Source: Leifsonia xyli (lineage in GTDB: Bacteria; Actinomycetota; Actinomycetes; Actinomycetales; Microbacteriaceae). Taken from it: a stretch of DNA of 64,000 nt. The position numbers and the translations under genes were made by a program. Position 1 is the first letter of the stretch; every line of letters starts with the position of its first letter. The stretch lies in NCBI GenBank assembly GCA_001647635.1, contig CP014761.1:2294001-2358000 (forward strand), read 5' to 3'. Positions 1 to 64,000 of this stretch are shown here, piece after piece. The notes beneath the pieces were generated by a model, which was not told the origin of the DNA, made no database searches, and worked only from the letters and a program-made list of their open reading frames with translations.

Positions 1-680
1 AGCTCGAGGTGGGGAACAACACCCTGGGCCTCGTCGCGACCGACCGCTACCGGGTGGCCGTGCGCGAGATCGACTGGGACAACGGCACCACCTCCGGCGA
101 GCCCGTCACGGCGCTGGTCCCCGCACGTACGCTGACCGAGATCGGCAAGACCTTCGGACACAGCGGCAACGTGTCCATCTCGATCACCAACCGCGACGAC
201 CGCGAGCTGATCGCGTTCACGGCCGACCGCAAGACCGTCACCTCCCTGCTGATCAAGGGCAACTTCCCGCCGGTGCGCCGGCTGTTCCCCGAGCAGGTCG
301 ACAACTACGCGGTGATCAACACCGCCGAGCTCATTGAGGCGACCCGCCGCGTCGCCCTCGTGCTGGAGCGCGAGGCCGCGCTCCGCTACACCTTCACCGC
401 CGACGGGCTGACGCTGGAAGCGATCGGTTCTGAGCAGGCGCAGGCATCCGAGAGCATCGACGCTCTTCTCACTGGCCAGGAGACGGTGGTTTCATTGAAG
501 CCGCAGTTCCTGCTGGACGGTCTCGGGGCGGTGCACTCGGAATTCGTGCGCATCTCCTTCACCAAGACCGAGAACCCCAACAAGCCGGGCCCTGTGCTCA
601 TCACGAGCCAGACCTCGAAGGACCAGGCGGGAGCGGATTCCTACAAGTACCTGCTCCAGCCCAACCTGCTCCTCCGCTGA
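1..680 (+). CDS. dnaN: DNA polymerase III sliding clamp (beta subunit), 5'-truncated by window edge
   Basis: C-terminal part (about 225 residues of a protein usually near 380) of the beta clamp, the ring that tethers DNA polymerase III to DNA. The frame is open from the first bases; the motif VATDRYRVAV near the start is the hallmark of the second clamp domain. The C-terminus ends in a hydrophobic LLQPNLLLR tail rather than the MPMRL-type end of enterobacteria, as is common in actinobacteria. The start codon lies outside the window, so the GTG at base 9 should not be taken as the start. The next gene is gnd, 33 bases downstream on the same strand. Confidence 0.97.
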   Translation, partial: LEVGNNTLGLVATDRYRVAVREIDWDNGTTSGEPVTALVPARTLTEIGKTFGHSGNVSISITNRDDRELIAFTADRKTVTSLLIKGNFPPVRRLFPEQVDNYAVINTAELIEATRRVALVLEREAALRYTFTADGLTLEAIGSEQAQASESIDALLTGQETVVSLKPQFLLDGLGAVHSEFVRISFTKTENPNKPGPVLITSQTSKDQAGADSYKYLLQPNLLLR

Positions 681-713
681 CCCGGCGACGGTAACGAGAA
701 GAGAAGGACAATC

Positions 714-1601
714 ATGCACATCGGCCTCATCGGTCTCGGACGCATGGGCAACAACATGCGTGCCCGGCTCGAGAAGAACGGCATCGACGTCACCGGATAC
801 GACACGAACCCGGAGGTCTCGGACGTCGCCACCGTGGCCGACCTGGTCGCCGCCCTCCCCGCACCCCGAACGGTGTGGGTCATGGTTCCCGCCGGCGAGA
901 TCACCGACTCGGTCATCCGCGAGCTCGAGCCCGTGCTCGAGAAGGGCGACCTGGTCATCGACGGCGGCAACTCGAAGTTCACCGAGGACTTCAAACACGC
1001 CGAGCTGCTCGCGCCGAAGGGCATCGACTTCATGGACGTCGGCGTCTCGGGCGGCATCTGGGGTCTCGAGAACGGCTACGGCCTGATGGTCGGCGGCTCC
1101 GCCGAGCAGGTCGAACGCGTGCTGCCGGTCTTCGACGCGCTGCGTCCGGAGGGTCCGCGCGACGAGGGCTTCGTCCATGTCGGCGAGGTCGGCGCCGGCC
1201 ACTACGCCAAGATGGTGCACAACGGCATCGAGTACGCCCTCATGCAGGCCTACGCCGAGGGCTACGAGCTCCTCGACACCCGCAAGGACATCATCAAGGA
1301 CGTCACCGGCACCTTCAAGGCATGGCAGCGCGGCACGGTCGTGCGCTCCTGGCTCCTCGACCTCCTGGTGCGCGCGCTCGAGCAGGACCCGGAGTTCGAG
1401 CACATCGAGGGCTACGTGCAGGACTCGGGCGAGGGCCGTTGGACCGTCGAGGAGGCGCTCAACAACGCCGTCCCCGTCCCGACGATCAGCGCCTCGATCT
1501 TCGCGCGCTTCGTCTCCCGCCAGGAGGACTCTCCGACGATGAAGGCCGTCGCCGCACTGCGACACCAGTTCGGCGGTCACGCCGTGAAGGCCGTGGACTG
1601 A
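714..1601 (+). CDS. gnd: 6-phosphogluconate dehydrogenase, decarboxylating (short form)
   Basis: 295-residue member of the short (about 300 aa) 6-phosphogluconate dehydrogenase class, which converts 6-phosphogluconate to ribulose 5-phosphate and CO2 in the pentose phosphate pathway. The Rossmann motif GLGRMG is at residues 7-12, followed by DGGNSKFTED, the substrate loop GVSGGIWG and the catalytic KMVHNGIEYA. The second beta strand ends in YDTNP; the acidic residue there suggests NAD rather than NADP preference (inference from family rules). An AAGG ribosome site precedes the ATG. It sits between dnaN and recF, a placement known from several actinobacteria. Confidence 0.95.
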   Translation: MHIGLIGLGRMGNNMRARLEKNGIDVTGYDTNPEVSDVATVADLVAALPAPRTVWVMVPAGEITDSVIRELEPVLEKGDLVIDGGNSKFTEDFKHAELLAPKGIDFMDVGVSGGIWGLENGYGLMVGGSAEQVERVLPVFDALRPEGPRDEGFVHVGEVGAGHYAKMVHNGIEYALMQAYAEGYELLDTRKDIIKDVTGTFKAWQRGTVVRSWLLDLLVRALEQDPEFEHIEGYVQDSGEGRWTVEEALNNAVPVPTISASIFARFVSRQEDSPTMKAVAALRHQFGGHAVKAVD

Positions 1602-1608
1602 ACCCTTC

Positions 1609-2778
1609 TTGCGAGTCACACATCTCTCCCTGACCGACTTCCGCAATTACCGCACCGCGGAGGTGCCGTTTGCGGCCGGCGCGAATCTGTTCGTCGGCCG
1701 CAACGGCCAGGGGAAGACCAACCTCGTCGAATCGCTCGGCTACCTGAGCACCCTCGGGTCGCACCGGGTGTCGAGCGACCAGGCGATGATCCGCAAAGAT
1801 GCCGACGCCGCCATCGTGCGGGCGCGCATCCAGCACGAGGGACGCGAGCTGCTCGTCGAGGTCCAGCTCAATCGTTCGTCCCCGAACCGGGCACAGGTGA
1901 ACCGGGCGGCGATCAAGCCGCGTGAGCTGCCGCGATACTTCTCGAGCGTGCTCTTCGCTCCCGAGGATCTCGCCCTCGTCCGCGGAGAGCCCGGCGTGCG
2001 CCGCCGCTTCCTCGACCAGCTGCTCATCCAGCGGAATCCGCGCTTCTCCGGCGTCATCGCCGACTATGAGCGGGTACTCAAGCAACGCAACACCCTGCTG
2101 AAGTCGGCCCGCGCGTCACGTGTGCGGGAGGACCAGCTCGGTACCTTGGAGATCTGGGACGAGCGCCTCATCCAGCTGGGCTCCGAGCTGATGGATGCGC
2201 GCCTCGATCTGGTCTTCCGGCTGAGCGATCCGTTGATCGCGGCGTACCGCTCTGTCGCCGGCGACGACCACCACCCGCGGCTGGCGCCGCAGCTCACCAT
2301 CTTCGGCGCCCACGTCGAGGACGATGACGACACCTCCGGTGACGATGCTGTAACGGGGTCAGCCGGTGTCGCCACGCCGGATGCGTTCCGCCGCGCACTC
2401 GCGGCCGTGCGCCGCAAGGAGCTCGAGCGCGGTTTGACCCTGGTCGGTCCGCACCGCGACGATGTGCTCTTCGAACTCAACGGCCTTCCCGCCAAGGGAT
2501 ACGCCAGCCACGGGGAGTCGTGGTCGTTCGCCCTGGCCCTCAAGCTCGCGTCGGCCGAGCTGCTGCGCCGCGAGTCGACGACCGGCGACCCCGTGCTCAT
2601 CCTCGATGACGTGTTCGCCGAGCTGGACCAGGCCCGGCGCCGGATGCTCGCAACCGCCGTGTCCGGTTACGAGCAGGTTCTCATCACCGCCGCCGTGTAC
2701 GACGACGTTCCGGACGAGCTCACAGCGCATACCGTCCGCATCGAGGGCGGCACGATCGTGGAGCCGGCCGGTGCCTGA
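1609..2778 (+). CDS. recF: DNA replication/repair ATPase RecF
   Basis: 389-residue SMC-like ATPase of recombinational repair that helps load RecA at gaps. The N-terminus MRVTHLSLTDFRNY is typical. Walker A is GRNGQGKT at residues 30-37, the signature-like SWSFALALKLASAE lies near residue 305, and Walker B with the D-loop is PVLILDDVFAELD near residue 330. The start is a TTG only 7 bases after the gnd stop, so translation is probably coupled; no better start is present. The 3' end overlaps the GTG of the next gene by 8 bases. Confidence 0.96.
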   Translation: MRVTHLSLTDFRNYRTAEVPFAAGANLFVGRNGQGKTNLVESLGYLSTLGSHRVSSDQAMIRKDADAAIVRARIQHEGRELLVEVQLNRSSPNRAQVNRAAIKPRELPRYFSSVLFAPEDLALVRGEPGVRRRFLDQLLIQRNPRFSGVIADYERVLKQRNTLLKSARASRVREDQLGTLEIWDERLIQLGSELMDARLDLVFRLSDPLIAAYRSVAGDDHHPRLAPQLTIFGAHVEDDDDTSGDDAVTGSAGVATPDAFRRALAAVRRKELERGLTLVGPHRDDVLFELNGLPAKGYASHGESWSFALALKLASAELLRRESTTGDPVLILDDVFAELDQARRRMLATAVSGYEQVLITAAVYDDVPDELTAHTVRIEGGTIVEPAGA

Positions 2779-3259
2779 GCGAGCGAGCGAGGCGTCCGCC
2801 GTCTATCTGCGACTCAAGTCGCTGTTCACCGGCACACCCGCGCGACGCAGGCGGGCCGCGCGCGACGATCAGGTCGATGGGCTCAGCCGACCGTTCGGAT
2901 CCGGTCGCGATCCCCATGGTGTGGGGGACGTGGTCGACGCCCTCGCCGCGCAGCTCGGCTGGACCTCCGCGCTCGCCCAATCGGATGTGCTGGAGGGATG
3001 GCGCGAACTGGCCGGCGAGGAGACCGCCAAGCATGCCGTCCCAGAGCAGATCTCGGACGGTGTCCTGGTCGTCCGTTGCGAGTCCACGGCATGGGCGACG
3101 CAGCTCCGGATGATGCGGTCGGAGCTCCTCGCTCGCATCACCGAGAGGTTCCCGCAGGCGGACATCCAGTCGATCCGTTTTCAGGGGCCGGACGCCCCCT
3201 CCTGGAAAAGAGGCCCCAGGTCGATTCCAGGGCGCGGCCCGCGCGATACTTACGGTTGA
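2771..3259 (+). CDS. dciA: DciA/DUF721 family protein, likely replicative helicase loader
   Basis: 162-residue protein starting at a GTG that overlaps the recF stop. The central and C-terminal part (from about residue 55) is the DUF721 domain, with the conserved GWRELAGEETAKHA and the later CESTAWATQLRMMRSELL. DUF721 proteins are now called DciA, the ancestral loader or partner of the DnaB replicative helicase in bacteria that lack DnaC. The N-terminal 50 residues are basic and look disordered. Position between recF and gyrB is the same as in mycobacteria (the Rv0004 locus). Confidence 0.88.
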   Translation: MPERASEASAVYLRLKSLFTGTPARRRRAARDDQVDGLSRPFGSGRDPHGVGDVVDALAAQLGWTSALAQSDVLEGWRELAGEETAKHAVPEQISDGVLVVRCESTAWATQLRMMRSELLARITERFPQADIQSIRFQGPDAPSWKRGPRSIPGRGPRDTYG

Positions 3260-3333
3260 GAGCACAAAAGAGGTCGCCGTCTCCAAGAAAATGCGTCAGA
3301 CGGCCGTTTCCGGGGATATCGTCACCCTTATCT

Positions 3334-3342
3334 TGGTAGAAT
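3334..3342 (+). promoter_or_regulatory. extended -10 promoter element for gyrB
   Basis: TGGTAGAAT (TG, one base, then TAGAAT) lies about 40 bases upstream of the gyrB ATG in the 123-base gap after dciA. It matches an extended -10 for the housekeeping sigma factor; no clear -35 is visible 17 bases upstream, which fits an extended -10 promoter. An AGGAG ribosome site follows at 3368-3372. Confidence 0.45.
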
Positions 3343-3376
3343 GGATCGTCACTGTTGAGTGCGGTCAGGAGCCTAA

Positions 3377-5386
<2,010 letters not shown>

Positions 5387-5429
5387 CGCGCGAGCGACGG
5401 ATGCCAGGAACTACGAGGAAGAGAAGACT

Positions 5430-7979
5430 GTGACGGACGAAGAGAACGTGTCGGGCGACGGAGCCGGCTTCGGCATCCACGGCAGGATCGACCAGGTCGA
5501 CCTGCAGTCGGAGATGCAGCGGTCGTACCTCGACTACGCGATGTCGGTCATCATCGGCCGCGCACTGCCGGAGGTCCGCGACGGACTGAAGCCGGTGCAC
5601 CGCCGCGTGATCTATGCGATGTTCGACGGCGGATACCGCCCGGACAAGGCGTTCTCCAAGTGCGCCCGCGTTGTCGGCGATGTGATGGGCCAGTTCCACC
5701 CGCACGGCGACACGGCGATCTACGACGCGCTCGTCCGCCTCGTCCAGCCATGGAGCCTCCGTTACCCGCTCGCCCTCGGCCAGGGCAACTTCGGATCGCC
5801 GGGCAACGATGGCGCCGCCGCACCCCGGTACACCGAGACGAAGATGGCTCCCCTCGCGCTCGAGATGGTGCGCGACATCGACGAGGAGACCGTCGACTTC
5901 CATGACAACTACGACGGCCGCACGCAGGAGCCGGCCGTTCTTCCCAGCCGCTTCCCGAATCTGCTGGTCAATGGCTCGGTCGGCATCGCGGTCGGCATGG
6001 CCACGAACATCCCTCCGCACAACCTGCGCGAGGTCGCGGCGGGCGCCCTGTGGCACCTCGAGAACCCGGACGCCTCGCGCGAGGAGCTGCTCGAAGAGCT
6101 CATCAAGCGGATCAAGGGCCCGGACTTCCCGACCGGAGCGCAGATCCTCGGCACCAAGGGCATCCACGACGCGTACCGCACCGGTCGCGGCTCGATCACG
6201 ATGCGCGCGGTGGTCAACATCGAGGAGATCCAGGGTCGGGTCTGCCTCGTCGTCACCGAGCTGCCGTACCAGGTCAACCCGGACAACTTGGCGATCAAGA
6301 TCGCCGACCTGGTCAAGGAGGGCCGCATCGGCGGCATCGCGGACATCCGCGACGAGACCTCCGGACGCACAGGCCAGCGCCTCGTCATCGTGCTCAAGCG
6401 CGACGCGGTCGCCAAGGTCGTGCTGAACAACCTGTACAAGCACACGCAGCTGCAGGAGAACTTCGGCGCGAACATGCTCGCGATCGTGGACAATGTGCCT
6501 CGCACGCTCTCGCTCGATGGTTTCATCACCGCGTGGGTCGCCCACCAGATCGATGTCATCGTCCGCCGCACCCGATTCCGTCTGCGCAAGGCGGAGGAGC
6601 GGGCGCACATCCTGCGGGGCTACCTCAAGGCGCTGGATGCTCTGGACGAGGTCATCGCCCTCATCCGCCGGTCGGCCACGGTCGACGACGCGCGCGAGGG
6701 TCTGAAGAGCCTGCTCGAGGTCGACGACGTTCAGGCGGACGCCATCCTCGCGATGCAGCTGCGCCGACTGGCCGCCCTCGAGCGCCAGAAGATCATGGAG
6801 GAGGCCGAGGCGATCGAGAAGCAGATCGCCGAGTACCACGCGATCCTCGACGACCCGGCGCGTCAGCGCACCATCGTGAGCGAAGAGCTCACCGAGATCG
6901 TCGACCGCTTCGGCGACGACCGCCGCACCGAGATCATGTTCGGCTACGACGGCGATATGAGCATGGAAGACCTGATTCCCGAAGAGGAGATGGTCGTCAC
7001 AGTCACGCGCGGGGGGTACATCAAGCGCACGCGCAGCGACAACTACCGCAGCCAGCACCGTGGCGGCAAGGGCGTCAAGGGCGCACAGCTGCGCGGTGAG
7101 GATGTGGTCGACCACTTCTTCGTGACCACCACGCACCATTGGCTCCTGTTCTTCACCAACCAGGGGCGCGTCTACCGTGCGAAGACCTACGAGGTACAGG
7201 AGGCCGGCCGCGACGCCAAGGGTCAGCATGTCGCCAACCTGCTCGCCCTGCAGCCGGATGAGGAGATCGCCGAGATCCTCGACATCCGCGACTACGAGGC
7301 GGCCAAGTACCTGGTGCTGGCGACGCGCGAGGGTCTCATCAAGAAGACCGCGCTGTCGGAGTACGACACCAACCGCACCGGCGGGATCATCGCGATCAAG
7401 CTGCGCGAGGGCGACGAGCTCGTGTCGGCGCTGCTGGTGGAGGAGGACTCCGACCTCCTGCTCGTGTCGCGCAAGGGCATGTCGATCCGCTTCAGGGCTT
7501 CCGACGAGGCGCTGCGACCGATGGGCCGCTCCACCTCCGGTGTGATCGGCATGCACTTCCGCGGTGAGGACAGCCTGCTCGACGCATCGGTCGTCTCCGA
7601 CGAGGGCTATGTCTTCGTCGTGACCGAGGGCGGGTACGCGAAGCGCACCTCGGCCGACCAGTACCGACTGCAGAACCGCGGCGGTCTGGGCATCAAGGTG
7701 GCCAAGCTGAACGACGATCGTGGTGACCTGGTGGGCGCGCTCATCGTCGGCGAGGACGACGAGGTCCTTGTGGTTCTTGCCAGCGGCAAGGTGGTACGCT
7801 CTGCCGTGGCCGAGGTACCCGCCAAGGGCCGTGACACCATGGGTGTCGTCTTTGCACGTTTCGCCGAGTCGGACAAGATCATCGCTCTGGCGAAGAACAC
7901 CGAACGCGACCTCGAGTCCTCCAGTCCCGCGGAGGAAGCCGAGGCGGTCGGGAAGGAAGAAACCGTAGATGAGCAGTAG
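5430..7979 (+). CDS. gyrA: DNA gyrase subunit A
   Basis: 849-residue breakage-reunion subunit of gyrase, starting at GTG. The catalytic tyrosine is Tyr134 (context APRYTETKM). The quinolone-resistance region reads [15 protein letters not shown]: the position equal to E. coli Ser83 is Thr95 and the equivalent of Asp87 is Asp99. The C-terminal beta-pinwheel contains repeated [12 protein letters not shown] blades, and the gyrase box QHRGGKG is visible near residue 540. The 3' end overlaps the start of the DUF3566 gene by 11 bases. Confidence 0.98.
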
Positions 7980-8382
7980 CGTCGCCGACAAGCTCGCCAA
8001 GAAGTCGTCCCGCCGACCCGCATCCGCCAAGCAGGTGCGGCTGAAGCTGGTCTACATCGACTTCTGGTCGACCGTGAAGCTCTCGTTCCTCGCCGGCATC
8101 TGCCTGGCGATCATCGCGATCGTCGGCACGTTCCTGGTCTGGACCGTGCTCGACCGCACCGGCATCTTCGACCAGGTGAACAGCCTGTTCAAGGACATCT
8201 CCGGCGCCGGCGGGAGCGACCTCCGTTCGATCCTCGGCCTCGGTCAGGTCATGGGCTTCTCACTGATCGTCGCGATCCTCGACATCGTCGTGGTGACCGC
8301 TCTCGGCGCGGTGTTCGCCCTCCTCTACAACCTCTCGGTGAAGATCACAGGCGGTCTGCTGGTCGGGTTCACCAACAACTGA
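7969..8382 (+). CDS. DUF3566 membrane protein
   Basis: 137-residue protein with a basic N-terminus (about 30 residues rich in Lys/Arg) and two strong hydrophobic segments, about residues 42-64 and 100-125. It matches the actinobacterial DUF3566 family, which is nearly always encoded directly after gyrA. The ATG overlaps the gyrA stop and has a GGAAGGAAG ribosome site inside gyrA, so it is translationally coupled. Its role is unknown; genomic context suggests an origin-region membrane protein. Confidence 0.9.
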
Positions 8383-8387
8383 CCGAT

Positions 8388-8417
8388 TTCACAATACCTA
8401 AGCCGATCGGGTAGTCT
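8388..8417 (+). promoter_or_regulatory. putative promoter for the tRNA-Ile/tRNA-Ala pair
   Basis: TTCACA (8388-8393) and TAGTCT (8412-8417) separated by 18 bases, 15 bases upstream of the mature tRNA-Ile 5' end. This is a plausible housekeeping promoter, assigned by eye. Confidence 0.4.
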
Positions 8418-8432
8418 CGTATCTGCCCATTC

Positions 8433-8506
8433 GGGGATATAGCTCAGGCGGTTAGAGCGCTTCGCTGATAACGAAGAGGTCCGAGGTTCAAGTCCTCGTA
8501 TCCCCA
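8433..8506 (+). tRNA. tRNA-Ile (GAT anticodon)
   Basis: The acceptor stem GGGGATA pairs with TATCCCC. The anticodon stem CTTCG/CGAAG encloses a loop with GAT, and the T arm contains GGTTCAAGTCC. The CCA end is encoded at 8507-8509. tRNA-Ala follows 15 bases later, the usual origin-proximal pair. Confidence 0.97.
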
Positions 8507-8521
8507 CCATTCTCCCGTTTC

Positions 8522-8594
8522 GGGGCCTTAGCTCAGTTGGTAGAGCGCCTGCTTTGCAAGCAGGATGTCAGGAGTTCGAATCTCCTAGGCTCCA
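8522..8594 (+). tRNA. tRNA-Ala (TGC anticodon)
   Basis: The acceptor stem GGGGCCT pairs with AGGCTCC and contains the G3:U70 wobble pair that is the alanine identity element. The anticodon stem CCTGC/GCAGG holds TGC. CCA is not encoded (the sequence reads CCC), so it must be added after transcription, unlike the neighbouring tRNA-Ile. Confidence 0.97.
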
Positions 8595-8607
8595 CCCCTT
8601 CTCTTCA

Positions 8608-9072
8608 TCACTCCTGTGGCGGCACGATCGGCCGTGTCGGGAACGGGCTCGAGTACGAGACGCTCGTCGTCACGCTCCCCAGGGTTCCGACTCGTCCGCT
8701 CACCTGCTCAAGGTGACGCATCGACGTCGCGACGACCTTCAGGATGAAGCAGTCGTCCCCCGTGACATGGTGCGCCTCGACAACCTCCGGGATATCGGCC
8801 AGCAGGTCGTGCAGCGGCTGGTACTGGCTGCTCGGGTAGCGCAGGCGCAGGAACGCCAGGATGCCGTACCCGAGCCGATCCGGGTCGACCACCGCGCGGT
8901 AGCCCGCGATCACCCCGGCCTCCTCGAGTCGACGGATGCGCTCGGCGACCGCGCTGTTCGACATGTGGACGCGGCGAGCGAGCTCGGCGACGGACTGTCG
9001 GCCGTCCCGCTGGAGCTCGGCGAGAAGCGCCCGATCGACGCTGTCGGCGGTGAACGGAAGAGTGACGGCCAT
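8608..9072 (-). CDS. Lrp/AsnC family transcriptional regulator
   Basis: 154-residue feast/famine regulator. The N-terminal helix-turn-helix is visible as LLAELQRDGRQSVAELARRVHMSNSAVAERIRRLEEAGVI in pieces from about residue 14, followed by the alpha/beta ligand-binding RAM domain with HHVTGDDCFILKV. The start is placed at the ATG giving MAVTLPFTADSVD because the 27 residues further upstream do not resemble the family. It is divergent from the rhodanese gene with 92 bases between them and may regulate it or itself. The amino-acid effector is unknown. Confidence 0.9.
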   Translation of the reverse strand: MAVTLPFTADSVDRALLAELQRDGRQSVAELARRVHMSNSAVAERIRRLEEAGVIAGYRAVVDPDRLGYGILAFLRLRYPSSQYQPLHDLLADIPEVVEAHHVTGDDCFILKVVATSMRHLEQVSGRVGTLGSVTTSVSYSSPFPTRPIVPPQE

Positions 9073-9129
9073 GCCGCGATTCTGGCATGGAATCGACGGT
9101 GCAACGAACGGACTGCCGTCGATCGTCTG

Positions 9130-9158
9130 TTCCATCGGGTCGATCGCCTTCATATGCT
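9130..9158 (+). promoter_or_regulatory. putative promoter of the rhodanese gene, leaderless mRNA likely
   Basis: TTCCAT (9130-9135) and TATGCT (9153-9158) with a 17-base spacer. The predicted transcription start falls at or next to the ATG at 9165, and no ribosome site is visible, so the mRNA is probably leaderless, as is common in actinobacteria. Confidence 0.4.
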
Positions 9159-9164
9159 CGAGGC

Positions 9165-9599
9165 ATGACGATCACGACCTCCGAAGCCGCCCGCCACTTC
9201 GCCGCGAAGCTCCAGTTCGAGACGGATCCCTCTGATGTGAAGGCGGCCATGGACGCAGGGGAGCGCTTCGTACTGGTCGATTCCCGGGGCGAGGCGGCCT
9301 GGCGGCAGGGACGCGTGGAAGGCGCCATCCACCTGCCGACGTCCGAGATCGCCGACCGCGCGCCCGAGCTCATCGCCCCGGGCACGCCGGTCGTCGTGTA
9401 CTGCTGGGGCCCGGGATGCAACGGGTCGACGCGTGCAGCGCTCGCCTTCTCCCTGCTCGGTTACGAGGTGCGCGAGATGATCGGCGGCTTCGAGTACTGG
9501 GCGCGCGAGGGACTGTCGGTCGTGGACGACGCCGGCCCCGTCGTGCGGGCGATCGACGACCTCACGGCACCGCTCGGTGCGATCGACTGCGCGTGCTGA
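9165..9599 (+). CDS. rhodanese-like domain protein
   Basis: 144-residue single-domain rhodanese (sulfurtransferase fold). It shows FVLVDSRGEAAW, GAIHLPTSEI and the active-site loop VVYCWGPGCNGST, where the first Cys is the likely persulfide carrier and a second Cys sits in the same loop. Two more Cys occur in the terminal CAC. Start chosen at MTITTSEAARHF, as the upstream extension is non-conserved and overlaps the promoter. It is divergent from the Lrp regulator; its stop directly abuts the stop of the glycosylase gene. Confidence 0.9.
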   Translation: MTITTSEAARHFAAKLQFETDPSDVKAAMDAGERFVLVDSRGEAAWRQGRVEGAIHLPTSEIADRAPELIAPGTPVVVYCWGPGCNGSTRAALAFSLLGYEVREMIGGFEYWAREGLSVVDDAGPVVRAIDDLTAPLGAIDCAC

Positions 9600-10463
9600 C
9601 TATTTGAGCAGCCGGCTCAGGACCCGGTCGGCGAGGGGTTTGCCGCCGGTCTGGCACGTGGGGCAGTACTGGAACGTCGAATCGTGGAAGATGACCTGCC
9701 GGATCGTGTCCCCGCACACCGGGCACGCTTCGCCCGTGCGTCCGTGGACGCGGAGGTTCGACTTCTTCTCGCTCTTGAGCTCCGACGCGGCGAGGCCATC
9801 CGCCCGCGCGAGTGCTTCGCGCAGCGTCGACTGGACGGCCTCGTAGAGGCGGGCGACATCGTCCGGCCCCATGTTGGCCGGCTTGTACGGGGACATCTTG
9901 GCGACGTGCAGGATCTCGTCCGAGTACGCGTTGCCGATCCCGGCGATGAGGGACTGGTTGCGCAGCACTCCCTTGATCTGGGCGCGGCCCTGCGCGGCGA
10001 GGATGCCGGCGAAGACCGCCTCCGTGAACGCGGCTTCGAGCGGGTCCGGGCCCAGTCGGGCGATCCCCGGCACCTCCGAGGGATCGGCGACGACGTAGAT
10101 CGCGAGGCTCTTCTTGGTGCCGGCCTCGGTGATGTCGAGGCCCGAACCGTCGTCGAGGACGAGCCGCGCGGCCAGTGGTCCCTTGCCCAAGCGACCAGTG
10201 GGCGGGGGCGGGGGCTTGTCGCGCCAGCGGATCCAGCCGGCGCGGGCGAGGTGGATGATGACGTGCAGCTCGCCCGCGGCGATGTCGAGGAACTTGCCGT
10301 GCCGGGTGACGCCGCTGATCGTCAGGTCGTGCAGGGCGTCGGCGGGCGGGTCGAAGGTCTTCAGCGCCGAGAACGCAACGATGCCGAGCCGATCGATGAC
10401 ACGACCCGTCAGCCGGCGGTCGAGGTCGGCGGCGAGGGCGGTGACTTCCGGCAGTTCGGGCAT
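9600..10463 (-). CDS. Fpg/Nei family DNA glycosylase/AP lyase
   Basis: 287-residue base-excision repair enzyme removing oxidised bases. It begins MPELPEV, giving the catalytic Pro2 and Glu3 after Met removal. A C-terminal zinc finger has four cysteines in CPVCGDTI and CPTCQTGG. The N-terminal Lys of the FSALKTF motif lies near residue 57. The start is fixed by the need for Pro at residue 2; a longer upstream frame is spurious. Whether it prefers 8-oxoguanine (Fpg/MutM) or oxidised pyrimidines (Nei) cannot be decided from sequence here. It is divergent from the NUDIX gene, 48 bases away. Confidence 0.92.
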   Translation of the reverse strand: MPELPEVTALAADLDRRLTGRVIDRLGIVAFSALKTFDPPADALHDLTISGVTRHGKFLDIAAGELHVIIHLARAGWIRWRDKPPPPPTGRLGKGPLAARLVLDDGSGLDITEAGTKKSLAIYVVADPSEVPGIARLGPDPLEAAFTEAVFAGILAAQGRAQIKGVLRNQSLIAGIGNAYSDEILHVAKMSPYKPANMGPDDVARLYEAVQSTLREALARADGLAASELKSEKKSNLRVHGRTGEACPVCGDTIRQVIFHDSTFQYCPTCQTGGKPLADRVLSRLLK

Positions 10464-10511
10464 CACCACTAGTCTGCCCCCGACCACCGACATCGGCAGT
10501 AGTGTGAGGCG

Positions 10512-10933
10512 GTGGACATCCGAGTCGCGGCCTACGGCGTCATCACCGACGGTGACCGCATCCTCCTCGCGCACTGGAACGAGAGCGGCCGGTCCGGGTG
10601 GACGCTGCCCGGCGGCGGGATCGACCCGGGGAGGATCCGGCGGACGCGGTCGTACGCGAGATCGCCGAAGAGACCGGGTACGCGGCGGAGGCGGGAGCGC
10701 TGCTCGGGATCGACTCGAAGGTCATCCCGCACGAGCATCGCTTCATCCCGGAGGCCGGACCGCTCCATGCGCTGCGGATCATCTACCGCGCGAGCGTCGT
10801 CGGGGGCACTCTCACGAACGAGTTGGATGGCACGACCGACGAGGCCGCGTGGTTCCCGCTCGGACGGATCCCGAAGCGCCGCGTCGAGCTGGTCGACATC
10901 GCCCTCGGGCTCGCCGGACTCGATCAGGCCTGA
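10512..10933 (+). pseudogene. NUDIX hydrolase, interrupted by a one-base frameshift
   Basis: Nucleoside-diphosphate-linked hydrolase. The first frame (from GTG 10512) gives MDIRVAAYGVITDGDRILL and runs to GGGIDPG; the next frame gives EDPADAVVREIAEETGY and the rest. Together they form a perfect NUDIX box (G-x5-E-x7-REUxEExGU). The break is at the GGGG run 10628-10631, where one more G would restore a 140-residue protein. All conserved residues survive on both sides, so this is either a very recent mutation or a sequencing error. The 3' end overlaps the convergent PspC gene by 10 bases. Confidence 0.85.
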
Positions 10934-11130
10934 GTGCTCACCGGGCGGCGCTGCTCGCTCGGCATGAGGATCCACAACACGATGTAGGCGAGGAACTGCG
11001 GTCCGGGAAGCAGGCAGGACAGCAGGAAGAGGATGCGCACGGTCCACGGGCGCAGGCCGAAGCGCAGCGCGAGACCGGCGCAGACGCCGGCGAGGATGCG
11101 CTCATCACGGGGACGGAAGAGAGTGTTCAT
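10924..11130 (-). CDS. PspC domain small membrane protein
   Basis: 68-residue protein with the PspC pattern: RPRDERILAGVCAGLA, then a short amphipathic part and one membrane segment (about residues 32-56, ending VLWILMPSE). PspC proteins are linked to envelope-stress responses. Here it is a stand-alone domain rather than a fusion to a histidine kinase. It is convergent with the NUDIX gene. Confidence 0.88.
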   Translation of the reverse strand: MNTLFRPRDERILAGVCAGLALRFGLRPWTVRILFLLSCLLPGPQFLAYIVLWILMPSEQRRPVSTQA

Positions 11131-11203
11131 GCTCTTCAGCCTCGCAGCGGGCGCGCACCATCGCCATCGGGGAAACCCCCGAATGGACCCTGGGGTTCAG
11201 CCC

Positions 11204-11785
11204 CTACTGCTGCGACTCGGCCGCCGAGTCGCCGGTCGATGCGGGCGTCGTCGGCTCCTCGTCCGCGACCCAGAGCTCGTCGTCGGCGCGGAAGGTCTGC
11301 CAGACGGCGTACAGCAGTCCGACGGCCGCAATGAGTCCCAAACCGATGGCGATGACGCCGCCGGCACCGGGGCCGGACTTCTGGGGCTCCACCTTGACCT
11401 TCTTCGTCAGCTCCTTGCGCGCCTTCTGGAAGTCGCCGGCGAACGCGGCGGAACGTGCGGCTCGCGCGTGGTCGACCACCGAGAGGGCGGTGCCGACGAC
11501 CGTGCCGACGGCCGGGATGACATCGCGGACGACCTTCTCGCGGGCCTGGCCGGCGTAGCGGCCCGCGGTGTCCTTGGCCGCTTGCGCCGTGGGGACGACG
11601 TACTGGTCGTACCCCTCACGGACGCGCGGCGCGATCTCCTCGCGGGTGTAGTAGGCCGCCTGCTTGCGGGCCTCGGCGGCAAGCGCGTTGGCGTTGGCCA
11701 GGACCTCCTGCTGCTGACTCCACAGCTCCTCGGCTCCGCTGCGCAGTCGCTTGAGTTCCTTCTGGCGCTTCCGTGTCAGGCTCAT
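11204..11785 (-). CDS. hypothetical membrane-anchored protein
   Basis: 193-residue protein of unknown function. A highly charged coiled-coil-like N-terminal half (Lys/Glu/Gln-rich; tracts such as AEELWSQQQEVLANANALAAEARKQ in pieces) is followed by amphipathic Ala-rich repeats, one strong membrane helix near residues 147-167 (GVIAIGLGLIAAVGLLYAVW) and an acidic tail. Start at the ATG preceded by a perfect GGAGG; a much longer upstream frame has no support. It resembles proteins annotated only as hypothetical in relatives. It is divergent from the cyclophilin gene. Confidence 0.75.
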   Translation of the reverse strand: MSLTRKRQKELKRLRSGAEELWSQQQEVLANANALAAEARKQAAYYTREEIAPRVREGYDQYVVPTAQAAKDTAGRYAGQAREKVVRDVIPAVGTVVGTALSVVDHARAARSAAFAGDFQKARKELTKKVKVEPQKSGPGAGGVIAIGLGLIAAVGLLYAVWQTFRADDELWVADEEPTTPASTGDSAAESQQ

Positions 11786-11908
11786 CTGTTCCTCCGTCGA
11801 GTCATCGGTGGCGACTGACTCCATCTTGCCACCGAAAGGGCTGGGGATGGCCCGAGAGCTCTCACGGCTGCCCGGGTCGTCTATACGCCCTGTGCAAGAA
11901 TTGGTGCC

Positions 11909-12448
11909 ATGTCTAAGCACACCGCTGTCGCCACGCTCCACACTAACTACGGAGACATCAAGGTCAACCTCTTCGGCAATCACGCGCCGAAGACGGTCCG
12001 CAACTTCGAGGGCCTGGCGACGGGCGAGATCGAGTGGACGCATCCCGCCACCGGCGAGAAGACGAACGCTCCTCTCTATAACGGTGTGGTCTTCCACCGC
12101 ATCATCCCCGGCTTCATGATCCAGGGCGGCGACCCGCTCGGTCAGGGCGTCGGCGGCCCGGGCTACCAGTTCGACGACGAGATCAACCCGGAGCTCGATT
12201 TCACCCAGCCGTACATCCTCGCGATGGCGAACGCCGGCGTCCAGGGCGGCCGCGGCACGAACGGCTCGCAGTTCTTCATCACGGTCGCCCCGACCACCTG
12301 GCTGCAGGGCAAGCACACGATCTTCGGCGAGGTCGCGGACGACGCGTCGCGCAAGATCGTCGACAAGCTGGCCGAGGTTCCGACCGACGCGCGCGACCGG
12401 CCGCTGGACGACGTGGTCATCGAGTCGATCGACATCGAGCAGGTCTGA
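11909..12448 (+). CDS. ppiA: cyclophilin-type peptidyl-prolyl cis-trans isomerase
   Basis: 179-residue cytoplasmic cyclophilin that catalyses proline isomerisation in protein folding. Active-site motifs are VVFHRIIPGFMIQGGD (catalytic Arg in FHRI), GTNGSQFFIT and WLQGKHTIFGEV. There is no signal peptide. This isomerase lies in the same origin-proximal position in other actinobacteria. The rhomboid gene follows after 25 bases. Confidence 0.95.
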   Translation: MSKHTAVATLHTNYGDIKVNLFGNHAPKTVRNFEGLATGEIEWTHPATGEKTNAPLYNGVVFHRIIPGFMIQGGDPLGQGVGGPGYQFDDEINPELDFTQPYILAMANAGVQGGRGTNGSQFFITVAPTTWLQGKHTIFGEVADDASRKIVDKLAEVPTDARDRPLDDVVIESIDIEQV

Positions 12449-12473
12449 ACAGAAAGGCGGGCGGAGTAGAACC

Positions 12474-13328
12474 ATGACTCAGCCCGTCGGCGCGCGCTCC
12501 AATTACTGCTACCGCCATCCCGATCGCGAGAGCTACGTGCTCTGCCAGCGGTGCGGCCGCACCATCTGCGGTGAGTGCCAGACCCCTGGCGCGGTCGGTG
12601 TGGTGTGCCCGGAATGCATGGCGCAGCAGCGCGCCTCGCACCCGCGCACCAAGCCGGCGTGGATGACGCGTCTGACCGGGCAGGGTGCGCCTGTCGTGAC
12701 CTACGCCATCATCGGCGTGTGCGTCCTGGTCTTCATCGTGCAGACCGTCGGCGATCTGCTCGGCTTCCAGGTGACGAACGCCCTGCGCTACGCGGGCGCG
12801 TACTCGTATCCGGCGTCCGTGTCCGGAGCGTTCGAGCCATGGCGGATGTTCACAAGCATCTTCGCGCACGCGAACATCCTGCACCTGCTGCTCAACATGT
12901 ACACGCTGTTCATCTTCGGCTCGGCGCTCGAGCCGATGCTGGGACGTGCCCGCTATCTGGCCTTGTTCCTGATCAGTGGTTTCGCGGGTTCGCTCGGCGT
13001 GCTCCTCATCGCCTCTCCCGTCGTGCCGGTTGTCGGCGCGTCCGGAGCGATCTTCGGTCTCTTCGGCGCCTACTTCATCATCCAGCGACGGCTGGGCGGC
13101 AACGCGACCCAGATGCTGGTCCTGCTCGCCATCAACCTCGGGATCGGGTTCCTCCCCGGGTTCAACATCGCGTGGCAGGCGCACGTCGGCGGACTCATCG
13201 GCGGCGTGCTGGTGGGCCTGATCTTCGTGGAGACGCGCCAGGCGAACCGGCGGCGGTGGCAGCTGCCCTTGCTCGTCCTGCTCTGCGTCGTCTTCGTGGC
13301 GCTGAGCCTCATCCACGTCTTCGTGTAA
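12474..13328 (+). CDS. rhomboid family intramembrane serine protease with N-terminal zinc-finger
   Basis: 284 residues. The N-terminal 50 residues carry Cys/His pairs (Cys12, His15, Cys24, Cys27, Cys32, Cys35, Cys45, Cys48) resembling a B-box-like zinc finger. The rhomboid domain has about six membrane helices; the catalytic dyad is Ser190 in GASGAIFG and His237 in QAHVGG. The loop motif LEPMLGRARYL and the HLLLNMY helix are present. Rhomboids cleave substrates within the membrane; no substrate can be inferred. The stop codon lies inside the 13-bp inverted repeat of the DnaA-box cluster. Confidence 0.93.
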   Translation: MTQPVGARSNYCYRHPDRESYVLCQRCGRTICGECQTPGAVGVVCPECMAQQRASHPRTKPAWMTRLTGQGAPVVTYAIIGVCVLVFIVQTVGDLLGFQVTNALRYAGAYSYPASVSGAFEPWRMFTSIFAHANILHLLLNMYTLFIFGSALEPMLGRARYLALFLISGFAGSLGVLLIASPVVPVVGASGAIFGLFGAYFIIQRRLGGNATQMLVLLAINLGIGFLPGFNIAWQAHVGGLIGGVLVGLIFVETRQANRRRWQLPLLVLLCVVFVALSLIHVFV

Positions 13329-13385
13329 TTACCCACATCGCGTGGATAAGTTATCCACAGGCTTATTAACACTGTGGGTAATTAC
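13325..13385. repeat. 13-bp perfect inverted repeat flanking DnaA boxes
   Basis: GTAATTACCCACA at 13325-13337 and its exact reverse complement TGTGGGTAATTAC at 13373-13385, 35 bases apart. Each arm holds a TTACCCACA sequence, one mismatch from the E. coli DnaA box. The left arm includes the rhomboid stop codon. Confidence 0.9.
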
Positions 13386-13481
13386 ACTGCTGTAACTCTC
13401 CACAGGCTTATTAACACTGGGGAAATCGTCGGCCAACGCGCGGCAACTGTTCACAGGGTCCCTGTGGACAACTGTGGAAAA
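13329..13481. other. cluster of DnaA-box-like 9-mers
   Basis: Within about 150 bases: TTATCCACA at 13351-13359 (perfect, + strand), TGTGGACAA at 13463-13471 (perfect actinobacterial box TTGTCCACA, - strand), TGTGGAAAA at 13473-13481 (fits TTWTNCACA, - strand), CGTGGATAA at 13341-13349 and TTACCCACA at 13329-13337 and 13373-13381 (one mismatch each), and CTGTTCACA at 13447-13455 (weaker). The stretch is visibly AT-richer than its surroundings, with TTATTAACA twice. DnaA boxes normally gather between dnaA and dnaN; this group lies about 12.6 kb from the dnaN end. It may be an accessory DnaA-binding locus. Confidence 0.75.
13354..13419. repeat. 21-bp direct repeat, 45-bp period
   Basis: A 21-base sequence beginning TCCACAGG and ending TTATTAACACTG occurs at 13354-13374 and 13399-13419, identical in both copies. 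The first copy is fused to the perfect DnaA box TTATCCACA; in the second the box reads CTCTCCACA. Such iteration is typical of origin or regulatory protein-binding arrays. Confidence 0.9.
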
Positions 13482-13486
13482 CACGA

Positions 13487-13517
13487 AGCCCGGGCCGGCG
13501 GGAAGCCGACCCGGGCT
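13487..13517 (-). terminator. intrinsic terminator of crgA
   Basis: AGCCCGGG (13487-13494) pairs with CCCGGGCT (13510-13517), with a further CGGC/GCCG inside. Read on the minus strand it lies 22 bases after the crgA stop and is followed by TCGTGTTTTCC, a T-rich tail that overlaps the last DnaA box. Confidence 0.7.
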
Positions 13518-13539
13518 CGAGGCACGGGATGCGCGGGGT

Positions 13540-13800
13540 CTACCGCCAGCGCGTGGTCATGAGGAAGCCGATGAAGGCGATCCCGAAGCCGACGAGGATG
13601 TTCCAGGCGCCGAGCGCCGGGATGGGGTACTGGTTCTGGCTGACGTAGAAGACGATGATCCAGATCAGGCCGAGCAGCATGAAGCCGAACATCAGCGGCT
13701 TGAACCACACCGGGTTCGGCGCCTCTTCTCCGGACGCCGCTGCAGTGCGCTCAGCGCGGGCGGGTCGCTCGGGTTTCGTCTTCGACTTGCTGCGTGCCAT
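13540..13800 (-). CDS. crgA: cell division protein CrgA
   Basis: 86-residue protein with a basic N-terminal tail (about 30 residues), the motif NPVWFKPLMFGFMLLG and two membrane helices (about residues 35-56 and 67-83). CrgA interacts with the septum machinery (FtsZ, FtsQ and PBPs in mycobacteria; a septation inhibitor in Streptomyces). It is encoded beside the pknB/pbpA operon as in other actinobacteria. Start chosen at the ATG giving MARSKSKTKPER. Confidence 0.95.
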   Translation of the reverse strand: MARSKSKTKPERPARAERTAAASGEEAPNPVWFKPLMFGFMLLGLIWIIVFYVSQNQYPIPALGAWNILVGFGIAFIGFLMTTRWR

Positions 13801-13908
13801 AGCACCACAGTGTAGCGGGGAAGGCAGGAGGCTTCCTGATGCCCCGTACGGGGGACGGCCTGTGGAATGCTGCCCGATTCCCCAGCGCCGCTCTCTAGAA
13901 TGCGACAC

Positions 13909-14670
13909 ATGACCACCGAGGAGACGCGCAGGGCCCGGCGACGCCGGCCGCACCGGCGTCCCACCGTGCTCGGGGTGCTGGGCGAGCTGCTCATCACCGG
14001 CGGCGTGCTGGTCCTGCTGTTCCTCGGCTGGCAGATCTGGTGGAACAACCTCGTCACCTCCAACCAGCAGACATCGGCGGCCGCGGAGCAGAGCCAGAAG
14101 TGGATCGACGACGCGATCAAGGCGCCGAAGCCGACACCGGAACCCGAGGCCGATCCGCCCGTGCTGGCGAAGCCGGCCCCCTACGAGCCGTTCGCGGTGC
14201 TGTACGTGCCGCGACTCGGGCCCGACTGGAAGCGCACCATCCGGCAGACCGTCGACACCGAGCGCGTGCTCAACAGCTATACCGCCGGCGTCGGCCATTA
14301 CATCGACACCCAGATGCCGGGCCAGGTCGGCAACTTCGCCGTCGCCGGCCACGACTCCGGGTGGGGCAATACCTTCATCGACCTGTCGAAGCTGCGCATC
14401 GGCGACCGCATCTACGTCCAGACCAAGGACGGCTGGTACACGTACACGTTCCGCAACTTCGAGTACGTGCAGCCCTCGGCGGTCGGTGTGCTCCTGCCGG
14501 TCCCGCGACAGCCCGGCGCGACGCCGGTCGAGCGGTTCATGACCATCACGACGTGCAATCCGCCCTTCGCCGCGGGGGAGCGGCTCATCGCGTACAGCGT
14601 CTACCAGTCGTTCGCGCCCCCGCAGGATGTGCCGAGCGAGATCGCCGCCGTCGTCGGACAGGGAGGCTGA
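13909..14670 (+). CDS. class E sortase
   Basis: 253-residue membrane-anchored cysteine transpeptidase that attaches proteins to the cell wall. It has a basic cytoplasmic tail, a membrane helix at about residues 20-42 and the sortase domain from about residue 90. Catalytic residues are His148 in AVAGHDSGWG, Cys216 in TITTCNPPF and Arg225 in GERLIAY. The TLTTCNP-type Cys motif fits class E, the actinobacterial housekeeping type. Start chosen at MTTEETRRARRR. A tiny membrane-protein gene and pabA follow with almost no spacing. Confidence 0.93.
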   Translation: MTTEETRRARRRRPHRRPTVLGVLGELLITGGVLVLLFLGWQIWWNNLVTSNQQTSAAAEQSQKWIDDAIKAPKPTPEPEADPPVLAKPAPYEPFAVLYVPRLGPDWKRTIRQTVDTERVLNSYTAGVGHYIDTQMPGQVGNFAVAGHDSGWGNTFIDLSKLRIGDRIYVQTKDGWYTYTFRNFEYVQPSAVGVLLPVPRQPGATPVERFMTITTCNPPFAAGERLIAYSVYQSFAPPQDVPSEIAAVVGQGG

Positions 14671-14672
14671 CC

Positions 14673-14831
14673 ATGTACGCAGCGCTCTGGCGCCTTCTGC
14701 CCGGCCCGTGGTGGGTCCGGCTCCTGCTTCTGCTCGTCCTGATCGCGGTCGTGCTGTTCGCACTGGTTACCTGGGTGTTCCCTTGGGTGGATTCGCTCGT
14801 CGGTCCGCAGGAAGGTACCGTGGGCACGTGA
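14673..14831 (+). CDS. small membrane protein (52 aa)
   Basis: 52-residue protein beginning MYAALWRLLPGPWWVRLL, with a single long hydrophobic helix (about residues 13-42) and a short C-terminal tail. It begins two bases after the sortase stop and overlaps the pabA GTG by 4 bases, so it is part of the operon. The gene is conserved in position in relatives (from memory) but has no known role; a sortase-associated membrane peptide is one possibility. Confidence 0.75.
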   Translation: MYAALWRLLPGPWWVRLLLLLVLIAVVLFALVTWVFPWVDSLVGPQEGTVGT

Positions 14832-15466
14832 CCCGCGTCCTCGTCATCGACAACTACGACAGCTTCGTCTACACGCTGAACGGCTACCTCCAGGAGCTCG
14901 GCGCCGAGACCGAGGTCGTGCGCAACGACGACATCGCGGTCGAGGACCTGCCCGCGAAGCTCGCCGAGTACGACGCGGTCCTCATCTCTCCCGGACCGGG
15001 CAAACCCGCCGACGCGGGCGTCTCGATCCCGGTCGTCGAGCAGGTGCTATCGACCGGGCAGCCCCTCCTGGGCGTCTGCCTCGGCCACCAGGCGATCGCC
15101 GAGGCCTTCGGCGGCGTCGTCACCAACGCCGAGGAGCTCATGCACGGCAAGACGTCGCAGGTCGCTCACGACGACAGCCCGCTGTTCGACGGCGTGGCAC
15201 AGCCCTTCACGGCGACGCGGTACCACTCGCTCGCGGTGGTCGACGGCACGCTTCCGGACGACCTGAACGTGACCGCGCGCACGCCCGGCGGCGTCATCAT
15301 GGCGTTGCAGCACCGTGAGGCGCCGATCTACGGCGTGCAGTTCCACCCGGAGTCGGTGCTCACCGAGGGCGGCTACCGGATGCTCGGCAACTGGCTCGAG
15401 GTCGCCGGATTGGCCGGTGCTGCCGAGGCGTCGAGGACGCTCAGCCCGCTGGTCAAGCTGGGCTGA
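14828..15466 (+). CDS. pabA: aminodeoxychorismate/anthranilate synthase glutamine amidotransferase subunit
   Basis: 212-residue class I glutamine amidotransferase supplying ammonia for p-aminobenzoate (folate) or anthranilate (tryptophan) synthesis. The catalytic triad is Cys84 in LLGVCLGHQA with His173 and Glu175 in QFHPES; DNYDSFVYTL and SPGPGKP are also present. The GTG start overlaps the upstream stop as GTGA. The partner chorismate-binding subunit is not adjacent, so PabA and TrpG cannot be separated; actinobacterial synteny favours a shared or PabA role. Confidence 0.93.
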   Translation: MTRVLVIDNYDSFVYTLNGYLQELGAETEVVRNDDIAVEDLPAKLAEYDAVLISPGPGKPADAGVSIPVVEQVLSTGQPLLGVCLGHQAIAEAFGGVVTNAEELMHGKTSQVAHDDSPLFDGVAQPFTATRYHSLAVVDGTLPDDLNVTARTPGGVIMALQHREAPIYGVQFHPESVLTEGGYRMLGNWLEVAGLAGAAEASRTLSPLVKLG

Positions 15467-15487
15467 GTCCGACAGGCACGAAGCGCG

Positions 15488-17182
15488 TCAGCCGGAGCAG
15501 TAGGTCAGGTCGACGGTCGTCCCCTGCGGCACGTCTCCCGGTGCGACGGACTGGGTGTGCACCATCGTCGCGCCCTTGTCCTGCGGGCAGGTGGGATCCG
15601 GCTTCGGATTGGCCGTCAGGCCGAGCTGAGACAGGATGCCCGTGGCGGCCTGGATCGTCTGACCGGTCAGGTCGGTGAGCGTCACCTTGCCGCTCGACAC
15701 GTGGAGCCCGATCGGATCGCCCTCGTGCGCAGAGGCGTTCGGTGCCGGGTCGGTCGTGATCACGACGTTGGCCGGCACGCTCGGCGAATTCTCCGAGGTC
15801 GTCGGACCGACGGTGAGCCCGGCCTGTTGCAGCGCGGCCGTGGCGGCATCCACCGTCATGTTGTGCACATCCGGTACCGTGACCGTCTTCTTACCCGTCG
15901 ACACGTACACCGTGATGGTGTCACCGGTGGCGACGACGATCCCGGCGCCGGGATCGGTGCGGATGACCTGGCCCTGCGCATACGTGGGGCTGGATTCGGT
16001 GGACTGCACCCACTTGAGCTTCATGTCGTCGAGCTGGGCCGTGGCCTTGTCGAGCGTCTGGCCCGAGAGGTTGGGGACCTTGCGGGAGGTGTCGGGCATC
16101 GTGGTGCTCGGCGCGAGGCGGAGCACCCACGCGAGGACGGCGACGATGACGACGGCCATGATCGCGATGCCGGCCCAGATCCAGATCACCGGTGGGCGCC
16201 GCTGCGTGCGCGTCATGGTCTGGTCCTCGGCGAGCTGACGGAACGCGGCCTCCGGGCCCGACACGGCGCTCGGCGGAGCGCCGAACAGCGTCTCGGCCAA
16301 CTCGTCCTCGTGCTTGCGCTTCGGGATGCGGCCGGCGGCGGCCTCCTCGAGGTCGGCGCGGAACTCGGCGACGGTCTGGTAGCGCTCGAAGCGGTCCTTG
16401 GTGAGCGCCCGGGCGACCACCACATCCATCGCCGGCGAGACCTTGGGGTTCACGGTGCTCGGGGCGACCGGGGTCTCGCTGACGTGCTGGTAGGCGACGG
16501 CGACCGGGGTGTCGCCGCGGAAGGGCGGCCTGCCGGTCAGCATCTCGAACAGCACGACGCCGGTCGAGTACAGGTCGGTGCGCGCGTCGACCGACTCGCC
16601 CTTCGCCTGCTCGGGCGAGAAGTAGCTGGCGGTGCCGAGCACCGCGGTCGTCTGGGCGACGGTGGCGGAGGAGTCGCTGATCGCGCGGGCGATGCCGAAG
16701 TCCATCACCTTGACCTGGCCGGTCTTGGTGATCATGACGTTGCCCGGCTTGATGTCGCGGTGCACGACGCCGGCGCGGTGCGAGTACTCGAGGGCGGTGA
16801 GAATGCCCTCGGTGATGCGCACGGCCTCCTGGACCTCGAGCGGACCGCGCTTGATCAGGTCTTTGAGGAGCACGCCGTCGACGTACTCCATGACGATGAA
16901 GGGCAGCTGCGCCTCGTGGCCGTTCGGCTCGCGCACCGTCTCTTCGCCTGCGTCGAAGACGCGGACGATCGTCGGGTGGGTCATGCGCGCGGCGGCCTGC
17001 GCCTCTTGACGGAAGCGGGTGCGGAACGCCGGGTCGGTCGCGAGCGACGGCTTGAGCAGCTTGATCGCGACGGTGCGGCCGAGACGGGAGTCGGTGCCGC
17101 GGTGCACGTCGGACATGCCGCCGCGACCGATGAGTTCGCCCACCTGATATCGGCCTGCGAGCAGGCGGCTATCTGGGCTCAA
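15488..17182 (-). CDS. pknB: Ser/Thr protein kinase PknB with PASTA repeats
   Basis: 564-residue transmembrane kinase that senses peptidoglycan and controls growth and division. The kinase domain spans about residues 11-275, with Gly loop GRGGMSDV, Lys41, catalytic HRDIKPGN (Asp143) and DFG (Asp161). The activation loop contains adjacent threonines (QTTAVLGT). One membrane helix lies near residues 333-355, then at least three extracellular PASTA repeats. The start is a TTG with an AAGGAG site. It is the last gene of the fhaA-to-pknB operon and is convergent with pabA. Confidence 0.96.
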   Translation of the reverse strand: MSPDSRLLAGRYQVGELIGRGGMSDVHRGTDSRLGRTVAIKLLKPSLATDPAFRTRFRQEAQAAARMTHPTIVRVFDAGEETVREPNGHEAQLPFIVMEYVDGVLLKDLIKRGPLEVQEAVRITEGILTALEYSHRAGVVHRDIKPGNVMITKTGQVKVMDFGIARAISDSSATVAQTTAVLGTASYFSPEQAKGESVDARTDLYSTGVVLFEMLTGRPPFRGDTPVAVAYQHVSETPVAPSTVNPKVSPAMDVVVARALTKDRFERYQTVAEFRADLEEAAAGRIPKRKHEDELAETLFGAPPSAVSGPEAAFRQLAEDQTMTRTQRRPPVIWIWAGIAIMAVVIVAVLAWVLRLAPSTTMPDTSRKVPNLSGQTLDKATAQLDDMKLKWVQSTESSPTYAQGQVIRTDPGAGIVVATGDTITVYVSTGKKTVTVPDVHNMTVDAATAALQQAGLTVGPTTSENSPSVPANVVITTDPAPNASAHEGDPIGLHVSSGKVTLTDLTGQTIQAATGILSQLGLTANPKPDPTCPQDKGATMVHTQSVAPGDVPQGTTVDLTYCSG

Positions 17183-17238
17183 TGCGGACTCCTTGTCGGT
17201 GCGTGACTCCGGATAGTGTAGCGGGGCGTGGCTGGGTA

Positions 17239-17254
17239 TCTCCCCGAGGGGAGA
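17239..17254. other. hairpin between pknA and pknB
   Basis: TCTCCCC-GA-GGGGAGA, a perfect 7-bp stem with flanking GGG/CCC that could extend it, just past the pknA stop. No T-run follows, so it is more likely an mRNA processing or stability element, or a weak attenuator, than a full terminator. Confidence 0.45.
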
Positions 17255-17258
17255 CCCG

Positions 17259-18965
17259 TCACTTGCCGTTGCCGCCGGGGTTCGGCGTCGAGGTGGAGCC
17301 GACGACCTCGTACGGCAGCGCGGGCGACTGGCCCGACTCCACCGACTCGCCGCAGAAGATCGTGTAGGTCAGCTGGTAGGTGCCCGCGGCGCTCGGGGAC
17401 CACACCATCTTGGTGTCGTTGACCGGCGTCTGCGGCTGACCGTTCACGTACAGGCGGCGGCCGACGAGGTTCTGGCCGGCCGGGCACGTGGCCGAGCCGA
17501 AGTTCACCGTGATCTGCGACTGCGGGGTGCCCTGGCCGGACGGCGGGTTGGCCGAGACCGTGTCGGTCGGGGTCGGGATGGGTGCGACCGGACCGTAGAC
17601 CTTGACCGAGATGGTCGAGCCCTTCGGCACCGGACCGGTCGGGTTGACCGAGTACACCTTGTTGGCCTGGTCCTGCGTCGTCGCGGCGTTGCCCTGCGAG
17701 ACGTCGGCGACCATCCCGAGCTGCTGCAGCTTGTCGCGCGCCTGATCGGCGGTGAGGCCCAGGAAGTCGCTCTCGGTGATCTGCACGGTGTTGCTCGTGG
17801 GTGTCGGCGTCGGAGACGGCGTCGACGACTGCGTGACCGGCGGCGTGCTCGGCGTCGGCGTCGGTGCGGCCTTCGGCTGCGCCACCAGAGTGATGATCGT
17901 GCCGATGAGGATGAGCGCGAGCAGCGCGATGAGAGCGATCAGCGGCCAGGTCCAACGGCTGCGCTTGCGCTCCTCGACCGGCTCGGTGGTGGTGGTCTCC
18001 TCGACGACCGGGGCGACCGCGGTCGAGGGCAGCACAGTGGTCGCCGCCGTCGGGGCCGCGGTCGGCGACTGCATGAGCACGGTGGCTGCGTCGGTCGCGG
18101 CGGCGGCGCCCAGGATGGCCGGGACGGATGCTGCTGCTGCGCGGATGTCTCCACGGCGCAGGGCCTGCGCGGCGCGCGCGAGGTGCGCGGCCGAGGCGGG
18201 GCGGTCGGCGGGGTTCTTCGCGATGCACGCGAAAACCAGGTTGCGGACCGGCTCGGCGACCGTCGCCGGGAGCTCCGGGGGCGCCTCGTTGATCTGCGCC
18301 ATTGCGATCGCGACCTGCGACTCGCCGGTGAACGGGCGGCGTCCGGCGAGGCACTCGTACGCGACGATGCCGAGCGAGTAGATGTCGGTCGTCGGCGACG
18401 CCGGGTGGCCTGAGGCCTGCTCCGGCGAGAGGTACTGCACGGTGCCCATGACCTGGCCGGTGGCTGTGAGCGGCACCTGGTCGGCGATCCGGGCGATGCC
18501 GAAGTCGGTGATCTTGACGCGGCCGTCCGGCGTGATGAGGAGGTTGCCGGGCTTGATGTCGCGGTGGACCAGGCCGGCTGCGTGGGCGGCGTGCAGCGCG
18601 GCGGCGGTCTGGGCGACGATGTCGAGGGTGCGGTCGGTGCTGAGGACGTGCTCCCGCTCCAGGATGCTCGACAGTGCCTCGCCGGGGACGAGCTCCATCA
18701 CCAGGTAGGCGCTGCCCTCCTCCTCGCCGTAGTCGTAGACGTTGGCGATGCCCTCGTGGTTGACGAGGGCGGCGTGCCGCGCCTCCGCGCGGAAGCGCTC
18801 GAGGAAGCCGGGGTCGCCGAGGTACTCGTCCTTCAGGATCTTGATGGCGACGGTGCGCCCGATGACGAGATCGGTGGCCTGCCAGACCTCGCCCATCCCG
18901 CCGATCGCGATCCGCGACTGCAGCTCGTAACGTCCCCCGAAGGTGAGCCCTGCTGTGGGTCTCAT
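17259..18965 (-). CDS. pknA: Ser/Thr protein kinase PknA-like
   Basis: 568-residue receptor-type kinase. The kinase domain covers about residues 13-275, with IGGMGEVW, Lys42, HRDIKPGN (Asp136) and ITDFGIAR. After a Thr/Pro-rich linker there is one membrane helix near residues 340-362, a Thr/Pro stalk, a PASTA-like module (FLGLTADQARDKLQQLGM) and a C-terminal beta-rich domain with two cysteines. Mycobacterial PknA lacks such an extracellular part; this longer form occurs in Microbacteriaceae. The ATG overlaps the pbpA stop by 4 bases. Confidence 0.93.
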   Translation of the reverse strand: MRPTAGLTFGGRYELQSRIAIGGMGEVWQATDLVIGRTVAIKILKDEYLGDPGFLERFRAEARHAALVNHEGIANVYDYGEEEGSAYLVMELVPGEALSSILEREHVLSTDRTLDIVAQTAAALHAAHAAGLVHRDIKPGNLLITPDGRVKITDFGIARIADQVPLTATGQVMGTVQYLSPEQASGHPASPTTDIYSLGIVAYECLAGRRPFTGESQVAIAMAQINEAPPELPATVAEPVRNLVFACIAKNPADRPASAAHLARAAQALRRGDIRAAAASVPAILGAAAATDAATVLMQSPTAAPTAATTVLPSTAVAPVVEETTTTEPVEERKRSRWTWPLIALIALLALILIGTIITLVAQPKAAPTPTPSTPPVTQSSTPSPTPTPTSNTVQITESDFLGLTADQARDKLQQLGMVADVSQGNAATTQDQANKVYSVNPTGPVPKGSTISVKVYGPVAPIPTPTDTVSANPPSGQGTPQSQITVNFGSATCPAGQNLVGRRLYVNGQPQTPVNDTKMVWSPSAAGTYQLTYTIFCGESVESGQSPALPYEVVGSTSTPNPGGNGK

Positions 18966-20416
18966 TTATTCAGCACCGCCTCTAGTACTTTCCTCGCGAT
19001 CGGAGCGGCGATGGAGTTTCCCGTGCCGCTCTGACCCTGTCCACCGCCATTTTCGACAACTACAGCCACAGCGAACTCCGGGTCGTTCGCCGGCGCGAAA
19101 CCGGTGAACCACAGCGTGTAGGGATCGTCGTTCCCGTTCTGCGCCGTGCCCGTCTTACCGCCGACCTGAACCCCACCTATTCTTGCATTGCTCGCAACAC
19201 CGTGATCGACGCCGTCGACCATCATCTGCTTGATGGTGTCCGCGTTCTGCTGGCTCAGCGGGCGGGAGAACTCCTTGGGCTGGAAGCTCTCCTCGGTCTG
19301 CAGATCAGCCGACCGGATGGAGTCCACGAGGTTGGGCGTCATGAGCGTCCCGCCGTTCGCGATCGCCGCCGAGACCATCGCCATCTGCAGCGGCGTCGCG
19401 CGGTCGTCCTTCTGTCCGAACGAGCCCAGGGCGCGCTCGGCCGCGTCGGTGTAGAGCGGGTAGACGCTCTTCTCGACCGGGATGGGGATGCTGAGCGCCT
19501 GGTTGAAGCCGAACTTGTCCGCCTGGTCCTTGATGACCTCGGGCTTGAGCTGCATGCCCAGCTCGGCGAACGGGATGTTGCACGACAGGATCTGCGCGGT
19601 CGCGATCGACACTGTGGCGCCCGGTCCGCAGGTGGTCAGCGAGTCGTTCTTGACGACCGTGGGGGAGTCGGGAAGGGGCAGCGATGCCGGGTTCGGGAGC
19701 TGGCTGTCCTTCGTGTACTGCCCGGTGCCGAAGGCGGCCGAACTCATCACCGGCTTGAAGGTCGATCCGGGCGGATTGAGGTCACCGCCGATCGTGCGGT
19801 TGATGAGCGGGTCGCCGGGAGCCGCGAGCAGCCCCTGGTACGCGCTGTCGACGGCCTTGCCGTCGTGCGACGCGAGCTGGTTCGGGTCGTAGGTCGGCTT
19901 CGAGACCATCGCGAGGATCTTGCCCGTCTTGGGCTGCAACAGCACGACGGCCCCCTGCTGGTCGCCCAGCGCATCCCACGCGGCCTGCTGGGCGACGGGG
20001 TCGATCGTCGTCTCGACCGTCGCGCCCTGCGGGTTCTTGCCGGTCAGGATGGCGTTGATCCGGTCGAAGAACTGCGAGTTGGCGGAGCCGCTGAGCTTCG
20101 CGTTGAGGGCGCCCTCGAGGCCGGTCGGCTCTCCGTTGATCGGGAAGAAGCCGGTGACGGCCGAGTAGAGCGGCCCGTTGCTGTAGACCCGCTGCCACTT
20201 GTAGACGTCGTTCGACGGAACGGACTGCGCGATCGGCTGACCCTTGACGAGGATCGCGCCGCGCTGCGCCGAGTAGCTGTCGTTGAGCGCACGCGTGTTG
20301 CGGGCATCCGTGTTGAGCGTGTCCGCCGAGAACACCTGCAGGATGGAGGTCGACACGAGCAGTGCGAGGAACATCCCGAGCACGATCGTGCTCACACGCT
20401 TGATCTCACGATTCAT
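18962..20416 (-). CDS. pbpA: penicillin-binding protein PbpA (class B transpeptidase)
   Basis: 484-residue membrane-anchored peptidoglycan transpeptidase. A membrane anchor at about residues 9-30 is followed by the PBP dimerisation region and the transpeptidase domain. Catalytic motifs are STFK (Ser218, Lys221), SCN (278-280) and KTG (421-423). It partners with the SEDS protein encoded directly upstream and is a likely target of PknA/PknB signalling, as in mycobacteria. Confidence 0.96.
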   Translation of the reverse strand: MNREIKRVSTIVLGMFLALLVSTSILQVFSADTLNTDARNTRALNDSYSAQRGAILVKGQPIAQSVPSNDVYKWQRVYSNGPLYSAVTGFFPINGEPTGLEGALNAKLSGSANSQFFDRINAILTGKNPQGATVETTIDPVAQQAAWDALGDQQGAVVLLQPKTGKILAMVSKPTYDPNQLASHDGKAVDSAYQGLLAAPGDPLINRTIGGDLNPPGSTFKPVMSSAAFGTGQYTKDSQLPNPASLPLPDSPTVVKNDSLTTCGPGATVSIATAQILSCNIPFAELGMQLKPEVIKDQADKFGFNQALSIPIPVEKSVYPLYTDAAERALGSFGQKDDRATPLQMAMVSAAIANGGTLMTPNLVDSIRSADLQTEESFQPKEFSRPLSQQNADTIKQMMVDGVDHGVASNARIGGVQVGGKTGTAQNGNDDPYTLWFTGFAPANDPEFAVAVVVENGGGQGQSGTGNSIAAPIARKVLEAVLNK

Positions 20417-20417
20417 G

Positions 20418-21818
20418 TCAGCTCACCACCAGCCGGGGTTGATTGCGGACGGTGTCCGACAGGCGCAGCAGCAGCGCCACGATGATCCAGTTGGCGACGA
20501 GCGACGAGCCTCCCGCAGCCAGGAACGGCGTCGTGAGGCCGGTCAGCGGGATGACGCGGGTGACGCCGCCGATGACGATGAAGCACTGCAGCGCCACCGT
20601 GAACGACAGGCCGACCGCGAGGAGCTTCCCGAAGTCGTCCTGACCGGCGAAGCCGATGCGCAGGCCGCGCGCCACGAAGACGAGGTAGAGGGCGAAGATG
20701 GCGAACAGGCCGGCCAGCCCGAGCTCCTCTCCGATGCTCGCGATGATGTAGTCGCTCTGCGAGATCGGCGTGATCCACGGCTGGCCCTGACCGAGCCCCG
20801 TGCCGATGAGACCGCCGTGCGCGAGACCGAACAGCCCCTGCACCAGCTGGTAGCTGCCGCCCAGCTCGGCGTCGTACCGGCCCGGTGTGAAGGGCGTGAG
20901 CCAGTTCGCGAACCGGTCGTGCACGTACGGCAGGACCTGGCTGGCGATCACCGCACCGCCTACGACGAGCAGGACACCGAGGATGACCCAGCTGATGCGC
21001 GAGGTGGCCACGTAGAGCATGACCAGGAAGAGGCCGAATATGAGCAGTCCGGTGCCGAGGTCGCGCTGGAAGACGATGACCGCCATGGACGCCAGCCAGA
21101 CGACGAGGATCGGGCCGAGGTCGCGGGCTCGCGGGAACCGGATGCCGAGGAACTTCTTGCCGACGACCGACAGCGAGTCGCGTGTCTGCACGAGGTAGCC
21201 GGCGAAGAAGATCGCCAGGCAGAGCTTGGCGATCTCGCCGGGCTGGAAGCTGAACGGGCCGATGCCGATCCACACTCGGGCGCCGTTGATCTCCTTGCCG
21301 ATCCCGGGCAGCATCGGCAGCAGCAGGAGGATCAGCGCCGCGAAGCCGAACACGTACGTGTACCGCTGCAGGATGCGGTGGTTGCGGATGAGGCTCACCA
21401 CCAGGATGGCGGCCACGATGGCGATCGCCGCCCACACGATCTGCTTGACGCCCGCGCTGTCCCAGCCCGCATCCTTGTAGTGGATGTCGATGCGGTAGAT
21501 CTCGGCGATCCCGATCCCGGTGAGCACCGTCGCGATCGGCAGGAGGAACGGGTCCGCCTGGGGTGCGACGAAGCGCAGCGCGATGTGCATTCCGATCACC
21601 AGCGCGGAGAGACCGGCGCCGAGGTAGACCAGCGTGAGGTCGACGTGGCCGAGCGCACCGAGCTGCACCAGCACGACCGCGGCGGCGTTGATGGCGCAGG
21701 CGATGACGAGGAGGAAGAGCTCCAGGTTGCGGAGCTTCGCCGGAAGGCGCAGCCGTTTGACCGGACCGGTGGCGGTCCGGGGTCGCTGGGGCGCCTGCGC
21801 GCTACTGCTTGCCGGCAT
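20418..21818 (-). CDS. rodA: SEDS peptidoglycan glycosyltransferase, FtsW/RodA family
   Basis: 466-residue polytopic membrane protein with about 12 helices that polymerises lipid II into glycan strands. Family motifs include GARVWIGIGPFSFQPGEIAK, FQRDLGTGLLIFG and FLAAGGSSLVANW. By synteny it is the RodA that pairs with PbpA, one base away. Its 5' end overlaps the pstP stop by 17 bases, suggesting coupling. Confidence 0.95.
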   Translation of the reverse strand: MPASSSAQAPQRPRTATGPVKRLRLPAKLRNLELFLLVIACAINAAAVVLVQLGALGHVDLTLVYLGAGLSALVIGMHIALRFVAPQADPFLLPIATVLTGIGIAEIYRIDIHYKDAGWDSAGVKQIVWAAIAIVAAILVVSLIRNHRILQRYTYVFGFAALILLLLPMLPGIGKEINGARVWIGIGPFSFQPGEIAKLCLAIFFAGYLVQTRDSLSVVGKKFLGIRFPRARDLGPILVVWLASMAVIVFQRDLGTGLLIFGLFLVMLYVATSRISWVILGVLLVVGGAVIASQVLPYVHDRFANWLTPFTPGRYDAELGGSYQLVQGLFGLAHGGLIGTGLGQGQPWITPISQSDYIIASIGEELGLAGLFAIFALYLVFVARGLRIGFAGQDDFGKLLAVGLSFTVALQCFIVIGGVTRVIPLTGLTTPFLAAGGSSLVANWIIVALLLRLSDTVRNQPRLVVS

Positions 21819-23052
21819 CGCTCAGCTGCTCCACGATCGTCTTCGCCGCCTGCAGGTCGTCGGCGTTGATGGTCTGCTCCACCTGCTGCTGGTCGTATTC
21901 GGGCAGGTCGTCGACCGTCACGTTCGACTCCTGATAGAGGTGGGACAGGCTGATCGGTCCGATTCCCTGCTGCACGCCCTGGTAGATCGCGACCTTGCCG
22001 TCGGGCGACGCGCCCACGTAGTAGCGGGACTGCGTCCACTGGTACCCGACGACGATCCCGAGGACGATCGCCAGGACGAGGAGGATGAGCCCGATCATCC
22101 AGGTGAGGCGACGCCGGCGGGCGCGGCGCGCGTCCTCTTCGATGAGCTCGTCGAGGTAGTCCTCGGACTGCGGCTCGAAGTGCGTCGGCCCGGTGGCCGG
22201 GCGGATGGGGTGCAGGCGGAGGCCGGGGAGCCGCGCCGCGCGGGTGGTCGGCTTCGGCTCGGCGCCGAACTGCAGGGGCGACGCGGCGGACCCGACCGTC
22301 ACCGGATCCTTCATGACCTCGCCGCGGGCGGTGTCCGCGATGTCGAGCACGACGGCCGTGACGTTGTCGGGCGCTCCCGCGTCCAGGCTCTGCTTGAGCA
22401 GTCGTTCGGCGACCTGCTTCGGGCCGTCCTTGGACGCGAGGGTGGCCAGCATGTCGTCGTGCTTGACCACGCCGCTCAGGCCGTCCGAGCAGATCAGCCA
22501 GCGGTCGCCGGGTCTGGTGTCGAGCGTCCAGGTGTCGATCTCGGGGGAGGCGTCCACATCCCCGAGCACGCGCATCAGCACGGAGCGGCGGGGATGGACC
22601 ATCGCCTCCTCCTCGGTGATGCGCCCGGAGTCGACGAGGCGCTGCACGAAGGTGTGGTCGGTGGTGACCTGCTTCAACTCGCCGTCGCGGAAGAGGTAGA
22701 TGCGCGAGTCGCCGATGTGCGCGAACGCGATCTGGTCGCCGACGCGGACCATCGCGCTGACGGTGGTGCCCATCCCGGTGAGCTCGGGATGCTCGAACAC
22801 GGTCTCGGCGAGCAGGGAGTTGGCGGCGATCAGGGCCGACTGCAGGGCGAACTCCGCCTCGGAGGACGACGCGTACTCGCGGTCGGCCTCGCGGATGCGG
22901 TTGACGGCGATCGCCGAGGCGACGTCGCCGCCGGCGTGGCCGCCCATGCCGTCGGCGACGACGAACAGGTCCCGTCCGGCGTAGCCGGAGTCCTGGTTGT
23001 TCGAGCGGATCTTCCCGACGTGGGAGACGGCCGCCGCCTTGTTCGCCGCCAC
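21802..23052 (-). CDS. pstP: PP2C-family Ser/Thr phosphatase PstP
   Basis: 416-residue metal-dependent phosphatase that reverses PknA/PknB phosphorylation. The catalytic domain (about residues 1-240) shows SNNQDSGY (Asp21), VADGMGGHAGGD (Asp34), AHIGDSRIYLF, CSDGLSGVV and APDNVTAVV. A linker and one membrane helix near residues 320-345 lead to a roughly 75-residue extracellular tail. It is encoded three bases after fhaB. Confidence 0.95.
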   Translation of the reverse strand: MAANKAAAVSHVGKIRSNNQDSGYAGRDLFVVADGMGGHAGGDVASAIAVNRIREADREYASSSEAEFALQSALIAANSLLAETVFEHPELTGMGTTVSAMVRVGDQIAFAHIGDSRIYLFRDGELKQVTTDHTFVQRLVDSGRITEEEAMVHPRRSVLMRVLGDVDASPEIDTWTLDTRPGDRWLICSDGLSGVVKHDDMLATLASKDGPKQVAERLLKQSLDAGAPDNVTAVVLDIADTARGEVMKDPVTVGSAASPLQFGAEPKPTTRAARLPGLRLHPIRPATGPTHFEPQSEDYLDELIEEDARRARRRRLTWMIGLILLVLAIVLGIVVGYQWTQSRYYVGASPDGKVAIYQGVQQGIGPISLSHLYQESNVTVDDLPEYDQQQVEQTINADDLQAAKTIVEQLSDAGKQ

Positions 23053-23055
23053 GGG

Positions 23056-23646
23056 TTACCGCCGCAGCTCGAACGTGGTCGTGCCGATCTTGATCGGCGT
23101 GTCGAGCGGGACCTGGGTCGGGACGGTCACCCGGCGGCCGTCGAGGAACGTGCCGTTGGTGGAGTCGAGATCCTGGATCATCCACTCGTCGTTCCAGAGG
23201 AGCAGGCGGGCGTGGTGGGTGGAGGTGTAGTCGTCGCGGATGACGAGGTTGGACTCGCTGGAGCGGCCGATCGTGATCGGGTCGCGCCCGAGCGGGAGCT
23301 CCGTGCCGGCGCGCGGCCCGGAGGTGATGACGAGGCGGCGGGCGGTCTGGACGCTCGCGTTCGTGTGCGTGCTCGCGCGGTTCGCGCCCGACGGCAGGGA
23401 GGAGACCGGGGCGGCCTTCATCACCGGTTCGGTCGGTCCGGCGGGGACCGCGGCGGGCGCGGGGGCCGGCGCGGGGCTCGCCGGGAAGGGACCGGCCGGT
23501 GCTGCGGCCTGCGACTCCGGCAGCTTGCGCACGCGCTGCCCGAACAGGTCGGTGCGCAGCGCGTAGACGATGCCGAACACGAACAGCCAGAGCAGGAGAA
23601 GGAAGCCGAACCGCAGTACCAGCAGCGTCAGCTCACTGGGGTTCAC
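23056..23646 (-). CDS. fhaB: FHA-domain protein FhaB
   Basis: 196-residue protein with an N-terminal membrane helix (about residues 7-29), a Pro/Ala-rich linker and a C-terminal FHA domain with IGRSSESN, TSTHHARL and DSTNGTFLDG, the phosphothreonine-binding loops. FhaB (FipA) links kinase signalling to division in mycobacteria. Its ATG overlaps the fhaA stop by 4 bases. Confidence 0.94.
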   Translation of the reverse strand: MNPSELTLLVLRFGFLLLLWLFVFGIVYALRTDLFGQRVRKLPESQAAAPAGPFPASPAPAPAPAAVPAGPTEPVMKAAPVSSLPSGANRASTHTNASVQTARRLVITSGPRAGTELPLGRDPITIGRSSESNLVIRDDYTSTHHARLLLWNDEWMIQDLDSTNGTFLDGRRVTVPTQVPLDTPIKIGTTTFELRR

Positions 23647-24359
23647 GAGGGACTCCAGAAGTTGCCGGCGTCGCTGCGTCGCGCTCCGCCCGGGGCGGCC
23701 TGCGGGAGGACGCGGAAGACGATGCGCGTGCGGCCGAGCGTGATGACCGACTCCGGCTCAAGGATGGCTTTGCGCAGGGGCTGGCCGTCGAGCTTCGTCC
23801 CGTTGGTCGAGCCGAGGTCCTCCACCTGGGCGCGGTTGCCGTCCCACGTGATCATGACGTGGCGACGGGAGATGCCCGTGTCGTCGACGGTGATGTCCGC
23901 ATCCGCGCCGCGTCCGACCACCGTGCGGGAGTGCGTCAGCGGGTAGTGGGTGCCGTTGACGTCGAGCACCGGGGTCCAGGCGACGTCGCCCTTCACGTTC
24001 TCGGACTCGACCTGCAGCATCCCCACCGAGAGCTCGGCGTCCTTCTCGAGGTCGATCGAGATGCCGCCGGCGAACTGGTAGTGCTGAGCTGCGGCGTGCT
24101 TTGTCACGAAGTCGATGAGCTCGTCGGTCAGCGCGGCCCCCATGGAGCGCATGCGGGTGTAGTCGGCGTCCGACATCCGGAGCACGAACCGGTTGGGCGC
24201 GAGGACGCGGTCGCGAGCGACAACGGCGGCCTTCGTGTCGAGCTCTTTGCGGAGCGCGCTGGTGAGCTCGACCGGCTGCAGCCCGGAACGGAAGGTCTTC
24301 GCGAACGCGCCGTTGACCGCACGCTCGAGCCCCCGCTCGAAGTTGTCCAGAATGCCCAC
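23643..24359 (-). CDS. fhaA: DUF3662/FHA-domain protein FhaA
   Basis: 238-residue cytoplasmic protein, first gene of the kinase operon. The N-terminal DUF3662 domain (about residues 1-120, starting MGILDNFERGLERAVNG) is followed by an FHA domain with VVGRGADADITV, SRRHVMI and GSTNGTKLDGQP. In mycobacteria FhaA binds phosphorylated partners such as MviN/CwlM to control peptidoglycan synthesis. Here the linker between domains is short compared with the mycobacterial protein. Confidence 0.94.
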   Translation of the reverse strand: MGILDNFERGLERAVNGAFAKTFRSGLQPVELTSALRKELDTKAAVVARDRVLAPNRFVLRMSDADYTRMRSMGAALTDELIDFVTKHAAAQHYQFAGGISIDLEKDAELSVGMLQVESENVKGDVAWTPVLDVNGTHYPLTHSRTVVGRGADADITVDDTGISRRHVMITWDGNRAQVEDLGSTNGTKLDGQPLRKAILEPESVITLGRTRIVFRVLPQAAPGGARRSDAGNFWSPS

Positions 24360-24381
24360 GCTCTCCCGCTTCCGGCTCGAT

Positions 24382-24400
24382 GACTACATGCATGTTAGTC
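24382..24400. promoter_or_regulatory. palindromic element upstream of the fhaA operon
   Basis: The perfect 10-bp palindrome ACATGCATGT (24386-24395) is flanked by GACT and AGTC arms (offset by one base), 23-41 bases before the fhaA start. On the minus strand it includes TAACAT, a possible -10. It may be a transcription-factor site for the kinase/cell-wall operon; the factor is unknown. Confidence 0.35.
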
Positions 24401-24482
24401 GGAACCCTGGAAAACCCCCTGGCGATCCGGTGAAGATCGGCTCCTGGAGGGGGTCCCCGATTCGTGAACGGTCCGGGCGTCG

Positions 24483-24491
24483 TGTTAGAGT
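24483..24491 (+). promoter_or_regulatory. extended -10 element for tRNA-Leu
   Basis: TG, one base, then TAGAGT, ending 10 bases before the mature tRNA-Leu. It fits an extended -10 promoter; no clear -35 is seen. Confidence 0.4.
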
Positions 24492-24501
24492 TCCTGGGTT
24501 C

Positions 24502-24584
24502 GCGCGAGTGGCGGAATTGGCAGACGCGCTGGCTTCAGGTGCCAGTGCCCGCAAGGGCGTGGGGGTTCAAGTCCCCCTCGCGCA
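24502..24584 (+). tRNA. tRNA-Leu (CAG anticodon)
   Basis: The acceptor stem GCGCGAG pairs with CTCGCGC. The anticodon stem CTGGC/GCCAG encloses TTCAGGT with anticodon CAG. A long variable arm (TGCCCGCAAGGGCG) marks a class II tRNA. CCA is not encoded. A strong hairpin follows at once. Confidence 0.97.
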
Positions 24585-24593
24585 CGGACGAAT

Positions 24594-24632
24594 GAAGGGC
24601 CGGATCGACTGCACAAGTCGGTCCGGCCCTTC
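24594..24632 (+). terminator. long hairpin after tRNA-Leu, probable terminator
   Basis: A 17-bp stem (GAAGGGCCGGATCGACT with AGTCGGTCCGGCCCTTC, one G:U pair) closes a 6-base loop. It begins nine bases after the tRNA. No T-run follows, but the stem starts and ends with A/T pairs, a common form of terminator in high-GC actinobacteria. Confidence 0.7.
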
Positions 24633-24664
24633 GTCGTCGGGCCGCGATCGGGCAGAGTAACGGT

Positions 24665-25705
24665 GTGCAGACGTCCACCGCGCCGACCGCCCGCCATGTG
24701 GTGCGACCGCCCGGGCTGCACCGGCTCGGCGTGCGGCCGGCCGTCTGGGTGGACGACGCGGGTGACGAGGTACGGGATGCGGTGACGCTCGCGCGGCTCG
24801 ACGGGCTGCGCATCCCGCCGGCGTGGACGCACGTGTGGGCGGCGCCGACCGGTGACGCGCCGTTGCAGGCGACCGGGGTGGATGCGCGTGGGCGCACGCA
24901 GTACCTCTATTCTCCCGAGGCCGTCGCGCGGGCGGAGGAACGCAAGTTCTCGGCGTTGATGGACTTCGCGGCCGCGCTCCCGGTGCTCCGCGAACGCGTG
25001 GACGCCGACCTGGCCGCTCTCGAGTCCGCATCTCCGGCCGTCCCGTTGACCGCTGCGGCGGTCCGGCTGCTCGATCAGGGGCTATTCCGCGTCGGGACCG
25101 ACCGCTATGCGCGGGACAACCACACGTTCGGGCTGACGACGCTGACCCGCGCGCACGTGAGCGTGGACGGCGATGCGCTCGCGTTCGACTTCGTGGGCAA
25201 GGAGCACATCTCGCACCACATCGTGGTCGAGGACCCGGCGGTCGCCGGGGTGATCCGCGCGCGGCTCGCCGTCGAGGACGGCGACGACTCGGCGCTGTTC
25301 TCCACGGCCGAGCGGCCGGTTCCGCGGCGCATCGACAGCGTGACGGTCAACTCCTACATCCATGCGCACTCGGGCACGGCGTCGAGCGCGAAGACGTTCC
25401 GCACGTGGGGTGCGACGGTGGCGGCCGCGGCGGTCGCCGGAGGGGCGCGATTCGACGCGGAGAGGCGCGTGCGCGACGATCTCGCGCCGTATCACGCGGC
25501 CGCGCAGCTGCTGGGAGACACCCTCGCGGTCGCTCGGCGGTCGTACGTGCATCCGTCTGCGACGCTGGTCGGCGGTTCGGAAACCGTGAGGAAGGCGGTG
25601 TCGGCCGCCTCCTCCGAGGCGGGGACGGACGCGGTGCAGGCGATCCTGCGCGCCGAAGTCCTCCGCAGAGCGGTGTACGAAGGGCTTCTCTCCACAGATT
25701 CATGA
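24665..25705 (+). CDS. type IB DNA topoisomerase (poxvirus-like)
   Basis: 346-residue bacterial topoisomerase IB, which relaxes supercoils by nicking one strand through a 3'-phosphotyrosine. It has the N-terminal beta domain (LRIPPAWTHVWA) and a catalytic domain with RVGTDRYARDN, the catalytic Lys in DFVGKEHISH, KTFRTWGATV and the active-site tyrosine in ARRSYVHPSATL. The start is a GTG 32 bases after the tRNA hairpin. Bacterial topo IB genes are scattered and accessory; their physiological role is uncertain. Confidence 0.93.
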   Translation: MQTSTAPTARHVVRPPGLHRLGVRPAVWVDDAGDEVRDAVTLARLDGLRIPPAWTHVWAAPTGDAPLQATGVDARGRTQYLYSPEAVARAEERKFSALMDFAAALPVLRERVDADLAALESASPAVPLTAAAVRLLDQGLFRVGTDRYARDNHTFGLTTLTRAHVSVDGDALAFDFVGKEHISHHIVVEDPAVAGVIRARLAVEDGDDSALFSTAERPVPRRIDSVTVNSYIHAHSGTASSAKTFRTWGATVAAAAVAGGARFDAERRVRDDLAPYHAAAQLLGDTLAVARRSYVHPSATLVGGSETVRKAVSAASSEAGTDAVQAILRAEVLRRAVYEGLLSTDS

Positions 25706-25767
25706 CCCGCTCCCCGCGCGGAGGTCGGGCCGCCTAGTCTGAGCCTGAACAGCGAGGGGAGGGCAGC

Positions 25768-28029
25768 ATGCGCGTCGTTCGATGGCTGGGTCGGCACGAC
25801 CCCGGGTTCAGCGCGCTTCGGCGCGCGGGGCGTGCGGCGATCGTGATGCCGCTGCTGTTCGCGCTCGGCACGCAGGTGATCCGCAACCCGGATGTCGCCT
25901 TCTTCTCGGCGTTCGGCACGTTCGCGATGCTGCTCTTCGTCGACTTCGGCGGCACCCTGCGCGAGCGCGTGCAGGCGATGGTCGGGCTCGCCGTGGTCGG
26001 GGCCGTGCTGGTCTGTCTCGGCACGCTGGCGTCCGAGCCGGTGTGGCTGTCGGCGATCGGGATGGCGGTCGTCGCGCTGCTCGTGCTCTTCGCCGGATCG
26101 GTGAGCTCGGTGACGGCGTCGGCGAGCACGTCGCTGCTGCTGGCGTTCATCCTCCCGGTCACGCTGCCCGGAACCGTCGCCTCGATACCGGCGCGGTTGG
26201 CCGGGTGGGGGATCGCGGCGGTGGTGTGCATCGTCGCGATCACCGTCCTCTGGCCGGCCCCCGCCCGGGAGCCGCTCCGGGGACCGGCCGTGACGGCGAT
26301 CGGCGCCCTCGCTGCGCGGTTGCGGGCGGAGTCGGCGTTCCTGCGCGGCGACGGGGAGGCGGCGCTCGCCGCAGGGCGCGACCGCGCGATCGCCGCAGCG
26401 GACTCCGCGGTCAGGGCGCTGCACGAGGCGTTCATCGCCGCGCCCTATCGGCCGACCGGGCTGAGCACGCCCGCACGCACGATCGTGCGGCTGGTCGACG
26501 AGCTCGTGTGGCTCGACTCCGTCATGACGCAGTACGACAGTCTCGACCGGCCGCGGAGGGACATCCAGTCGGCGACGCACGCTGCAGCGTGGACGGTGAA
26601 GTCCGCCGCTGCCGAGGTCCTCGACGCCGGGGCGCTCGTTCTCGCTCAGCACGGCGCGGATCCGGTGCCGCTGGAGGATGCACTGCACCGGCTCTCCGAG
26701 GCACGCCTCGCGGTGGAGACGGCGATGCTGGCCCAACCGGCCGTCCCAGCACGTGCGGGAGGTGTCGCGCAGGAGATGATGACGACCCTGGACCCGGGGT
26801 TCCGCGCCCAGGAGCTCGCCTATGCGGCCGCGACGGTCGGCCGGAACATCGCACTCACCGCCCGCGCGGAGCGGCGGGGCTGGTGGCAGCGGATGCTCGG
26901 GCGCCAGCCGGGCGGCCTGAGCGGACCCGTCGCGGCGGCGGCCGAACGGGCGAGCGGGTTCGTCGGCTGGAACTCGGTCTGGCTGCGCAACAGCATCCGC
27001 GGGGCGATCGCGCTGGCCCTCGCGGTGCTGCTCGCCAAGCTGACCGGCGTGGAGCACTCCTTCTGGGTTGTCCTGGGCACGCTGTCCGTCCTGCGCTCGA
27101 ACGCGTTGAGCACCGGGCAGAACGTGCTGCGCGGTGTGCTCGGGACGGTGATCGGCGTCGTCCTCGGCGCCGGGCTGCTGCTGCTCATCGGCAAGGACCC
27201 GGTGGTCCTCTGGATCGTGCTGCCGATCGGGATCCTGGTCGCCGGGGTGGCGCCGGCGGCGATCTCGTTCGCGGCGGGTCAGGCGGCGTTCACCGTCGTG
27301 CTCGTCCTGCTGTTCAACATCATCGCGCCGACGGGATGGACGGTCGGCCTGATCCGGATCGAGGACGTCGCCCTCGGCTGTGCGGTCAGCCTCGTCGTGG
27401 GCGCGCTGTTCTGGCCGCGCGGGGCCGCGGCGTCGTTGCGACGCGCTCTCAGTGACGCGTACCGGGACGGCGTGCAGTACCTCGAAGCGGCGGTCGCGTA
27501 CGGGGTGGGGACACGGGACGGCTCAGCCGATCCGCGTGTGCAGGCCACCCGGGCGGCAGCGGCGTCGCGCCGGCTGGATGACGCGTTCCGTACGTATCTG
27601 GCGGAGCGCGGGGCTAAGCGGCGGCCGCTCGCGGAGGTCTCGGCGTCGGTGACGGGTGTCGCCGGCGTTCGGCAGGCCGGCGACGCGATCGTCGAGCTGT
27701 GGCGCGGGCAGCCTGCGGCCGACGGGCATACGGCCGAGGCGAAGGCGGCGCTCGACGAGGCCCTGGCGGGGCTGCGGTCCTGGTATGCCGAACTCGCCGA
27801 CCAGCTGCTCGCTCGCGGGGCTCTTCCGGAGCCGCGGCCGGCCGACCCGGCGATGGTGCAGCAGCTCGCGGGCGCGGTGCTCGCATCGCAGCGCACCGCC
27901 GACGACATGCACGACACGGCCACGGCGGTCCGGCTCATCTGGACGGCCGACTACCTGGAGGTTGTGAGCCGGCTGGAGTCCGCGATCGTCGCGCCGGTGG
28001 GGGTGCTCAGGGACGACGTGTCGCGCTGA
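25768..28029 (+). CDS. FUSC family membrane protein
   Basis: 753-residue protein of the fusaric-acid-resistance/aromatic-exporter-like family. Two hydrophobic blocks of about five to six helices each (about residues 20-170 and 410-550) each precede a long soluble helical region (about 180-380 and 560-753). FUSC proteins are thought to export aromatic acids or act in envelope processes; the substrate here is unknown. A GAGGGGAGG ribosome site precedes the ATG, and TAGTCT at 25735-25740 may be its -10. It is convergent with the histidine kinase gene. Confidence 0.88.
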   Translation: MRVVRWLGRHDPGFSALRRAGRAAIVMPLLFALGTQVIRNPDVAFFSAFGTFAMLLFVDFGGTLRERVQAMVGLAVVGAVLVCLGTLASEPVWLSAIGMAVVALLVLFAGSVSSVTASASTSLLLAFILPVTLPGTVASIPARLAGWGIAAVVCIVAITVLWPAPAREPLRGPAVTAIGALAARLRAESAFLRGDGEAALAAGRDRAIAAADSAVRALHEAFIAAPYRPTGLSTPARTIVRLVDELVWLDSVMTQYDSLDRPRRDIQSATHAAAWTVKSAAAEVLDAGALVLAQHGADPVPLEDALHRLSEARLAVETAMLAQPAVPARAGGVAQEMMTTLDPGFRAQELAYAAATVGRNIALTARAERRGWWQRMLGRQPGGLSGPVAAAAERASGFVGWNSVWLRNSIRGAIALALAVLLAKLTGVEHSFWVVLGTLSVLRSNALSTGQNVLRGVLGTVIGVVLGAGLLLLIGKDPVVLWIVLPIGILVAGVAPAAISFAAGQAAFTVVLVLLFNIIAPTGWTVGLIRIEDVALGCAVSLVVGALFWPRGAAASLRRALSDAYRDGVQYLEAAVAYGVGTRDGSADPRVQATRAAAASRRLDDAFRTYLAERGAKRRPLAEVSASVTGVAGVRQAGDAIVELWRGQPAADGHTAEAKAALDEALAGLRSWYAELADQLLARGALPEPRPADPAMVQQLAGAVLASQRTADDMHDTATAVRLIWTADYLEVVSRLESAIVAPVGVLRDDVSR

Positions 28030-28042
28030 CGGGGAGGGGCGG

Positions 28043-29263
28043 TCAGTGCGCCCGCGGTAGCCGGACGGTCACCACCGCGCCGCCCTCCGCTGCGTTGGAG
28101 GCGGCGACGGTTCCGCCGTGCCGGGTCACCACCTCCGACACGAGCGCCAGACCGAGGCCGTAGTGGCGCGGGCGGTCCTCTCCCGGCTGCGCATCCCGGG
28201 CGGTGGCGAAACGCTCGAACGCACGGGACTCCACGCCGGCCGAGAAGCCCGGCCCGTCGTCCCGCACGACCAGCTCGACGCGATCCCGCACGACGGTCAC
28301 GGTGAGCAGCACGTAGGACGCGGCGTGATCGAGGGCGTTGTCGACCAGCGCAACCACCATCCGTCGGAGAGACACGGGCGCGCCGGTGACGACCGAGTCC
28401 GGTACCGCCTCGACGTCGATACGGATGCCGCGCTCCTGAGCCCGCGCCTCCGCCGAACGCGCGACGGCCTGGGCGAGCTCGCCCAGGTCCACCCCCTCGC
28501 TTTCGGCAATCTGGCGCGGGTCGGCCGCGGTCAATAGGTCCTGCACGATCTCGGTGAGGGCCCGGCTGTCGTCGACGATCTCATCCAGTCCCGACCGGAC
28601 CTCTTCTCTGGAGGCCGTCCCTCCGGAGACCTGGCGCCGCAGCAGCTGGGCGCGCGTGCTCAGCAGCGTGAGCGGGGTGCGGAGCTCGTGGCCAGCATCG
28701 GCGACGAACCGCCGTTGCAGGCCGAGCGCGTCCGCGAGCGGGCGGATCGACCTCCGCGCCAACAGCAGCCCGATGCCGGCCGCGGCGATGGACGCGATCA
28801 GACCGGAGAACACGAGGGCGACGACGAGGCGGTTCAGCTCCTCCTGCTGCTCGCCGAGCCCGTACGCGATCTGGACGACCTTGCCATTGCGCACGTCGGT
28901 CTCGACCAGGTAGCGCTGGCCGCCGGCCTCCACGGTCTCCGACACGGAGCCCCCGTTGGACATCACCGACTGCAGGGCGGACTCGTCGGGAAGTCCCTCG
29001 GGCATGTTCGGGGAGCTGTCCCGTCCCTGAGGCATGACGACCGTCACCAGCAGGTTGCGCGGCGCGTCGTGCGTCGAGTCCACCATGGAGGCGTCCGCGA
29101 GCGTGCGCTTCGCGGCCTCGACCTGGCCCGCCGAGACGACGGTGTAGACGACGATCCCGAGCGCGACGAACAGCCCGAGGATGATGAGGGCGAACTGCAG
29201 GGCCAGCCGACGCGATGCCGAGCGCAGCTCCTGGTCGTCCGCGCTCGCGCGCACTCCCGTCAC
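28043..29263 (-). CDS. two-component sensor histidine kinase
   Basis: 406-residue sensor. Two membrane helices (about residues 22-44 and 145-170) enclose an extracytoplasmic sensor region of about 100 residues. The dimerisation helix carries AGHELRTPLTLL with the phospho-accepting His, and the ATPase domain has VDNALDHA, RDDGPGFS and HYGLGLALV. The GTG start overlaps the response-regulator stop by 4 bases. It is the last gene of the flavin/ferric-reductase operon, so its signal may relate to redox or metal state outside the membrane. Confidence 0.94.
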   Translation of the reverse strand: MTGVRASADDQELRSASRRLALQFALIILGLFVALGIVVYTVVSAGQVEAAKRTLADASMVDSTHDAPRNLLVTVVMPQGRDSSPNMPEGLPDESALQSVMSNGGSVSETVEAGGQRYLVETDVRNGKVVQIAYGLGEQQEELNRLVVALVFSGLIASIAAAGIGLLLARRSIRPLADALGLQRRFVADAGHELRTPLTLLSTRAQLLRRQVSGGTASREEVRSGLDEIVDDSRALTEIVQDLLTAADPRQIAESEGVDLGELAQAVARSAEARAQERGIRIDVEAVPDSVVTGAPVSLRRMVVALVDNALDHAASYVLLTVTVVRDRVELVVRDDGPGFSAGVESRAFERFATARDAQPGEDRPRHYGLGLALVSEVVTRHGGTVAASNAAEGGAVVTVRLPRAH

Positions 29264-29979
29264 AGCGCCCCCATCCGGTAGCCGACGCCTCGCACCGTCT
29301 CGACCAGGGAACGGCCGAATTTGCGGCGCAGGTGATGCACGTACGTGTCCACGACCCCGGGGTCGTCCGCGTCCGCGAACACCTCCTCGAGCAGAAGGGC
29401 GCGCGAGAACACCTGCGCGGGGCGCCGGGCGAGACGCTCCAGCAGTGCGGACTCGCGCTCGGAGAGCAGGGTGCGCTCGCCGTCGTCGAGGGTCACCGTT
29501 CGGCTCTCGGTGTCGAGGCGTCCGCCGGGGAACCGGACCGTCGGCACCACCGCGGAGGCCCGGCGCGTCAGGGCGCGCACGCGCGCGACGAGCTCGTCGA
29601 TGTCGAACGGCTTGGCGAGGTAATCCTCGGCGCCGGCGTTGAGCCCGTCGACGCGATCGGGCGCCGTGCCGAGGGCGGACAGCACGAGGATGGGCGTGGT
29701 CACGCCGCTCTCGCGGAGCCGGCGCAGCACGTCAAGCCCCTCGAGAGCGGGCAGTCCGCGGTCGAGCACGATCGCACCGTAGGTGGAGGTGAGGCCGAGG
29801 TGGAGGGCGCGCTGGCCGTCGCGGGCCAGCTCGACGTCGAAGCCCTCCGAGCGGAGCAGGCCGTCCAGCATCCCCGCGAGACGGCTGTCGTCCTCGACGA
29901 TCAGAACGCGCACCCTGTCGTCCACATCCACAGTGTAGGAGCGGCCACCGGGGAGAGGCTGGTCGACGGACGCGCTCAT
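29260..29979 (-). CDS. OmpR-family response regulator
   Basis: 239-residue regulator: receiver domain with acidic EDD (29-31), phospho-acceptor Asp73 in IVLDRGLPALEG and KPFD, then a winged-helix DNA-binding domain ending VETVRGVGYRMG. The ATG overlaps the apbE stop as ATGA; a GTG 16 codons later is an alternative start and would give a more typical receiver N-terminus. Partner of the downstream kinase. It likely regulates this operon. Confidence 0.94.
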   Translation of the reverse strand: MSASVDQPLPGGRSYTVDVDDRVRVLIVEDDSRLAGMLDGLLRSEGFDVELARDGQRALHLGLTSTYGAIVLDRGLPALEGLDVLRRLRESGVTTPILVLSALGTAPDRVDGLNAGAEDYLAKPFDIDELVARVRALTRRASAVVPTVRFPGGRLDTESRTVTLDDGERTLLSERESALLERLARRPAQVFSRALLLEEVFADADDPGVVDTYVHHLRRKFGRSLVETVRGVGYRMGAL

Positions 29980-30728
29980 GCGCCTGCGGCGGAGCGGGCG
30001 AAGGTGAGGTCGCCCACCCCGAGGACGCGCGCGGACGCGTCCATCGCGAGCACACCGCGTGCGCCGTGGTCGATCGCCCAGCGGAGACCGTCCGGACCCA
30101 GTGCGAAGACCGCGGTCGCCAGCACGTCGGCGGTGGTCAGGTCGTCGGCCACCACGGTCGCACTGAGAAGTCCGGCGGCGATCGACCCGTCGCGGCCGTC
30201 CACGATGTGCGGTCCGCGCTCGTACAGTCCCGAGGTCGCGACCGCCGCATCCGACACCGCGAGCACCGCGAGCATGTCGGCGGGACGATGGGGCGAGCGG
30301 ATGCCGACGCTCCATGGCCGGCCCTCGCCCGGGCTGCCCGAGACGACCACATCGCCGCCCGCGTTGAGGCAGTAGTCGCGGACGTCTGCGGCATCGAGGA
30401 CGCGCGCGGCCCGGGCGGCCGCCCATCCCTTGACGACCCCGTCGAGGTCCCAGGTGCCGTCGGGCCGGCGGATGCGGAACGCTCCGCCCGACGCACGCAC
30501 CGCCCTCTCGCCGATCGCGACGACCTCGCGGAAGTCGGCGCTCGGATCCGCGGTCGCGCCGGCGGCGGCGTTCGCCCGGCTCACCTCGCTGTCCGGGCGG
30601 TAGGTGCTGAAGCGGGCGTCCGCCTCCCGGAGCACCGCGAAGGCGCGGTCGGCGGCGGGTGCCGCATCCACGTCGTCCCGGATGTCGATCGACATGGGGA
30701 TGCCCATGACGGTCTCGAGGAACCTCAT
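29976..30728 (-). CDS. apbE: FAD:protein FMN transferase (ApbE)
   Basis: 250-residue flavin transferase that attaches FMN from FAD to a Thr/Ser of a target protein by a phosphoester bond. Motifs: TVMGIPMSI, GTWDLDGVVKGWAA, NAGGDVVVSG and the Mg-binding DLTTADVLATAVFALG. No signal peptide is visible, so it may act before or during export, unlike lipoprotein ApbE forms. Its substrate is almost certainly the FMN-binding protein encoded just upstream, whose stop overlaps this ATG by 4 bases. Confidence 0.93.
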   Translation of the reverse strand: MRFLETVMGIPMSIDIRDDVDAAPAADRAFAVLREADARFSTYRPDSEVSRANAAAGATADPSADFREVVAIGERAVRASGGAFRIRRPDGTWDLDGVVKGWAAARAARVLDAADVRDYCLNAGGDVVVSGSPGEGRPWSVGIRSPHRPADMLAVLAVSDAAVATSGLYERGPHIVDGRDGSIAAGLLSATVVADDLTTADVLATAVFALGPDGLRWAIDHGARGVLAMDASARVLGVGDLTFARSAAGA

Positions 30729-31240
30729 CGCTTGTCGATCGCCGACTGGAGGGACTGGATGTAGCCCTCCGACGTGTAGGTCGCGCCCGACACGGTGTCG
30801 ATGTTCGCGGACTGCGACTGGAGGGCCTCCTGCTGCAGGATCGGCAGCGCCTGGTCGTTGATCTCGATGTCGCGGCCGTTGCCGCTCGGCGACTGCACCG
30901 TCCTCACTGCGGTGATCGTCGTCCCCGAGAAGGTCACCTCGACCTGCACCGCTCCGTAGCGCGTGTCGACGGCGTCGCCGGTCACGGTCGTGGTCGCCGT
31001 CGAGGCGGAGGCGCTCGGAGACGGGGTCGAACTCGGCGTGGTGGCGTCGCCGGACGACGTCGAGGACGTCCCCGACTCGCTGCTCGTGCTTCCGGAGGTC
31101 GTCGACCCGCTCGTCGTGGACGCCGCCGCGGGCGACGCGGCCACCTGCTCGCCCACCCCGTAGAGCTTGAGCCCCACGGTCGCGCCCATGACCACGAGGA
31201 TGATGGTGAAGAGTGCGGTTCCCCGCCAGTTGCTGCTCAT
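30725..31240 (-). CDS. extracytoplasmic FMN-binding domain protein
   Basis: 171 residues: an N-terminal membrane anchor (about residues 8-29), a long Ser/Thr-rich low-complexity linker (about 34-85) suited to spanning the cell wall, and an FMN-binding domain. The flavinylation motif DTVSGAT places covalent FMN on Thr154. It should carry electrons between the membrane reductase and an outside acceptor. Overlaps of 4 bases with both neighbours show tight coupling. Confidence 0.92.
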   Translation of the reverse strand: MSSNWRGTALFTIILVVMGATVGLKLYGVGEQVAASPAAASTTSGSTTSGSTSSESGTSSTSSGDATTPSSTPSPSASASTATTTVTGDAVDTRYGAVQVEVTFSGTTITAVRTVQSPSGNGRDIEINDQALPILQQEALQSQSANIDTVSGATYTSEGYIQSLQSAIDKR

Positions 31241-32622
31241 GACATGCTCAGTTCTTCTCGGTGGATGAAGCGCTTCGGCATCCGCAGGGCGCGGAGCGAC
31301 GCCTGAACCCGGTCCGCCATCCCCGCAGGCCCGCAGATGAACGCCTCCCAGTCGTGGACGTCCGGGATCAGGCGGTGGAGGGGCTCAGCGGCGAGCGGGT
31401 CGTAGCCCAGCTCGGAACGGCGGCCGACCAGCGGGATGACGGTCACCCCGGGCATGGCCTGCAGCTCGCCGAGCAGCGCCAGGTGCCGCGCCGACCGAGC
31501 GCGGTACAGCACGACGGGCTGGGCGCCGCGGCGGACGAGCTCCTCGGCCAGGGCGCGGATCGGCCCGATCCCCGCGCCGCCGGCGACGAGCAGGATGCGC
31601 GGCCGGCTCGCACGGTCGGCGGTGAAGCGCCCGAACGGACCCTCCGCGAAGACGAGCGAACCCGGTCGCAGGTGCGGCAGGCGGCTGGAGTGGTCGCCGA
31701 GGGCGCCCACGGTGATCCGCAGGTAGCCGTTCGCCGGCACCGCGGAGACGGAGTACGGGTGCGCCGTGCCGAGGTGTCCGCGGCTGAAGAAGCGGAACAG
31801 GAGGAAGTTGCCCGCGCGGACGCCGAGCTGGGCCACGCGCGGCCCGGTCAGCCAGACGCTGTTCACGCCTTCGCTCTCGGGCACCACGGCCGCGACGCGC
31901 ATCCGGCCGCGCCAGGCGTCCATGCCGGGGAGGATGAACCGCCAGGTCAGCACCGCCGCAGCCGTTCCGAGGTAGAGGGCGAGCCACAGGACGCGGTTCA
32001 CCGGCTGCGAGACGAAGTGCGCACCGCCGCTCAGCTGATGGAGGAACGTGAGGAAGATCGAGACGTAGGTCGTCACGTGCAGCCAGTACCAGACCTCGTA
32101 CGACAGCTTCGTGCGGATCAGCCGCGCGCTGCTCAGTCCGACCACGAGGAAGGCGATGGTGCCGACCAGCGCGCTGACCATGTCCGGGTAGGAATTCAGG
32201 ATGGAGACGAACTCCGTCCACGGAGGGTTCCGGTCGGCGAGCTCGCCGCCGATCACCAGGAAGAGCACATGCGCCACGATGAGGAAGAGCACGGACGCGC
32301 CGAGCGAGCGGTGCCAGGACACCAGCTTGTCCAGGCCGATCGCGTTCTCGAACCAGGGCACCCGGGCGATCAACAGCACCTGCGCGCACACCAGGAACCC
32401 GCCGACCATTCCGGCCAGCTCACCGAATGACGTCAGCGCGTTCGCCGGCGTCGCGGCGTATCCCGCCGGGACGGTGAACCACCACATCCCGAGCACGACC
32501 ACGACGCCGAGGACGAGCGCCGCGCGCACGGCCAACGCCCCGCCGCTGCGGCGACCGGTCCGGCCGCGGGGCCGGGCGCGCACCTGCGGAGCCGGTGCGG
32601 TGGCGCTCAACGTGTGATCCAT
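31237..32622 (-). CDS. ferric-reductase-like transmembrane oxidoreductase with FAD/NAD domain
   Basis: 461 residues. The N-terminal half has six membrane helices of the ferric reductase-like family, with paired histidines (WHRSLGASVLFLIVAH and WYWLHVTTYVSIFLTFLHQ) that can bind two hemes. The C-terminal half is a ferredoxin-NADP reductase module with HPYSVSAVP (FAD), VAGGAGIGPIRAL (NAD(P)) and FICGPAGM. It would move electrons from cytoplasmic NAD(P)H across the membrane, probably to the flavinylated protein encoded next. First gene of a five-gene operon. Confidence 0.92.
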   Translation of the reverse strand: MDHTLSATAPAPQVRARPRGRTGRRSGGALAVRAALVLGVVVVLGMWWFTVPAGYAATPANALTSFGELAGMVGGFLVCAQVLLIARVPWFENAIGLDKLVSWHRSLGASVLFLIVAHVLFLVIGGELADRNPPWTEFVSILNSYPDMVSALVGTIAFLVVGLSSARLIRTKLSYEVWYWLHVTTYVSIFLTFLHQLSGGAHFVSQPVNRVLWLALYLGTAAAVLTWRFILPGMDAWRGRMRVAAVVPESEGVNSVWLTGPRVAQLGVRAGNFLLFRFFSRGHLGTAHPYSVSAVPANGYLRITVGALGDHSSRLPHLRPGSLVFAEGPFGRFTADRASRPRILLVAGGAGIGPIRALAEELVRRGAQPVVLYRARSARHLALLGELQAMPGVTVIPLVGRRSELGYDPLAAEPLHRLIPDVHDWEAFICGPAGMADRVQASLRALRMPKRFIHREELSMS

Positions 32623-32629
32623 GCATCTC

Positions 32630-32647
32630 AGAATGCAGGTGCATTCT
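32630..32647. promoter_or_regulatory. palindromic operator upstream of the flavin/ferric-reductase operon
   Basis: AGAATGCA-GG-TGCATTCT, a perfect 8-bp inverted repeat with a 2-base spacer, ending 8 bases before the first gene's ATG. On the minus strand TAAGAAT lies just upstream and could be the -10, which would put the palindrome in the 5' leader. Confidence 0.5.
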
Positions 32648-32710
32648 TGCGGGATTCTTACGCCGCCTGTGGATGGGCTGAAGGACCCTTATGCCCTTGC
32701 CCAGACCGCC

Positions 32711-34098
32711 TCACACCGCTTTGTTGAAGCCGGTCACCGGCTGGTTCTCGTCGAACGCGGCGACCGGCCGGCGGAAACCGCGCGTCAGGAACAGCAGGTA
32801 CGCGAACCCGATGACCGCCCAGACGATGCCGCCGATCAGCGCGTCTGCGTGGAGGTTCACCCACAGGATGCCGGTCAGCAGCATCCCGATGCCGGGCAGG
32901 ACGATGAAGCGCACGACGTCCGCGAACGTGCGTCGGCGCCCCTGGCGGATGGCGAACCAGGCGATGACCGAGATGTTGACGAAGGTGAAGGCGATCAGCG
33001 CGCCGAAGTTGATGAAGGCGGAGATCAGCTCGAGCGAGAACGTCGCCGCCAGCAGCGAGATCACGCCGACCAGGATGATGTTGAACGTCGGCGTCTGCGT
33101 CTTCCCGTCGATGTGGCCGAAGAAGCGCCGGGGAGCACGTTGTTGCGCCCCATCACCAGGAGCATCCGCGACACCGAGGCGTGCGAGGCCAGCCCGGACG
33201 CGAGGGTGGCGGCGAAGCCGGCAGACACGAAGATCGCCTGGAACACCGGGCCGCCGACGATCAGGCCGATCTGCGGCAGCGGGTCGTCGGTGAACTCGCC
33301 GAAGGGCGCGTTGGTCGGGAAGCGCAGCTGCGCGAAGTAGGCGGCGACCAGGAAGATCGCTCCGCCGATCAGCACGGTGAGGAGGATGGCGCGCGGCATG
33401 ACCCGCGGCGTCTTGGCCTCCTCCGCGTACATGGTCACGGCGTCGAAGCCGATGAACGAGAAGCAGACGACCGTCGCGCCCGTGAGGACCGCGCCGAGGG
33501 TCACGCCGTCGTGGAAGAACGGTTTGACCGACGCGACCGTGCCGTCGCCGGCGCCGTTCGCCAGCTGTGCGACCACCATCGTCACGAAGACCGCCATGAC
33601 GACGATGGCGAACACCAGCAGGATCATGTTGACGTTGGAGGTGCCGCGCATCGTGAAGTAGATGAGCGTCGTGACGCCCGCGCAGTACAGCACGACCCAG
33701 ATCCAGCTGGGGACCGCGGGGAAGACCTGCTCCAGGTACAGCCGGATGATCAGGCAGTTGACCATCGGCAGCAGCACGTAGTCGATGAGCGAGGTCCAGC
33801 CGACCATGAAGCCCAGGTTCGGGTGGATCGACTCGCGCACGTAGGTGTACGCCGATCCGGCGCTCGGGATCGCGCCCGCCATCTTGCCGTAGCTGACGGC
33901 CGTGAACAGCATGACGACCAGCGCGACGAGGTACGCGGCCGGGACGGCGCCCTTGGTCTCGTCCGACACGATGCCGAAGGTGTCGAAGACGACCGTCGGC
34001 GTCATATAGCCGAGGCCGAGCCCCACGATGGCCCAGAGGCCGAGGCTTCGCCGGAGCGAGGCTCCCTTGGTCGCGGATGCGGGCGCGGTCGTCGTCAC
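32711..34098 (-). pseudogene. APC-family amino acid permease, interrupted by a one-base frameshift
   Basis: A 12-helix amino-acid/polyamine/organocation transporter in two frames. The N-terminal 322 codons run from the GTG at 34098 (GAAGGAG ribosome site; VTTTAPASATKG, then helices) to MGRNNVLP; the C-terminal part continues in another frame as RRFFGHIDGKTQTP and ends at 32711. The break is the GGGG run at 33130-33133 (+ strand). One more base restores a protein of about 460 residues. Both halves are well conserved, so a sequencing error or very recent mutation is likely. Confidence 0.88.
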
Positions 34099-34211
34099 GG
34101 GCTCTCCTTCGTCGCTGTGAGGATGTTCAGAGAACGTTATCCGATTCCGGGCGCCTCCCTTCACCACCGCTGTTCGCCCTGCGATGCTGGGGGAGTCGGA
34201 GGGAGACGGCA

Positions 34212-34913
34212 GTGGACGACAATGCGTTCTTCGAGCGGGCGATCCTCGCACACGCGGCAGGGCCGGACGATGAGGACGCCGTGCGCCGGCTCCAGGAGGA
34301 GTTCACCGCCGAGGAGTTCGCGGCCTGGGAGGCGGCGGCGCGTTCCGATCACCCGGTCGTGGTGGCCGTCGAGCACGACGACCTCGCGGACCGGTATCTG
34401 GCGGAGTGGGGCGATTTCGGCATCCGCGGGTCGTCGCCCGACTCGTACGACGCCGCCATCGCCGACCTCGCCGGGCACGTGCGCGCGTGGGCGACCGAAC
34501 TGGGGGAGGACGGGGCGCGCCTGGGCGCGACGCCGGAGCTCTCCGCTCTCGTGACGGAGATCGGCGCCCTGGACGACGACGCGCTGCGCACCTATCTCCT
34601 GGTGCGCGTCTCCTTCGATCGCGGCGCGCTCGCGTTCCGCCTTGCGGAGTTCGTCGAGGAGGACGGGACGACCACGCAGCGGGCGGTCCCGTTCGCCGAC
34701 GGCCAGCCGCCGGCCGAGATCGAGCTGCCCGTGGGCGGGAGGATGAAGCTGTACCAGTCGAGCACGCGCGGCGACCGGGTCGCCTTCTCGCCGGTGGGCG
34801 CGGGCCCCAGCATCGCCGACACCCTCCGCCAGGAGGAGCCGACGGGCGACCTGCGCGCGGACTTCCCCCAGCAGGGCTTCGGCCCCGAGGAGCGCGAGTT
34901 CCGGACGCGATGA
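34212..34913 (+). CDS. hypothetical acidic protein
   Basis: 233-residue soluble protein of unknown function, starting at GTG with a GGAGGGAGA site. It is rich in Asp/Glu and Ala with predicted helices, no membrane segment and no signal peptide. The central part (LRTYLLVRVSFDRGALAFRLAEFVEEDG) alternates strands and may be a small beta domain. I recognise no family. It is divergent from the APC permease and upstream of the EAL gene by 82 bases. Confidence 0.7.
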   Translation: MDDNAFFERAILAHAAGPDDEDAVRRLQEEFTAEEFAAWEAAARSDHPVVVAVEHDDLADRYLAEWGDFGIRGSSPDSYDAAIADLAGHVRAWATELGEDGARLGATPELSALVTEIGALDDDALRTYLLVRVSFDRGALAFRLAEFVEEDGTTTQRAVPFADGQPPAEIELPVGGRMKLYQSSTRGDRVAFSPVGAGPSIADTLRQEEPTGDLRADFPQQGFGPEEREFRTR

Positions 34914-34938
34914 GCGAACAGACGAGCGTGTACACCCG

Positions 34939-34967
34939 TTGACAGCGGGTCCGCCGTCCGGTTCTAT
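34939..34967 (+). promoter_or_regulatory. promoter of the EAL gene
   Basis: A perfect -35 TTGACA (34939-34944), 17-base spacer and TTCTAT (34962-34967). A GGAGGAGGT ribosome site at 34982-34990 precedes the GTG at 34996. Confidence 0.5.
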
Positions 34968-34995
34968 CGCAGGGACCCTTCGGAGGAGGTAGCGG

Positions 34996-35757
34996 GTGAC
35001 GACGGCCGAGCTGGACGCGCATGACCTCGCGCACGCGATCGAGACGGAGCGGCTGCGCATCCACGTGCAGCCGCAGATCGACCTCTCCACCGAACGGGTC
35101 GTCGCCGTCGAAGGGCTGAGCCGCTGGACGCACCCCGCTCTGGGCCCGATACCGCCCGCGGAGTTCGTGGCGCTGGCCGAGTCGACCGGCCTCATCCACG
35201 ACCTGGGGCTCTTCGCTCTTCGCGAGTGCTGCCGGATCGGCCGGGACTGGCGCGAGCGCGGGTTCGAACTGGCCGTCGCCGTGAACGTCTCGCCGCTGCA
35301 GCTGCAGACCGACCGCTTCTTCGACGAGCTGGAACGCCAGCTCGGCGAATCGGGGCTGGCGCCGGCCGACCTCATCGTCGAGGTGACGGAGGCCGAGAGG
35401 ATCGCCGACTATGGGACGGTCGCCGGGCGCCTCGACATCATCCAGCAGTGGGGCGTGACCGTCTCCATCGACGACTTCGGATCGGGGCACTCCTCCATCG
35501 AGCGAGCGGTCGCCGTTCACGCGCGGGAGTTGAAGATCGACCGCGCGCTCGTGGCGTCCGGCGACTGGGACCAGGTGGCCGACGCCGTCTCGCTCGCCCA
35601 CGACGGCGGGATGCGCGTTGTGGCCGAAGGCATCGAGACCGAGGAGCAGCTGCAGCGGGTGCGCGAGGCGGGCTGTGACCGGGGGCAGGGCTTCTACATC
35701 GCCCGGCCGAGTTCACCAAATGAATTCATTGCCTGGCTGCAATCATTCGTAGGCTAG
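34996..35757 (+). CDS. EAL-domain cyclic-di-GMP phosphodiesterase
   Basis: 253-residue stand-alone EAL domain, expected to hydrolyse c-di-GMP to pGpG in the cytoplasm. Catalytic signatures are VEGLSRWTHP (EGL in place of EAL; Glu39 kept), NVSPLQLQ, EVTEAE, SIDDFGSGHSS, LKIDRALV, VAEGIETEEQL and GQGFYIARP. All metal-binding acidic residues and the loop-6 motif are present, so it is likely active. A diguanylate cyclase gene starts 55 bases downstream. Confidence 0.93.
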   Translation: MTTAELDAHDLAHAIETERLRIHVQPQIDLSTERVVAVEGLSRWTHPALGPIPPAEFVALAESTGLIHDLGLFALRECCRIGRDWRERGFELAVAVNVSPLQLQTDRFFDELERQLGESGLAPADLIVEVTEAERIADYGTVAGRLDIIQQWGVTVSIDDFGSGHSSIERAVAVHARELKIDRALVASGDWDQVADAVSLAHDGGMRVVAEGIETEEQLQRVREAGCDRGQGFYIARPSSPNEFIAWLQSFVG

Positions 35758-35812
35758 GTTTATCTGACCACCCGCCATCAGCGGTCCGGCCTCGTGAAGG
35801 GAAAGACGAGCG

Positions 35813-37132
35813 GTGCGCCCCATTACTGCGGACGACCTGCCCTGCGCCCTCGTGGAGTTGGATGCAGAAGGCAGGATCGTCGACTCCAATGAGCTGTTCC
35901 GTCAGTGGACGGGACTGTCGCCCGACGAACTGAGCGGGCGGCCGTACGCGTCGTTGCGCCAGCGGATCGTCGGGATCGCCGGCCGCTCCGAGAGCCTTGT
36001 TCGTCTGGCGAACATCGACGGCACCTCCCGTCCCGTGATGGCGAGCCGCCGTGAGGTCGAGGGGCGCGACGTCGTCGTCCTCGTCGATGCGACGGAGCGG
36101 GCCGAGCATGAGCGCGAGATGCTGCAGTCGCAGGTGCTGCAGGAACGTACCCGCAACCGGCTCCAACTCATCATCGACTCCTCGATCGCCTTCTCGGCGG
36201 CCACGACAGAGCAGGAGCTCGTCGACATCCTGGTCACGACGGTCGCGAAGGCGTACCAGGCGGAGCAGGCGGCGGTCTTCCTCCTCGACGACCTCGGGGC
36301 CTTCACCCAGGCAGGCGGCAGCAATCCCCTTCTCGCGGTCGAAGACGCCGCCCCCCTCGTCTCGCAGGCGTCGAGCCTGCAGAGCGTGATGACCATCAGC
36401 GGCACCACGGCGGCCGACGAGGTCACGCCCGTCCTCGGCCACGCCATGCGCGATGCCGGAGTGGATGCGGTGCTCGTCGCGCCCATCCAGCACGACGACG
36501 TGCTGTTCGGCGTCTTCGTCGCGTTCTTCCTGCACCCGCGGCAGTTCGACTCCGAGGCCGCTCCGCTGGCCGACGCGCTCGCCGGACAGGCGGCGCAGGC
36601 GATCACGACCCTCCGCCTCCAGCGGCAGCTCGAGCACGCCGCGATGCACGACGAGACCACGGGCCTCCCGAACCGGCGCCGGCTGGAGACGCAGCTGCTC
36701 GAGTACACCCGGGCCACGCCCGCGCTCATCGCCACGCTCTTCATCGACCTCGACGGCTTCAAGCGCGTCAACGACAATCTGGGCCACCACGTCGGCGACC
36801 TCCTGCTGCGGGAGGTCGGATTCCGCCTGCAGACCACCGTCCGGACCGAGGACCTGGTCGCCCGCTACGGCGGCGACGAGTTCGTCGTCGTCTGCGAGGT
36901 GCCCGAGCTCGCCGCCGCCGAAGAGGTGGCGGACCGCATCCGTCAGGCCATCGAGCAGCCCTTCACCGATCTGCCCGACGGCTTCCCGATCAGTGCGAGC
37001 ATCGGGATGTCCATCGCGCGCACCGAAGACCCGGGCTGGAACCCCGACCGCCTCATTCGCGAGGCCGACCACGCGATGTACGCCGCGAAGAACGCGGGCG
37101 GCAACCGCGTGGTCGGCACCTCGGTCGGCTAG
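35813..37132 (+). CDS. PAS-GAF-GGDEF diguanylate cyclase
   Basis: 439-residue soluble cyclase making c-di-GMP. A PAS-like domain (about residues 5-100) and a GAF domain (about 120-265) precede the GGDEF domain (about 270-435). The active site is the canonical GGDEF at 353-357, and the RTED I-site at 344-347 predicts product inhibition. FIDLDGFKRVND is the metal-binding region. The start is a GTG with a GAAGGGAAAG site. With the upstream EAL gene it forms a make/break pair; the signal sensed by PAS/GAF is unknown. It is convergent with yihY, with overlapping stops. Confidence 0.93.
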   Translation: MRPITADDLPCALVELDAEGRIVDSNELFRQWTGLSPDELSGRPYASLRQRIVGIAGRSESLVRLANIDGTSRPVMASRREVEGRDVVVLVDATERAEHEREMLQSQVLQERTRNRLQLIIDSSIAFSAATTEQELVDILVTTVAKAYQAEQAAVFLLDDLGAFTQAGGSNPLLAVEDAAPLVSQASSLQSVMTISGTTAADEVTPVLGHAMRDAGVDAVLVAPIQHDDVLFGVFVAFFLHPRQFDSEAAPLADALAGQAAQAITTLRLQRQLEHAAMHDETTGLPNRRRLETQLLEYTRATPALIATLFIDLDGFKRVNDNLGHHVGDLLLREVGFRLQTTVRTEDLVARYGGDEFVVVCEVPELAAAEEVADRIRQAIEQPFTDLPDGFPISASIGMSIARTEDPGWNPDRLIREADHAMYAAKNAGGNRVVGTSVG

Positions 37133-38181
37133 TCCCGGTCCGCGCTTTCGCGCACCCTCCGGGACTCGTCGATCAGCTTCTCCTCCTTCTGCTCCGACTT
37201 CTCGCTGAGCTTCGTGTCGCGCGGCGGCAGCTGGATAGTCTCCTCGGCCTCCATGCCGGCCTGCAGCTCTCGGCCGCGCTCGGTCTCGGCGTCGATCTCC
37301 GCGCCGAAGAGCAGCGCGAGGTTCGCGATCCACACCCAGAGCAGGAAGACGATCACGCCCGCGAGTGGCCCGTACGTCTTCTCGTAGTTGGCGAAGGTGG
37401 CGACGTAGAACGCGAAGAGGAAGGTCGCGATCGCCAGCACGACGATCGCGATCACAGCGCCCATGCTGATCCAGCGGAACTTCGGCTGCTTGGAGTTCGG
37501 GGTCGCGTAATAGAGCACCGCGATGATGACCACCACGATGATCAGCATCAGCGGCCACTTGGCGATCTCCCACGCGACGCGGACGCCCGAGCCGAGGCCG
37601 AGGGCGTTGCCGACAGCCGTGGTCACGGGACCGGTGACGACCAGCATCAGCGCGACGATCGTCACGAGCACCAGCGTGATGACGGTCACCAGCAGCTGCT
37701 GCGGCTTCAGCTTCCAGAAGGGCCGGCCCTCGTCGATCTCGTAGATCCGGTTCATGGCTCGCGAGAACGCGCCGACGTAGCCGGAGGCCGACCAGATCGC
37801 CAGCACGATGCCGAAGACGAGCGCGAAGCCGGAAGCCGGTGAGTTCACGGCGTTCTGGATGGGACCCTCGAGCAGCTTCGCCGTCGAGCCCGGCGCGACC
37901 TGCGTGACGATGCCCATGAGGGCCGTCGTCGCCGACTTGCCCTGACCGAAGACGCCGAGAAGGGAGATCAGTGCGATCAGGCCGGGGAACAGCGACAGGA
38001 CGCCGTAGTACGTCAGTGACGCCGCGATGTCGGTGCACTTGTCGGTGCTGAACTCGCGGAGGGTGCGCTTGAATACCAGCTTCCACGAGGGCTTGTCGAG
38101 ATGTTGAGGCTTGTCCGGCTTCCGCCCGTCCTCGGGGGCGGGGGCATCGGCCAGTCGCTTGCTGGCGCCGATATCGCTCAT
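37129..38181 (-). CDS. YihY/virulence factor BrkB family membrane protein
   Basis: 350-residue protein with a polar N-terminus and six membrane helices. Family motifs: ASLTYYGVLSLFPGLIALISLLG, WSASGYVGAFSRAMNRIY and YGPLAGVIVFLLWVWIANLALLFGAEIDAE. The C-terminal 50 residues are charged. The function is unproven; older claims of RNase BN activity were withdrawn for the family. Transcribed after the stress operon, with a terminator hairpin between them. Confidence 0.92.
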   Translation of the reverse strand: MSDIGASKRLADAPAPEDGRKPDKPQHLDKPSWKLVFKRTLREFSTDKCTDIAASLTYYGVLSLFPGLIALISLLGVFGQGKSATTALMGIVTQVAPGSTAKLLEGPIQNAVNSPASGFALVFGIVLAIWSASGYVGAFSRAMNRIYEIDEGRPFWKLKPQQLLVTVITLVLVTIVALMLVVTGPVTTAVGNALGLGSGVRVAWEIAKWPLMLIIVVVIIAVLYYATPNSKQPKFRWISMGAVIAIVVLAIATFLFAFYVATFANYEKTYGPLAGVIVFLLWVWIANLALLFGAEIDAETERGRELQAGMEAEETIQLPPRDTKLSEKSEQKEEKLIDESRRVRESADRD

Positions 38182-38203
38182 CGGTGGGTCCTTTCTTAAT
38201 AGG

Positions 38204-38244
38204 AAAACGCGGCGGAAGGTCCGGGGGGATGGCCTTCCGCCGCG
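38204..38244 (-). terminator. intrinsic terminator after the DUF3618 operon
   Basis: CGCGGCGGAAGG (38208-38219) pairs with CCTTCCGCCGCG (38233-38244), a perfect 12-bp stem. On the minus strand it is followed by TTTTCC, so it ends the three-gene operon before yihY. Confidence 0.8.
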
Positions 38245-38259
38245 CGTTCGGGGATGCGA

Positions 38260-38838
38260 CTACTGATCGGACTGCAGCCGCTGTCCCGATTCCTTGGCCT
38301 CGTCGGCGACGTCGCTCGCGCGGTTCGTGGCCTCCTCCTTGACGGTGGACACCCCCTCCTGCGCGGTCTCCTTGACCGACTGGACGGCCTCCTGGGCGGG
38401 CTCCTTCAGGTCGTTCGCGACCTGCTTGCCCACTTCGGCGGCTTCCTGGAGGAGCGGCTGCGCGGCGTCCTTCGCGGATGCGGCCAGCTCCTTCTCCTTG
38501 CTGCTCGCCGGGATGAGGGAGGCCACGAGGGCTCCGACGCCGAAGGCGATGAGGCCTACGGCGAGCGGGTTGCCCTGCGCCTTGTTCACCACAGTGCGGC
38601 CCGCGTCGGCGACGGTGCTGCCGGCGTCGGCGACGGCGCCGTGCACGTTGCCCGACACGTCGTCTGCGGAGCCCATCACGCGGTCGGTGACGGAATGCCA
38701 GGCGCCTTTGACCTTGCGGGCCTGGCGGTCCACGATCTTGCTGGGGGTGACCTTGTCGGCCAGGGCATCCACGTCACCGCTCAGGTTGCGGCGGGTGGCT
38801 TCGATTTCGGCGCGGATCACGTCCGGGTCGTCGCTCAT
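38260..38838 (-). CDS. DUF3618 domain protein
   Basis: 192 residues. The N-terminal DUF3618 motif (IRAEIEATRRNLSGDVDALADKVTPSKIV) is followed by amphipathic Ala/Val repeats (GAVADAGSTVADAGRTV), one membrane helix near residue 100 and a C-terminal row of Lys/Glu-rich 11-mer-like helices (VKETAQEGVSTVKEEA) like LEA or apolipoprotein repeats. Probably a membrane-associated envelope protein. Its ATG overlaps the previous stop by 4 bases. Third gene of the operon. Confidence 0.85.
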   Translation of the reverse strand: MSDDPDVIRAEIEATRRNLSGDVDALADKVTPSKIVDRQARKVKGAWHSVTDRVMGSADDVSGNVHGAVADAGSTVADAGRTVVNKAQGNPLAVGLIAFGVGALVASLIPASSKEKELAASAKDAAQPLLQEAAEVGKQVANDLKEPAQEAVQSVKETAQEGVSTVKEEATNRASDVADEAKESGQRLQSDQ

Positions 38839-39293
38839 CGGTTCTCTCCGTTCGGTTTCAGTGTCGGTGGTATTTCCTTGACCGTCTCGACGGTTTGCGG
38901 AGCGCCTTCGACGGTCTTCAGCTGCTTGCGTCCGCGGGTGTACAGGATCAGCGCGACGATGCCCCAGATGATGGCGACGATCACCGCGGACCAGGCGTTG
39001 CCCACCAGGTAGCCGAGCGCCCACCACAGGGCGACGGACAGGAAGAACACGGCCATGAGGCCCGCGTATCCCGCACCGCCGAGCAGGCCGGCGCCCTTTC
39101 CGGCGCGCGTGACGGTCTGCTTGATTTCGGCCTTGGCGAGTTCCATCTCCTGACGGATCAGCGTAGACAGGTCGCGACTGACCTCACCCAGCAGCTCGCC
39201 GAGCGAGCTGCTGGCGGCGCGCTCCTCCGCGGCGTCCACCTGAGGTGCGGCGGCCTCGGCGGCGACCCGCCGGGCACTGGGCTGGTCGGTCAT
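38835..39293 (-). CDS. phage holin superfamily (DUF1469-type) membrane protein
   Basis: 152-residue protein with the motif LGELLGEVSRDLSTLIRQEMELAKAEIKQ followed by two membrane helices (about residues 70-92 and 97-118) and a polar tail. Members are called putative actinobacterial holin-X or phage holin family, but they are chromosomal and not linked to phages. Middle gene of the three-gene operon, with 4-base overlaps on both sides. Confidence 0.87.
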   Translation of the reverse strand: MTDQPSARRVAAEAAAPQVDAAEERAASSSLGELLGEVSRDLSTLIRQEMELAKAEIKQTVTRAGKGAGLLGGAGYAGLMAVFFLSVALWWALGYLVGNAWSAVIVAIIWGIVALILYTRGRKQLKTVEGAPQTVETVKEIPPTLKPNGENR

Positions 39294-40102
39294 GGCCGGC
39301 CTCCGGTGTACCCGGCGCCCGGAAGCGGCGGAACCTCGGTTCCGACGCCGTCGTCGTACAGGTCGTCATCGCCGAGGGCGCTGCCGGTACCTGCGGCGTA
39401 GCCGACGCTGCTGCCGGGGTACCCGGCGGTGGTGCCGGTCGTGCCGGTGTGCGGCGTGGTAGTGGTCCCGGAGCCGCTGCTGCCGCTCGAGGAGTCGTCA
39501 CCGCCGCTGGCGAGCGCACGGGTCAGGCGACCCGCGAGAGCGCCGGCGATGGCGGCCGCGGCGATGAAGGTGCCGGGGTTGCGCCGGGCGTACGACTTCA
39601 CCTCGTTGAGCAGCGAGCCGGGGTCGCGCTGGTCGAGCCAGCCCGCGACCGAGTGGGCGCGCTGCGCGGCCTGGCGGACCAGGTCGGTGGCAATGCCGCC
39701 CTGCTGCGACGAGGAGGCCATCTGGTCGAGCTCGTCGCCGACGGAGTGGAGGCCGCTGGCGACCCGCTCCTGCTGCTGGGCGGCCTGGTCCCGCAGCTCA
39801 CGCTGCGTCTGGTGGTAGAGGTCTCTGGCCTGGGACTTCGCCTCATCGGCGACGTTCCGGGCCTGCTCCTTCGCGGTGGCCGCGACGTCCTTGCCGGCCT
39901 CCTTGGCCGATCCTGCGACGCGGCTCGCCTCGTCCTTGACTCCGCCGCTCTGACCGCCGGCGGAGCCCGTGCTCGTGCCCCCGGTGGTCCCGGCCGTGCC
40001 TTCTGGCAGCACCGTCTCCGGCAGACCGGCCTCGGGCTCCAGCGCATCGCGCCTGCTGTCGAAGATCGGTGTGTCCGCGGACTGGTCGTCTGACATGGTC
40101 AT
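39290..40102 (-). CDS. hypothetical LEA-like membrane protein
   Basis: 270 residues, first gene of the operon. Region about 45-115 is rich in Ala/Lys/Glu repeats (GSAKEAGKDVAATAKEQARNV), like stress-related LEA or YtxH proteins. One hydrophobic segment near residues 168-186 (GTFIAAAAIAGALAGRL) is followed by a Gly/Ser/Thr-rich tail. Start set at MTMSDDQSAD, with AAAGGAAA upstream; the longer frame lacks support. The operon order (this, holin-like, DUF3618) recurs in actinobacteria. A role in envelope stability under stress is inference. Confidence 0.78.
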   Translation of the reverse strand: MTMSDDQSADTPIFDSRRDALEPEAGLPETVLPEGTAGTTGGTSTGSAGGQSGGVKDEASRVAGSAKEAGKDVAATAKEQARNVADEAKSQARDLYHQTQRELRDQAAQQQERVASGLHSVGDELDQMASSSQQGGIATDLVRQAAQRAHSVAGWLDQRDPGSLLNEVKSYARRNPGTFIAAAAIAGALAGRLTRALASGGDDSSSGSSGSGTTTTPHTGTTGTTAGYPGSSVGYAAGTGSALGDDDLYDDGVGTEVPPLPGAGYTGGRP

Positions 40103-40260
40103 GACTGACGTTTCCTTTCGGTGGATGTGTCCGGTTGGGATGTGCGGCCCACTGAAGACACCCGGTGGAGGCGGGTCCAGAGATTGACACGGCACTCGCT
40201 CGGGGGGTACCCCTGCGCGAGAATGCGCCTTTCCTGCGCTTTGGGGCTAGCGTGTCCGGC

Positions 40261-41193
40261 ATGGACGCTGTCGACTGGCTGCTCGATTCCGACCCCGCTA
40301 TCCGCTGGCAGGTGCTCCGTGACCTGACCGGCGCGTCGGCCGATGAAGTCGCAGCCGAAAGAGCCCGGATCCCGCGCCAGGGCTGGGGAAGGACCCTGCT
40401 GGAGGAGCAGGCCGAGGACGGTCTCTGGGACGGCGGAACCTACCGGCCCGGGTGGATCCCGCCGGAGCGCGACGGCTTCGATGCGTGGAGCGGAACCCAC
40501 TTCACCCTGCAGCAGCTGGTCGACTTCGGGCTGGATCCGGAGAGCCCGGAGGCACGGACGGCGATCGGCCGGGTCCGTGAAAATGTTCGCTGGGAGCACG
40601 CCGGCGAGCCGTACTTCGACGGCGAGACCGAGCCGTGCATCAACGGAGTGACCCTGACCATCGCCTCCTACTTCGGGGAAGGCGGCGACGCGATCGCCCG
40701 GACACTGGTCGATTCCCGACTGGGAGACGGCGGCTGGAACTGCTGGGCAGAGTACGGCGCGCGCGTATCGTCCTTTCACTCGACGATCTGCGCGGTGGAA
40801 GGACTCCGGGACTGGCAGCGCGCAGGCGGCGACGATCCGCGCGTGGAGGAGGTCGCCCGCGCCGGCGAGGAGTACCTGCTCGAGCGCGGGCTGTACCACC
40901 GGCGGTCGGACGGATCGGTGGCCGACCCGCGGATGACGATGCTGTCGTACCCGGTGCGCTGGTACCACGACGTGCTGCGCGGGCTCGAGCACTTCCGCCG
41001 GCTGGACCGGCGCGATCCCCGGCTCGCCGAGGCGGTCGAGCTGGTTCGCGGCAAGGCCGACCCCGAGGGGCGCTGGGTGCTCGAGAACCTCCACGAGGGC
41101 TCGGTGATCGTCGAGTTCGAGATGGAGGGCTTCCCGAGCCGGTGGATCACCCTCCGGGCGCTGCGCGTGCTGCGCTGGTGGGACGCCGCCTGA
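40261..41193 (+). CDS. squalene-cyclase/prenyltransferase-fold protein
   Basis: 310-residue soluble protein with the repeats of an alpha/alpha toroid: TLLEEQAEDGLWDGG, LGDGGWNCWAEYG and the RALRVLRWW end resemble QW-type helices of terpenoid cyclases. It lacks the full DXDD catalytic motif of squalene-hopene cyclases and is half their length, so it is not a hopene cyclase. Relatives are annotated as squalene cyclase or hypothetical; the function is unknown. Start chosen at MDAVDWLLDSDPAIRWQ. It is divergent from the stress operon and convergent with the phosphoesterase. Confidence 0.75.
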   Translation: MDAVDWLLDSDPAIRWQVLRDLTGASADEVAAERARIPRQGWGRTLLEEQAEDGLWDGGTYRPGWIPPERDGFDAWSGTHFTLQQLVDFGLDPESPEARTAIGRVRENVRWEHAGEPYFDGETEPCINGVTLTIASYFGEGGDAIARTLVDSRLGDGGWNCWAEYGARVSSFHSTICAVEGLRDWQRAGGDDPRVEEVARAGEEYLLERGLYHRRSDGSVADPRMTMLSYPVRWYHDVLRGLEHFRRLDRRDPRLAEAVELVRGKADPEGRWVLENLHEGSVIVEFEMEGFPSRWITLRALRVLRWWDAA

Positions 41194-41196
41194 CGG

Positions 41197-43131
41197 TCAC
41201 GGCTTGGTGGCCGTCAGGTCGTCGACCGAGACGGTGACCGGTGTGTTCACGACACCCCCCGATAGATAGCCGGTGACCGCGATGCCGCCCGCCCCCTGGA
41301 GCGCGGCGGTGGAATCCGACGCGGAGCGCTGCCAGGCGGACGGTTCGGTCGTGCCGTCGAGCCAGGCCTTGGTCTCGACGAGGGTCGGCGACGTGCCGGT
41401 CGTCCGCACGCGGATGTCGAGCTTCGACCCGGCGGCGTACGTCACGTTGGGCACCGCGACCGAGGATTGCACGACCACCTCGTTGCCGCCGTTCTGGTCG
41501 ACGCGCACGATCTGGATGGTCACCTTGCCCGCGGAGGAGATGATCACCTTCGATGCGTACGCGCCCGCGGTGGCGATGCGGCGTCCTTGGATGGTCAGGT
41601 ACACGTTGCCCGACGACGGCAGTTTGTCGAGGGCCGTCGAGAGCCGGAGGTCGATGCCCGTCGCGCTGAACCCGGGCAGGCGAGCCGTGCCTCCCGAACC
41701 GGTGGGCAGCTGGATGCGGCCCGTGCTGCTCGCGACCGAGTACAGCGTCGAGCTGCCGGAGACCGACCAGGCTCCGCCCACGGGGGCCGAGCCCCATCCG
41801 CCGGTCACGGTGCGGTCGAACCCGTCGGAGGCGAGGGTGTCGGGAGGCGGGGGAGGCGCGGTCACGGTGACCACCTTGCTGGTGCCGCCGGTGGCGCCGC
41901 CGTCATCCGTCACGGTCAGCCGGGCGGTGTAGCTGCCCGCCGCCGTGTAGGCGTGCGTCGTGGTCGCGCCGGTCGCCGTCGTGCCGTCGCCGAAGTCCCA
42001 GGCGTAGGAGGCGATGGTGCCGTCGGGGTCGCTCGACCCGCTGCCGTCGAACGAGCACGTGAGGTCGGTGCACGAGGAGCTGAAGGAGGCGTTCGGCGGC
42101 TGGTTCCCGGCGGGAGGCGGACCGATGACGAAGCTGTCGGAGAAGGTGGCGCCTCCGGTGCGCACGAAGTTGGCGTTGAGCTGGGTCGACGTGGCGGTGA
42201 CGTCGAGCAGACCCCACAGCGGGGCCGTGCTGTTCCCGTAGGCCGCGGCGAAGTAGCCGGCCTCGCTGTCGTTCGGGTTGATGTCGTAGTTCGCATTGCC
42301 TCCGGTCCCGACCGTGGCGAAGACGGTGCCCGCGCCCTTGGTCAGGGTGCTGTCGCCGTCCGCCACGCATCCGGCGTTGTACACGCCCGGCGTGATGGAC
42401 GGGCACGACGCACCGGTCGCCAGCTGAACCGAACGCTGGTAGAGATGTTCGTGGCCGGTCAGCACGAGGTCCACGCGCTTGGACACCAGCAGGTTCAACA
42501 GGTCGGAGCCCGGGTCGCACGCGTACTGGCCCATCGTGAGACAGGGCTTGTGCATGCCGACGACGACCCAGGGGACGTTCGCGGCGCGGGCGCCGTCGAT
42601 CGCGTTCTGGGTCCAGGTGTAGTGGCTGGTGCCGCTCGCGTACGTCCAAGTGCCGTCGGAGAACGGCAGGCCGGGCGAGATCATGATGAAGCGGATGAGC
42701 GGCGCGCCTTGCGGCACGTCGACGTAGTACTCGCGCCCGTACGTCCCGACGACGCCCGGCAGCTGGTTGGGCAGGCAGGCGGAGAAGTCGTTGATGTTGC
42801 CGTTCTGGCCGTTGCTCTCGTGGTTGCCGGAGAGCAACTCGAACGGGAACCCGGCGCCCACGGTCTGCGTGACGAAGTTGCACCACGCCTGCTCCTGGCC
42901 GGTCGTGCCGTACGAGAGATCGCCGAGCGCGAGATTGAGGTCGGGCGCCGCTGTCTTGATACCCGTCAGCACCGACTGCGCCGACGCGCCCGCGGTGTAG
43001 TCGCCGGCGGCGGTGAAGTGCACACCGGCCGCGCCGGGCGAGATGCCCTGCACGCTCTGCGGGATCCCGAGCAGCACCACGGCGATGGCCGCGGTGAGTC
43101 CGGCAGCAGCAAGGACGCGATGTCTGGTCAT
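41197..43131 (-). CDS. secreted metallophosphoesterase with PKD domain
   Basis: 644 residues. A signal peptide (about residues 1-29, ending VQG) precedes a calcineurin-like phosphoesterase domain with metal-binding motifs AAGDYT, ALGDLSYG, LSGNHE, VVGMHKP and LTGHEHLYQR. A PKD domain (about 350-430; SSSDPDGTIASYAWDFGDG) and a C-terminal beta-sandwich, possibly carbohydrate- or surface-binding, follow. There is no LPXTG signal, so it is likely released or loosely wall-bound. Possible role in phosphate scavenging. AGGAGG precedes the ATG. Confidence 0.9.
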   Translation of the reverse strand: MTRHRVLAAAGLTAAIAVVLLGIPQSVQGISPGAAGVHFTAAGDYTAGASAQSVLTGIKTAAPDLNLALGDLSYGTTGQEQAWCNFVTQTVGAGFPFELLSGNHESNGQNGNINDFSACLPNQLPGVVGTYGREYYVDVPQGAPLIRFIMISPGLPFSDGTWTYASGTSHYTWTQNAIDGARAANVPWVVVGMHKPCLTMGQYACDPGSDLLNLLVSKRVDLVLTGHEHLYQRSVQLATGASCPSITPGVYNAGCVADGDSTLTKGAGTVFATVGTGGNANYDINPNDSEAGYFAAAYGNSTAPLWGLLDVTATSTQLNANFVRTGGATFSDSFVIGPPPAGNQPPNASFSSSCTDLTCSFDGSGSSDPDGTIASYAWDFGDGTTATGATTTHAYTAAGSYTARLTVTDDGGATGGTSKVVTVTAPPPPPDTLASDGFDRTVTGGWGSAPVGGAWSVSGSSTLYSVASSTGRIQLPTGSGGTARLPGFSATGIDLRLSTALDKLPSSGNVYLTIQGRRIATAGAYASKVIISSAGKVTIQIVRVDQNGGNEVVVQSSVAVPNVTYAAGSKLDIRVRTTGTSPTLVETKAWLDGTTEPSAWQRSASDSTAALQGAGGIAVTGYLSGGVVNTPVTVSVDDLTATKP

Positions 43132-43145
43132 CGCCGGCCTCCTCC

Positions 43146-43165
43146 GGCCCGACCCTCGTCGGGCC
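43146..43165. terminator. hairpin between the reductase and phosphoesterase genes
   Basis: GGCCCGAC-CCTC-GTCGGGCC, a perfect 8-bp stem with 4-base loop, about 57 bases after the reductase stop and 15 bases before the phosphoesterase ATG. It could terminate the former, or fold in the leader of the latter. Confidence 0.5.
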
Positions 43166-43222
43166 TTCCCGGCACAGGCTAGTGGCTCGTCTCGCGGAGC
43201 GGGAGTAGAAACTGAGGTCTTG

Positions 43223-43777
43223 TCACCGAATGGCGTAGTGCAGACCCACCGCGCCGCCCGAGAACCGGCGTTCGTCGAGCAGCTCCAGGTCGAGCCGCAG
43301 ACCGACAGGCAGCGCCGGCGTGCCGCCGCCGACCGAGACGGGGGAGAGGAACAGCCACACCTCGTCCACCAGTCCGGCGGCGAACGCCTGGGCCGCCAGA
43401 GTGGGGCCGCCGATCGAGACGTCCCGGTCGGAGTCCTCGACGAGACGCTGAACCTCTTCCGCGTCGAAGCGCCCGACCACGCGCGTCCGCGGCGTCGTCG
43501 GCTCGGCCGGCGACGACGAGAACACGACCTTGTCGGCGGCCTGCCAGATCGCCGCGTATTCCGCGTACACCCCGTCGTCGGCGGTCAGCGGCGGATCCTG
43601 CCAGAAGCGCATGGTCTCGTACATGCGACGGCCGTAGAGATAGGTACCGATCCCGCGCTCCAGATCGTTGACGAACGCGTGCAGCTCCGGTTCGGGCTCG
43701 GCCCAGTCGAAGGAGCCGGACGCATCCACGGTGTAGCCGTCGACCGAGGCGATGGCGGAGAAGATCAGGCGTCCCAT
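43223..43777 (-). CDS. RibD C-terminal/dihydrofolate reductase family protein
   Basis: 184 residues. It begins MGRLIFSAIASVDGYTVDASGSFDWAEP-like (in pieces) and has YGRRMYETM, VVGRFDAEEV, DRDVSIGGPTLAAQAF and LDLELLDERRFSGG. This is the RibD-C fold used by YwjB/YyaP-type reductases, not by genuine folA. NADPH binding is likely; the substrate is unknown. Confidence 0.9.
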   Translation of the reverse strand: MGRLIFSAIASVDGYTVDASGSFDWAEPEPELHAFVNDLERGIGTYLYGRRMYETMRFWQDPPLTADDGVYAEYAAIWQAADKVVFSSSPAEPTTPRTRVVGRFDAEEVQRLVEDSDRDVSIGGPTLAAQAFAAGLVDEVWLFLSPVSVGGGTPALPVGLRLDLELLDERRFSGGAVGLHYAIR

Positions 43778-43815
43778 GGCGCGACTCTAGAGCCGCGCAT
43801 CCTCGGGGGCCAGCC

Positions 43816-44073
43816 TCAACCCACCTGCGGGAGGATCGCCCGAAGCGCTCGGAGCTCGTCCTGGAAGACCCAGGGCAGGGCGACGTTCAGCGCCAGCCCG
43901 ATCCCGATGGTCAGCAGCACCAGCCCGGTCGCGACGAGCAGCAGCGTCACCGCCAGCTGGAGGTACGCGTTCCCGGTGACGGCGGCGAGCAGCCCCCGCG
44001 CTCGCCGCCGCACCGGTTCCGACGGCGATGCGAGCGTCGGTGCGGTTCGCACTCCGTGGCCCAGCGTCGTCAT
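43816..44073 (-). CDS. hypothetical small membrane protein
   Basis: 85 residues with a basic N-terminus and one or two hydrophobic segments (about residues 37-65; LQLAVTLLLVATGLVLLTIGIGLALNVALPW in pieces). A GGGGGAG ribosome site precedes the ATG. No family recognised. It stands between the reductase and the merR gene on the same strand. Confidence 0.6.
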   Translation of the reverse strand: MTTLGHGVRTAPTLASPSEPVRRRARGLLAAVTGNAYLQLAVTLLLVATGLVLLTIGIGLALNVALPWVFQDELRALRAILPQVG

Positions 44074-44206
44074 CGGTCTCCCCCTTCACGTCGAGGCCGG
44101 GGCGGATCGCCCGGCCGACGTCTTCGAGTCAACCGCGGGAGGGCGTGCCGGGGCATCGACCCCAGGTCGTGGGAGGGTCATTCCGGGGGATGATCTGCGG
44201 CGCGTC

Positions 44207-44605
44207 TCAGAGGGGAGTGACGGTGCAGCCGCAGCCGTGGGCGGGCTCCGGGATGCGGTCCTCCGCCCCGGCGAGCCGGCGGGCGAGCAGATCGCGGCGG
44301 CGCTCCAGCTGGGCGATGGCCGCATCCAGCTCGGCCAATCCGTCCCGGTACGCGTCCCGTGAGGCCGGGCACTCGTCGCTGTGGGCGTGGCCGGAGCCGA
44401 GGCAGTCGATGAACGGCCGCGCCTTCCCCGGCGGGATGCCCGTCGCCGCCAGCTCGCGGATCTCGCGCACCACCCGAAGGTGGTCGTCCCCGTAATCGCG
44501 GTAGCCGTTGCCGAGGCGCGCAGGGGAGACGAGCCCGAGCCGCTCGTAGTAGCGAACGGCCTTGACCGTGACCCCGGCCTGCTCGGCCAGTTCGCTGATG
44601 CGCAT
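44207..44605 (-). CDS. MerR family transcriptional regulator
   Basis: 132 residues. The N-terminal MerR helix-turn-helix (MRISELAEQAGVTVKAVRYYERLGLVSPARLGNGYRDY in pieces) is followed by a dimerisation coiled coil. Cysteines occur in FIDCLGSGHAHSDECPASRD and in the terminal HGCGCTV, suggesting binding of a metal or thiol-reactive ligand. No matching transporter lies next to it. It follows the marR gene on the same strand; a palindrome sits just upstream. Confidence 0.9.
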   Translation of the reverse strand: MRISELAEQAGVTVKAVRYYERLGLVSPARLGNGYRDYGDDHLRVVREIRELAATGIPPGKARPFIDCLGSGHAHSDECPASRDAYRDGLAELDAAIAQLERRRDLLARRLAGAEDRIPEPAHGCGCTVTPL

Positions 44606-44630
44606 GTCGCCCTCCGCCGTCAGTGTCGAC

Positions 44631-44648
44631 CCTGACCCCGGGGTCAGG
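44631..44648. promoter_or_regulatory. 18-bp perfect palindrome, candidate MerR operator
   Basis: CCTGACCCCGGGGTCAGG is its own reverse complement. It overlaps the marR stop codon and ends 26 bases before the merR ATG, where an autoregulatory MerR site would lie. A GC-rich palindrome without a loop is unlikely to be a terminator. Confidence 0.5.
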
Positions 44649-45096
44649 CTCCAGCGGGCTCCGGGATGCGCGCTGCGGCGGCGATGATCGTGTGGAGGCT
44701 GGTGCGCAACTCGGCGAGTTCGCCGGCCGGCAGTCCCAGGCGCTCGACGATGCGACCCGGGATCTTCTCGGCCTCGGCCCGCAGTGCCCGCCCGCTCCCG
44801 GTCAGTCTGACCTCGAGAGCCCGCTCGTCGGCGGCGCTGCGCTTGCGTTCGACGTAGCCGATGGCCTCCAGCCGCTTGAGCAGCGGCGACAGTGTGGCCG
44901 GCTCGAGCGCGAGGGTGTCGCTCAGGTTCTTGACCGAGCGGGGCTCCTGCTCCCAGAGGGCGAGCATCACGAGATACTGCGGATGCGTCAGGGACAGCGG
45001 CTCGAGCACGGGACGGTACAGGGCGATGACGCTCCGGGCCGCCACGGCGAGGCCGAAGCACACCTGGTTCTCCAAGGCGAGGACGTCGTCTGACAC
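44644..45096 (-). CDS. MarR/OhrR family transcriptional regulator
   Basis: 150 residues from a GTG. The N-terminal ALENQVCFGLAVAARSVIALYRPVLEPL and LTHPQYLVMLALWE are signatures of the OhrR branch; the Cys in NQVCF is the peroxide-sensing residue of OhrR repressors. The winged helix has KNLSDTLALEPATLSPLLKRLE. No ohr peroxidase gene is adjacent. The GTG is chosen because TACAAT on the minus strand (45102-45107) would start transcription at or next to it; the longer ATG frame intrudes into the next gene. Confidence 0.88.
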   Translation of the reverse strand: MSDDVLALENQVCFGLAVAARSVIALYRPVLEPLSLTHPQYLVMLALWEQEPRSVKNLSDTLALEPATLSPLLKRLEAIGYVERKRSAADERALEVRLTGSGRALRAEAEKIPGRIVERLGLPAGELAELRTSLHTIIAAAARIPEPAGA

Positions 45097-45118
45097 CCGG
45101 CCATTGTATGGGCGCGAA

Positions 45119-45361
45119 TCAGTACTCATCGGTGGTGCGCTCGACCCGCTCGCCCGTCGCCGGGTCGATGGTCTCGCGCCGCACCGTGGTCCGTGGGCGC
45201 CGCCGCAGGGCGAACGCCAGCGAGATCACGAACACCACGAGGCCCGCACCCATGAGGATGTAACCGGTCACCTTGAGGTCGATCCAGCTGACCTCCACCT
45301 GCAGGGCGAAGGCCAGGATGAGGCCGACGACGAAGATGAAGATGCCGCTTCCGATGCCCAT
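45119..45361 (-). CDS. DUF6458 small membrane protein
   Basis: 80 residues: MGIGSGIFIFVVGLILAFAL start, two membrane helices (about residues 4-22 and 30-50), then a basic and acidic tail ending in RVERTTDEY. It fits the actinobacterial DUF6458 family; function unknown. Confidence 0.85.
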   Translation of the reverse strand: MGIGSGIFIFVVGLILAFALQVEVSWIDLKVTGYILMGAGLVVFVISLAFALRRRPRTTVRRETIDPATGERVERTTDEY

Positions 45362-45439
45362 GCGCCACGCTCCTTCACGTCCGTGGGCTCAAGCTACTCC
45401 CTGGACGCCGGGGCGCGCACCACACCCCGCCGCACCGGA

Positions 45440-46255
45440 TCACTCGGCGCGCGAGAACTCCGAAGCGCGGGCGACCTGCTCCGGCGTCAGGGCGACGCCC
45501 GTGTAGCGCTCGAACTGCCGAGCCGCCTGAAGCGCGATCACCTCGGCGCCGGTGATGACCGGGGTGCCGGCGGCGCGGGCGGCCGTGATCAGCGGCGTCT
45601 CGGAGGGGAAGGCCACCACGTCGAACACCGTCGCGGCACGATCGATGAACGGCTGCGAGAAGGCGAGCTCCGACTCCTGTTCGCCGCGCATCCCTAGCGG
45701 CGTGACGTTGACGATGACGTCGAAGTCGGGCTCCGGGTCGTCCTGCACCCACCGGTAGTCGTAGCGCTCGGCGAGCGCCGGGCCGGCGTCCGTGTTGCGG
45801 GCCAGTACGGTGAGGTCGTCGAAGCCCGCGCCGCGGAACGCCGCGACGACGGCCTTCGCCATCCCGCCCGACCCGCGGACGAGCACGCTCTGAGAGGGAT
45901 CGACCTCGTGCTCGGCGAGCAGCTGGGCGACCGCTTCGTAGTCGGTGTTGGACGCGGTGAGGAATCCGTCCTCGTTGACGACCGTGTTCACCGACTCGAT
46001 CGCGACAGCCGACGCCTCGAGGTTGTCGACCAGCGGGATGATCGCCTCCTTGAAGGGCATGGACACCGAGCAGCCCCGGATGCCGAGCGCGCGGATGCCG
46101 CACACCGCGCCTTCGAGGTCGTCCGTGGTGAACGCCTTGTAGACGAAGTTCAGACCGAGCTCGTCGTACAGGAAGTTGTGGAACCGCGTACCGATGTTGC
46201 TGGGACGGCCGGCCAGCGAGATGCAGACCTGCATGTCCTTGTTCAGGATGGGCAT
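45440..46255 (-). CDS. shikimate 5-dehydrogenase family protein
   Basis: 271-residue NAD(P)-dependent oxidoreductase of the AroE/quinate dehydrogenase family. It has the catalytic Lys in VSMPFKEAI, the Asp in SNTDYEA, the nucleotide loop VRGSGGMAKAVV, and NVTPLGM. The substrate region (ISLAGRPSNIGTRFHNFLYDEL) differs from true AroE (which has GxPIxHSxSP), so it may be an AroE-like paralogue acting on quinate or a related hydroxy acid rather than the biosynthetic enzyme. Transcribed toward the DUF6458 gene. Confidence 0.85.
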   Translation of the reverse strand: MPILNKDMQVCISLAGRPSNIGTRFHNFLYDELGLNFVYKAFTTDDLEGAVCGIRALGIRGCSVSMPFKEAIIPLVDNLEASAVAIESVNTVVNEDGFLTASNTDYEAVAQLLAEHEVDPSQSVLVRGSGGMAKAVVAAFRGAGFDDLTVLARNTDAGPALAERYDYRWVQDDPEPDFDVIVNVTPLGMRGEQESELAFSQPFIDRAATVFDVVAFPSETPLITAARAAGTPVITGAEVIALQAARQFERYTGVALTPEQVARASEFSRAE

Positions 46256-46276
46256 GCTCCCATCATCGCAGGGGAG

Positions 46277-46930
46277 CTAGCCCTCCGCCCCGGCGACGAT
46301 CGTCCCGATGCCGAGCGCCGCGAGGATGCCGGCGGAGATGCGCTCCAGGGCACGCGTGACACGCGGACGGCGCAGCCACGCGATCATGCGGGAGGCGAGC
46401 AGCGCGACCGCGATCAGGTAGAGCATGCCGATCAGCCCGTCGATCGCGCCGAGGAGGAGGGTCTCGCCGAAGCTCGCGTGCGCCGAGACGAACTGCGGCA
46501 CCACCGCGATGAAGAACAGGCCGACCTTCGGGTTGAGCATGGTGGACAGCATCCCGGCGAGCAGGCTCGACGAGGAGCGGCGGCGCGGAGCGGGCAGCTC
46601 GGCCACGACCTCGCCCTGGCTGCGGCGCGCCTGACGCCGGCCGGCGATGAAGGCGGAGACCCCGAGGTAGAGGAGGTACAGACCGCCCGCGATCTTGACG
46701 ATGCGGAACACCTCGGCCGACTGCTCCAGGAGCGCGGCCAGCCCGAAGCCGACCAGCGCGGCCCACACCAGCGACCCGATGGCCGTGCCCGCCGCCGCCG
46801 CGATGCCGTCGCGCGCCCGGCCCATGCTGTAGCGCAGCACGAGGAAGGTGTCCGGCCCGGGCGTCAGCGCGAGCACCAGGCACAGGCCGGCGAAGGCGAG
46901 CAGCGAGAGGATGGTCATGTGGAAGATCAT
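46277..46930 (-). CDS. LysE family translocator
   Basis: 217-residue exporter with six membrane helices and the family motif LVLALTPGPDTFLVLRYSMGRARDGIAAAAGTAIGS (in pieces) at the N-terminus. The family exports amino acids or homoserine lactones; the substrate is not predictable. Two ATG candidates lie four codons apart (46930 and 46918), neither with a good ribosome site. It is divergent from the ROK regulator, 85 bases between starts. Confidence 0.9.
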   Translation of the reverse strand: MIFHMTILSLLAFAGLCLVLALTPGPDTFLVLRYSMGRARDGIAAAAGTAIGSLVWAALVGFGLAALLEQSAEVFRIVKIAGGLYLLYLGVSAFIAGRRQARRSQGEVVAELPAPRRRSSSSLLAGMLSTMLNPKVGLFFIAVVPQFVSAHASFGETLLLGAIDGLIGMLYLIAVALLASRMIAWLRRPRVTRALERISAGILAALGIGTIVAGAEG

Positions 46931-47015
46931 AGGGATCGGGGTGTCACCTGATCGCGGGGTGGACGATTGCGTTCACAGCTTGACTCCAACACGTCGATCG
47001 TTCACGCTTGTCGTC

Positions 47016-48206
47016 ATGACCGCCACTCAGGGGCTGATCCCCCGTGGCGCACGCAATCCCGGGTCGCAAGGCGCCTTGCGGCATCTGAACCAGGAACGAC
47101 TCGTCGAGTTCCTCCTGGCCCACGGACCGTCGACCCAGGCAGAGCTGGCGCGCGGGACCGGCCTGTCCACCGCCACCGTGTCCAACATCGTCCGCGACAT
47201 GGCGGCGAAGGGCGTCGTCGCGACCAGTCCGGTCACCTCCAGCGGCCGCCGCGCGCTGCTCGTGCAGCTCACCGACACCGGCGACATCGCGGTCGGCGTG
47301 GACTTCGGCCGGCGCCACGTGCGTATTGTCCTCTCCACCCTCGGCTACGACGTGATCGCCGAGGAGCAGGTCGCCCTCGAGCCCGGCTACGACGTGCTCG
47401 GCGCGGTGGAGGAGGCGGCGCGGCTGCTCGACCGGATGCTGGCCGACGGCGGTCACGACCGGGAGTCCGTGCTCGCCGTCGGCGTCGGTATCCCGGGCCC
47501 GATCGACCGGCGCACCGGCACGGTGCTGCAGGGCGCGATCCTGCCCGAGTGGGTGGGGATCACGCGGCGCGAACTGGAGGATGTGTTCGGCTTCCCGGTC
47601 GTCGTCGACAACGACGCCAATCTCGGCGCGCTCGCCGAGGTCACCTGGGGCGCGAACCGCGGGGAGCGCAACCTGATCTTCGTCAAGATCGGCACCGGGA
47701 TCGGCGCCGGCCTCATCCTGAACGGCCAGCCGTACTACGGGTTCCTCGGCATCACGGGCGAGCTCGGGCACACGCCCGTCGCCGAGCACGGCGTCATCTG
47801 CCGGTGCGGGAACCGGGGCTGCCTCGAGACCGTCGCCTCCACCAGCGTCATGCTGGAGTCGCTCGGCCATGGCACCGGGGGCGGCCTGACGACCGCCGAC
47901 ATCCTGCGTCGCGGCCTCGCTCACGACCCGGCCGTGCTACGCGTCGTGAGCGACGCGGGCACCGCCATCGGCCAGGCGATCGGCAACATCGCCAACGTCA
48001 TCAATCCCGAACTCGTGCTGATCGGCGGGCCCCTGGTCGGCCTCGGGGACGCGCTGCTCGACCCGATCCGGCGCGGCATCCAGCACAACGCGCTGCCGAT
48101 CATCGCCGGCACCACGACCGTGCGCGTGTCGTCGCTGGGCGACCGAGCCGAGTCGTTGGGCGCCGCGGCCATCGTGATCCAGGGCGCACTCTCCGGTAAC
48201 GACTGA
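47016..48206 (+). CDS. ROK family transcriptional regulator (XylR/NagC type)
   Basis: 396 residues. An N-terminal winged helix-turn-helix (STQAELARGTGLSTATVSNIVRDM) is fused to a sugar-kinase-fold ROK domain with GVDFGRRHVRI, GVGIPGPID, VVDNDANLGALAE, KIGTGIGAGLI and the zinc motif CRCGNRGCLE. It is likely the sugar-responsive repressor of the mmsA-mmsB-chvE operon 98 bases downstream; operator-like half-sites occur before both. A TTGACT at 46980-46985 may be its -35. Confidence 0.92.
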   Translation: MTATQGLIPRGARNPGSQGALRHLNQERLVEFLLAHGPSTQAELARGTGLSTATVSNIVRDMAAKGVVATSPVTSSGRRALLVQLTDTGDIAVGVDFGRRHVRIVLSTLGYDVIAEEQVALEPGYDVLGAVEEAARLLDRMLADGGHDRESVLAVGVGIPGPIDRRTGTVLQGAILPEWVGITRRELEDVFGFPVVVDNDANLGALAEVTWGANRGERNLIFVKIGTGIGAGLILNGQPYYGFLGITGELGHTPVAEHGVICRCGNRGCLETVASTSVMLESLGHGTGGGLTTADILRRGLAHDPAVLRVVSDAGTAIGQAIGNIANVINPELVLIGGPLVGLGDALLDPIRRGIQHNALPIIAGTTTVRVSSLGDRAESLGAAAIVIQGALSGND

Positions 48207-48220
48207 CCGTTATCGCATCG

Positions 48221-48243
48221 TTGTCTTCACTATTTGACGACAA
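48221..48243. promoter_or_regulatory. 9-5-9 inverted repeat, candidate ROK operator of the sugar transporter
   Basis: TTGTCTTCA-CTATT-TGACGACAA (one mismatch between arms) sits in the 98-base gap before mmsA. Its right arm overlaps TTGACG (48234-48239), a possible -35. The half-site TTGTCGTCA recurs at 47008-47016 over the ROK start codon, supporting joint and self regulation. Confidence 0.6.
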
Positions 48244-48304
48244 GTGAGAACATAGCGTTTACTACTTAGGCACATCCATTACCCGAGCTCGAACAGGAGC
48301 GACG

Positions 48305-49852
<1,548 letters not shown>

Positions 49853-49854
49853 CC

Positions 49855-51198
49855 ATGACCACGCAGATCGCAGAGAAGAAGAAGTCCGGAGGCATCCGCG
49901 ACCTCGGGAAGATGTTCGGCGGCGGGCAGTCCACAGGTCGCCAGTTCGGCATCCTGGGTGCGCTCGTCATCATCATCCTGTTCTTCCAGGTCGCCACCGG
50001 GGGCAAGACCCTCGACCCGGTGAACCTGATCAACCTCGTCAACCAGAACGTCTACGTCCTGATTCTGGCGATCGGCATGGTCATGGTCATCATCGCGGGC
50101 CACATCGACCTGTCGGTCGGTTCGGTCGCGGCGCTGGTCGGCATCGTGGTCGCGGAGGCGATGACGAACTGGAACGTGCCGTGGCCCCTCGCCATCGTGC
50201 TCGGCCTGCTCGTTGGCGTCGTGATCGGCGCCTGGCAGGGCTGGTGGGTCGCCTACGTCGGCGTCCCCGCGTTCATCGTGACCCTGGCGGGCATGCTCAT
50301 CTTCCGCGGCCTCAACCAGCTGATCGGAAACGCGAACACCATCCCGGTGCCCGACGGCTTCACCTACATCGGCGGCGGCTTCCTCCCCGAGTGGGGCCCG
50401 AACACCGGCTACAACAACTCCACCCTGCTGCTCGGCCTGATCATCGCGGTCGTCATCGCGCTGATGGAGGTCCGGACCCGCCGCAAGCAGACCAAGATGG
50501 GCTCCGAGAAGGCGCCGCTCTGGGTCAGCGTGTTCAAGGTCGTCATCCTCGACGCCGTCGTCGTCTACGCCGCCGTGCTGTTCGGCAGCGGACGGGTGGG
50601 CACCTCGTTCCCCGTCGCCGGTGTGATCCTCGGCGTGCTGATCATCCTCTACTCGTTCATCACGCGGAACACGATCTTCGGTCGTCACATCTACGCGGTC
50701 GGCGGCAACTCGCACGCCGCTGAGCTGTCGGGCGTCAAGATCCGCCGGATCAACTTCTTCGTCATGATGAACATGTCGGTCCTCGCCGCTCTGGCCGGCA
50801 TGATCGCCGTCGCCCGCTCGGTGTCGTCCGGCCCGCAGGACGGCCTCGGCTGGGAGCTCGACGCGATCGCCGCCGTCTTCATCGGTGGTGCCGCGGTCTC
50901 TGGCGGTATCGGTACCGTCGCCGGCTCCATCATCGGTGGTCTGGTCATCGCCGTCCTGAACAACGGCCTCCAGCTGCTCGGCGTCACCTCCGACAAGGTC
51001 CAGATCATCAAGGGCCTGGTCCTGCTCATCGCGGTCGGCATCGACGTCTACTCCAAGCGCCGCGGCGGTCCCTCGCTCATCGGCAGGATGTTCAACCGCG
51101 ACAAGACGCAGCGCATCGACGCCGCGGCTGAGGACAAGCCCGCCGTCCTTCCGACCGGCGACCAGGCCGAGGACTCCTCGAGGTCTCTCACCTCGTAG
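49855..51198 (+). CDS. mmsB: multiple monosaccharide ABC transporter, permease
   Basis: 447-residue inner-membrane permease of the AraH/RbsC type with about 10 helices. Family motifs include IIAGHIDLSVGSVAALVG, GMLIFRGL, YAVGGNSHAAELSGV, DAIAAVFIGGAAVSGG and the late helix GGLVIAVLNNGLQLLG. The start ATG is 2 bases after the mmsA stop. Likely substrates are xylose, glucose, galactose or arabinose. Confidence 0.94.
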   Translation: MTTQIAEKKKSGGIRDLGKMFGGGQSTGRQFGILGALVIIILFFQVATGGKTLDPVNLINLVNQNVYVLILAIGMVMVIIAGHIDLSVGSVAALVGIVVAEAMTNWNVPWPLAIVLGLLVGVVIGAWQGWWVAYVGVPAFIVTLAGMLIFRGLNQLIGNANTIPVPDGFTYIGGGFLPEWGPNTGYNNSTLLLGLIIAVVIALMEVRTRRKQTKMGSEKAPLWVSVFKVVILDAVVVYAAVLFGSGRVGTSFPVAGVILGVLIILYSFITRNTIFGRHIYAVGGNSHAAELSGVKIRRINFFVMMNMSVLAALAGMIAVARSVSSGPQDGLGWELDAIAAVFIGGAAVSGGIGTVAGSIIGGLVIAVLNNGLQLLGVTSDKVQIIKGLVLLIAVGIDVYSKRRGGPSLIGRMFNRDKTQRIDAAAEDKPAVLPTGDQAEDSSRSLTS

Positions 51199-51256
51199 GT
51201 CCCTTTCGCTTCACCTCCTACCTGCAACACCCCACACACAGAGAAAGTAGATAGCA

Positions 51257-52354
51257 ATGCGCAAAATCGCACTCGCGACAGTGGCCGTCGCAGCTGCCAC
51301 CGCGCTCGCCCTGACCGGCTGCTCCGGCAGCGGCCGTGGCGGCTCGGGCGACGGTTCCTCCGCCTCCGGCTTCGCCAAGGACGCCACCATCGGCGTCGCC
51401 CTCCCGACCAAGACGTCGGAGAACTGGGTTCTCGCCGGTGGCCTCTTCGAGGACGGCCTCAAGTCGGCCGGCTTCAAGGGCGACGTGCAGTACGCCGGTG
51501 GCTCGGGTGTCTCCGACCAGCAGTCGCAGATCCAGTCGATGATCACCAACGGCGCCAAGGTCGTCATCATCGGCGCCGTCGACGGTGGCCAGCTCGCCGC
51601 GCAGGCCAAGGCCGCGCACGACGCCGGCGCGACCGTCATCGCGTACGACCGCCTCATCCTCAACACGAACGACGTCGACTACTACGTCGCGTACGACAAC
51701 GAGAAGGTCGGCGAGCTGCAGGGCCAGGCCCTGCTCGACGGCATGGCGAAGAAGTACCCGGGCAAGAAGAACTTCAACATCGAGCTCTTCTCCGGTTCGC
51801 CGGACGACGCCAACTCGAAGGTCTTCTTCGACGGCGCCATGAAGATCCTCGAGCCGAAGATCAAGGACGGCACCCTGAAGGTCGTCTCGGGCCAGACCGA
51901 GATCAAGCAGACCTCCACCCAGGGCTGGCTGCCGGCGAACGCGCAGACCCGCATGGACACCCTGCTCGCCGCCAACTACGGCTCGACCGAGCTCGACGGC
52001 GTCCTGTCGCCGAACGACACCCTGGCCCGCGCCATCATCACCTCGGTGAAGGGTGCTGGCAAGCCCGTCCCGATCGTCACCGGTCAGGACTCCGAGGCCG
52101 AGTCGGTCAAGTCCATCATGGCGGGCGAGCAGTACTCGACCATCAACAAGGACACCCGCAACCTGGTCAAGCAGGCCATCGACATGGTCAAGGACCTGCA
52201 GCAGGGCAAGAAGCCGGCCGTGAACGACGACAAGTCGTACAACAACGGCAAGAAGGTCGTCCCGGCCTACCTGCTGAAGCCGGTCATCGTCACCAAGGAG
52301 AACGCGGCCGAGGCGTACGCCAACGACCCGAGCCTGGAGCCGCTGACCAAGTAA
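51257..52354 (+). CDS. chvE: multiple monosaccharide ABC transporter, sugar-binding lipoprotein
   Basis: 365-residue periplasmic-binding-protein-like lipoprotein. The signal peptide ends at the lipobox LTGC with Cys22, so it is anchored to the outer face of the membrane. A Ser/Gly linker precedes a type I solute-binding domain with ALPTKTSENWVLAGG, YDRLI, DNEKVGELQG, PNDTLARAI and TGQDSEAESVKSI, matching ChvE. AGAAAG precedes the ATG. Last gene of the operon, ended by a strong terminator. Confidence 0.94.
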   Translation: MRKIALATVAVAAATALALTGCSGSGRGGSGDGSSASGFAKDATIGVALPTKTSENWVLAGGLFEDGLKSAGFKGDVQYAGGSGVSDQQSQIQSMITNGAKVVIIGAVDGGQLAAQAKAAHDAGATVIAYDRLILNTNDVDYYVAYDNEKVGELQGQALLDGMAKKYPGKKNFNIELFSGSPDDANSKVFFDGAMKILEPKIKDGTLKVVSGQTEIKQTSTQGWLPANAQTRMDTLLAANYGSTELDGVLSPNDTLARAIITSVKGAGKPVPIVTGQDSEAESVKSIMAGEQYSTINKDTRNLVKQAIDMVKDLQQGKKPAVNDDKSYNNGKKVVPAYLLKPVIVTKENAAEAYANDPSLEPLTK

Positions 52355-52383
52355 CTCCCGTTCGCACGCTCGTGTGAACAATG

Positions 52384-52417
52384 AAAGGGCCCGGAGCGAG
52401 ATCGCTCCGGGCCCTTT
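52384..52417 (+). terminator. strong hairpin terminator after chvE
   Basis: AAAGGGCCCGGAGCGA and TCGCTCCGGGCCCTTT form a perfect 16-bp stem around GA, 30 bases after the chvE stop. A/T-rich stem ends would let it work in both directions, also for a transcript coming from the right. Confidence 0.85.
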
Positions 52418-52468
52418 CCCGATCCGTCCCCCGACTGGATCGGTCCCCCTGGCCGAGACACTGACAGG

Positions 52469-52870
52469 TTAGGGGCGCCGGGCCGGCTGCGGCATCCGGG
52501 CCAGCACGGATTCAGGAGTGCGGCGAAGCGCAGCCCGGTAGTAGCGCACCAGCTCGGAGGCCGCCGGACGCTGGACCGCCATCGCCCCCGCGTCGGTGCG
52601 GCGGGCGGCGAGGTGGTGGCGCCAGGACTCCGCCGCGCAGCGGTGGTCCCACGCCACGGCGGCCGCGGCCTCGAGGGTGCGGCACCACCCGATGAGCTCG
52701 CGGCCCGCGGAGGTCGGCGCCCAGGTGACCACGCGGAACCAGATGTCGGGCCGGTTCGGGTCGCCGAACGCGAACCGCCGGATGACGCCGTACGGCGTGC
52801 CGAGCGCCCCCTGGCGGAGCAGCCACTCGGTGGGCTGCGCATTCGCCACCGGGTGCCAGGATGCGCTCAC
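52469..52870 (-). CDS. hypothetical protein
   Basis: 133-residue protein from a GTG, rich in Arg, Ala and Trp. It contains HPVANAQPTEWLLRQGALGTPYGVIRRF and DIWFRVVTWAPTS, a compact mixed alpha/beta pattern, and a helix with two close His (WRHHLAARR). No signal peptide or membrane helix. I recognise no family. It ends 52 bases from the chvE terminator and starts 44 bases after the protease stop on the same strand. Confidence 0.65.
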   Translation of the reverse strand: MSASWHPVANAQPTEWLLRQGALGTPYGVIRRFAFGDPNRPDIWFRVVTWAPTSAGRELIGWCRTLEAAAAVAWDHRCAAESWRHHLAARRTDAGAMAVQRPAASELVRYYRAALRRTPESVLARMPQPARRP

Positions 52871-52914
52871 GGCGTCACGTTACGGGGCGCCGCCGACACC
52901 CCGGGGTCGCAGGA

Positions 52915-53850
52915 TCAGGCGACGAGCTCCTGCGGCAGCACCACCACATCCACCAGGGCGCCGTTGCGCCAGAGGGTGAGCTCCATCCGGCGCCCGATGG
53001 CCCGCTCGACCATGAGACGCTGCAGGCCGGTCGGGTCGACCACGGGGATGCCGTCGAGAGATACCACGATGTCGCCGGGCCGCGCTCCGGCCTCCGCGGC
53101 CGGGCTGCCGGCCACCACCGTGGCGATGCGGATGCCCATGGGCGCGCCGACCTTCGCGGCCGCCTCCGGAGTCAGCCGGACCTTCGTGCCCGCGACGCCC
53201 AGCCACGCGCGCCGGACACGGCCCGCCGTCTTCAGGGACTCCACGATCTCGAGCGTGCTCGCGTTGATGGGGACCGCGAGCCCCAGGCCGACGCCCGCGA
53301 CGGCGGTGTTGACGCCGACCATCCGGCCGGCGCTGTCGGCGAGCACGCCGCCGCTGTTGCCGGGGTTCAGGGCGGCGTCCGTCTGGATGACCTCGTCGAT
53401 GACGCGTCCCGACGCCGTCGGCAGCGAGCGGCCCAGCGCCGACACGATCCCCGCGGTCACGCTCCCTGCGAGGCCCAGCGGGTTGCCGAGGGCCACGACG
53501 AGCTGCCCGACGTGCAGGCGCGCCGCGTCGCCGAGGCGCAGCGGCGGGGGAGTGGCGCCGCGGGCCCGCAGGACGGCGAGGTCGGAGAGGGGGTCGGTCC
53601 CGACGACGTCGGCGTCCACGGTCGTGCCGTCGGCGAAGGCGAGCTCAGTGCCGGTCGCCCCCGCCACGACGTGGGCGCTGGTGAGCAGGTGCCCGTCGGC
53701 GCTGATGACCGACGCGCTCCCCGCCCCGGCGCCGGAGCGCGTGCGGACGGACACGGCCGCGACCGACGGCAGCACCGTCTCCGCGACCCTCACGACGGCG
53801 GCCGAGTAGGCGTCCAGCGCCGCCCGGTCGTCCACCTCGTCCTCGTACAT
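52915..53850 (-). CDS. S1C (HtrA-like) serine protease with PDZ domain, no membrane anchor
   Basis: 311 residues. The trypsin-like domain (about residues 20-205) has the triad His60 (LTSAHVV), Asp90 (LSDLAVL) and Ser166 (NPGNSGGVL), followed by a PDZ domain (about 215-300; GSPAAEAGARPGDIVVSLDGIPV). Unlike normal actinobacterial HtrA/DegP it has no signal peptide and no membrane helix, so it should be cytoplasmic. The substrate is unknown. Confidence 0.9.
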   Translation of the reverse strand: MYEDEVDDRAALDAYSAAVVRVAETVLPSVAAVSVRTRSGAGAGSASVISADGHLLTSAHVVAGATGTELAFADGTTVDADVVGTDPLSDLAVLRARGATPPPLRLGDAARLHVGQLVVALGNPLGLAGSVTAGIVSALGRSLPTASGRVIDEVIQTDAALNPGNSGGVLADSAGRMVGVNTAVAGVGLGLAVPINASTLEIVESLKTAGRVRRAWLGVAGTKVRLTPEAAAKVGAPMGIRIATVVAGSPAAEAGARPGDIVVSLDGIPVVDPTGLQRLMVERAIGRRMELTLWRNGALVDVVVLPQELVA

Positions 53851-53913
53851 GGCATCAGTGTCGCTCCGGCGAGAGCGTTGTGGCGCGGCGGTTCGCCCAC
53901 GGCGGACGAGGTT

Positions 53914-54219
53914 TCAGGTGAACAGCCGGATGAGCGCCGCGACCACCGCGGCGGCCGGCACCACGACGATGAACGGCACCCGCAGTGCGTACAGGCCGGC
54001 GGCGATGGCGACGGCCGGCAGCCTGGCGTCGAGCTGCAGCGACTGTCCGGCGCCGAGCGTCTGCACGCAGATCAGCGCCGCCAGCAGCGCCGCGGTCAGC
54101 AGGTCGCTGACCCGCGCGACGGTGGGATGGTCGAGCGCCTTGGGCGGGACCAGCCAGCCGACCGCCTTGAGGCCAAGCACGGCGATCGACGCGAGCAGGA
54201 TGACATGCCACGTGGTCAC
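53914..54219 (-). CDS. azlD: AzlD family branched-chain amino acid exporter subunit
   Basis: 101-residue membrane protein with about four helices, typical of AzlD (LKAVGWLVPPKALDHPTVARV). It partners with AzlC to export branched-chain amino acids. The GTG start overlaps the azlC stop as GTGA. Confidence 0.9.
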   Translation of the reverse strand: MTTWHVILLASIAVLGLKAVGWLVPPKALDHPTVARVSDLLTAALLAALICVQTLGAGQSLQLDARLPAVAIAAGLYALRVPFIVVVPAAAVVAALIRLFT

Positions 54220-54956
54220 GGCTCCACCTCCCGCTCCATCGGGATCGCCTCGGGATGCGGCGTGTCGTCGCGGCGGCCGAAGACGTTGAGCACGCCGAGC
54301 ACGATCGCGACGAGCGCGGCGGCGAGCACCGGGAGCCCGGGCATGAGGAACGGTGTCAGCAGCGTGGCGACGAAGCCGCCCGCGACAGCCACCGCCTGCG
54401 TCTGGCGCGCCTTCAGCCGCGGCCACAGCAGGCCGAGGAACGCGGCCGCGGCCGCCGCATCCAGTCCGTACGCCTTGACGTCGCCGATCAGGTTGCCGAG
54501 CAGCGCGCCGGCCAGCGTCATGATGTTCCAGCCGATGAAGACGACCAGACCGGTGACCCAGAACCCGATCCGCTGCGCCCGCGGCTCGGTCTGCGCGGTC
54601 GCGACCGCGGTCGACTCGTCGATGGTGAGCTGAGTGGCACCGGCCCGCCGCCAGAAGCCGGGGCCGATGATGCGCGACAGGCGGAGCGCGTAGAAGGAGT
54701 TGCGCACGCCGAGGAGAGCGGCGCTCGCGATCGCGGTGCCGCCCGCGGCGGCACCACCCGAGGCCAGCACGCCGATCAGCGCGAACTGCGAGCCGCCGCT
54801 GAACATCACGAGGCTGAGGACGCATGCCTGCCAGACGTCGAGCCCGGATGCGGTGGCGAGGGCGCCGAACGAGATGCCGTAGAGAGCGGTCGCGATGCCG
54901 ACGGCCCAGCCGGAGCGGGCCGCGGCGCGTTCCTCGCTGGTCCGTTCCTCAGGCAT
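54216..54956 (-). CDS. azlC: AzlC family ABC-independent amino acid permease
   Basis: 246-residue protein with about six to seven membrane helices. AzlC motifs: AYGISFGALATASGLDVWQA-like start, SLVMFSGGSQFALIGV and LGVRNSFYALRLS, then DESTAVA. Large subunit of the AzlCD exporter. The C-terminus carries a short charged tail. It lies downstream of tetR on the same strand, 31 bases away. Confidence 0.91.
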   Translation of the reverse strand: MPEERTSEERAAARSGWAVGIATALYGISFGALATASGLDVWQACVLSLVMFSGGSQFALIGVLASGGAAAGGTAIASAALLGVRNSFYALRLSRIIGPGFWRRAGATQLTIDESTAVATAQTEPRAQRIGFWVTGLVVFIGWNIMTLAGALLGNLIGDVKAYGLDAAAAAAFLGLLWPRLKARQTQAVAVAGGFVATLLTPFLMPGLPVLAAALVAIVLGVLNVFGRRDDTPHPEAIPMEREVEP

Positions 54957-54987
54957 CGCCTCCCGACATTACCGGTTGGCGGTGGGG

Positions 54988-55533
54988 TCAGCGGAAGAGT
55001 CGGGCGACCAGATGTTCGGCCGTGGAATCGTCCAGCGTCCAGGGGAGGAAGATGACGCGGTAGATGACCGGCGCGATCACGACGTCGAGGATGTCGTCGG
55101 CCGTGACTCCCGAGTCCGGGTAGCGGTCGAGCAGCAGGTTGGCCTCGACGCGGCGGTTGCGCAGGCAGTACGACTGCTGCTCGCCGGCCGCGGATGCGCC
55201 CCCGCGCAGCAGCGCGGCGTTGACCGGCTTGCGGTAGTGCTCGACGATCTCGCGCGTCCACGCCGTCAGGTCGGCGCGCAGGTCGCCGTTGGCCGGCAGG
55301 GGGCGCTCGGGGTCGAGCCGGTAGGTCGCGATGTCGTTGATCAGGGTCGGGAGGTCGCCCCAGCGACGGTAGATGCTGGTCGGGTTGACGCCGGCGCGCT
55401 CGGCGATCATCGGGACGGTGACCTTGTCCTGACCCTTCTCCTCGACGAGCTCTTCGACGGCCGTGCGCACGTTGTGGATGACCGCAGCGCTGCGGCCTCC
55501 CGTGCGCTTGGCCGGTGTGGTCGTCGTTTCCAT
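54988..55533 (-). CDS. TetR family transcriptional regulator
   Basis: 181 residues. The N-terminal helix-turn-helix shows KVTVPMIAERAGVNPTSIYRRWGDLPTLI; the C-terminal ligand domain (YRKPVNAALLRGG to the end) resembles the TetR_C_16-type group. It is divergent from an MFS transporter, with two matched operators in the 88-base gap, so it almost certainly represses that transporter and itself. Confidence 0.92.
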   Translation of the reverse strand: METTTTPAKRTGGRSAAVIHNVRTAVEELVEEKGQDKVTVPMIAERAGVNPTSIYRRWGDLPTLINDIATYRLDPERPLPANGDLRADLTAWTREIVEHYRKPVNAALLRGGASAAGEQQSYCLRNRRVEANLLLDRYPDSGVTADDILDVVIAPVIYRVIFLPWTLDDSTAEHLVARLFR

Positions 55534-55544
55534 GGGAATAGCTT

Positions 55545-55564
55545 AACGCAAATATTGTTGCTTT
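55545..55564. promoter_or_regulatory. TetR operator 1
   Basis: AACGCAA-N6-TTGCTTT, a 7-6-7 inverted repeat with one mismatch. It lies 11 bases from the tetR start and covers the TTGCTT -35 of the MFS promoter. Confidence 0.75.
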
Positions 55565-55586
55565 TTCCTGGACCCGCCTCTATGCT
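55558..55586 (+). promoter_or_regulatory. promoter of the MFS transporter gene
   Basis: TTGCTT (55558-55563), 17-base spacer and TATGCT (55581-55586). The -35 lies inside operator 1 and operator 2 covers the expected start point, a classic repression layout. AAGGAG precedes the ATG. Confidence 0.65.
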
Positions 55587-55590
55587 CGCA

Positions 55591-55610
55591 AAAGCAACCA
55601 AAATTGCTTT
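55591..55610. promoter_or_regulatory. TetR operator 2
   Basis: AAAGCAA-CCAAAA-TTGCTTT, a perfect 7-6-7 inverted repeat of the same design as operator 1, 46 bases away centre to centre, and 12 bases before the MFS ATG. Confidence 0.75.
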
Positions 55611-55621
55611 AAGGAGTCGAC

Positions 55622-56869
55622 ATGACTACAGCCGAGACCCGCACCGGTGGGATGCTCGCCGTGAGGCCCGCCGCGGCCCGGCGCACGCGCGGTTTCCGCC
55701 TCCGCCCGGCGGCCGCCTTCGCCGGCACCGCCCTGACCTTCGTCGCCGTGGCGCTCGCCGTTGGCGCGCCCAGCCCGCTCTTCGTGCTGTACCAGCAGGA
55801 GTGGGGCTTCCAGCCGTGGCTGCTGACCGTCGCCTTCGCGATCTACGCGGTGACGCTCCTCATCACCCTCCTCGTCGCGGGCTCGCTCTCCGACCACATC
55901 GGCCGGCGACCCGTCCTGATCGCCGCGCTCGCGCTGCAGGTCGTGGCGATGCTGGTCTTCCTCTTCGCGCCGGACATCGGCTGGATCATCGGCGCCCGCT
56001 CCGTTCAGGGCGTCGCGACCGGCGCGGCGATGAGCACCTTCACCGCCGCCCTGGTCGAGCTGGCGCCCGAGCGTCAGAAGAAGCTCGGCGCGACCATCGG
56101 CAGCACCGCCCCGGTCGGCGGCATCTCGATCGGCGCGTTCCTGACCGGAGCGGCGGTGCAGTTCGTGCCGCAGCCGACGACACTCGTGTTCGTCACGCTC
56201 GCGGTGCTGTTCGCCGCCGGCATCCTGGTCATCGTCGCGTCCCCCGAGACCGTCGAGCGACGTCCGGGCGCGGTGCGTTCGCTCATCCCGCGGCTGCTCA
56301 TCCCGCAGGCCGCGCGGCGCGAGTTCGTCGGGGCGATCCCGCTCTTCCTCGCGACCTGGATGCTCGCGGGCCTCTTCATCGGGCTGTCGCCGTCCATCCT
56401 CCACGGCGTCTTCCACCTCGACAGCGGCCTCCTCAACGGAGCCATCGTGGCCGTCCCGCCCGCCGTCGGCGCGATCGCCGGCCTGCTGCTGACCCGCGCC
56501 GTGGCGCGGACCACCGTGGTGTGGGCGATGGCGGCGATCTTCGTCGGCGTCGCGGTGGCCGCGGTCGCCATTGCGGGCGCCGTTCTCCCGCTGCTCTTCG
56601 TCGGCGCGACCGTCGCCGGCGGCGGATTCGGCGCCGGCTTCTCAGCCATGCTGCGCATCCTCGCCCCACTCGCACCGAACGACCAGCGCGCCGAGCTCTT
56701 CGCGGGAGTGTTCCTCGTCAGCTATCTGGCCTACGGGATTCCGGCGCTGGTCGCGGGCGAGCTGATCGGGGCGATCGGGCTGCTGCCGACCGCCCTCGGC
56801 TATTCGGCCGCGATCGCGATCGCCGCGGTGGTCGCCCTTGTGGTGCAGGCGGTCAAGCCACGTCGATGA
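55622..56869 (+). CDS. MFS transporter (drug-efflux type)
   Basis: 415-residue protein with 12 membrane helices. Motif A between helices 2 and 3 reads GSLSDHIGRRPV; the late helices are Ala/Val-rich. The family exports drugs or small organics using proton flow. Its control by the adjacent TetR suggests induction by a substrate. The 3' end overlaps the convergent oxidoreductase gene by 17 bases. Confidence 0.92.
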   Translation: MTTAETRTGGMLAVRPAAARRTRGFRLRPAAAFAGTALTFVAVALAVGAPSPLFVLYQQEWGFQPWLLTVAFAIYAVTLLITLLVAGSLSDHIGRRPVLIAALALQVVAMLVFLFAPDIGWIIGARSVQGVATGAAMSTFTAALVELAPERQKKLGATIGSTAPVGGISIGAFLTGAAVQFVPQPTTLVFVTLAVLFAAGILVIVASPETVERRPGAVRSLIPRLLIPQAARREFVGAIPLFLATWMLAGLFIGLSPSILHGVFHLDSGLLNGAIVAVPPAVGAIAGLLLTRAVARTTVVWAMAAIFVGVAVAAVAIAGAVLPLLFVGATVAGGGFGAGFSAMLRILAPLAPNDQRAELFAGVFLVSYLAYGIPALVAGELIGAIGLLPTALGYSAAIAIAAVVALVVQAVKPRR

Positions 56870-57872
56870 GCACCTTGCCCACGGCGCCGTTCTCGACGGC
56901 GTCGTGGGCGGCCGCGGTCTCGGCGAGCGGGAAGCGCGTGATGGGGAGGCCGTGCTCCACTCCCACGCGGAGGGCCCCGTCCGCCGCCGCCGCGGCCACC
57001 GCCCGCACGGCGGCGTCCTTCGTCTCCGGGGCCACCGTGTAGGTCAGCACGAACTGCCAGCGCAGGTTCTTCGACATGCTCGGCCGCACCGGGATCGTCA
57101 CCGAGTCGGCGCCCGGGCTGTCGGCGTAGCTCGCGATGGTGGCGTTCGTGCCGGTCACCTTGACATCGAGGTCGGCGTTCGCGGAGACGTTCACCTCGAC
57201 CACGATGTCCACGCCGCGCGGAGCGAGAGCGCCGATCGCCTGCGCGGTGTCGGGCTCCGTGTAGTTCACGACGTGATGTGCACCGGCCGCGCGGGCCAGC
57301 TCCGCCTTGTCATGGCTGCTGACCGTGGCGATGACCGTCGCGCCGGCCCACACCGCGAGCTGGATGGCCGCATGGCCGACCGCCCCCGCGCCTCCCGCGA
57401 CGAGCACGGTCCGGCCGTCGAGCGACCCCGGCGCGAGCTCCGTCGGCGCGTGCTCGTAGGAGGTGAGCGCGCGGTGCGCGGTGAGCGCCGGGATGCCCAG
57501 TGAGGCTCCCTCGTCGAAGGTCACGTCGTCGGGCAGCGCCACCACCTGCCGCTCGGGCAGCACCACCAGCTCCTGGGCGGTGCCGTCGGGGCGCTGGTAG
57601 GCGGCATCCCACACCCACACCCGGTCTCCGGGCGCGAACGCGGTCACGCCGTCGCCGACCTCGTCGACGACTCCCGCGCCGTCCTGGTTCGGCACCTGCG
57701 GCCGCGGCAGCTCCTTCGCGCCGCTGCCCTTCCGCGCCTTCCAGTCGGTCGGATTGACGCCGGAGACATGGATGCGCACGCGCACCTCCCCCGGTCCGGG
57801 ATGCGGCTCCTCGCGCTCGCCGAGGGTGAGGACATCGGAGTCGCCGGTGGCGGAGTAGGTCACAGCCTTCAT
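56853..57872 (-). CDS. NADPH:quinone reductase-like zinc-independent alcohol dehydrogenase family protein
   Basis: 339-residue medium-chain dehydrogenase/reductase. The N-terminal GroES-like domain (IHVSGVNPTDWKARKG, VPNQDGAGVVDEVGDGV) and the Rossmann domain with VLVAGGAGAVGHAAIQLA are typical of quinone oxidoreductases. Zinc ligands of true alcohol dehydrogenases are absent. Start put at MKAVTYSATG; an ATG four codons earlier is possible. No operon partner. Confidence 0.91.
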   Translation of the reverse strand: MKAVTYSATGDSDVLTLGEREEPHPGPGEVRVRIHVSGVNPTDWKARKGSGAKELPRPQVPNQDGAGVVDEVGDGVTAFAPGDRVWVWDAAYQRPDGTAQELVVLPERQVVALPDDVTFDEGASLGIPALTAHRALTSYEHAPTELAPGSLDGRTVLVAGGAGAVGHAAIQLAVWAGATVIATVSSHDKAELARAAGAHHVVNYTEPDTAQAIGALAPRGVDIVVEVNVSANADLDVKVTGTNATIASYADSPGADSVTIPVRPSMSKNLRWQFVLTYTVAPETKDAAVRAVAAAAADGALRVGVEHGLPITRFPLAETAAAHDAVENGAVGKVLIDVA

Positions 57873-57912
57873 GGCACCAGCCAACCATGTCCGGCGGCGG
57901 GTTTCGAGGGGA

Positions 57913-59139
57913 TCAGCCGGCGGTGCACGCCCCGGAGCTGATGGGGGTCGAGCCGACCGACGACAGCACCGGGCGCAGCTCGGTCAGCGTGAGTGCATAG
58001 CCCGTGTCGGCGTCGGTCGCACTGCGGGCGAAGACGACGCCCGCGACCTGCCCGTTCGCATCGAGCAGCGGTCCGCCCGAGTTGCCGGGTCGGACGCTGC
58101 CGCGCAGGGAGTAGATGTCGCGGTCGACGCTGCCGCTCTGGTAGATGTCGGTGCCGCGGGCGGTCACGCGGTCGCGGACGCGCTGCGGCGAGATCGTGAA
58201 CGGTCCGTCACCGGGGTAGCCGGCCGCGTAGGCCGCGGCGCCGGCGGTGAGGTCAGGGCCGATGTCGAGCGGGGCGGCGTTCAGATCGGTGACGTCGAGC
58301 ACGGCCAGGTCGCGGGACGGGTCGAAGGCGATCAGCGTCGCCCGCTCTACCGAGGTGCTGCCCGACTCGCGGACGACGACGGAGGAGGCTCCCGCCACCA
58401 CGTGCGCATTGGTCACGACCCGACCGCGCTGCACGACCCATCCACTGCCTTCCGAGTCGAGGCCGCAGGCGGGCTTGGAGGCAAGCACGGTGACCACGGA
58501 CTGCTCGGCGCGCGAGACGGCGGCGGGGATCGACGGGTCCGGCTCGGGGACGGCGCGGATCGTCTCGCCGCCCTCGAAGACCTTCGGCAGCCCGGCGCCG
58601 GCGAGGGCGTCGTCCATGGCGCCGAGCACGGTGGACGACGGGAGCGGCGCGACGCTGTTCAGGGTCGCCACCACCCGCGACGAGCTGGCCGCCTGCACGA
58701 CGGTGGCCAGGCTGGTCGCCATGGCGAACCCGGCAAGCAGCCAGACGACGACCGCCCAGGTGGCCAGCCCGAGGACGGCCCCGACGAGCGAGTCGAGCCA
58801 GCGCACCGGGCCGTGGCGCAGCACCTTGCCGACGATGGAGGCGAGCGCGCCGGTGAGGGCGTACACGACGCCGGCGCAGACGAGGATCACGACACCGGCG
58901 ACGACGGACCGCTGGGTCACGCCGCCCAAGCCGGCGTCGGCGAACCAGCCGACGACGACCGGCGCCAGCATCAGGCCGAGCCAGAGTCCGACGCCCAGGC
59001 CGATGAGGGTGCCGGCGGAGCGGATCGCACCCTTGGCCCATCCTGCGGCGATCGCCAGGACGCCGAGCACCACGAGCACGACGTCGACCACGATCTCCAC
59101 GGGGGCCACATTGCCCCACGAGACTGGACGACTGCTCAA
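57913..59139 (-). CDS. marP: MarP family membrane serine protease
   Basis: 408 residues: four membrane helices of the CvpA type (about residues 17-150), a linker, then an extracytoplasmic chymotrypsin-like protease with His246 (VTNAHVV), Asp277 (SRDLAVL) and Ser354 (PGNSGGPLL). Cys225 and Cys406 bracket the domain like the redox-sensitive disulfide of mycobacterial MarP, which protects against acid and oxidative stress by cleaving RipA. The start could be a few codons later. It is divergent from the small acidic gene. Confidence 0.92.
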   Translation of the reverse strand: MSSRPVSWGNVAPVEIVVDVVLVVLGVLAIAAGWAKGAIRSAGTLIGLGVGLWLGLMLAPVVVGWFADAGLGGVTQRSVVAGVVILVCAGVVYALTGALASIVGKVLRHGPVRWLDSLVGAVLGLATWAVVVWLLAGFAMATSLATVVQAASSSRVVATLNSVAPLPSSTVLGAMDDALAGAGLPKVFEGGETIRAVPEPDPSIPAAVSRAEQSVVTVLASKPACGLDSEGSGWVVQRGRVVTNAHVVAGASSVVVRESGSTSVERATLIAFDPSRDLAVLDVTDLNAAPLDIGPDLTAGAAAYAAGYPGDGPFTISPQRVRDRVTARGTDIYQSGSVDRDIYSLRGSVRPGNSGGPLLDANGQVAGVVFARSATDADTGYALTLTELRPVLSSVGSTPISSGACTAG

Positions 59140-59187
59140 CCAGGGCTAAGAGGGTACCGTCCTGTGCCAAGAGAGAAGGAGGCCGCG

Positions 59188-59325
59188 ATGTCCGATCCCC
59201 GCGCCAACGGCGACGACGAACGAGAAGACCTCGACCCGGGGGAGCGCCAGTACACGAGCGCCGACCTCACGGCGCACGACCCCGAGGAGGGCCAGATCCA
59301 CGAGGAGGGCGAGGAGCCCGCTTAG
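59188..59325 (+). CDS. small acidic protein (45 aa)
   Basis: 45-residue, strongly acidic peptide (MSDPRANGDDEREDLDPGERQ and more), with a perfect AAGGAGG site seven bases before the ATG. It is predicted to be disordered and has no hydrophobic segment. Its stop overlaps by 4 bases the stop of a second, convergent acidic ORF. The strong ribosome site argues for real translation. Function unknown. Confidence 0.65.
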   Translation: MSDPRANGDDEREDLDPGERQYTSADLTAHDPEEGQIHEEGEEPA

Positions 59326-59462
59326 AGCCGGCCGTCTTCCTCGTCTCCGTCGTCGACGGAATCGGGGGCAGGCTGCGGGGCCGGCACGATGTCCGGATCC
59401 ATCTGCTCCTCGGGGACGACGTCCGGGAAGTCGGCGGTCTGCTGGTCGCTCTGTCTGGCCAT
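59322..59462 (-). CDS. small acidic protein (46 aa), convergent
   Basis: 46 residues starting MARQSDQQTADFPDVVPEEQ, rich in Asp, Glu and Pro, with a PAPQPAPDSVDDGDEEDG tail. It fills the space between the 45-aa gene and the copC end exactly, with stops overlapping. No good ribosome site is visible; a 13-bp inverted repeat lies just upstream. The amino acid make-up resembles the convergent partner. Moderate confidence that it is expressed. Confidence 0.5.
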   Translation of the reverse strand: MARQSDQQTADFPDVVPEEQMDPDIVPAPQPAPDSVDDGDEEDGRL

Positions 59463-59466
59463 GCGC

Positions 59467-59544
59467 GAACGTTACGCCTGCGGGCCGGGCGCGGATAGTC
59501 CCGACAGGACGGCTTCGCAGCTCGGCGCCGGAGGCGTAACGTTC
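59467..59544. repeat. 13-bp perfect inverted repeat between copC and the small acidic ORF
   Basis: GAACGTTACGCCT (59467-59479) and AGGCGTAACGTTC (59532-59544), 52 bases apart. Each arm contains AACGTT, itself a palindrome. It lies between the copC stop and the 46-aa ORF start, both on the minus strand. It may be a pair of binding sites or a long-range hairpin. Confidence 0.7.
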
Positions 59545-59549
59545 ACCGC

Positions 59550-60239
59550 TCAGGCTGTGGAGTCGGACCCGCCCTCCGGGCCGGCGGGCGGCTTGCGTCG
59601 CGCCGTGAGCAGCGCGATCACCACGCCGACGACCGCCAGCAGCACGATCCCGATCGCGATGCCGATGACGAGCCCCACGTCGGTGCCGTTCGAGGCCGCC
59701 GTCGGCTGGGGTGTGGATGCGGTGGCCGTCGCCTGCGCAGCGGAACCGCCTCCCGAACCGCCCGCCTGCGGGGTCGCCGCAGCACTCGGCGTGGATTTCG
59801 CACCGCACGGCGACGTCTCGGACCCTGGGGCGGCCGGCGCGCCCGCAGGCGGCTGATACGTGAACGCGTACGACGACGACACGGTGTGACCGTCGGCCGA
59901 CACCACCTGGTAGGTGACCGTGTACGAACCCGCAGGTCCGAGCGCCACCGGGGCGCTCACCTTCGTATCGGCGACGGTCGCGCATCCCGTCTCGAAGTGA
60001 CGCGCCTCGGTGCCCGGTCCCGTGACGGTCAGCAGATTCGTCGAGCCGTCGCCGGACAGGTCGAGCACGCGGTCGTTGAACGTGACGGTGACCGACTGCG
60101 GAGGCGTCGTCACGGTGGCGTCGGCGGCCGGGTCGCTGCCGACCACGTAGTCGTGGGCGGTCGCGACCGAGGCGGGCACCAGGACGAGAGCGGCGACCGC
60201 GGCGATGCCGGCGGCCCCGGCGAGCAGCCTGGTCCTCAT
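59550..60239 (-). CDS. CopC domain copper resistance protein, membrane-anchored
   Basis: 229 residues. A signal peptide ending ATA is followed at once by HDYVVGSDPAADATV, so the mature N-terminal His can bind copper. The CopC domain (about residues 29-130) also has SADGHTVSSSYAFTY. A Pro/Ala/Gly linker leads to a membrane helix near 188-212. It acts outside the membrane as a copper carrier. The ATG overlaps the ycnI stop by 4 bases. No CopD follows. Confidence 0.92.
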   Translation of the reverse strand: MRTRLLAGAAGIAAVAALVLVPASVATAHDYVVGSDPAADATVTTPPQSVTVTFNDRVLDLSGDGSTNLLTVTGPGTEARHFETGCATVADTKVSAPVALGPAGSYTVTYQVVSADGHTVSSSYAFTYQPPAGAPAAPGSETSPCGAKSTPSAAATPQAGGSGGGSAAQATATASTPQPTAASNGTDVGLVIGIAIGIVLLAVVGVVIALLTARRKPPAGPEGGSDSTA

Positions 60240-60973
60240 CCCTGCACCTTACGCGAGGCGCCGCGTCCGGCGCGGGTGAGGGCGAAGACCGCGATGACCA
60301 GGGCGATCGCACCCAGCGCGAGGCCGCCGACGCCGAGGGCGATCGAGACGACCGTGGCGGTCGTGCCCGAATCGGAGGCCTGCGGCTTCGGCGAGTCGGT
60401 CGCCAGCAGTGCGGCGGACCCGTCTTCGGCCGGCGCCGGGCTGTCGATGTACAGCGTCGGCGCCGGGTGCTCGGGCTCCTTGCCGGAGGCCGGGGTCAGC
60501 TGATCCCAGTCGACGACCGTGCCGTCGGAGTAGTACTGGTGCGTCGGGAGCTCCACCGATCCGGTGTCGGGCACGGCGCCCGCCGAGATGGTGAACCGCT
60601 GGAACTGCCCCGGCGCGACCTGCACTCCGCTGTCGGCGGTCCAGGTCACCCGGATGGGCGCCTCGGTGATCGTGCCGTCGTCCGTCTTGACCGGCTTCGC
60701 GAGCTTCTCGGTGTCGACGGTGGTGGTCCATCCGGCGAGCGGGAGGTAGCTGACCGAAGTGAACGGCGTGGCCGTCGGCAGGTCGACGACCAGCTTGACG
60801 GTACCGGCCGTGGCCGACTCGGTCGGCACCTTGAACGTGAGGTCGGTGTAGCTGCCGGGCGCGGCTTGGTCGGGGTCGACGTGGACGTGCGCGCTGGCCG
60901 CGAGCGGCGCGGACAGCAGGAGCAGAGCGGTGGAGGCCGCCGCGACGGACGCGGCGAACGTGGACTTCTTCAT
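60236..60973 (-). CDS. ycnI: YcnI/DUF1775 family copper-binding protein
   Basis: 245 residues. The signal peptide ends ASA, giving a mature N-terminus HVHVDPDQAAPGSY; YcnI binds Cu(II) through the N-terminal His and a nearby acidic residue. The DUF1775 beta-sandwich (about residues 29-170) has PTHQYYSDGTVVDWDQ. A linker and a C-terminal membrane helix near 210-235 anchor it. First copper gene in the ycnI-copC pair. Confidence 0.92.
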   Translation of the reverse strand: MKKSTFAASVAAASTALLLLSAPLAASAHVHVDPDQAAPGSYTDLTFKVPTESATAGTVKLVVDLPTATPFTSVSYLPLAGWTTTVDTEKLAKPVKTDDGTITEAPIRVTWTADSGVQVAPGQFQRFTISAGAVPDTGSVELPTHQYYSDGTVVDWDQLTPASGKEPEHPAPTLYIDSPAPAEDGSAALLATDSPKPQASDSGTTATVVSIALGVGGLALGAIALVIAVFALTRAGRGASRKVQG

Positions 60974-61051
60974 GGGTTTCCCTTGAGCGATCGGATCGTC
61001 GGTGAGCGCTGTGCGCGCGTGACCGGCAGCGTCCGGAGGCTCCGGAAGCTG

Positions 61052-61669
61052 TCAGAACGCGCGGGCGAGCGCCGGCGGTCCGCGGTGGCGCGGGCGGGCG
61101 AGCGGCAGGCCGAGGTCGTGCAGCCGCGCAGGCTCGGCGGTCGCGACCGGGCTGACGACGGAGCGCACCGGCACCGGCAGGGCGACCAAGCGGTCCGCCG
61201 CTCGGGTGGCGCGCACCCGCGCTGTGCGGAACAGTCCCCAGAACGCCTGCTCCCCGAAGCGCAGCGCCACGACCGTGACCAGCACGGCCGAGGCGTGCGT
61301 GAGCCACATCGACGGGCTGAGGTCGGACGTGTGCGCGGTCGGCATCGCACCGCTCGTCATGACGAGGTGCATCCCGGCGTGCAGATGGCTCATCCCGCCC
61401 GGAGCGGTGAACCGCGCACTCCCCTCGCCGAGCGAGAACAGCGCGTGGAACAGGAACTGACTGAGGCCGACCGCCACGACCAGGCGCCAGAGCGAGAGCC
61501 GCCGAGCGGTCAGGGCGATGGACGCGAGGGTCGCGAACGCCAGGCTGAGCGCGAGCGCGACCGGCCCCGGTGCCGCGCCTCCGCCAGCGACGTGGAACAG
61601 CGCGGCGACGAAGATCGCGGTCGTCGAGGCGAGCATGCCGCGACAGACGCGAGCCCACCTCGATCCCAT
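61052..61669 (-). CDS. hypothetical His/Met-rich membrane protein of the copper cluster
   Basis: 205 residues with about five membrane helices. A loop after helix 3 holds GGMSHLHAGMHLVMTSGAM, dense in His and Met, suited to binding copper. The start is the second of two close ATGs, 6 bases after GGAGG. It is transcribed 78 bases before ycnI and probably belongs with it. Similar proteins next to copC/ycnI in relatives have no assigned role; a copper import or sensing function in place of CopD is conjecture. Confidence 0.72.
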   Translation of the reverse strand: MGSRWARVCRGMLASTTAIFVAALFHVAGGGAAPGPVALALSLAFATLASIALTARRLSLWRLVVAVGLSQFLFHALFSLGEGSARFTAPGGMSHLHAGMHLVMTSGAMPTAHTSDLSPSMWLTHASAVLVTVVALRFGEQAFWGLFRTARVRATRAADRLVALPVPVRSVVSPVATAEPARLHDLGLPLARPRHRGPPALARAF

Positions 61670-61766
61670 GCGCATCCTCCGTGTCGAAAGGCTGTTCGTC
61701 GCCAGTCTACGGAACGGATGTCGCGGGTCCTGTTCGCAGCGAGCACGGGACCACTTCTGGGGTGAC

Positions 61767-61803
61767 GTGGACAGACCGACCGGACTGTCCACCGCGTTAT
61801 CCT
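61767..61803 (+). promoter_or_regulatory. inverted repeat and -10 upstream of the NarL-type regulator
   Basis: GTGGACAG (61767-61774) and CTGTCCAC (61785-61792) are exact inverted repeats, 10 bases apart. TATCCT at 61798-61803 is a possible -10; transcription would then start at or next to the ATG at 61810, giving a leaderless mRNA. No ribosome site is visible. Confidence 0.5.
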
Positions 61804-61809
61804 GTGCGC

Positions 61810-62469
61810 ATGGCGGTGGACACATGGCGGCGGCGGGTGCTGGTGGTGGAGGACCACGCCCTGATGCGATCGCTTGTTGTGGACGCCTTCGCACAGCGCG
61901 GTTTCGACGCCGCTGGGGCGGCCGACGCCGCCGCGGCTCTGGAGCTCGCGCAGACGACCGACCCCGATCTCCTGGTCACCGACATCGATCTGGGACGCCG
62001 GCCCAACGGTGTCGAGCTGGCGACCATCCTTCAGCAGCGTGCTCCGCACGTCGCGGTGATGTTCCTGAGCAACCTGTCGCGGGACGCGGCTGCCGCCCAG
62101 GCGCGGAGCACCGTCATGCACGCCTCCTTCGTCAACAAGGGGGCCGTGGAGTCGGTGGAGGAGCTCGTCGACGCCGCCGAGGCCGTGCTCGCCGACCGGC
62201 CGGTCGCCCGCGAGCACGTGGGAACGGACGCGCGATCCCGCCTGCTGGCGCTGACCGCGGCGCAGCTCGAGACGACGCGGCTGCTCGCAGCGGGGCTGAC
62301 CAACGCGGAGATCGCCCGGCGACGCAACGTGACCGTCCGCGCCGTGGAGAAGAGCGTCGAGCGCGTGTTCGCGGCGCTCGGGCTCGCGGGCGGCGAGCGG
62401 ACGACGCCGCGGGTGGCCGCGGCGACCCTGTACGCGGCGACCTTCGGCGATCCGGCGACCGGGCTCTGA
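61810..62469 (+). CDS. NarL/LuxR-type response regulator
   Basis: 219 residues. The receiver domain has ED at 14-15 and phospho-acceptor Asp58 in VTDIDLGRRPNG, with the conserved Lys in FVNKGAV. The C-terminal LuxR helix-turn-helix reads LAAGLTNAEIARRRNVTVRAVEKSVERVF (in pieces). It pairs with the histidine kinase starting 8 bases downstream. Targets are unknown; the divergent copper cluster is a candidate. Confidence 0.92.
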   Translation: MAVDTWRRRVLVVEDHALMRSLVVDAFAQRGFDAAGAADAAAALELAQTTDPDLLVTDIDLGRRPNGVELATILQQRAPHVAVMFLSNLSRDAAAAQARSTVMHASFVNKGAVESVEELVDAAEAVLADRPVAREHVGTDARSRLLALTAAQLETTRLLAAGLTNAEIARRRNVTVRAVEKSVERVFAALGLAGGERTTPRVAAATLYAATFGDPATGL

Positions 62470-62476
62470 CCGGCGG

Positions 62477-64000
62477 ATGACGACGTTCCGCCGCTCGGTC
62501 GCACGTTCGTACGGCCCGTATGCGATCACCTGGTGGACGTGGCTGCTCACCCTGCCCTTCGCCCTGACGGTGATGTCCGGACTCCAGTACGTGACCGGCG
62601 GACCGCTCGCGGTGCTCGCCGTCGCCGCCCTGCAGCACGCGATCCTCGGCGGAGTGCTCCTCCTCGGCGTGGTCGTGCTGCGCGAGGTCCGGGGACGCGG
62701 GCGCCCGCTCGCCGTGTACGCGGTCTTCGCCGTGGTCGGCGCGGTGCGTCCGCTGTTGTTCCTCGAGGCCGGCGGTCTGCTCGGGATTCCGGTCGCCCCC
62801 GGCGATCTGGCCGGCCGGATCGTCGTCAATCTGGTGGTCTGCGGCGTGGTCTTCGCGCTGATCGCCGTCGGGGTCGACGTGGTGCACGAGCATCGCGGGG
62901 TGTTCCGCCGCCTCCGGGCGGCGCAGCGCGCCTCGGAACTCGATGTCGAATGCGCGGCGGAGAGGCTCCGCCGACTGCGGAGCACCGCGGTCGACGAGGT
63001 GCTGTCGGCGATGGAGGAGGCGGCCGCCGCCGTTTCCGTGGAGCGCCTGGAACCGCGCGAAGCGGCCCGCGTGCTACGCGAACTCGCCGAAGACGTCGTG
63101 CGACCGGCGAGTCATCGCGTCTACAGCGACGAGCTGGCCCAGGACATCCCCGACGCTGAGCCGCTCGGCCGCGGCGAGTGGTCCGGCTCGGTGATCGGCG
63201 GGATGCGCGCCGCGCCCCCGTCAACACCGCGCTGCTGTACAACGCGCTGGTCGTGCCGTTCGGGCTAACGCTGTTCGGGCCGTGGAGCCTCCTCCCGCTC
63301 GCGAGCGGTTTCGTGGTCCTCCTGGCGGCGGGTGCCGCCGCGACCGCGGTGCCGCTGCCCTCGCGGCCCTCGCTGCGACTCGGAACGCTCGTCCTGCTCT
63401 CCGCCTCGGTCGGCATCCTTCTGGCCGCGGCCAGTGCGCTGGGTCTGGCGCTGACCGGCCAGGACGAGGCGTCGGCCTGGTTCGAGGCGCTCACGTACCC
63501 GGTCATCGCGCTGGGCGTCGCCCTCGTGTCGTCGCTGTCGCAACGCGTCCGCAGCGACCAGGCCGAGCTGGAGCAGGCCCTGCAGGTCAACATCGGCGCC
63601 GCCGCGCGGATCCGCGCCGAATACGACCGCGAGCGCGCATCCCTCGCCCGGCTCCTGCACGCGGGCGTGCAGTCGGAGCTGATCGCCGGCGCGCTCGCCC
63701 TGACGGCCGGGGCCGCCGACGGCTCGCACACCGCCGCCCTGCGCATCGCCGAGGTCGTCGGCCGGGCACGGGATGCCCTTCGCGGCGGTCGCGAGGAACC
63801 ACATGCCGCCGACGAGGTCCGTGCCCTCGTGGAGAGCTGGTCGTCGGCGATCGAGCTCCGCGCTCGCTATGGGGACGACGTGTGGCGGCGCCTGGCCGAC
63901 CCGGCACGAGCCTCCGCCGTCGTCGACGCCGTCTCCGAAGGACTCGCCAACGCGGTCCGCCACGGGGACGGCTCCCTCGTCGAGGTCGAGCTGCGGGCGA
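62477..64000 (+). pseudogene. sensor histidine kinase, frameshifted and truncated by the window edge
   Basis: Partner kinase of the NarL-type regulator. Frame 1 (from ATG 62477) encodes an N-terminal membrane domain of about four to five helices and a helical linker, and runs out at 63268. Homologous sequence continues from about 63220 in another frame (NTALLYNALVVPFGLTLFG, more helices, a coiled coil RIRAEYDRERASLARLLHAGVQSEL, then LANAVRHGDG of the ATPase N-box) to the window end. The break is at the CCCCC run 63215-63219, one base short. Probably an intact gene with a sequence error. Confidence 0.82.

What the first reader, a model, noticed from the sequence alone, without database searches (positions are those of the whole stretch)
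13325..13485. DnaA-box cluster with nested repeats outside the dnaA-dnaN gap
Seen: two perfect DnaA boxes, one fitting TTWTNCACA and several one-mismatch boxes in about 150 bases between the rhomboid gene and crgA, inside a 13-bp inverted repeat and a 21-bp direct repeat with 45-bp period, in a locally AT-rich stretch. Known: bacterial oriC usually lies next to dnaA, and DnaA-titrating or reactivating loci (datA, DARS) exist elsewhere. Inference: this is an accessory DnaA-binding locus, or a second lobe of the origin, in this lineage.
Basis: partly seen in the sequence, partly recalled or inferred. Interest (0 to 1): 0.7.

Follow-up and report, generated by a model that had tools for sequence, protein, structure and literature searches.

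The report
Ancient DnaA-McdR site near replication origin
A short non-coding DNA element about 14 kb from the replication origin carries a cluster of binding sites for the replication starter DnaA that overlaps a probable site for a cell-division regulator; it is kept in most of the actinobacteria examined and matches a DnaA-binding site already known in the tuberculosis bacterium, so it may be where replication and division are coordinated.

Summary
The cluster is real, with one perfect DnaA box, not two: six boxes with at most one mismatch lie in 153 bp; 5000 local shuffles gave at most two. It lies between convergent rhomboid and crgA, about 14 kb from a separate dnaA-dnaN oriC. Among 90 class loci read 3' of crgA, 76 have a DnaA box, 66 an 18-bp palindrome, 60 both together; 73 of 76 scored named loci, mostly Microbacteriaceae, have both; controls gave no palindrome. 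The palindrome fits, here with one mismatch, the published motif of the regulator McdR/ResR (PMC9040748), and usually overlaps a DnaA box by 1-2 bp. The same place in M. tuberculosis (Rv0010c-Rv0011c; Rv0011c = crgA, recalled) is a published DnaA-binding site with recurrent clinical mutations in a palindrome (PMC7738170). Most likely this is an ori-proximal accessory DnaA locus fused to a McdR operator, linking DnaA to division. DnaA binding is shown by others in mycobacteria; McdR binding here and the coupling are inferred. 'Accessory DnaA-binding locus' is supported; 'second lobe of the origin' is not.

The parts
13380..13397 (.). 18-bp palindrome, putative McdR/ResR operator (AATTACACTGCTGTAACT; one mismatch to AATnACAnnnnTGTnATT)
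   Evidence: only match with at most 2 mismatches in the 64-kb window; palindrome conserved in the genus alignment; motif from PMC9040748
13373..13381 (-). DnaA box A (TTACCCACA, 1 mismatch), overlaps the palindrome by 2 bp
   Evidence: same or neighbouring offset, allowing 2 mismatches, in 107 of 139 elements
13363..13371 (+). weak DnaA-like box B (TTATTAACA, 2 mismatches); the same 9-mer is also in the oriC of this genome
13351..13359 (+). DnaA box C, perfect TTATCCACA
   Evidence: kept in all 27 rows of the genus alignment (this genome included, G024 left out)
13341..13349 (-). DnaA box (TTATCCACG, 1 mismatch), inverted against box C
13329..13337 (+). DnaA box (TTACCCACA, 1 mismatch) next to the rhomboid stop codon; poorly conserved
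13396..13419 (+). second half-copy CTCTCCACAGGCTTATTAACACTG, lacking a palindrome; conserved in most of the genus alignment, not in the family
13463..13481 (-). two further boxes (TTGTCCACA 13463-13471, TTTTCCACA 13473-13481); similar only in part of the genus
13325..13385 (.). 13-bp inverted repeat, arms 13325-13337 and 13373-13385
   Evidence: read; the left arm varies among relatives
12474..13328 (+). rhomboid-family protease gene, convergent neighbour
   Evidence: Pfam Rhomboid 3.3e-34
13540..13800 (-). crgA, cell division protein, convergent neighbour (start codon chosen by eye)
   Evidence: Pfam CrgA 1.9e-31; match 13543-13800

Best explanation
This is an origin-proximal, non-coding nucleoprotein site: an array of DnaA boxes fused to an operator for the MerR-type division regulator McdR/ResR. 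DnaA occupies boxes A, B and C; McdR, presumably as a dimer, occupies the palindrome, which overlaps box A by 1-2 bp, so the two proteins must compete or bind cooperatively side by side. Lying about 14 kb from oriC, the site is copied soon after initiation, so its DnaA/McdR occupancy can change at that moment and tie DnaA activity to McdR and its division genes (whiB2 and others). Shown: sequence, conservation, preferred spacing, a McdR homologue in the genome, a McdR-type site in front of its whiB gene. Shown by others, in mycobacteria: DnaA binding at the corresponding site; McdR binding to this motif at other promoters. Inferred: DnaA and McdR binding at this site, their competition or cooperation, and the coupling.
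For: 3' of crgA, 90 loci from 38 families (90 of 141 matches) gave a motif with at most 2 mismatches in 66, a DnaA box in 76, both within 45 bp in 60; the same strings reversed 0, 4, 0; upstream stretches (n=88) 0, 1, 0; 76 scored named loci 73, 73, 73, with reversed 0, 5, 0 and upstream 0, 8, 0. Exact McdR motif in 72 of 148 class genomes, reversed pattern in 0. Preferred layout in 141 distinct elements: reversed box at +38 to +41 from the motif start in 100; a forward box at +16/+17 in 48 with at most 1 mismatch, in 107 of 139 allowing 2. McdR homologue: 143 of 148 genomes at E <= 0.001, 139 of them strong; here it lies beside FtsR and an FHA gene, and an exact McdR motif lies 18-51 bp before a whiB gene, depending on the start codon. 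Mycobacterial counterpart: DnaA IDAP-seq, EMSA, M. smegmatis ChIP-seq; recurrent mutations in a palindrome 65 bp before Rv0010c; three rebuilt variants gave longer cells like dnaA variants (PMC7738170). In L125 the palindrome lies 66 bp before the gene following crgA.
Against: No binding data for this organism. 24 of 90 class loci lack the motif at 2 mismatches or fewer, including all 4 f25 (streptomycete-like) and all 3 f23 loci, though these keep boxes; 14 of 90 have no box with at most 1 mismatch; 10 of 38 families showed no motif, 5 of 38 no box. The window's own palindrome deviates by one base from the published consensus. The M. tuberculosis authors read their palindrome as two DnaA-box-like sequences and report an unchanged replication initiation rate in the mutants, which argues against a simple role in initiation. 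The McdR paper's text names three of five DIP-seq targets, not this site (passages). HigA2 also binds the Rv0010c leader in vitro at 8 uM (PMC11205783). Loci are related, so the counts are not independent.
Confidence: 0.6

Rival explanations
1. A datA- or DARS-like DnaA regulator: the boxes titrate DnaA or switch its nucleotide state, and the palindrome merely binds an architectural helper, as IHF does at datA and IHF/Fis at DARS2 (recalled).
For: Non-coding, separate from oriC, preferred box array beside one cofactor site; the mycobacterial authors mention titration or nucleotide exchange as possibilities.
Against: No box-level match to datA or DARS was tested; the palindrome fits a promoter-binding division regulator and is also found before whiB-like, mraZ, sepX and dnaE genes; initiation rate is reported unchanged in the mycobacterial mutants.
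Confidence: 0.25
2. The palindrome is a pair of low-affinity DnaA boxes, so the element is DnaA-only.
For: The authors of PMC7738170 describe the mycobacterial palindrome this way and DnaA binds the region.
Against: The halves (AATTACA, AATGACA, AATCACA) differ from TTATCCACA, the palindrome occurs before other genes, and it matches a McdR motif proven by mutation at whiB2.
Confidence: 0.12
3. An ordinary transcription-control site for a neighbouring gene or an unannotated RNA.
For: In mycobacterium-like genomes it lies before the next gene; Rv0010c is up-regulated in a higA2 mutant (PMC11205783); in one genome of another class the palindrome lies just before crgA (L205).
Against: Here it lies between two 3' ends; in G266 crgA lies elsewhere and the site stays at the rhomboid end; PMC7738170 reports no change of Rv0010c or Rv0011c expression in dnaA mutants; no Rfam family reached its threshold.
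Confidence: 0.1
4. A second lobe of a bipartite origin.
For: Shares the TTATTAACA plus inverted-box module with the dnaA-dnaN oriC.
Against: 13.2-16.7 kb away in 27 genus genomes; a conserved box array lies in the dnaA-dnaN gap.
Confidence: 0.03

Closest known systems
DnaA interaction site Rv0010c-Rv0011c of Mycobacterium tuberculosis (PMC7738170)
   Same: Same place (3' of crgA, origin-proximal), DnaA-box cluster, palindrome 65 bp before Rv0010c (66 bp before the gene in that position in the mycobacterium-like L125)
   Different: There crgA and Rv0010c run in tandem (as in L125), here the neighbours converge; its authors read the palindrome as DnaA boxes and saw no obvious counterpart in other species
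McdR/ResR operators (whiB2, MSMEG_0833, MSMEG_5468; PMC9040748)
   Same: AATnACAnnnnTGTnATT palindrome; McdR homologue and an exact site before a whiB gene in this genome
   Different: Those sites lie upstream of genes repressed on McdR overexpression; this one overlaps a DnaA box and lies at no known promoter
datA and DARS1/DARS2 of Escherichia coli (recalled; papers seen only as search listings)
   Same: Non-coding DnaA-box loci outside oriC with cofactor sites
   Different: No homology tested; the cofactor would be a MerR regulator rather than IHF/Fis; lies much closer to oriC
DnaA box clusters of Streptomyces coelicolor, including D78 (recalled; not found in the held library)
   Same: Actinobacterial box clusters outside oriC
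   Different: Whether D78 is the crgA gap could not be checked; the 4 streptomycete-like loci read here keep boxes but lack the McdR motif

Membership tests
crgA-gap DnaA interaction site (mycobacterial Rv0010c-Rv0011c type) | position directly 3' of crgA near oriC | tested here: met
crgA-gap DnaA interaction site (mycobacterial Rv0010c-Rv0011c type) | cluster of DnaA boxes with a palindrome | tested here: met
crgA-gap DnaA interaction site (mycobacterial Rv0010c-Rv0011c type) | DnaA binding in vitro and in vivo | not testable with these tools
   shown by others in M. tuberculosis (in vitro) and M. smegmatis (ChIP-seq)
McdR/ResR operator | AATnACAnnnnTGTnATT palindrome | tested here: inconclusive
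   one mismatch in this window; exact in 40 of 76 named and 17 of 90 class loci
McdR/ResR operator | McdR regulator encoded in the genome | tested here: met
   L231:2078-2629:- beside FtsR and an FHA gene; orthology to Rv1830 rests on resemblance and gene neighbours (the Rv1827-Rv1830 order is recalled), not on an alignment with Rv1830 itself
McdR/ResR operator | binding by McdR | not testable with these tools
   none for this site
datA / DARS | stimulates DnaA-ATP hydrolysis or ADP/ATP exchange | not testable with these tools
   none
datA / DARS | specific box orientation and IHF/Fis sites | not tested
   no comparison made
oriC (second lobe) | next to dnaA, with the unwinding region | tested here: not met
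   13.2-16.7 kb from the dnaA-dnaN gap in 27 genus genomes, which has its own cluster; an unwinding region was not looked for

The most novel reading that the evidence does not exclude
An ancient composite control element of Actinomycetes in which DnaA and the division regulator McdR/ResR occupy overlapping sites close to the origin, a built-in replication-division checkpoint; the tuberculosis findings on dnaA, the Rv0010c-Rv0011c site and mcdR/resR-whiB2 would then be parts of one circuit meeting at this element.
Probability: 0.4. Interest if true: 0.87.

Novelty: new variant of a known kind. Interest (0 to 1): 0.74.

Why it matters
How actinobacteria time replication and couple it to division is poorly understood. 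This shows that a DnaA site described as having no obvious counterpart in other species (PMC7738170) recurs in most sampled families of the class, and proposes the second protein at it. It would turn a puzzling clinical mutation hotspot into a testable conserved circuit and allow the work to be done in harmless relatives.

Tried and rejected
BLAST of the gap beyond the family found little (4 of 296 class genomes, this one included); the wider conservation only appeared when the 3' side of crgA was read directly. A first alignment mixed strands and was discarded. A pattern with TCCNCA next to the palindrome found 7 of 396 phylum genomes (reversed control 1) and was replaced by the plain palindrome. 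Considered for the palindrome and dropped, from recalled motifs: parS, LexA, NrdR, CRP-like, BldD. FtsR was dropped because its published motif differs (PMC6683498, passages). A known RNA element was dropped (two hits far below their thresholds). The solved structures found by sequence are only distant MerR relatives. The perfect box beside a weak palindrome at G000 1918659-1918686 was judged probably chance and not followed. Literature: ten searches; in their listings and the passages read I saw no paper joining McdR to this site or reporting its conservation across the class, but supplementary tables could not be opened, most subscription papers are not held, and the 2022 Science paper on resR is recalled only. 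PMC13270200 and PMC10336103 were searched for passages and did not mention Rv0010c.

Rows dropped: the 90 class loci are 90 of 141 genomes with CrgA, the 30 returned by the tool and 60 chosen by me to cover families; 2 of 78 named loci were too short to score; G024 was left out of the genus alignment and of the distances; 2 of 141 elements were too short for the box A count, which looked only at offsets 14-21 and, where several motifs were present, used the one with the best neighbouring box.

Full report
Observation. The window is positions 2294001-2358000 of a single-contig 3.60-Mb genome. Its CrgA is closest among the named records returned to Leifsonia (88% and 86%), so the organism is probably a Leifsonia-like member of Microbacteriaceae. 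Of 7 matches to TTATCCACA with at most one mismatch in the window, 6 lie in 13329-13481. Shuffling the stretch itself gives 0.046 on average and never more than 2 in 5000. The repeats are as described. The gap separates two convergent genes, rhomboid (+, ends 13328) and crgA (-, ends 13540), so no ordinary promoter is expected there.

Not oriC. Four perfect boxes lie in the dnaA-dnaN gap of the same genome, 0.6-0.9 kb before the window starts (L001:8145-8390), and this gap was found in 28 of 28 genus genomes, this one included. The finding lies 13.2-16.7 kb (median 14.3) from it in the 27 genus genomes where both are on one contig. The two share a TTATTAACA plus inverted-box module.

Conserved unit. 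BLAST finds the gap in 28 of 28 genus genomes, 19 of them by a shorter stretch of 70-168 bases, in 70 of 199 family genomes (37 of 85 genera) and in 4 of 296 class genomes. Alignment shows that the family-wide core is a perfect box, a weak box TTATTAACA, an inverted box and an 18-bp palindrome, AATTACACnnGTGTAAyT. In this genome TTACACnnGTGTAA with at most one mismatch occurs at only two places.

Class-wide reach. CrgA was found in 141 of 148 class genomes. I read 90 of these 141 loci, from 38 families (30 returned, 60 chosen to cover families). Boxes and palindrome sit 3' of crgA in most of them. Counted within 350 bp of the crgA stop: a palindrome with at most 2 mismatches to AATnACAnnnnTGTnATT in 66 of 90 (28 of 38 families), a box with at most one mismatch in 76 of 90 (33 of 38), two or more boxes in 56, both elements within 45 bp in 60. 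The same strings reversed give 0, 4, 1 and 0; equal stretches upstream of crgA give 0, 1, 0 and 0 of 88. In 78 named loci, mostly Microbacteriaceae, of which 76 could be scored: 73, 73, 57 and 73; controls reversed 0, 5, 0, 0 and upstream 0, 8, 0, 0. The misses matter: all 4 f25 loci (streptomycete-like, my guess from genome size) and all 3 f23 loci keep boxes but show no motif; f2, f41, four f32 and two f33 loci lack both. The loci are related to each other, so these are not independent counts.

Architecture. In 141 distinct elements carrying the motif, a reversed box starts at +38 to +41 from the motif start in 100, and a middle box at +25 to +28 (reversed) in 45 or +30 (forward) in 16. A forward box with at most one mismatch starts at +16 or +17 in 48; allowing two mismatches and looking only at offsets 14-21, in 107 of 139. 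The motif is 18 long, so this box overlaps it by 1-2 bp. In this window the overlap is 2 bp (13380-13381). The centres of palindrome and first box are then about 11.5 bp apart, near one helical turn (my arithmetic).

Not tied to crgA. In G266 crgA lies at 1354386 of a 1,384,812-base contig, about 30 kb on the other side of dnaA if the contig is circular, with no motif or box beside it; the site (10713-10730) remains at the end of the rhomboid gene, 9-10 kb from dnaA (163) and dnaN (1963). So it does not simply travel with crgA.

What binds the palindrome. A plain palindrome search in 392 phylum genomes hit 52, the reversed control 3. Of the 30 loci returned, 2 are crgA gaps, 1 lies directly before crgA, 3 lie before whiB-like genes, 3 before mraZ, 7 before the divisome gene sepX/glpR in f10 genomes, 1 before a weaker sepX-like gene (below the model cut-off), 1 before dnaE, 2 before a MerR gene in f50; in 10 I recognised no target (family models for one or two members of each kind, the others by eye). 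Two further dnaE cases came (by eye). McdR (Rv1830, ResR), a MerR regulator, binds AATnACAnnnnTGTnATT and represses whiB2; altering the halves or the spacer length abolishes this (PMC9040748, passages read). The exact motif occurs in 72 of 148 class genomes, the reversed pattern in none. A McdR homologue matches in 143 of 148 at E <= 0.001, of which four (G229, G245, G276, G339) are weak; the five misses are at most 86% complete. In this genome it stands beside FtsR (NCBIfam 245.8 against cut-off 150) and an FHA gene, and an exact motif at 3190949 lies 18-51 bp before a whiB gene, depending on the start codon. I therefore read the palindrome as a McdR operator; binding is not shown.

Link to mycobacteria. 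In M. tuberculosis, DnaA binds Rv0010c-Rv0011c in IDAP-seq and EMSA; the homologous region is a ChIP-seq peak in M. smegmatis. Recurrent clinical mutations fall, all but one, in a small palindrome 65 bp before Rv0010c; three rebuilt variants had longer cells like dnaA variants, with an unchanged initiation rate; the authors found no obvious counterpart in other species (PMC7738170: abstract, passages and section 9 read). That Rv0011c is crgA is recalled. In the mycobacterium-like L125 the palindrome AATCACACGCGTGTGATT lies 66 bp before the gene that follows crgA. A HigA2 study describes ATCAC(N)4-7GTGAT sites, one of them in the Rv0010c leader at the DnaA site (PMC11205783, passages), which fits the same palindrome. 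That the two palindromes are the same is thus strongly suggested but was not checked on the M. tuberculosis sequence itself.

Mechanism. Shown: boxes, palindrome, preferred spacing, conservation. Shown by others in mycobacteria: DnaA binding at the site, McdR binding to the motif elsewhere. Inferred: that DnaA and McdR meet here, and that early duplication of the site after initiation changes their occupancy, linking DnaA activity to division genes. Longer cells with unchanged initiation rate in the mycobacterial mutants fit a coordination role better than a plain timing role. A datA- or DARS-like action without a specific McdR role remains possible.

Novelty. Accessory DnaA sites are known and the mycobacterial one is published. 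New here, as far as ten searches of the held library show (listed in Tried and rejected), are its conservation across the class, the preferred architecture and the proposed McdR operator.

Noticed in passing
G000:3190949-3190966 (L234:1550-1567): Exact McdR motif shortly before a whiB gene in this genome, suggesting that the McdR-whiB2 circuit of mycobacteria exists in Microbacteriaceae.
   Followed up: partly
L105/L225, L106, L108; L217, L219, L220; L202, L204, L218; L209, L210, L212-L216, L222; L227, L228: The McdR-type palindrome lies before dnaE, mraZ, whiB-like, sepX/glpR and a MerR gene in other classes and in mycobacterium-like genomes, the MerR case as two overlapping copies (part of the genes named by eye).
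   Followed up: partly
L102/L205, G674: In one genome of another class the palindrome lies directly before the crgA start, with a second similar palindrome and box-like sequences upstream.
   Followed up: no
L235:10713-10730: In G266 (family f32) crgA lies on the other side of dnaA, but the element stays at the rhomboid end; G354 looks alike.
   Followed up: partly
window 13396-13423: Second half-copy of the element without a palindrome, shared by most of the genus alignment, making the 45-bp direct repeat.
   Followed up: partly
L001:8182-8201: TTATTAACA plus inverted perfect box in oriC repeats the module of the crgA-gap element.
   Followed up: no
L064:2160-2187 (G000:1918659-1918686): A perfect DnaA box 5 bp from a weak TTACACnnGTGTAA-like palindrome inside the 3' end of a gene that looks patatin-like by eye; possibly chance.
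   Followed up: no
G000:2918410-2918427 (L233:1511-1528): A second exact McdR motif in this genome, about 240 bp before a FAS1/MaoC-like dehydratase gene.
   Followed up: no
L291, L325: CrgA loci resembling Microbacteriaceae in records titled Microthrixaceae and Acidobacteria; the titles may be wrong or the bins mixed.
   Followed up: no
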